Below are positions 1 to 22,090 of a DNA stretch of 22,090 bases, in pieces. A program made the translations under genes and the position numbers. Positions within the stretch are counted from its first letter, which is position 1, and every line of letters starts with the position of its first letter. This stretch comes from a virus, in the IMG/VR virus record IMGVR_UViG_3300021963_000728, positions 1-22,090 of that record. One strand, written 5' to 3'. Below the pieces are notes generated by a model. That model saw only the letters and a program-made list of their open reading frames with translations, was not told where the DNA came from and made no database searches.

Positions 1-175
1 CGCCAGTGATGCGTTGACCAGTAGCAGAGAAATTAAAGCTCTGATCTGTACCAATCGTCACTGCTGTTGTACCGCCAGACCCTGTGTCGTTGGTCTTCAA
101 TACAAGTGAACCTGTCGTGTCACCACTGTGTATCAACGTGGTGGTGGAGGTTGTCCCTGCGGATATGGTACTCAT
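1..175 (-). CDS. Tail fibre protein, N-terminal fragment (cut by window edge)
   Basis: The first 58 codons of a further fibre gene are visible; the gene continues beyond the left edge. It begins [18 protein letters not shown] and is rich in Thr, Ser and Gly, with the low-complexity beta-strand pattern typical of phage fibre N-termini. The start is supported by a GAGGAG Shine-Dalgarno sequence about six bases upstream and by an ATGA overlap with the stop of the preceding 57-codon gene. The Ser/Thr-Gly-Thr opening resembles the openings of the fibre genes just upstream, so it is probably another attachment-organelle subunit. Its receptor-binding part is not in the window, so specificity cannot be judged. 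Confidence 0.7.
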
Positions 176-345
176 GTCTGCTCCTCATCTGCTGGCAATG
201 GTTGGTTGCCCTCTGCAAGCCATGCAAGGTAGGCTTGGTAGTCGGTGTTTGCGGGGTCAAATGGAATGCAAGCACCATCTGCTGTGCGTCTAACAACAGT
301 TGTTGAATTCTGTTGAGTGGTTAAGTCTTTTACAAATTTGTACAT
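172..345 (-). CDS. 57-aa acidic microprotein between fibre genes
   Basis: A 57-codon gene that starts immediately after the TAA of the preceding fibre gene (TAAATG junction) and ends with an ATGA overlap into the next fibre gene, so it is almost certainly translated by coupling. The protein starts [10 protein letters not shown] and carries the segments [18 protein letters not shown] and [15 protein letters not shown]. From general knowledge, an IPFDPxNxDYQxYLxWxAEGNxP motif recurs in short phage proteins and at the ends of fibre proteins in aquatic phages; its function is not known to me. It has no signal peptide or membrane segment. Position suggests a small fibre-associated component or fibre assembly factor; that is inference. 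The reading frame is very likely real; the function is unknown. Confidence 0.75.
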
Positions 346-1458
346 TTATAGCTCCGCTGAGGCAATCCAATGACCATAAACATAAGCAGCAACAAAGTTA
401 GAGCCTACAGCAATATAAGCTCTTGACTCTCTATCTGAAGTTCTATCAAAAGTAATTGAACCAGTTGAAGATGAACCACTTCTTTCATAGTTCCAACTAC
501 CTGATGTTCCTGATGCAAGATAACCAGTTAAAGTTGGTGCAGTTCTCTTTGTTGAATACTGAATTGGAACAATTACATTTCCATTTCCTTCAGAAGAACC
601 AGAAAAATTAAAAGTTCCTATGGTTGTATTGGTTGCTGGTGCTGTTCCAATATCATAAGATTTCTCATAATACCTCTGACACAAAGCCAACTCAGTCCCA
701 TAAGGTCTGTAATCAAAGCTCGTTGCTGTTGAGCCTTTTTCTAGCTGGACTCCGGTGATGTAGAAGGTGGCCGAGGATGTACCAATCAAGTTTGCTTGTG
801 CCGATGTGTTTCTATAGTTGCCAGCTTGCCACGCGCCAGCGGTCGTGTTGTAGTTGCTACCAGAACCCAAGTCCCATTTAATGGTCATGTTCTCGCCATT
901 GGTCTTTAACCAAGTGCCGGAGGTGTCTCCGGGGATTGTCAGCGTTTTGTATTCCCATGTGTTTGCGGAGCTAATGGTGTACGTTGCAACATAGCTTCTA
1001 TCGACAGCAGAGTTTTGAATGTTTGCACAGAAAGTGCCGGTCATGCTTGAGTAAACCCAAAACGACAGAGTTACACTTGCGGCTCCAGCGGCACCCCAAC
1101 CTAAATCGGCTACATTCAAACCTTCGACACGTTGACCAACCCATGCTGTCTGCGTTGAAGATGACGAAGCGCCAGTGCCGACTGCAAATTTCAATGAGTT
1201 AATAAAACCAGCCGGTGCGGTTGATGACTGCTGTGTAGTACACCCTGTTGCAGATGAACCGAAATAGCCAGTAAATCTATCTACAGCAAAAAAAGCATTA
1301 CCGGCGGACACAGCCGTACTCGCCCCAGCATTACGCTGGTCAATCATCATCGCACCATTGATGATGCGGTTCTTGAAGCCAAAGCCAGTAGCCGCAGTGT
1401 TTTGCGTGGAGGAGTCGTTAAAGACAACCCCGTTTGTGCCGTTGATTGTGACTGCCAT
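346..1458 (-). CDS. Tail fibre / receptor-binding protein
   Basis: A 370-residue fibre protein. Residues 1-25 (MAVTINGTNGVVFNDSSTQN) form a short Gly/Thr/Asn opening like those of neighbouring fibre genes. It is followed by RIINGAMMIDQRNAG (about residues 31-45), a hallmark of many phage fibre proteins, then a beta-rich region (about 50-250) ending in FYITGVQLEKGSTATSFDYR. That last motif is typical of the jelly-roll carbohydrate-binding-like domain in phage fibres. The C-terminal 110 residues, from YGTELALCQRYYEKSY onward, are Ser/Gly/Tyr-rich and probably form the variable receptor-contacting tip. The start codon overlaps the stop of the S74 fibre gene by one base (TAATG), showing translational coupling. 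The exact ligand cannot be told from sequence. Confidence 0.8.
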   Translation of the reverse strand: MAVTINGTNGVVFNDSSTQNTAATGFGFKNRIINGAMMIDQRNAGASTAVSAGNAFFAVDRFTGYFGSSATGCTTQQSSTAPAGFINSLKFAVGTGASSSSTQTAWVGQRVEGLNVADLGWGAAGAASVTLSFWVYSSMTGTFCANIQNSAVDRSYVATYTISSANTWEYKTLTIPGDTSGTWLKTNGENMTIKWDLGSGSNYNTTAGAWQAGNYRNTSAQANLIGTSSATFYITGVQLEKGSTATSFDYRPYGTELALCQRYYEKSYDIGTAPATNTTIGTFNFSGSSEGNGNVIVPIQYSTKRTAPTLTGYLASGTSGSWNYERSGSSSTGSITFDRTSDRESRAYIAVGSNFVAAYVYGHWIASAEL

Positions 1459-2387
1459 TATTTTTTCTCCAGTGCTTCAATTCGTGCTGTCAGGGCTGTG
1501 ATGGTTGATGCTTGTGTATCTGTCAATGCTTTGAGTTCCTGTATTGCCGCTGTCAATGTGGCTACTAAAAATGATGTGTCTACGCTTTGAGGACGAATAT
1601 TTCCTTCTGCATCAACTGCGTCTTTTTCCCCATTAACAGCGTATGGGCAAACTTCAGCCAACTCATGGGCAATAAATCCTTCCCCCTCATTGCCATCTAA
1701 TATCCACTTGAAAGTCACTGGTTTTAACGCAGATACTTTAGCCAATGCGCCTGTCATTGGTTGCACATCTTCCTTTAATCTGTAATCGGATGATGTGTTG
1801 TATGCGGTTGTTGCCCCGTTGGACGATATCTTCCCAGCAAATGTGCCAGAACTGTAAAAGTCAATCATGTCGGTTGTACCGCCAGCCGTTGCATTTACTG
1901 CCATGCAATAGTTGGTTGAATTGACTTCTAATTTAAAAACTGTACCGCCATAAGCACTTGTTGTGTTAATCAGCAAGTTACCGCTGGTGTCGATACGCAC
2001 TTTTTCTGCGCTATTTATTCCAAACGATATATATTTAGACGCTGTTGTTTGAATAATAAAATCATTTGTAGACTGAAGCGTTTGCCATATTTGGGTATAT
2101 GCACTTCCATTTGCATAGAAGCCAATGTTGGATGAACCATCCAAAACAGCAAATGTACTACGCACATCCAATTTATAACTTGGCGAACTCGTACCAATCC
2201 CCACATTACCAGAGGAGTCAACCCTAACTCTTTCTGTGCTTGTGCCTGATGCAGTCGTGTAAATGGCTAATTGCCCATTGCTTGAACCGCTGTCAATACC
2301 AGCAATTTGAGCCGCTGTGGGCGTATTGTTTGAACCGAATGTCAGCGTATCTGACGATGTGTTGGGTATTGTGATTTTTATTGTCAT
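1458..2387 (-). CDS. Tail fibre with C-terminal peptidase S74 intramolecular chaperone
   Basis: A 309-residue fibre or tailspike-like protein. Residues 1-195 are beta-rich with repeated strand units (RVDSSGNVGIGTSSPSYKLDV, RIDTSGNLLINTTS) characteristic of triple-beta-helix fibre shafts. Residues about 198-309 are an S74 chaperone: SSDYRLKEDVQP with Ser200 and Lys205 as the expected self-cleavage dyad, GFIAHELAEV at 237-246, and a C-terminal coiled coil from about 275 (LEKK end). In this family, as in endosialidase and T5 L-shaped fibre, the chaperone drives trimerisation and then cuts itself off just before the serine. A mature shaft of about 199 residues is therefore expected. A one-base TAATG overlap links it to the next fibre gene. 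The S74 assignment is strong; the receptor is unknown. Confidence 0.88.
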   Translation of the reverse strand: MTIKITIPNTSSDTLTFGSNNTPTAAQIAGIDSGSSNGQLAIYTTASGTSTERVRVDSSGNVGIGTSSPSYKLDVRSTFAVLDGSSNIGFYANGSAYTQIWQTLQSTNDFIIQTTASKYISFGINSAEKVRIDTSGNLLINTTSAYGGTVFKLEVNSTNYCMAVNATAGGTTDMIDFYSSGTFAGKISSNGATTAYNTSSDYRLKEDVQPMTGALAKVSALKPVTFKWILDGNEGEGFIAHELAEVCPYAVNGEKDAVDAEGNIRPQSVDTSFLVATLTAAIQELKALTDTQASTITALTARIEALEKK

Positions 2388-2396
2388 GTTGTTTCC

Positions 2397-3017
2397 TTAT
2401 TCATACATGATGTTTACGCTACCTGCGTCATACGCATCAGTGCCGTTGGTTGTTGTAAGGCGTATGCGGTCTAGTGTGCCTGAGAGTGTTACAGACCCGC
2501 CAGCCATTTGCACATAACTTGTAGTAATTCTGCAAGTTGAGCTACACACCCATAAATTAGACCCCATGTGAGTAATTATTGCGTGACCGTAAAGTGCTTC
2601 AGATGCCGCTGAGTTCCATAAGATATATCCCGCAGTGCTTGAAGTTCCCGCAGTAGTTGGACCAGTAATTGCACAAGTGCTGTCATAACTTGTGCTTTGA
2701 ATTCCACCACTTGTTCCAATTTGCAATAGTTTATTTGCTGACCCATTTGTTGAAACATTGCTAAACATTACAGTAATCCGTTTTACCCAACTGGGTATGC
2801 CAGTAAAGTCAATGCTTGTACCTGATGTAGAGGCAACCGCAGTGCCAGAGGTAATTACACTTGCGCCCATAACAGGCGTACCATTGATTGTGGGGCTAGT
2901 TATTGTTTTGTTTGTCAGCGTTTGTGTATCTGTTGTACCTACGCCCGCGCCTGTTATATTGTCTGTACCGCCCGCTGGAAAAGTAATACCTGAAGTTCCG
3001 CTAATTGTTGTTGGCAT
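2397..3017 (-). CDS. Tail fibre protein
   Basis: A 206-residue fibre protein. The opening MPTTISGTSGITFPAGG parallels the neighbouring fibre openings, and TDTQTLTNKTITSPTING is a familiar phage fibre motif. From about residue 55 comes a domain with the segments TSIDFTGIPSWVKRITVMF and SGTLDRIRLTTTNGTDAY, ending in AGSVNIMYE. I recognise this domain architecture from fibre proteins of tailed phages, where it forms a compact beta domain at the distal end. It contains several cysteines (CAIT, WVCSSTC) whose pairing is unclear. The stop is ten bases before the next start, consistent with the same transcript. It is probably one of several receptor-binding subunits; no enzymatic motif is seen. Confidence 0.75.
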   Translation of the reverse strand: MPTTISGTSGITFPAGGTDNITGAGVGTTDTQTLTNKTITSPTINGTPVMGASVITSGTAVASTSGTSIDFTGIPSWVKRITVMFSNVSTNGSANKLLQIGTSGGIQSTSYDSTCAITGPTTAGTSSTAGYILWNSAASEALYGHAIITHMGSNLWVCSSTCRITTSYVQMAGGSVTLSGTLDRIRLTTTNGTDAYDAGSVNIMYE

Positions 3018-3026
3018 GATTTATCC

Positions 3027-3587
3027 TTAAAGAACGACCCAAACGCTACCACTGGGTACGGTGACCGTGATGCCTGAGTTAATGCTGATTGGTCCTGTGC
3101 TCATTGCGTTGAATGAAGTTGTGATTGTGTAATTCGTTGTTACTGTTTGCCCGTTTTGCACAAATATTTGATCGCCACCACCACCAGTAGCACCACCGCC
3201 CACCGATGACCATGCAGTGCCGTTGTAGCCTTCAAATTGTGAAGTCGTAGAGTTAAAGCGCAAATAACCCGTAGCACCCGTGCCGGGTCGCTGTGCCGTT
3301 GTGCCCACAGGAATCAACAACGCATCCGTACCGACAATGGACATTTTTACCGCTGGTGTTGCCGTGCCCACGCCCAACCGCACATTGGAACTATCCCAAA
3401 CTAAACTGTTGCTAGAGCCAAATGGGCTTGTACCGTTACCAAAAGGAATATACCCACTAGGCAAAGCAGATATGCCAGTGCCGCCATTTGCCACAGGCAC
3501 TTGGTTATATAAATATGTGGATGCGTTAAGTTGACCGCTGGTATTAACACCATTGGCAAGCTGTGAAAGATTGAATGCCTGAGTCAT
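3027..3587 (-). CDS. Tail fibre protein with shaft repeat domain
   Basis: A 186-residue fibre protein whose start overlaps the stop of the tail-tip gene by one base (TAATG). The N-terminus MTQAFNLSQLANGVNTSGQL and the VANGGTGISALPSGYIPFG segment are classic fibre motifs. VRLGVGTATPAVKMSIVGTD marks a beta-helix shaft unit. The segment around residues 95-130 (GTTAQRPGTGATGYLRFNS, then EGYNGTAWSSVGG) is a widespread small fibre domain. The C-terminus after a Gly-rich hinge (GGGATGGGGD) is a short Thr/Val beta domain ending SGSVWVVL. Being first after the J-like gene, it is the best candidate for the fibre that docks directly on the tail tip; that is inference from position. Confidence 0.78.
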   Translation of the reverse strand: MTQAFNLSQLANGVNTSGQLNASTYLYNQVPVANGGTGISALPSGYIPFGNGTSPFGSSNSLVWDSSNVRLGVGTATPAVKMSIVGTDALLIPVGTTAQRPGTGATGYLRFNSTTSQFEGYNGTAWSSVGGGATGGGGDQIFVQNGQTVTTNYTITTSFNAMSTGPISINSGITVTVPSGSVWVVL

Positions 3588-6500
3588 TAAGCCGCCCCTG
3601 TCCTATTAAATGTTTCTGCCGACAAAATGTTCAGCACAGAATTTGGTGCTACCGCTAGTGTAAACAACCCTGATGCGGTTGTATAGTCTGAGCCATCCAC
3701 TTGCAATATGCCATTGTTGTACAACTCAAAAGCATTTGGGTCATAGCTGTATGTGTAATCCGTTTGACCTATTGTGGTGTTAAAAGAAACCAGCGTGGGT
3801 GATCCATTTGGAACGCCAAGATTATTTAACGCAAATTGGAAAATAGTCATATTGCCTGTGACAACATCAGGAAAATTGTTAACTTGTCCACCAACCAAAT
3901 CGTAGTCTTGGTCATTCACAATATCGCCATTGATAAACAGCGTTTCCGCGCCTGAGTAAAACTGGAATGTCGTTGGCGTAAAAGTCGATGCCGCTGTCAG
4001 CGTGGTTGTCCAACGGCTAAACGATGGATATGCCGCGTTAGCCGCCCTTGCGCGATAAATGGTTGCACCAGCCGCAGATGTAAATGAAGTCGTAAACACA
4101 ATTTGCTTAGTCGTGTAATTGATGCTGGAAACTGTATATTGCGTAGGCGTTCCAGTATTGCTAAATGTTAATTTGTCACCAGCGGATATGGTTTGATATG
4201 TTTGGTTAATGTATGTGCAAGTGGTTGTACCCGAACCGCTAGAGTAATTCATGCCCAATGGTTCATAGGCTATTGCGTTGGCGTTTACTGACCTGAAAGA
4301 CAAAATTGCCACTTGATCGCCCACCGCGCAAGCCGTGTTCATGGTCACAGTAGTGCTGTTTTCGGTGTATTCGGTTGTGTCTAACAACACGCCATTGCGG
4401 AACACCCAATCTTGCCCCGTAATGTAATTGGCTTGTCGTGCTGGTGGTGTAAATACAGTTTGTCCAGCCGTAGCCACAAATTCATTGCTGGTGTAATAAA
4501 ACCCATCAGGCGGTATTAAGCCAACCACGCGACCATAAATGTCGATAGTGATGTTTGCCGCTGTGCCTGTGTAAGTGCTTGCGCCACCGGGAAAGGTCAA
4601 AAATTGCTGTAATTGCCCAACCAGCGTTCCATTTGGATTATTGGCAATCGCTAATTGCCCACCGCCAGTAGATGTTGTGCCTGTGCGTGTTAATTGCCCC
4701 GTGCGTACATCCAAATCAATGTAATCTGAAGCGTCAGGCAAAGCAGACCATGCGGTATCGTCAAATGTGGATGTAGGCACATAAGAAGCCGTACCCGATG
4801 CGTATGCCGCTGGTGCTATACCAAAGCTGAAAAGCCGCCCTGTGCGATTGATGTAACACAGTTTGTTAGCCGTTCCAAACGCTGGCGATGCCAAATACCA
4901 TGTGTAATCGCCTGCGGTTGTGCTGAAACTACTGGAATTGCTGTTGTATAAGCCGTAATATGTTTTGTTGGTTGGCAATGCGCTTAAGTTTGTTCCAATT
5001 GCATCGTCAGCGTATGCAACGACCAAATATTTCAATGCATAGGTTGCCGTTGTGGGTCGCCATTCGAAAACAGTAGAAGCCGCGCTATATGGGCTTGAAC
5101 CAATAGCGTTTACCATGCGGGTGAAGAAATACCAATTGCCGGGCGCAATATTACTCAAATTAACCGTCAACGCAGTATTTGGCAACCACGGGTTTCCATT
5201 TGAAGCAATGGCGGTAGTGCCAGCAAATATCAATTGTGCGGTTGTTGGATTAGCATAAGCCGAATACCAACATTCCACATAATCAACAATTCCAGCCGAT
5301 GAAGTCGTTGTGTTAACAAGAAAATATGGCGGGTAAGTATTTGGAAAACTTTGCGTTATTGTTGGTGTCGGTATTGTTCCGAATGTATTGATGCTTGGCA
5401 AACCCGTATTGGGCGATGGCGTAAATTGCGTAATATTTGCATCATCAAAAACCGCGCTGTTGTATTCAGTCAATAACAGAGTGGCAGTGATTTGCCCTGT
5501 TGCATCGTAATTTTCTGTGACTTTGGCAACGCGGAACAACTTTGCTGACCAGCCATAATTTGTGTTGGTCAGGGAAATAATATCGCCAGCTTCTAATTGC
5601 AAGCCAATGTAGTTAATTGTTAGCTGAACTTGCAAATCTTCACGGCAAGCCTCAAGGAATCGGTTGGCAAGGTTTTGCGCCCTGACGCTGTTATTGACCA
5701 ACGGCAAATTGATAGTTTGTTTATTGACAGGCTCATTTGGGTACAGCAAAGACGGGTTAATTGTTGCCAAATTAAATGTCGCGCTGTTAAAACTGTCTTG
5801 TGCCGTGCCATCAGGGAATTTAACTTCCGCAATGTTAAAAGTAGAAGCAATGTCCAAAGGCGTTACATTAATAGACCCGATGATGTTGCTGTCAGTCAGT
5901 GCCATTGCAACCGTATAAGTTGGGCTTTGTACAACTACGCCCCATGTGTTTGTGATTTCGTTATAACGCAATAAGCAATCACAGCAAGTAGCCATGTATT
6001 GCAAATTGGTCATAATGGGTTGTTGTGTGTCTAACGCGCCATCAAATCTAAACCGCGTAATAGTGCTTGTGCCGCCTGTGTATGGCGTGTAAGTCATCAA
6101 TTGATTGCAATATGTGTTTAGTGCGCTAAGACTTGTGCTGTCAATATTGGCACTTGGCACAGCCGCACCATATCGCGTAGAAAACAAATAGTCTTGAAAA
6201 CAATCACCGGGCGCACTGCGCGAGTTGGTAATTTGAAACCGTGTTTGTTGTAAACCAAGTAAATTTGCCGCTTGCGAATATTGAATTTTTACAATTGCAA
6301 ACGCGCAATTGGTCATCAATTTTGTGCTGTCCCATTTGTACACTAAATTAGTGTTGCCCATCACCGATGTGCTGTAAGCGTTGAATGCGCTGTTTGTTGG
6401 GTTTGTAGACCCATTGCGATACAGATAAAAGGACAATTTGCCAGCCACCGATGTGTCAGACAAGCCAGTGGATTCATCTAACAAAGATGCAACATCGTAG

Positions 6501-6895
6501 CCATTGGCGGCAAATACAACTTTTTTACCGCCCCAATAAATATTGCCAAATGTAATTGTGTCAGGCGTTCCACCGCTTTCGGTATTGGTGACTTCTGCTA
6601 ACGCCAAACAGTAATACAAAACTTGATTGTCGCTAGTGATAGACAAATCGGTAATGATGCCGCCAACATAAGCCGAACCGTAAACAACGGGCAATTTATT
6701 GTCACCAGCGGGTGGAACTTGCGCTGGATTGCCGGGGTTGCTTTGGTCGCCTTGTGTAGTATTTTGATTTGAATTAGGCGTATAGGATTTGGCAATAATC
6801 GTTGTCACGACCATATTGATGGCAAAAGCTGCCGCAGTAGCCGCCCAGCCAGTCAGCGATGGTAATAAAGCCGCAACAATTATTGAACCGGGCAT
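3587..6895 (-). CDS. J-like tail tip / host-specificity protein
   Basis: At 1102 residues this is the largest protein here and occupies the lambda gpJ position after tape measure and minor tail genes. Residues about 5-35 are strongly hydrophobic (GWAATAAAFAINMVVTTIIA), as in other J-like openings. NKLPVVYGSAYVGGIITD at 67-83 is the conserved tip entry motif. Residues about 230-480 match the layout of the tip-attachment (phage-tail_3) domain with RAQNLANRFLEACRED and LEAGDIISLTNTNYGW. A fibronectin-III-like segment lies about 510-615. The C-terminal 300 residues contain at least two diverged GQTxFxx...NGxxLxxxxYT modules (about 804-869 and 1036-1097). The protein should form the central tail tip that contacts the host and carries the fibres. 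Start ATG is three bases after the GNAT gene. Confidence 0.85.
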   Translation of the reverse strand: MPGSIIVAALLPSLTGWAATAAAFAINMVVTTIIAKSYTPNSNQNTTQGDQSNPGNPAQVPPAGDNKLPVVYGSAYVGGIITDLSITSDNQVLYYCLALAEVTNTESGGTPDTITFGNIYWGGKKVVFAANGYDVASLLDESTGLSDTSVAGKLSFYLYRNGSTNPTNSAFNAYSTSVMGNTNLVYKWDSTKLMTNCAFAIVKIQYSQAANLLGLQQTRFQITNSRSAPGDCFQDYLFSTRYGAAVPSANIDSTSLSALNTYCNQLMTYTPYTGGTSTITRFRFDGALDTQQPIMTNLQYMATCCDCLLRYNEITNTWGVVVQSPTYTVAMALTDSNIIGSINVTPLDIASTFNIAEVKFPDGTAQDSFNSATFNLATINPSLLYPNEPVNKQTINLPLVNNSVRAQNLANRFLEACREDLQVQLTINYIGLQLEAGDIISLTNTNYGWSAKLFRVAKVTENYDATGQITATLLLTEYNSAVFDDANITQFTPSPNTGLPSINTFGTIPTPTITQSFPNTYPPYFLVNTTTSSAGIVDYVECWYSAYANPTTAQLIFAGTTAIASNGNPWLPNTALTVNLSNIAPGNWYFFTRMVNAIGSSPYSAASTVFEWRPTTATYALKYLVVAYADDAIGTNLSALPTNKTYYGLYNSNSSSFSTTAGDYTWYLASPAFGTANKLCYINRTGRLFSFGIAPAAYASGTASYVPTSTFDDTAWSALPDASDYIDLDVRTGQLTRTGTTSTGGGQLAIANNPNGTLVGQLQQFLTFPGGASTYTGTAANITIDIYGRVVGLIPPDGFYYTSNEFVATAGQTVFTPPARQANYITGQDWVFRNGVLLDTTEYTENSTTVTMNTACAVGDQVAILSFRSVNANAIAYEPLGMNYSSGSGTTTCTYINQTYQTISAGDKLTFSNTGTPTQYTVSSINYTTKQIVFTTSFTSAAGATIYRARAANAAYPSFSRWTTTLTAASTFTPTTFQFYSGAETLFINGDIVNDQDYDLVGGQVNNFPDVVTGNMTIFQFALNNLGVPNGSPTLVSFNTTIGQTDYTYSYDPNAFELYNNGILQVDGSDYTTASGLFTLAVAPNSVLNILSAETFNRTGAA

Positions 6896-6897
6896 GA

Positions 6898-7344
6898 CTA
6901 GTTAATCCAAGTTTCTTCTAACTTTTCAAAGCCGAATCTGTCATACGACAAATCGGGGCTATTGCTCATTTTACTGACACTAAAAAAATGTATGCGGTTA
7001 TCTTGCTTTAATTCTTCACATTGCTGTATGTAGGCATGAAGCAATCTATAAGCTGTTCTGCCACCTCGATGTTCCTCATCAACCCAAAAAGCAATTTCGC
7101 TAATTTGCGTAATGTCAGGATTCCAAATGTTTGGGTGCAAAGCGGCTATGACCATGCCAATGACATCTTCTTCTTTTGTGGCAAGCAGAATAAAACCCGC
7201 GCCAGCAAGGATGTTGCTTAACAATTTTTCTATGTGTTCTTGATTGCTGGAATCACGCAAGAATTGCGTTGGTGCGTTGTCACGATATGCTTTGAGCATT
7301 CGCACAATTTCATCTATATCAAATTTATTGGCGTGTCTTATCAT
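6898..7344 (-). CDS. GNAT-family N-acetyltransferase
   Basis: A 148-residue GCN5-related acetyltransferase. The fold order is visible: opening strand MIRHANKFDIDEIVRML, a beta strand FILLATKEEDVIGMVIAAL (about 51-69), motif A ISEIAFWVDEEHRGGRTAYR (81-100) with the acetyl-CoA pyrophosphate loop RGGRTA at 93-98, and motif B YDRFGFEK near the C-terminus. The usual Q/RxxGxG/A loop has Arg96 in the first Gly place, a variant seen in other RGGxAxxLL members. Such enzymes transfer acetyl from acetyl-CoA to amines; the substrate here is unknown. It sits between a minor tail gene and the tail tip with gaps of two to eight bases, so it is made late with virion proteins. It may modify a tail protein or a host target; that is inference. 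Confidence 0.85.
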   Translation of the reverse strand: MIRHANKFDIDEIVRMLKAYRDNAPTQFLRDSSNQEHIEKLLSNILAGAGFILLATKEEDVIGMVIAALHPNIWNPDITQISEIAFWVDEEHRGGRTAYRLLHAYIQQCEELKQDNRIHFFSVSKMSNSPDLSYDRFGFEKLEETWIN

Positions 7345-7352
7345 TTTCTGTC

Positions 7353-7949
7353 CTATGTGCCGGGTGTTTTTCCGAAAGCGTAATTGATAGTCTGTATAAA
7401 GTTAACCCTGTTCATGCTGGTATCGCCAGCCGTAAAAGTTTGCCAAGCGTTGTCGTTGGTGTATCTGCCAGCCGTGCGGTTTTGCAAAACCAATTGAATG
7501 CTAGATGCACTGACCGTGATTGTTCCAACATATCCACGGATTTCATCAAACCATTGCTCATTGATGCTAAAACTGTTTACAAAGCCTGTGAAATATTGGT
7601 AAAGCCCACCAGTGCCGCCTGTGGTGATAAGTGCGCCAGCCGCGTCAAAAAAGCCATGCCATAACTCAATTTTTGCGCCTTTAACACCAGCTCCCAGCAC
7701 CAAAGAAAGCATAGTTGTATCTATGCCCACCAGCGTAACTGTTGTTTCATTTGCCGTGCTTTTAATGTCTCTTGTGGCTGACCCAACGCTGACCAATTGT
7801 CCCAAAGCAGTAAACGGTAATGCATCAACCGCAGAAACAGTTATTGCTGTTGGCGCGGTGGAAAATCTATAAGTGGCTGATGCCGTGGTCAACCGCATAA
7901 AATCGGCATACCAAATTGTGTTTGAATTAACTGGGGCTATGACATTCAC
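7353..7949 (-). CDS. Minor tail protein (tail tip region)
   Basis: A 198-residue protein encoded between the tape measure and tail tip genes, overlapping the preceding stop by four bases. The N-terminal half has the shape of phage minor tail proteins that open with a short beta domain (IWYADFMRLTTASATYRFST) followed by ATRDIKSTANETTVTLVGID and the strand KGAKIELWHGFFDAAG. The C-terminus contains LQNRTAGRYTNDNAWQTF and a closing GDTSMNRV, reminiscent of the GRYT...GD ending of DUF2163-like tail proteins. In lambda this slot is filled by gpM/gpL, which cap the tape measure and build the tip. I am confident of a tip-complex role from context, less so of the family name. Confidence 0.6.
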   Translation of the reverse strand: MNVIAPVNSNTIWYADFMRLTTASATYRFSTAPTAITVSAVDALPFTALGQLVSVGSATRDIKSTANETTVTLVGIDTTMLSLVLGAGVKGAKIELWHGFFDAAGALITTGGTGGLYQYFTGFVNSFSINEQWFDEIRGYVGTITVSASSIQLVLQNRTAGRYTNDNAWQTFTAGDTSMNRVNFIQTINYAFGKTPGT

Positions 7950-8635
7950 AAAACCACCTCATAAGCTGTGAACGCGCCATCCCATGAAATAAAAGAATCA
8001 TTGGTCATTGGAACAAGCGTATAGGTAGGATATTCACGCAATACAACAGGAAAAGTTGTCCCTGTGTAGGTTGACCCGCCTAAACTTGTTGTTGTGCCGT
8101 ATTGCCCTATAACTGCCGATATTGCGCTTGATACGGTTGTTAACACTGTACGATGCACAGGAACAGTGACTGTTGTGCCAACACCGCGTGTCACATTAGC
8201 AGTTGCTATGTACGCATATCGGTCAATTTGTATGAAGTCGCCTGTCTTAACAATAAATGCAGATGATGAAATGCTAGGCAAAGTTGTCAACACAATATTT
8301 TTGCCTGTTGTGCCATTTGCAGTTGTATCAATTTGACATGACGCTATTTGAAAACTTGTCATATCGCCTTGGTAAGCAATGTAATTGAGCCAGCCAGTTG
8401 TTCCAAAATTTAGATATTGCTCTGTGATTCGGTCAGCCGTACGCAATGCAGACAACACATCTCGGTTAATGCTGTATTGCAAATAATTCATCGGCTTAAG
8501 CGTGAACTGGAATGGTTGTACGGTCAGAATTTCCGATGTGCTGATACGCATATTGCGCGACAACATTTGACCAGCAAATTTATGGTCGTTGATGCTTACA
8601 TTTTCAGTGATGCTAAGAATACTTTGTAAGCTCAT
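7946..8635 (-). CDS. Minor tail protein, probable distal tail component
   Basis: A 229-residue beta-rich protein three bases downstream of the tape measure gene. Recognisable segments include QPFQFTLKPMNYLQYSINRD, VLSALRTADRITEQYLNFG and DFIQIDRYAYIATANVTRGV, the last resembling the beta domain of Dit/gpM-type proteins that describe a position-plus-value repeat. The end is REYPTYTLVPMTNDSFISWD followed by GAFTAYEVVL. There is no enzymatic signature, signal peptide or membrane helix. Its place directly after the tape measure is that of lambda gpM or the distal tail protein of other siphophages, so it likely forms the ring joining tail tube and tip. The specific family is not certain. Confidence 0.6.
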   Translation of the reverse strand: MSLQSILSITENVSINDHKFAGQMLSRNMRISTSEILTVQPFQFTLKPMNYLQYSINRDVLSALRTADRITEQYLNFGTTGWLNYIAYQGDMTSFQIASCQIDTTANGTTGKNIVLTTLPSISSSAFIVKTGDFIQIDRYAYIATANVTRGVGTTVTVPVHRTVLTTVSSAISAVIGQYGTTTSLGGSTYTGTTFPVVLREYPTYTLVPMTNDSFISWDGAFTAYEVVL

Positions 8636-8638
8636 TTT

Positions 8639-10750
8639 TTACCTCGAAACAGGCATACCGCGATTTGCTGATTGATACGATGCCCAAATGGTTTGCTTAT
8701 TCTTTGCCAAGAACTGAATGCCGCTTTGCGTGTCTATGGCACTCATGTTTGCAATGTATGGTCCATTGTAGTTAATGGTTTGCCCACCACCCATCGCACT
8801 TGCAAGTTGATTGTTTGGAATGATTGTCCCCGCAGTGCGTGGCACAAATAATTCTGGTCCTCGTTCACCAACAATAGAAACCTGACCTACTGGTGGTTGC
8901 CCACCATTGGCAAAACCGCTTGCCCTAACTGCACCAAAAGTTTCGCCACCAGAACTTAAATCTACGCTTGGCGAACCAAAACCAAAAATATTTCCTAACC
9001 CACGCATCATGTTCATTGCGCTTGCTTTAGCTTGAATAACCATCAAGTCCATAATGACACTGCGTGTGAAATCTCCAAAATTAAATTTGCCTGTTCTTAC
9101 AAATTGTTCAACAGCGTCTTCCATACTACCCATTAAAGACACAAACCCACGCCTACCCACTTCAAATTGATTTGGTAAGTTTTGCATGTATTCATCAAAA
9201 CCTTTTTTCACGCCTTGCGTCATTGTGCCTTCTGTTTCTTTGCGAATTTTCATTAATTGGTCTTTTGCTAGCTCAATAGAACGCTGGCGCAATTCGTTGT
9301 TGCGTTCTAATGCTATGGCTTCATCTTCTGCTGTTATTTTTTGTTCATTGCGCAACATCTTTATTTCATATTCTTTTTCAGCAAATAATTGCCTTATTTG
9401 CAAGATTTTTTGCGCATAATCTATTTCATATTCTTTCAAATGTTTATTGTCTTTATTCAGCAAAAAAATTTCTTTTTCAAAATCTAATTGCTTGCCCAAT
9501 TGTATTTGGCTATATTGCAAAGACAATGCCATTTCATCTAATAACTTTTGGCGGTCTTCTTCTATTTGCAATTGGTCGCGCACAGTCATCATTTCTTTGA
9601 TAGACAACTGCAACCGTTTTTCTGCGGCTGTTTCGTTATCTTTCATTATGTTTTCTGTGTAGCGTCTGCGTTCTTCCAAAATGCGTTTAGCTTCGGCTTC
9701 TGCGGCTTTTGCTTTTGTATCTACACCAACAATTGTTTCTCGTATAGGCGCACTTTTATCTTTGAGCAATCTAGGGTCATCAAACCCCGCACCTCGTGAA
9801 CCAATTTTTTCGCCTTTTAAAATCTTGTCAAATTCTGTTTGCTGGTTTCTAAGTTCGGCAAGTCGCCTATTAGTGTCTTCATCTAATTTTTTTAATTCTG
9901 CTGACCCAGCGTTTGATTCGCCATAGGTTTGCATGATGAGTGAATAGCCAGCAATTTTTTCTAACAATATGGCAACGCTTTGCATCGCCTTGTATGCGCT
10001 GTTTATATTGCTTGCCAAAAAATTAAACGCATTGCCAAGCATTTCAATTTTGGGAAATGTTTGGTCAGTAATTTGATTATTGATTGCTTTTAAACTTGGA
10101 CCAAGTGCCGTAACTAACAGCATTTGTAATTTTTTTATTATGTTTTCTAAATTGCCCCAAGTTTCTGCGCCAGCTTTGACGGCTTCAATCTGTTCGCGTG
10201 TCAAGTCTGTGGTCTTGCTCATCTCTTGAGCAAATTTGTCAAACGCTACACCTTTTGCCGCTTTGGAAAAGAATTCCATTGCTTTGGCATTGCGGCTAAC
10301 TGCATCATCCATTTGCTCAAGACCAGCAAGCACTTTGCCAAGTAGCTGTTCTTGCGTCATTGAGCCAATGTCTTTTAACGACACGCCAACTGACTTGAAT
10401 GCTTTTTGTGCTTCAAATGAACCGCTTGCCGCAGTGTCAATAAATTTTGTAAACGCTGACAGCATCACCCCAGCTTTGTCAGCTTCGCCACCAGCATTTT
10501 GTAAAGCTGAACGCAATTTAACAACCGTATCAATTGCTACATCATTGGCTTCGGCAACATCGGCAATATCATCGGCAAATTTAATAGCCGCCACACTCAT
10601 AGCCGCCAAAGCAGTCGCGCCTATTTGCGCAACACTGCCAATCTTGCTGACAAAGGCATCTAATTTTTTACCAGCGTTTTCTATGCCAGCGACAAATTCG
10701 GCTGTATTCAACCCAAGGACAACGCCTAAACGACCGACATTATTTGCCAT
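8639..10750 (-). CDS. Tape measure protein
   Basis: A 703-residue tail length determinant. The opening NNVGRLGVVLGLNTAEFVAG and the following Lys/Ala-rich helix are typical of tape measures. Residues about 40-60 and 205-270 are hydrophobic helices. Residues about 285-510 are a long charged helical region rich in Glu, Lys, Arg and Gln, consistent with coiled coil. MEDAVEQFVRTGKFNFGDFT (543-562) matches the lambda-type tape measure C-terminal motif, and VGERGPELFVPRTAGTIIPN (627-646) is the conserved terminal motif. From the known scaling of about 0.15 nm per residue, a tail near 105 nm is predicted. Its start overlaps the end of the chaperone extension by 11 bases, as in lambda T/H. Confidence 0.93.
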   Translation of the reverse strand: MANNVGRLGVVLGLNTAEFVAGIENAGKKLDAFVSKIGSVAQIGATALAAMSVAAIKFADDIADVAEANDVAIDTVVKLRSALQNAGGEADKAGVMLSAFTKFIDTAASGSFEAQKAFKSVGVSLKDIGSMTQEQLLGKVLAGLEQMDDAVSRNAKAMEFFSKAAKGVAFDKFAQEMSKTTDLTREQIEAVKAGAETWGNLENIIKKLQMLLVTALGPSLKAINNQITDQTFPKIEMLGNAFNFLASNINSAYKAMQSVAILLEKIAGYSLIMQTYGESNAGSAELKKLDEDTNRRLAELRNQQTEFDKILKGEKIGSRGAGFDDPRLLKDKSAPIRETIVGVDTKAKAAEAEAKRILEERRRYTENIMKDNETAAEKRLQLSIKEMMTVRDQLQIEEDRQKLLDEMALSLQYSQIQLGKQLDFEKEIFLLNKDNKHLKEYEIDYAQKILQIRQLFAEKEYEIKMLRNEQKITAEDEAIALERNNELRQRSIELAKDQLMKIRKETEGTMTQGVKKGFDEYMQNLPNQFEVGRRGFVSLMGSMEDAVEQFVRTGKFNFGDFTRSVIMDLMVIQAKASAMNMMRGLGNIFGFGSPSVDLSSGGETFGAVRASGFANGGQPPVGQVSIVGERGPELFVPRTAGTIIPNNQLASAMGGGQTINYNGPYIANMSAIDTQSGIQFLAKNKQTIWASYQSANRGMPVSR

Positions 10751-11096
10751 CTGTAACCCCGAATCTATCTTTGCTGAACCCCGGCGCTTGACTCATAAAT
10801 GCCAACAACTGCTCATTGGCTTGTTGTTTTTGTTCTTCCTCAGTCAGCGGTGGGTATAGGTAATCATACGCATTACCAAGAATGTTGGCTAGTTTATAAG
10901 GGCTTGCACTAGCCGCCCTCATATAGTTAAACACGCCATTTGTAAGCACTCCCAGCACATTCAACAACCCCTGATTGCCTATCAGCCCATCGCCATACAT
11001 AGTCTGAATTTGCGCCATTGTGACCCCATCCAGTTCCGCTATTGATTCTTGTGTGTGCCCATTGAAAATCATCGCGGTGATGACTTGGCTTTTCAA
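10740..11096 (-). CDS. Tail assembly chaperone, frameshift extension (T-like)
   Basis: A 118-codon frame that has only a TTG at its left end and no ribosome binding site, but lies exactly in the -1 frame after a slippery heptamer at the end of the chaperone gene. It is best read as the T part of a GT fusion rather than a separate protein. The fused product would be about 281 residues: the full 159-residue G part plus 122 residues starting LIGSLKSQV. The extension contains GVTMAQIQTMYGDGLIGNQG, a helical middle (NVLGVLTNGVFNYMRAAS) and a charged LTEEEQKQQANEQLLAFMSQ segment. In lambda the GT protein binds the tape measure and recruits tail tube protein. The end overlaps the tape measure start. 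Confidence 0.82.
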   Translation of the reverse strand: MKSQVITAMIFNGHTQESIAELDGVTMAQIQTMYGDGLIGNQGLLNVLGVLTNGVFNYMRAASASPYKLANILGNAYDYLYPPLTEEEQKQQANEQLLAFMSQAPGFSKDRFGVTDGK

Positions 11097-11104
11097 TGAG
11101 CCAA
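11085..11104 (-). other. Candidate frameshift-stimulating hairpin
   Basis: On the minus strand TTGGCT, an 8-base loop CATTGAAA, and AGCCAA form a perfect 6-bp stem beginning right after the chaperone's TGA stop. With one bulged base the stem can be extended by pairing TGA with TCA (outer limits 11081-11107). It is well placed to pause ribosomes on the slippery heptamer, although the spacing of three bases to the short stem is tighter than usual. Confidence 0.55.
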
Positions 11105-11584
11105 TCAGTTTCCCTTTGTTTCCTTGTATGTCGGGCTGATAGCTTCGGCAATCTTCTCAACCAATTGCATCTGCACCGCCATTGGGAATTCGGCTTCAAT
11201 TTCCTCATAGGTTAAGTCATCCAGCGTTGCGCCCTCTTGCTCAGGCACAAGTAACTTAACAAACTCAGTTATCTTAATTTCGACTTGCACTTTTTGCCGT
11301 GCCGCTTCTTTTAACGACCGACCTTCAATCAGCACATCGTCATCGGTAAAGGTAAAGCCAGCGTCTTGGTCTTTCAGCGCAAGCAAGGGTTCGGTCATCT
11401 GCTTGTATGCCTCTGCCACCTTTGCTTCGTCAGGTTCGTTTATGCGTTTGTAGATTTCATCGGATTCGTGAACATACGGAATCCTGACCCTAAAGGTATG
11501 ACCGCCTAATTCAAATCTGCGGGTAAATATTTTTTCTCTGTGTTGTTGGTACTTTGCGCCAAGGGCGTCTGCAAATCGTGTCAT
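11105..11584 (-). CDS. Tail assembly chaperone (G-like)
   Basis: A 159-residue acidic protein located immediately upstream of the T-like frame and tape measure, the place of lambda gpG. Segments are FTRRFELGGHTFRVRIPYV, a helical DEAKVAEAYKQMTEPLLAL, and an acidic C-terminal half containing LTYEEIEAEFPMAVQMQLVE. It is not a virion protein in related systems: G and GT coat the tape measure during tail assembly and are then lost. The stop codon TGA directly follows the G GGA AAC slippery site, so a minority of ribosomes should continue into the extension. The family is inferred from context and the frameshift rather than from strong sequence motifs. Confidence 0.82.
   Translation of the reverse strand: MTRFADALGAKYQQHREKIFTRRFELGGHTFRVRIPYVHESDEIYKRINEPDEAKVAEAYKQMTEPLLALKDQDAGFTFTDDDVLIEGRSLKEAARQKVQVEIKITEFVKLLVPEQEGATLDDLTYEEIEAEFPMAVQMQLVEKIAEAISPTYKETKGN
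11108..11114 (-). promoter_or_regulatory. -1 programmed ribosomal frameshift site (G GGA AAC)
   Basis: Reading the chaperone gene in frame gives AAG GGA AAC TGA, so the heptamer G GGA AAC fits the X XXY YYZ rule (X=G, Y=A, Z=C). It differs by one base from lambda's G GGA AAG. Slipping back one base continues as CTG ATT GGC TCA TTG into the 118-codon frame without a stop. Three bases after the heptamer lies a hairpin with stem TTGGCT/AGCCAA. Confidence 0.88.
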
Positions 11585-11592
11585 GTGTTTTC

Positions 11593-12144
11593 CTATCTGT
11601 ATCTTGATTTGTAATTGTCTATCCTGTACGCAATCCTTGTTGCCAATTTGTCAAGCACGGTTGGACCCGCTGATTCTAATGCTGTGCGCATATACGGGTG
11701 TGCTGGGTTTCTTGCCGAACCAAATTCTTGCGCTATTGCTCGCGCATCGTAAGGAAAACCAGTAGACAGCGCAAACGCTTTAAATTTCTTGGCGCGTTCG
11801 GTAGAACTCAAATTTTGGTTTTCTTCGTAGAATTTCTTTTTGAGTTTTTTCGAGAACGCTTTGGTAGTTACCAAGGCAATTATGTTGTCGCCTTGCGTTA
11901 CATATTTGGAACGCCTGTCCCGTCTACTAGGTCGCCTTGCTTCAATTTGTAAAGTTCTTGCCAATGCCGTTGTGTCTTTTGGCGCAAACTCTCTTGCAAG
12001 GTTCAGCGTGGGTTTCATTGCCTCACGCATGGCGGGTATAAGTATTTTGCTGTTTGCTTTTTTGTCGCCAATTTCTCTTGCAATGTCATCAAATGTTTGC
12101 AGTAGGGTGTCTAAGCCTTCCACTTTCCATGCGACTTTTGCCAT
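11593..12144 (-). CDS. HK97 gp10-like tail completion / neck protein
   Basis: A 183-residue basic protein with the layout of the HK97 gp10 family. It opens MAKVAWKVEGLDTLLQTFDD with an amphipathic helix, then IPAMREAMKPTLNLAREFAP (ending in the AP before KDTTALARTLQ, equivalent to the family's APvdTGxLrxS), a strand DNIIALVTTK, and the diagnostic ending AIAQEFGSARNPAHPYMRTA, where Y/AxxxEfGt...aHPFmrpA is conserved. Members sit at the head-tail interface or cap the tail. It is longer than the usual 110-150 residues because of an inserted Lys-rich helix (FSKKLKKKFYEENQNLSSTE). Unusually it lies downstream of the tail tube genes. The start is one base after the previous stop. Confidence 0.8.
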   Translation of the reverse strand: MAKVAWKVEGLDTLLQTFDDIAREIGDKKANSKILIPAMREAMKPTLNLAREFAPKDTTALARTLQIEARRPSRRDRRSKYVTQGDNIIALVTTKAFSKKLKKKFYEENQNLSSTERAKKFKAFALSTGFPYDARAIAQEFGSARNPAHPYMRTALESAGPTVLDKLATRIAYRIDNYKSRYR

Positions 12145-12145
12145 T

Positions 12146-12385
12146 TCAAATTCTCCATGCGCCGGGCTTAATCAAGCGATGAAAAAGCAATTCGTTTAAT
12201 TCTTTGGCGTATTCCACCACTTCGCTGGGTGACATTTTGTCAGCATGACGAGCCGCAATCTCATGCGCGAGACTAACGGCTGTCATTTTTTGTTGCGTAA
12301 AGCCGAACCAATCTTTGCGAGTTTCAGCTTGCTGAACCAAGAAACTTAATAAATCTGCCGTGTTCTGTATTGTCGTGTCTGTCAT
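12146..12385 (-). CDS. Hypothetical small tail-module protein (79 aa)
   Basis: A 79-residue, probably all-helical protein that I do not recognise. It starts MTDTTIQNTADLLSFLVQQA, has a central helix QQKMTAVSLAHEIAARHADK, a MSPSEVVEYAKELNELLFHR helix and ends LIKPGAWRI. No signal peptide, membrane segment or catalytic motif is visible. It is tightly packed between the 67-residue gene and the gp10-like gene with gaps of one or two bases, so it belongs to the tail operon. Being between tail tube and chaperone genes, it could be a tail assembly accessory; that is inference only. Confidence 0.65.
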   Translation of the reverse strand: MTDTTIQNTADLLSFLVQQAETRKDWFGFTQQKMTAVSLAHEIAARHADKMSPSEVVEYAKELNELLFHRLIKPGAWRI

Positions 12386-12387
12386 GT

Positions 12388-12591
12388 TTATTCCTGTGGG
12401 TCAGGCGGTGGTGCGCTTTGCGCTGGGTTGTATTTGGCAAGCACTGACAAACACACAAACTCAACAGTGTCGGTTTTGGCTTTGGCAAGTGCGGTTGCCA
12501 CTTCACTGGCTTTCACCTCCAACCCCCGCGCTACTGCGTCAAGGGATTGGTGGGTGTTCGCCAACACTTCAACAGCGTCAGCGACTTTCAT
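12388..12591 (-). CDS. Hypothetical small tail-module protein (67 aa)
   Basis: A 67-residue protein, unrecognised. The sequence is Ala/Val-rich and likely helical (MKVADAVEVLANTHQSLDAV, then EVKASEVATALAKAK), followed by EFVCLSVLAKYNPAQ and a Pro-rich acidic end (SAPPPDPQE). Its ATG overlaps the stop of the second tail tube gene (TAATG), which argues that it is translated by coupling. The helical head with a flexible Pro tail would fit a small assembly adaptor, but nothing in the sequence proves this. Confidence 0.65.
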   Translation of the reverse strand: MKVADAVEVLANTHQSLDAVARGLEVKASEVATALAKAKTDTVEFVCLSVLAKYNPAQSAPPPDPQE

Positions 12592-13106
12592 TAGCTGTTA
12601 CTCCAACCGAACTGATTGCCGCGAGGATGGATGGTGAAAACACATTTGGCTTCCGCACCGGGTGCTGGGTCGATTTGGAACTGACTAGCACGACCATTAA
12701 AAGCATAAGCAACAGTGTTCGTTCCATCATAAGCCGCCACCACATAAGTGCGGTCAACAAGACCTGAATATGCGTCTGCACGAATCAACAGCAAACCAGC
12801 GTCTGACGGATTCCATGCCGCTGTGATTGTCAGTGATGTGGGCGCAGATTGTGTTGGGATTTTGTCGCTTTGGCGTGAACCCGCCACCATGAAATTGGCA
12901 ACTGCGTCATCTTGACCAAATGCGGGAACTGCTTCGATGGTTGCCAATGCAGTGCCAGCCGCGCCTGTACCGCCAGCGGATGTGCCAACGATGGTTGCGA
13001 CTTGCGCTGTCCAAACAGCCAAGTTTGCAGTGCTGAACGGGGATGCCGTTGTCTGCATCCACATTGATGCGACAAAGCCGGGTAGAACTTTTGAAGGTAA
13101 TGCCAT
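12591..13106 (-). CDS. Tail tube protein paralog 2
   Basis: A 171-residue protein clearly homologous to the gene just upstream. Both share xLPSKVLPGFVAS at the start and a C-terminal block from EAVPAFGQDDAVAN to the end; aligned by hand, about 22-23 of roughly 116 positions differ in that block. Shared landmarks are GSRQSDKIPTQSAPTS, TITAAWNPSD, LLLIRADAYSGL and PGAEAK. Residues about 15-56 are unrelated in detail and eight residues longer than in paralog 1. Position between tail terminator and chaperone/tape measure genes marks these as tail tube subunits. A GGAG ribosome binding site precedes the ATG. Both copies are intact, so both are probably made; whether they mix in one tube is unknown. 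Confidence 0.78.
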   Translation of the reverse strand: MALPSKVLPGFVASMWMQTTASPFSTANLAVWTAQVATIVGTSAGGTGAAGTALATIEAVPAFGQDDAVANFMVAGSRQSDKIPTQSAPTSLTITAAWNPSDAGLLLIRADAYSGLVDRTYVVAAYDGTNTVAYAFNGRASQFQIDPAPGAEAKCVFTIHPRGNQFGWSNS

Positions 13107-13121
13107 TTGAGTTTCTCCAGT

Positions 13122-13616
13122 TTAGGCTGTGTTTGTCCAGCCGTATTCGTTGCCACGGGGATGTAATGTAAAAACCGCCTTTGCCTCCGCACCGGGCTGG
13201 GCATCTATCTGCCACTGACTTGCACGGGCATTAAAGGCGTAATTGACCGTGCCTGTACCATCGGTAGCCTGTATAACATAAGTGCGGTCTATCAGCCCAG
13301 AATAGGCATCTGCGCGGATTAATAACAGCACTGTGTCGCTAGGATTCCATGCGGCAGTAATCGTCATGCTGGTGGGTGCGCTTTGGGTCGGGATTTTGTC
13401 CGATTGACGCGAACCAGCCACGCCGTAATTTGCAACTGCATCGTCTTGACCAAATGCGGGTACGGCTTCCACTTGCACCAAATTGCCGCTGATTGTGATG
13501 GCAGACACATTGCCAAGCGTACCCAATTGCGCGGTCGTCAATGGTGTGGGTGTTGCGCTTGGTTGCGCATATAGCGAGGCTACAAACCCCGGTAAGACTT
13601 TTGATGGTAAAGGCAT
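13122..13616 (-). CDS. Tail tube protein paralog 1
   Basis: A 164-residue predicted major tail protein, first of two tandem paralogs. It starts MPLPSKVLPGFVASLYAQPS, then a short Thr/Leu-rich variable stretch to about residue 48, then the conserved core VEAVPAFGQDDAVANYGVAG ... DRTYVIQATDGTG ... HPRGNEYGWTNTA. It is preceded by 33 non-coding bases, one of the larger gaps in the operon, with a GGGGG-type ribosome binding sequence about eight bases before the ATG. Tail tube proteins polymerise as hexameric rings around the tape measure to form the DNA channel. The family name is assigned from gene order and size, because I do not recognise a named Pfam motif. Confidence 0.78.
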   Translation of the reverse strand: MPLPSKVLPGFVASLYAQPSATPTPLTTAQLGTLGNVSAITISGNLVQVEAVPAFGQDDAVANYGVAGSRQSDKIPTQSAPTSMTITAAWNPSDTVLLLIRADAYSGLIDRTYVIQATDGTGTVNYAFNARASQWQIDAQPGAEAKAVFTLHPRGNEYGWTNTA

Positions 13617-13649
13617 TTTGTTTTCCCCCGATTCGTTGCTGTTCGTGTC

Positions 13650-14069
13650 TTATGTTGGGATGTCAAGGGTACAGTCTAAAAAGACCTGACCCAGTTTGTC
13701 TTCGTTGTCATAGCTGTTGTACAACCATTGCACATCAGCCTTGGCAATCCAAAACCCGTTGGTCACGCCACCAAACAAACCACTGTACCCGTGCAAGGAT
13801 TGTAGTATTTGGTTGGAAATTGTGAAACCATCTTCTATCACTTGCGTGAAAATACTGATTTGAAAAACTGGACGGTCGATGCTTTTATTGCTTTGAGTTT
13901 GCCCAGTAAAAACTTCTTGGTGAACATTTCTTAACATCCAAGTAATGAACTTTGGCTCAATGGCAAAGTTACGGTTAAAGGTTGCATATACAGGCACAGG
14001 CGTGACGATGCTTTGCAATTGGAATTGGATTGCTTTGGCGTACTGGACTGGATTTTGTTGTGTCGCCAT
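13650..14069 (-). CDS. Tail terminator / tail completion protein
   Basis: A 139-residue protein encoded directly before the tail tube genes, the position of lambda gpU or the DUF3168-like tail terminators. It starts MATQQNPVQYAKAIQFQLQS, and the strand-loop-strand body (VPVYATFNRNFAIEPKFITW, SIDRPVFQISIFTQVIEDG) has the expected alpha/beta pattern. It ends WLYNSYDNEDKLGQVFLDCT followed by LDIPT. In related phages a hexamer stops tail tube growth and provides the surface for head joining. Its start overlaps the head closure stop by one base. The functional call rests mainly on gene order and size. Confidence 0.6.
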   Translation of the reverse strand: MATQQNPVQYAKAIQFQLQSIVTPVPVYATFNRNFAIEPKFITWMLRNVHQEVFTGQTQSNKSIDRPVFQISIFTQVIEDGFTISNQILQSLHGYSGLFGGVTNGFWIAKADVQWLYNSYDNEDKLGQVFLDCTLDIPT

Positions 14070-14410
14070 TAGACAGCCACCACAGGGTCATTGCGTACAC
14101 AAGTGAATTGGGCAAACTGCCTGTCATCCATTTCGCGCACATTGTCAATGCGCCAATCGTAGCCACGCCACGCAACTGAATATGCGTTTTGGTTATCAAT
14201 AATCGTCTTTATGTTGGGTGTGTAGTTCAGCGTCATCTGCACCACATCAGCATAAACGCGGTATTTGTCAGCAATACGAACGCTGTTTGCAACACTGTGA
14301 ATTCTAGCGCGAGTATTAAACCAAAGCGTTTGCGTTGTCGTCTGTTCGCCAAAATCACTCTTGGCAAAAGACAATGTTTTTACAGCAATGTTTTCATACC
14401 GCGCAACCAT
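14069..14410 (-). CDS. Head closure / head-tail adaptor protein
   Basis: A 113-residue protein of the head-tail joining type (SPP1 gp16 / HK97 gp9-like). It starts MVARYENIAVKTLSFAKSDF. The ending IIDNQNAYSVAWRGYDWRID followed by NVREMDDRQFAQFTCVR matches the usual d..~v.~~g..y.I.~v.e...R...l.~~r pattern of this family. It forms the ring that closes the packaged head below the connector and binds the tail terminator. The order connector, closure, terminator is standard and supports the call. The start is one base from the connector stop. Confidence 0.72.
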   Translation of the reverse strand: MVARYENIAVKTLSFAKSDFGEQTTTQTLWFNTRARIHSVANSVRIADKYRVYADVVQMTLNYTPNIKTIIDNQNAYSVAWRGYDWRIDNVREMDDRQFAQFTCVRNDPVVAV

Positions 14411-14411
14411 G

Positions 14412-15080
14412 TCACATCACCAGTGGTTTGTAACTTCTTAACAAAGTAGCAACGCCAAAAGGTATCGGCTTGGAATTGCCTTCGGTCGTATCACTGCGAT
14501 GGTTGTACAAGTGTGTGAATAACAGCAAGCCAGCCTGTTTAATGACTGCATAAGCCGCCATCGGGTTTGCTGGTGACACATACTCGCAATAGACAGGGCT
14601 TGTCATGTTGCTATTCAAGTCACTAGGCAAAGTCTGCAAAACTACCTTGTTGCCGCTGTTGTCGTAATAGTATGTGGCTGGGTCTACCGTAGTCAATACT
14701 GGCGGTGTCGCATCGTTCCAATACTTGACTGCGGAAATAGTCACTCCGCTTGTGGGTGTGGCATTGTTTTGCGACACTTCGGGCAAATCCAATGCTAACG
14801 GTGTGCCGTACAAACTGGTCGCGTTGTAGTACACACGATAACTTGTGGCAAAAATACTCATGCCCAAATAGTCTTCAATGGCTTGGCGTGTTGCAAGTTC
14901 TAAAGACCCAAGGTATGTGTCTTGGCTTGTGTCGTCAAACAAGTTAAGCTGTTGGCGAATCTCGGCAAGTGTTAACCATGCGGTTGCGTTGTCCCGCGCA
15001 ATCTGCTCAATTTTTTCATAATTGAATGGATTGCGTGTGGGCGCACCAATCGTTAAATAGCCAAGTTGGTCAACAGACAT
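14412..15080 (-). CDS. Head-tail connector, gp6-like
   Basis: A 222-residue connector (adaptor) protein. The gp6/gp15 helical core is seen as TAWLTLAEIRQQLNLFDDTS, YLGSLELATRQAIEDYLGMS and IFATSYRVYYN. A beta insert follows (about 90-165) with DATPPVLTTVDPATYYYDNS. The C-terminal helix is AAYAVIKQAGLLLFTHLYNH with RSDTTEGNSKPIPFGVATLL, corresponding to the family's IKxAxLLLxxhlYxnR...lPxgvxxLL ending. It should form a 12-mer under the portal. The gene begins two bases after the second capsid gene and is longer than HK97 gp6 because of the insert. Confidence 0.8.
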   Translation of the reverse strand: MSVDQLGYLTIGAPTRNPFNYEKIEQIARDNATAWLTLAEIRQQLNLFDDTSQDTYLGSLELATRQAIEDYLGMSIFATSYRVYYNATSLYGTPLALDLPEVSQNNATPTSGVTISAVKYWNDATPPVLTTVDPATYYYDNSGNKVVLQTLPSDLNSNMTSPVYCEYVSPANPMAAYAVIKQAGLLLFTHLYNHRSDTTEGNSKPIPFGVATLLRSYKPLVM

Positions 15081-15082
15081 GG

Positions 15083-16120
15083 TTATGTCCCGATGCTACG
15101 AACGCCAGCAAATGGGTCGCGCACGGTGCTGACCATGCGTTTTTCTGCGTACAGGGTGATAAAGCCGGGTGCGGTTTGTTCCATTGCTTGCACGGTCATT
15201 TCTTCCACATCCGCAATGGTCATAAACCTTGTCCAGTTGGCTAGGTAAATTGGGAAAGAACCAATCGTGCCAAACGCATCCAAGTACGGGTTAACTACAA
15301 CAGGGAAGCCAAAGATAAACACACCCGCGCCACCATCTTCTGTTCCTGTTTCAACCAATGAATAGCCGCCACCACCGTGGGCGTATTTGCGGACTTCTTG
15401 CAAAGCTGATGGACTCATCATCCATGCCGTGCCCGGCATTGCCCAATATTGACCCGGCAACGCATTAGCAATATCCACCAATGCTTCGTAATCTAACGCT
15501 GTGTGCGTATGCCCAACAGTGGCAATTGTGTGTATGCCGTTTGTAATGGCTGTGCCGCTTGTACCAAACGCAGAAACTGCACCAGCCGTGCCAAGGTAAT
15601 AATTCAAACCGCGCAGACCATTTGTTGCGCCTGTGGTTGTGGTGGTTGAGCCAGCTTGGTCATTGTTGGATGCCATTGACTGCGCTTCTAACTGGCTGAA
15701 TTCCATCATCAAATCTTCAACCAATTCTGCTTGCAAGCCATTTACATCAGACATCACTGCCGTGCGAATAGGTAACTGTGCAACCAATACGCGAGTAGGC
15801 AATTGCCAAATGCTCGTATCAATATTTGGTGAACCTGTGTTTGGTGTAAATGTGTAACCCCATGGGTTTGTAGACGATGCCGCATTACCTGTCTTGGCTA
15901 CAAATTGAACGCTTGAGCCGCTGACTTTGATTTGTCGCGCACCTTGACGAAATGGGTTTGCATAACGCAGTTTTGCAAATGCATCATCAAAATATGTCCG
16001 ACCACCAACATTGTCGCCCGAACCTGTAATAGCTGAGGCTTCGCGCAAATCAATTTTGATTCGGTCGCCAGTTTCTAGTGTTTGTTTAATGCCTGTCAGG
16101 ATTCGTTCGGTAATGCTCAT
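15083..16120 (-). CDS. Second HK97-fold major capsid paralog
   Basis: A 345-residue protein homologous to the capsid gene upstream. Hand alignment gives 20/33 identities for the block starting REASAI, 31/56 for DTSIWQLP to SNNDQA and 20/27 for the end starting QTAPGFIT. It has an almost complete HK97 fold (N-arm, E-loop region around WGYTFT, P-domain, A-domain, C-terminal strand FITLYAEKR) but lacks the roughly 105-residue coiled-coil N-terminus. The frame could extend to a TTG at 16183, but that would run through the terminator hairpin; the ATG at 16120 (MSITERILTG) is favoured, though its ribosome binding site (TTGGA) is weak. It may be a minor or vertex capsid subunit; that is inference. 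Confidence 0.88.
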   Translation of the reverse strand: MSITERILTGIKQTLETGDRIKIDLREASAITGSGDNVGGRTYFDDAFAKLRYANPFRQGARQIKVSGSSVQFVAKTGNAASSTNPWGYTFTPNTGSPNIDTSIWQLPTRVLVAQLPIRTAVMSDVNGLQAELVEDLMMEFSQLEAQSMASNNDQAGSTTTTTGATNGLRGLNYYLGTAGAVSAFGTSGTAITNGIHTIATVGHTHTALDYEALVDIANALPGQYWAMPGTAWMMSPSALQEVRKYAHGGGGYSLVETGTEDGGAGVFIFGFPVVVNPYLDAFGTIGSFPIYLANWTRFMTIADVEEMTVQAMEQTAPGFITLYAEKRMVSTVRDPFAGVRSIGT

Positions 16121-16143
16121 GATGATTCCAAAAAAGGTTGCTG

Positions 16144-16175
16144 AAAAAAGGGTGGAGGATTTTTGCCCCCCACCC
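16144..16175 (-). terminator. Intrinsic terminator between the two capsid genes
   Basis: On the minus strand GGGTGGGGG pairs with CCTCCACCC (nine pairs with one G-U), enclosing an 8-base loop GCAAAAAT, and is followed at once by six U. It lies 12 bases after the stop of the first capsid gene and before the ATG of the second. Partial termination here would lower expression of all downstream head-completion and tail genes relative to the first capsid gene. Confidence 0.85.
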
Positions 16176-16186
16176 AACGGCAACTA

Positions 16187-17536
16187 TCAGGTTGATGTGC
16201 CTGTCGAACGATAGCGAACGCCAGCGTTCGGGTCGCGCACAGATGTAGCCAAACGCTTTTCACCGTAGAAGGTGATGAAGCCGGGCGCAGTCTGGTCGTA
16301 TCTACGCATCACCATGTTCAGGCGGTCAACAATGGTGTGGAAGCGTGACCAATCAGCAAAGTACATGGGGTACAAGCTGTTTGTTCCAGCCGCGCCTGTG
16401 GTGGCTTGTGATGGGTTGTCCAAATACTTGTTCATCACAACATCAAAGCCCAGCATTTGACCAATGATGCCATCAGGGTTCAATGATTCCATTGAATTGA
16501 AGATGGGACGACCATTGGTGTCTTGCAGACCACGAATTGCTTGGGCAAGGATTGGGTTAACCATAAACTTGGCATTGCTTGTCCAATATTGTTGTGGCAA
16601 TGCGTACATCAGGTTAATCACATCTTTGTATGCAATATTATTTGCGCCAACAGTGTTAGCGTTGGTGGTCAATTGGTCATAAGTTGCCAAGCTGTGCAAG
16701 CCTGTGGTTGAGCCTGTGCCGCTTGTACCGAATGACGCTGTGCTGGAAGTGCCGCCCGCATAAGTAGCATTTGCACCAGCGTACTGGTCAAGACCACGCA
16801 AGCCGTTTGTGCCACCGTATGGGTTTGTGCCAGACTGTGCGGCTTGGTCATTGTTTTGGACCATTGACAGGGCTTCGCTTTGTGCAAATTCTGCCAACAT
16901 ATCGTCAACGACATTGCCTTCCAAGCCATCAATGTCGTCCAATGCCGCAGTACGGATTGGGAACTGCACATTCAAATCTTGCAAAACCAATTGCCAAATG
17001 CTTGTGTCTTCGGTTGTCGCCGCACCGTTATTTTGGATGGTGTAGCCCCAAGCCGCGCCAGCGTTGCCTGTTTTTACACGGAACTGATAGCTTGAACCAT
17101 CGGTGGCTACGGTGCGTGACAAACCGCGCATGGGGTTAGCCAAACGCAATGCAACAAACACAGGGTCGTAACCAGTGCGACCGCCTTGGTTGTTACCGCC
17201 AGCGGTCAACGCTGAGGCTTCGCGCAAGTACGCATCATATTGGCTTTCATCTTCAAAAATCTTGAGTTCTTTTTCTACACGGTTATTAGCCTTGTAAAAA
17301 GAATTCAATTGCTCACGCACTGCGCGGTTCACATCGCCACGAATGGTCTTGTGGGGTGCGCGGATAATTGCGGGTGCTTGTACGCTGGAAATTTTTGCTT
17401 CCAATGCAGAAATCTTTTCTGCCATTTCAGCTTTGACAGCTTCCACGGCTTCGGGGATTTTTGCTTCTACTGCTTGAACGGCTTCGACTTGCTTTGCTTC
17501 GATAGCGTCCAGTTTGTCAAGAATGACTTGTGACAT
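16187..17536 (-). CDS. Major capsid protein (HK97 fold)
   Basis: A 449-residue HK97-family capsid protein. Residues 1-55 form an EA-rich coiled coil (DKLDAIEAKQVEAVQAVEAK and on), the internal scaffold or delta domain normally removed by the prohead protease. Residues 60-105 are a basic linker (RGDVNRAVREQLNSFYKANN). The fold follows: REASALTAGGNNQGGRTGYD (105-124), E-loop region WGYTIQNNGAATTEDTSIWQ, a Gly/Ala/Thr-rich A-domain insert about 250-300, FMVNPILAQAIRGLQDTNGR and the end PGFITFYGEKRLATSVRDPN. The ribosome binding site is AAAGG, six bases before ATG. It follows the protease directly and is followed by a terminator, as is common for the most expressed phage gene. Confidence 0.94.
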   Translation of the reverse strand: MSQVILDKLDAIEAKQVEAVQAVEAKIPEAVEAVKAEMAEKISALEAKISSVQAPAIIRAPHKTIRGDVNRAVREQLNSFYKANNRVEKELKIFEDESQYDAYLREASALTAGGNNQGGRTGYDPVFVALRLANPMRGLSRTVATDGSSYQFRVKTGNAGAAWGYTIQNNGAATTEDTSIWQLVLQDLNVQFPIRTAALDDIDGLEGNVVDDMLAEFAQSEALSMVQNNDQAAQSGTNPYGGTNGLRGLDQYAGANATYAGGTSSTASFGTSGTGSTTGLHSLATYDQLTTNANTVGANNIAYKDVINLMYALPQQYWTSNAKFMVNPILAQAIRGLQDTNGRPIFNSMESLNPDGIIGQMLGFDVVMNKYLDNPSQATTGAAGTNSLYPMYFADWSRFHTIVDRLNMVMRRYDQTAPGFITFYGEKRLATSVRDPNAGVRYRSTGTST

Positions 17537-17538
17537 GA

Positions 17539-18342
17539 TTAACCTTTCAGTCGTTTATCTAACAGTTTTGACAACTCGCGCATTTCAAGTGCGGCAAGAA
17601 TGTCAGCATCGGTCACATCCACATCGGACTCACTCTGTTGTGGCGCATTTTCAATCGGGGCTTGGACTGCATCGCGCTGTTCCAAAACCTTTTTGAAGAT
17701 AGATGCGGAGGTGACCGCATCCTTTTTGGAAATCCCAGCTTCGCGCAGAGCCTTTTCCAAATTCTTTAAATTGGCAGAACCATCGGCACGGAAATATTCC
17801 AGCTTGTGTACTTCTGCTTGTGGGTTGTTCGGATACATCACCACGCTGACTTCACGCAAGCCGCCTTTAGTGATTTGAAAATATCCATCGTTGTATGGGT
17901 CGTCACTGCCAATAGTCATTGCTGTGCCATCTTCTTTGACCCACTGGTATTCGTCAGCGTATGCACCAACAGAAACACCGCCAAACATCATTGGCGATTC
18001 AGTCATGATTTGATACAAATCCGAGCCAGCGGTGGTGTTTAGGTAAATACGCCCTGTGGCAGTCATGCCATCATCGTCAAATTCAAACTGCGTCCATTCG
18101 CCAACAGGCATTGCGTCAGCGGCATGGTTTAAAAACATTGGCAATGGCTTGCCTTCTTCGCTAAATGTTTTTGCCCAATCCATAAAACCTTCGGGCTGAT
18201 AGTTGAACTTGCGACCATCTGCGCCTTCTCTTGCACCCCATGTGGTAACACGGGCTTCAATCTTTCCAGTTGGTTCTTTGTCCGCGCTTTGCGCCTCCAT
18301 GACCAGCTTGGCTTCGCATACCATCATCAAGTTTTTTGTCAT
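17539..18342 (-). CDS. Prohead protease, HK97 family (U35)
   Basis: A 267-residue maturation serine protease. TGKIEARVTTWG (25-36) is the first strand. The catalytic His is His73 in PLPMFLNHAADAMPVGEW, and the probable catalytic Ser is Ser124 in MFGGVSVGAYADEY. LREVSVVMYPNNPQAEV (162-178) is the conserved closing motif. The C-terminal helix NLEKALREAGISKKDAVTSA and acidic tail resemble the self-cleaved end of such proteases. It cuts the capsid scaffold domain and itself before expansion. The start at 18342 is favoured by GAGGT six bases upstream; later Met codons (6, 7, 15) have no ribosome binding site. The first 86 bases overlap the small AT-hook gene. Confidence 0.92.
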   Translation of the reverse strand: MTKNLMMVCEAKLVMEAQSADKEPTGKIEARVTTWGAREGADGRKFNYQPEGFMDWAKTFSEEGKPLPMFLNHAADAMPVGEWTQFEFDDDGMTATGRIYLNTTAGSDLYQIMTESPMMFGGVSVGAYADEYQWVKEDGTAMTIGSDDPYNDGYFQITKGGLREVSVVMYPNNPQAEVHKLEYFRADGSANLKNLEKALREAGISKKDAVTSASIFKKVLEQRDAVQAPIENAPQQSESDVDVTDADILAALEMRELSKLLDKRLKG

Positions 18343-18469
18343 GAATTACCTCATCGACTTTTGTTCGGTCAATGTCTTGTATTGTTTTAGGTGGTCTACC
18401 GCGAGGCGGCTTACCTACTGGTTTGTAATCTTGCAATAATCCTACCACTTTTTGAAAAATGGTAGTCAT
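18257..18469 (-). CDS. Small basic protein with AT-hook-like motif
   Basis: A 70-residue protein from the ATG just after the portal stop; a TTG at 18481 could add four residues. It begins MTTIFQKVVGLLQDYKPVG and then KPPRGRPPK (20-28), matching the AT-hook core PRGRPxK, a minor-groove DNA-binding motif. A charged helix follows (DIDRTKVDEVIHDKKLDD) and a Gly/Arg-rich end (GHGGAKRGQRTNWKD) encoded inside the start of the protease gene in another frame. The ribosome binding site is weak. It could bind DNA during packaging or act in regulation; neither can be shown here. The reading frame is plausible given operon tightness and the motif, but the 86-base overlap is large. Confidence 0.6.
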   Translation of the reverse strand: MTTIFQKVVGLLQDYKPVGKPPRGRPPKTIQDIDRTKVDEVIHDKKLDDGMRSQAGHGGAKRGQRTNWKD

Positions 18470-18470
18470 T

Positions 18471-19865
18471 TTATTTGCCAATATTCATTTTTCGTGTTTG
18501 ATTGCCACCGCCCCCACCCGTGTCTTGTGGGCTTGTGCCGCTAATCGGTTCGGATTTGCCGCTGTCTTTTAATTCGTCAGCGCCTTCCATGTGCGCTTTA
18601 CCCAAATATTCTCGCGCCTCGTTTTGCGTCATGATTCCAGCGTTAACACCAGCCACGGCATAGTTCATTTGGTCAAGTGGCGCACCCTTCAAAAAGTCTT
18701 GCGTGTCAAACTCAACACACAAATTGGGGTAGCCTTTAAACAAAGACGCTTTCAGCTTTTGCTGGACATTAACAATAATCGGGTACATGGTGGACTTGTA
18801 AAACTCATCCAACATGGTCTGCGTGTTGTTGTATTTTTGGTCGCCAATGTGCAACATCGCTGGCGGTACGCCATACAAACCGCAGATTCTGTTCATGGTT
18901 TGCTTTTTCAGGTTTGCCAAATCAGTGTCTTGCAAACTTAACATTTTCAGCGGTTCATACTTCATGCCTTGGTCAAGTAGCATCCCTTGACCCGGCTTGC
19001 TTTTGTCAGTTTGCTGACTGCCCACCATAGACGACCATGCTTCTTTAAGCCGTGCGGCAATTTCCTTGTACTTAGCATCAGGAATCACATTATCAGTAAT
19101 AAACATTCCGCTGGGCTTTGCGCCGTTCAGCATCACATAGTTGGCGTATAAGTCAATGTCTTGGTCAAGCCCAACCAGTTCAGCCGCCAATATGCCTTTG
19201 TTAAAGCCAGCCGAGCCTTGCCATGCCATGTCTTTGCAGTGCATGACCTGATGCGCGGCAAGCGGTTCGTCTTTGTTGAACCCGTAACTGGGCGTTGACA
19301 GGCGGTAGCTTGGGTATCTTGTGGGCGTGATGGTTACAGCAATAAGTGTGCTGTCCAACTCGTACATTTCCAACGGTGTTTGCGTAGATTCGGCTTGGTC
19401 TTTTCTCCACCACAGCGTAAACGCTTCGCCTAGCAATTCATGCCACATCATCCACTGATACCAAAATTCGTATTGGCTTTGAAAATTGTTTGGCGTGGTC
19501 AGCAATGAATAAACTTGCTTGGCTTTAATTTTGTCGCGCACACCCACATTCGGGTCAGTCAATGCGTTGACATATTTGCCATCTTCACCCATTGCCATGA
19601 TGTTTATTGGCAATTGTGCAATTGCTCGGGCTTTTACACCAACACAAGCCATCACGGTGCTATTGCGGGTTAAAAGTGAAGTATCAACAGGGCGACCAGC
19701 GTTGGTGCTACTCGCAGTTGTGACATACAGAATCTGCGTATTTACTGTTTGATTCTTATTGTTTCCCTGATAGACAATGTTGTTGCCTAACGCGGTTTGT
19801 CCGAAAAGTGTATTGGATTCTTTGGAATCTTTACCTTTTCCAATGAACCTATCTAATATTCCCAT
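18471..19865 (-). CDS. Portal protein, HK97 family
   Basis: A 464-residue portal protein. MGILDRFIGKGKDSKESN opens the family's flexible N-terminus. NSTVMACVGVKARAIAQLPI (68-87) is the conserved first helix, and EFWYQWMMWHELLGEAFTLW with a following MYELDSTLIAVTITPTRYPS forms the wing. MNRICGLYGVPPAMLHIGDQ and KYNNTQTMLDEFYKSTMYPI are the diagnostic clip/stem region. The last 30 residues are Gly- and Ser-rich. Dodecamers form the DNA entry vertex and bind terminase. A ribosome binding site AAAGGTG sits six bases before the ATG and spans the large terminase stop. Length and order (terminase, portal, protease, capsid) are standard. Confidence 0.94.
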   Translation of the reverse strand: MGILDRFIGKGKDSKESNTLFGQTALGNNIVYQGNNKNQTVNTQILYVTTASSTNAGRPVDTSLLTRNSTVMACVGVKARAIAQLPINIMAMGEDGKYVNALTDPNVGVRDKIKAKQVYSLLTTPNNFQSQYEFWYQWMMWHELLGEAFTLWWRKDQAESTQTPLEMYELDSTLIAVTITPTRYPSYRLSTPSYGFNKDEPLAAHQVMHCKDMAWQGSAGFNKGILAAELVGLDQDIDLYANYVMLNGAKPSGMFITDNVIPDAKYKEIAARLKEAWSSMVGSQQTDKSKPGQGMLLDQGMKYEPLKMLSLQDTDLANLKKQTMNRICGLYGVPPAMLHIGDQKYNNTQTMLDEFYKSTMYPIIVNVQQKLKASLFKGYPNLCVEFDTQDFLKGAPLDQMNYAVAGVNAGIMTQNEAREYLGKAHMEGADELKDSGKSEPISGTSPQDTGGGGGNQTRKMNIGK

Positions 19866-19874
19866 GTTTCACCT

Positions 19875-21536
19875 TTAAAAAGTGCGGAAACCAAAACCAC
19901 TCATTGTCGGATTGTCTAACGAACAGTGCATGGCAATGATTAAAGAAATTATGCCATCCACTTTTGCGCTTTTGTCGTTTTCGTTTTTTCGGACTTTAAC
20001 ATTTCCGTTGACATCTGTATATACCTCGCAATTGCCTAACTGCCAACCCACAAACGGGTTGCCATCATGCTTGATGCCGTAATTCATAATTAACTTTTCA
20101 GTGTGCTTGCTTGGGTTACTTAACACCGCCATACCTTGCCCAACTTTCTTAACAGGCAATCCAGCATCGTGCAAACGGGCAACCAATGAGGCGGCATTGT
20201 AGGCATCAAAGCCAATTTCCTTAACATCGTATTTGGATGCTTGGTCAATGATGTAATCGCTTATTTCGCGGTCATCCATCACATTGCCCTCTGTGATGTG
20301 CAATATGCCGCTGTTGACTGCCACGCGGAAAATGTCGCTGTAATGTTTGGGCACAAGTTCCAACCCGTCTTCAGGCAAAAAGAATTTAAACTCTGCTTCG
20401 TAGTCGTCATCAGCAAAACGCTTTAGCGTACAAACCGCATTCAAGTCACGGGTTGCCGCCAAGTCAAACCCAATGTAAACCGATTCGGGTTCACGCTGGG
20501 TTTTTATCAATGCGCGTTCATCGTCCCAATATGCGCGGTCTAGCCATGCGGAATTTGCGCTGACATAAATGTTAAGTGTCTTACAAAGAAATTCGTTAAG
20601 TGCGGCTGGCTTGTGCTTTGCCTGTTCTGCCCGTTCCGCAATGGCTTCTTCGTACACGCTGATGCCGTGCATAGGGTTGGCTTTTGCCCATGTCTTAGGG
20701 TCGCGCCAATCGTCTCCAAGGTCAAGGCTATACAGCAAGCCAAACCAGCGCGGATTGTCCGTAGCTTCGCCTGTCAGCATATTTTCCAGCATCTGCATAT
20801 CTTCAAAAAACTTTGTGTCTTTTGTGAATGATGCGGTGGTGATGTAAATACGCAACGGGTTTTTCCGCGCCACCATTCCTGAATGCAAAACCTCAATGGC
20901 GTTTCTGTCCACAATCTGCGCGGCTTCGTCAATGATGGCGCAAGACGGGTTCATGCCATCGCCCGTCTTTTTAGTGTCGCGGCTCAACGCTTTAAATTTT
21001 GTTTGGCTGTCACCAGCCTTGGTGATTTGATTGCGATGGACTGTGTATAGCTGGGAAACATCGTGCGGCATATTTTCCACAAAGCCCTTGGCGGCATCAA
21101 ACACAATAGACGCTTGGTCGCGGGTGGTTGCCAATGTGTAGACTTCCGCGCCAGCTTCGCCCCAATTTAATTCATACAACGCAATGGCGGCTGTCAGTGT
21201 GGACTTGCCCGCCTTGCGTGGAATAAACACAAGCACATCTGTAACCATCCGCGTCTTTGGGTCGCGCTTACTGCGAAACCCGTAAATAGCGCAAATGATA
21301 AATATTTGAAATGGTTCAAGAACAAGCGGTTTGCCAGCGTCAGGTCCTTTGGTGTGTTTCAGCGTAGCGGCAAATTCTAGGAAATGTTCCACATAGTCAA
21401 TATGGAATTCCCATGCCCACGCCCTGTCTTCCAATTGATTTAAAAACCGCTGACAAGCCAACCGCACATTGCGGCAAACTGGAATTGACCCCTTGGCTAC
21501 ATCAACGGCATACAGAATTCCATCTTCGTAATTCAT
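19875..21536 (-). CDS. terL: Terminase large subunit
   Basis: A 553-residue packaging motor and nuclease of the HK97/lambda-like Terminase_1 type. The ATPase half has Walker A PRKAGKST at 106-113, preceded by the adenine-binding LEPFQIF (73-79), and Walker B CAIIDEAAQ with Asp203-Glu204. A TTASF coupling motif is at 233-237. The nuclease half has the acidic RNase H-like residues Asp358 (YIGFDLAATRDLNA), Asp444 (IGFDAYNAAS) and Asp527 (KVDGIISLI). It cuts concatemers and pumps DNA into the prohead through the portal. The start overlaps the small terminase stop by four bases (ATGA). Nothing is missing, so it should be functional. Confidence 0.96.
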   Translation of the reverse strand: MNYEDGILYAVDVAKGSIPVCRNVRLACQRFLNQLEDRAWAWEFHIDYVEHFLEFAATLKHTKGPDAGKPLVLEPFQIFIICAIYGFRSKRDPKTRMVTDVLVFIPRKAGKSTLTAAIALYELNWGEAGAEVYTLATTRDQASIVFDAAKGFVENMPHDVSQLYTVHRNQITKAGDSQTKFKALSRDTKKTGDGMNPSCAIIDEAAQIVDRNAIEVLHSGMVARKNPLRIYITTASFTKDTKFFEDMQMLENMLTGEATDNPRWFGLLYSLDLGDDWRDPKTWAKANPMHGISVYEEAIAERAEQAKHKPAALNEFLCKTLNIYVSANSAWLDRAYWDDERALIKTQREPESVYIGFDLAATRDLNAVCTLKRFADDDYEAEFKFFLPEDGLELVPKHYSDIFRVAVNSGILHITEGNVMDDREISDYIIDQASKYDVKEIGFDAYNAASLVARLHDAGLPVKKVGQGMAVLSNPSKHTEKLIMNYGIKHDGNPFVGWQLGNCEVYTDVNGNVKVRKNENDKSAKVDGIISLIIAMHCSLDNPTMSGFGFRTF

Positions 21537-21991
21537 GGACCATTAAGCAGTTTGGAATATTTGCCGCCCTCTTGCTTGTTTGTGGCAAGCCGCCCACGCG
21601 GTGTTAAGCCCAATTCATTCATCAGCACAACAGCACGGCTCAAGGCTTTATCGCCAGCAGTCAAAAACGGGTTTGGACCAACAGTCGCGCCATTGTTAAA
21701 TTGCGTGATGATGCCGCCCTTTGTTACGCCTTTCATGCACTTGATGTAAATGTCCATCTGATTGGCAAGTGCCGCCAATATGTGCTGGTCTTGCGCTGAA
21801 CCAATGCCGTAGGTTTGCCAAAGAAACTCGCTGGTTTCTTCAATGAATTTATTCCTGTCCCAAGCATCAGGGTTGTCCAGCCAATCAGCCTTGGGCACAC
21901 GCTGACGCACAGCTTCGGGTAATGCTTGCGCTTTGTGTCCAGCTTTTGTGCCATGCACCAAATGCAATTCGGGTGGTAATCGGTTAACCAT
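21533..21991 (-). CDS. terS: Terminase small subunit, P27 family
   Basis: A 152-residue small terminase. The N-terminus is basic and Pro-containing (MVNRLPPELHLVHGTKAGHK) and is followed by LPEAVRQRVPKADWLDNPDA, as in P27-type small subunits. The helical core carries DQHILAALANQMDIYIKCMK, and the family ending NPFLTAGDKALSRAVVLMNE then LGLTPRGRL is clear (P27 proteins end with a NP...LLxEFGLTPxxR motif). It recognises phage DNA and regulates the large subunit. A ribosome binding site AAGGA lies nine bases before the ATG, in a run of eight A. It is the first gene of the visible operon. Confidence 0.9.
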   Translation of the reverse strand: MVNRLPPELHLVHGTKAGHKAQALPEAVRQRVPKADWLDNPDAWDRNKFIEETSEFLWQTYGIGSAQDQHILAALANQMDIYIKCMKGVTKGGIITQFNNGATVGPNPFLTAGDKALSRAVVLMNELGLTPRGRLATNKQEGGKYSKLLNGP

Positions 21992-22090
21992 CTTTTTTTT
22001 CCTTGCGTTTAGGGGAATTCCCTTTTTTTTCCCGCATGATACCTTTTTTTGTTAACCCCCCTGCCCCAACCCATTTTGTGGGAATTTAAT
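21984..22090 (-). other. Leader before the packaging genes, with a possible 17-codon frame
   Basis: The roughly 100 bases before the small terminase hold three A7-A8 runs on the minus strand next to G runs, a GGGAATTCCC palindrome (22014-22023) and a G6 tract. No confident -35/-10 pair is seen. A 17-codon, Lys-rich frame (21984-22037, starting MREKKGNSPKRK) has AAAGGT just upstream and ends overlapping the small terminase ATG, so it might be a coupled leader peptide, but coding evidence is weak. The promoter of the operon may lie beyond the window. Confidence 0.3.

Follow-up and report, generated by a model that had tools for sequence, protein, structure and literature searches.

Tail tubes of siphophages are described as stacks of a single protein, or of one protein together with a frameshift-extended form of it, as in SPP1. 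In the tube protein gpV of phage lambda, the β2-β3 loop (residues 50-78) makes the main inter-ring contact and the D61A/D62A mutation within it stops tube growth; the prolonged β1-β2 loop lies outside the tube and contacts the outer Ig domain (PMC8718954). SPP1 incorporates two major tail proteins, gp17.1 and gp17.1*, into one tail in a 3:1 ratio (PMC8718954). Our search of the open-access literature found no described phage with two tail-tube genes.

The structural operon of the window analyzed here, a 22,090-base record of an uncultured virus, runs on the minus strand, and within it two tail-tube-like genes, termed TTP1 and TTP2, lie in tandem. We regard it as probable that both products serve as subunits of a single non-contractile tail tube, with the second copy bearing a different outer loop. 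The features on which the analysis is based are the following:

13122-13616, minus strand: TTP1 (copy 1), predicted major tail tube protein of 164 aa (open reading frame, gpV fold, PHROG match)
12591-13106, minus strand: TTP2 (copy 2), predicted tail tube paralog of 171 aa (open reading frame, gpV fold, PHROG match, single clade)
13625-13629, minus strand: Shine-Dalgarno-like GGGGG ahead of TTP1
13115-13118, minus strand: Shine-Dalgarno-like GGAG ahead of TTP2
13470-13574, minus strand: class-specific segment of TTP1, residues 15-49, β1-β2 loop region
12936-13064, minus strand: class-specific segment of TTP2, residues 15-57, longer β1-β2 loop region
13380-13457, minus strand: putative inter-ring loop β2-β3 of TTP1, residues 54-79, unordered in the predicted monomer (pLDDT under 50), strong coupling with TTP2
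12843-12923, minus strand: putative inter-ring loop β2-β3 of TTP2, residues 62-88 (pLDDT under 50), invariant motif
13440-13445, minus strand: D58-D59 of TTP1, aligned with gpV D61-D62
12906-12911, minus strand: D66-D67 of TTP2, the same motif, aligned with gpV D61-D62
8639-10750, minus strand: tape measure protein, 703 aa

Both open reading frames extend as first annotated over 12591-13616 and are separated by 15 bases (13107-13121). Reading along the minus strand, genes for terminase, portal, protease, two capsid proteins and connectors precede TTP1 and TTP2, which are followed by two small genes, an HK97-gp10-like gene, a lambda G/GT-like pair, the tape measure and the tail-tip genes. The tube genes therefore occupy the place typical of a siphophage MTP gene, with connector genes upstream and chaperone and tape measure downstream. 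Shine-Dalgarno-like sites precede both copies in 65 of 65 representative genomes that carry the pair.

Several neighboring genes deserve a comment of their own. The slippery heptamer GGGAAAC (11108-11114, minus strand) lies just ahead of the stop codon of a 159-aa open reading frame, whose -1 frame is open into a 118-aa frame, an arrangement of the lambda G/GT-type programmed frameshift; similar sequences occur in relatives. The HK97-gp10/Neck1-like gene (11593-12144, minus strand, phrog_5) follows the tube genes instead of belonging to the preceding connector block. An acetyltransferase-like gene (6898-7344, minus strand, phrog_1249, E 5e-19) is situated among the tail-tip genes, and a tail-fibre-like protein (1458-2387, minus strand) ends in a C-terminus (DYRLKEDVQP...) that by eye resembles the S74-type intramolecular chaperone domain. 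The two HK97-type major capsid-like proteins are also encoded in tandem (16187-17536 and 15083-16183, minus strand); they are 44% identical and both match PHROG 10, major head protein. The capsid pair occurs together in 58 related loci, loci with a single tail-tube gene among them, and apparently also in the Methylophilaceae phage P19250A (KX815270, genes 5 and 6). Its members co-vary little, and a division of labour within the capsid is possible.

Sequence comparisons place both proteins among tail tube proteins at low scores. TTP1 matches the major tail protein families phrog_584 and phrog_158 weakly (E 5e-4 and 2e-3) and TTP2 matches phrog_158 (E 9e-6), while the scores against Pfam PF08813 (Phage_tail_3), 20.2 and 13.8 bits, fall under the gathering cut-off of 24.2, hence we do not file the proteins under this family. 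Searching the sequences of solved structures with TTP1 as the query yielded chance matches only. AlphaFold models were built from 47 (TTP1) and 39 (TTP2) family members and reached pLDDT values of 76 and 68, the latter a middling confidence that is poorest in the stacking loop. For both models Foldseek identified the lambda gpV tail tube as the top match (E 1e-5 for TTP1, 1e-4 for TTP2), with VIA Z scores against gpV of 11-12 for TTP1 and 13 for TTP2 (range 11.4-13.4, over 123-133 residues at 3.0-3.5 Å). Each model shows the β-sandwich flanked by a helix that characterizes the MTP fold, and the best PDB matches are tail tubes. Both copies also have the long mobile β2-β3 loop with an acidic pair found in siphophage MTPs: the motif P.FG.DD is present in 102 of 102 copies 1 and 101 of 102 copies 2, and in hhalign comparisons of both profiles the invariant DD falls on gpV D61-D62, at an E-value (0.16) that is not significant alone, in agreement with the structural match.

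Between the two proteins, the initial annotation had noted the shared start LPSKVLPGFVAS and about 80% identity over the C-terminal part, and both observations hold: 13 of the N-terminal 16 residues and 93 of 115 core residues (81%) are identical. It was equally right that the DNA is too different at third positions for a recent copy, as 66 of the 115 core codons differ there and 51 of the 93 identical core residues are specified by different codons. Estimates of dN between the copies, a calculation that it had proposed, are 0.17-0.18, and dS ranges from 1.9 (YN00) to 5.0 (NG86), i.e. silent sites are saturated. What did not survive is the description of the intervening segments (residues 15-48 and 15-56) as unrelated and swapped. 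Eleven of 33 aligned residues of the differing segment are identical, which beats 99% of shuffles, and the family profiles of the two classes align end to end across it. Between genomes, segment identity is 0.65 among copies 1 and 0.74 among copies 2, compared with 0.40 across the classes. Since the segments can be aligned, they are diverged, length-changed versions of the same element, kept within each class, and not replacements. An exchange of a recombination cassette was considered and discarded, as each class retains a segment of its own and the segment tree and the whole-protein tree both split the classes.

The class-specific segment aligns with the prolonged β1-β2 loop of gpV, and since that loop touches the outer Ig domain in lambda, the segment is probably exposed on the outside of the tube. 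Structure prediction and mapping of the segment, which the initial annotation had pointed to, gave gpV-like folds for the two monomers and a probable location on the outer β1-β2 loop, and the role in a different surface suggested there finds support as a difference on the outer face. An insert is tolerated at this region in a relative: a 238-aa second tube copy with about 66 extra residues between β1 and β2 (L058:6505-7221 and L157:3001-3717) has no Pfam match, lies nearer to copy 1 in the tree and was derived independently.

Our sample of related loci consists of the best 80 matches per query for several queries and is not random. It contains, with complete surroundings, 89 unique loci with two tube genes and 60 with one; about 60% have both copies and about 40% have copy 1 alone. 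Copy 1 occurs throughout the family, and copy 2 is either there in full or missing altogether: where it is missing, the small genes normally found downstream follow directly after copy 1. A maximum-likelihood tree built with 96 representatives separates two clades, each with an SH-aLRT of 100, one made up of copy 2 and the other of copy 1 together with the singles. This unrooted tree indicates that copy 2 goes back to one old duplication followed by loss, or to gain in one lineage. One contig of a Betaproteobacteria MAG bears the tube gene pair, which suggests that the host is probably betaproteobacterial. The median length of the tape measure is 789 aa in the 89 pair loci and 639 aa in 50 single-copy loci. 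We do not read this difference as reflecting a function of copy 2: pair status changes only three times on the tree, and the difference is therefore not independent evidence.

Comparison of close genomes yields dN/dS values of 0.074 (copy 1) and 0.066 (copy 2); in either differing segment the value is 0.11. Purifying selection on both copies is strong, which speaks against one copy being silent and also against the loop being under diversifying selection. The view that the pair are alternative products of recombination, one of them silent, which would have undermined the original interpretation, is disfavored by these values of about 0.07, by the Shine-Dalgarno-like sites ahead of both copies and by the absence of conversion tracts.

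The observation new to this work is that, within a genome, the two cores gain the same residue far above chance and by independent codons. If the copies had evolved independently since the old duplication, a copy 1 should be no closer to the copy 2 of its own genome than to any other. Among 34 representatives, the core identity of copy 1 to copy 2 is 0.825 within genomes and 0.775 between them, with an excess in 31 of 34 genomes (permutation P < 1e-4), and the differing segment of the same representatives shows no such excess (0.399 vs 0.404). On a tree of 62 representatives, phylogenetically independent contrasts at matching core columns give 68.5 changes in the same direction against 16.5 in the opposite one (34 of 44 columns), compared with 8.2 against 6.0 in the differing segment and 35.0 against 26.4 for mismatched, unrelated columns. 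As single-column sign tests are individually below significance, the columns were pooled, and because pooled columns share one tree these counts do not amount to a formal P value. Per variable column, the coupling peaks in the region of the inter-ring loop, in the strand that comes next and in the hairpin at 139-147, positions that are located by analogy with gpV, and is about zero in the helix and in the differing loop. In TTP1 numbering the coupled residues are 63, 65, 69, 77, 84, 85, 108, 113, 133, 140 and 148. As a control, the tandem capsid paralogs of the same genomes gave 56.4 same against 51.5 opposite (29.2 against 19.8 in better-conserved columns); being more diverged (about 39% identical), they are an imperfect control. 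Coupling of the cores is thus not general to tandem paralogs of these genomes.

Changes in step suggest one tail made of two kinds of subunit. TTP1 would be the tube protein that is always present, and TTP2 would stem from one old tandem duplication in a group of aquatic siphophages. Both would be translated from one operon; a single lambda G/GT-type chaperone and a single tape measure would recruit the one as well as the other, and either would stack through its β2-β3 loop, so that the tube contacts would have to stay compatible between the copies while one loop would be free to become class-specific. If both polymerize in one tube, the longer β1-β2 loop of TTP2 on the outside would give the finished tube two outer surfaces; the subunits could be mixed or alternate within hexamers, form blocks of rings or be confined to an end ring. 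This scheme builds on the observed fold, motif, gene order, selection and in-step core changes, and from these we infer recruitment and co-assembly. The proposal of the initial annotation that these are two tube subunits with a common ring core is supported by the same fold, stacking-loop motif, gene position and selection, and by the co-evolution. The absence of copy 2 from about 40% of the sampled relatives speaks against the reading of one tube with two subunits.

The coupling would also fit if both copies adapted to a shared partner (chaperone, tape measure or terminator) without touching each other, or if both adapted to the same conditions. Contractile injection systems have two tube proteins, one of which is an initiator at the tip. 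In line with the end-specific role that the initial annotation offered beside a different surface, one copy might form one or a few rings at the tip (as an initiator) or at the neck and the other the shaft, which we consider rather unlikely. Such a division would agree with the conserved class-specific loop and lengths and with the presence or absence of copy 2 as a unit, and coupling of the cores is expected here too, because an end ring also stacks on shaft rings. Against it, features known from the tip or the neck were not found in copy 2, some 40% of the sampled complete neighborhoods manage with copy 1 alone, and the coupling extends over much of the core instead of one element (two ring faces taken together).

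It is improbable that the copies are interchangeable in the same tube, serving dosage or redundancy, and that the loop difference is incidental. The core identity, the common operon and the Shine-Dalgarno-like sites ahead of both genes would suit this idea, as would the longer tape measures of pair phages, which probably mean longer tails and more subunits. However, the class-specific loop has been kept under purifying selection since the old duplication, and the tape-measure correlation comes down to the three changes on the tree.

Gene conversion (concerted evolution) could keep the cores alike with no functional coupling, as their greater similarity within genomes and a few short shared patches, the longest of 32 bases, might suggest. 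Codon and tract analysis makes this very improbable. Where the two copies changed jointly among close genomes (533 joint changes), they use the same codon in 39% only, and silent identity near joint changes (0.443) equals the background (0.452). The Ser/Ser pairs at residue 133 draw on different serine codon families in 27 of 39 cases. Exact matches shared by the two copies within a genome (maximum 32) do not exceed in length those between genomes (maximum 39), and the small excess at silent sites is mostly due to codon usage (0.043 of 0.064). For old conversion at deep nodes this rejection is less firm, as silent traces may be erased there. Finally, a role of copy 2 outside the virion, as a decoy or regulator, e.g. 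against defences such as DSR2 that sense the tail tube protein, a known defence trigger (PMC10981675), is hardly credible for a protein that retains the stacking loop, the DD motif and the coupling expected of a polymerizing subunit.

Returning to two subunits in one tube, we propose tentatively, and with somewhat less than even confidence, that widespread uncultured siphophages build heteromeric tubes (hexamers or ring blocks) from two co-evolving paralogs with two outer surfaces, copy 2 being gained or lost as a module. If true, the two surfaces could, for example, let the tail bind reversibly along the surface of the cell or lend it controlled flexibility. A paralog pair kept across a large environmental clade would allow the mixing of subunits in tail tubes to be tested, with the single-copy relatives as a comparison set and the residue coupling as an evolutionary handle on ring-to-ring contacts.

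Among known systems, the N-terminal MTP domain of lambda gpV shares with the TTPs the fold, the unordered β2-β3 stacking loop with DD, the prolonged β1-β2 loop and the position of the gene ahead of the G/GT-type frameshift chaperone and the tape measure, although the sequence similarity is below significance; gpV differs by its C-terminal Ig domain and by being one gene, where there are two here. SPP1 gp17.1/gp17.1* offers the parallel of a tube subunit in two forms that share their core and differ on the outside (PMC8718954). In SPP1, however, the second form arises by translational frameshift and adds a C-terminal FN3 domain to an identical core, whereas TTP1 and TTP2 are two separate, complete open reading frames with their own starts and stops, and it is an internal loop that differs. 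The Hcp2-Hcp3 heterohexamer of the Bacteroides fragilis T6SS (PDB 9vne, 9vnd), entries found among the structural matches of both models, has a related tube fold and two paralogs per ring; Hcp heterohexamers are discussed in PMC13323088. The co-variation described here is compatible with a putative heteromeric TTP ring, yet Hcp belongs to a contractile secretion system in which its rings carry effectors. The closest and sole isolate relative found, phage P19250A, has the same gene order and a tube protein (gene 10) that is 63% identical to TTP1, but it makes do with one tail tube gene.
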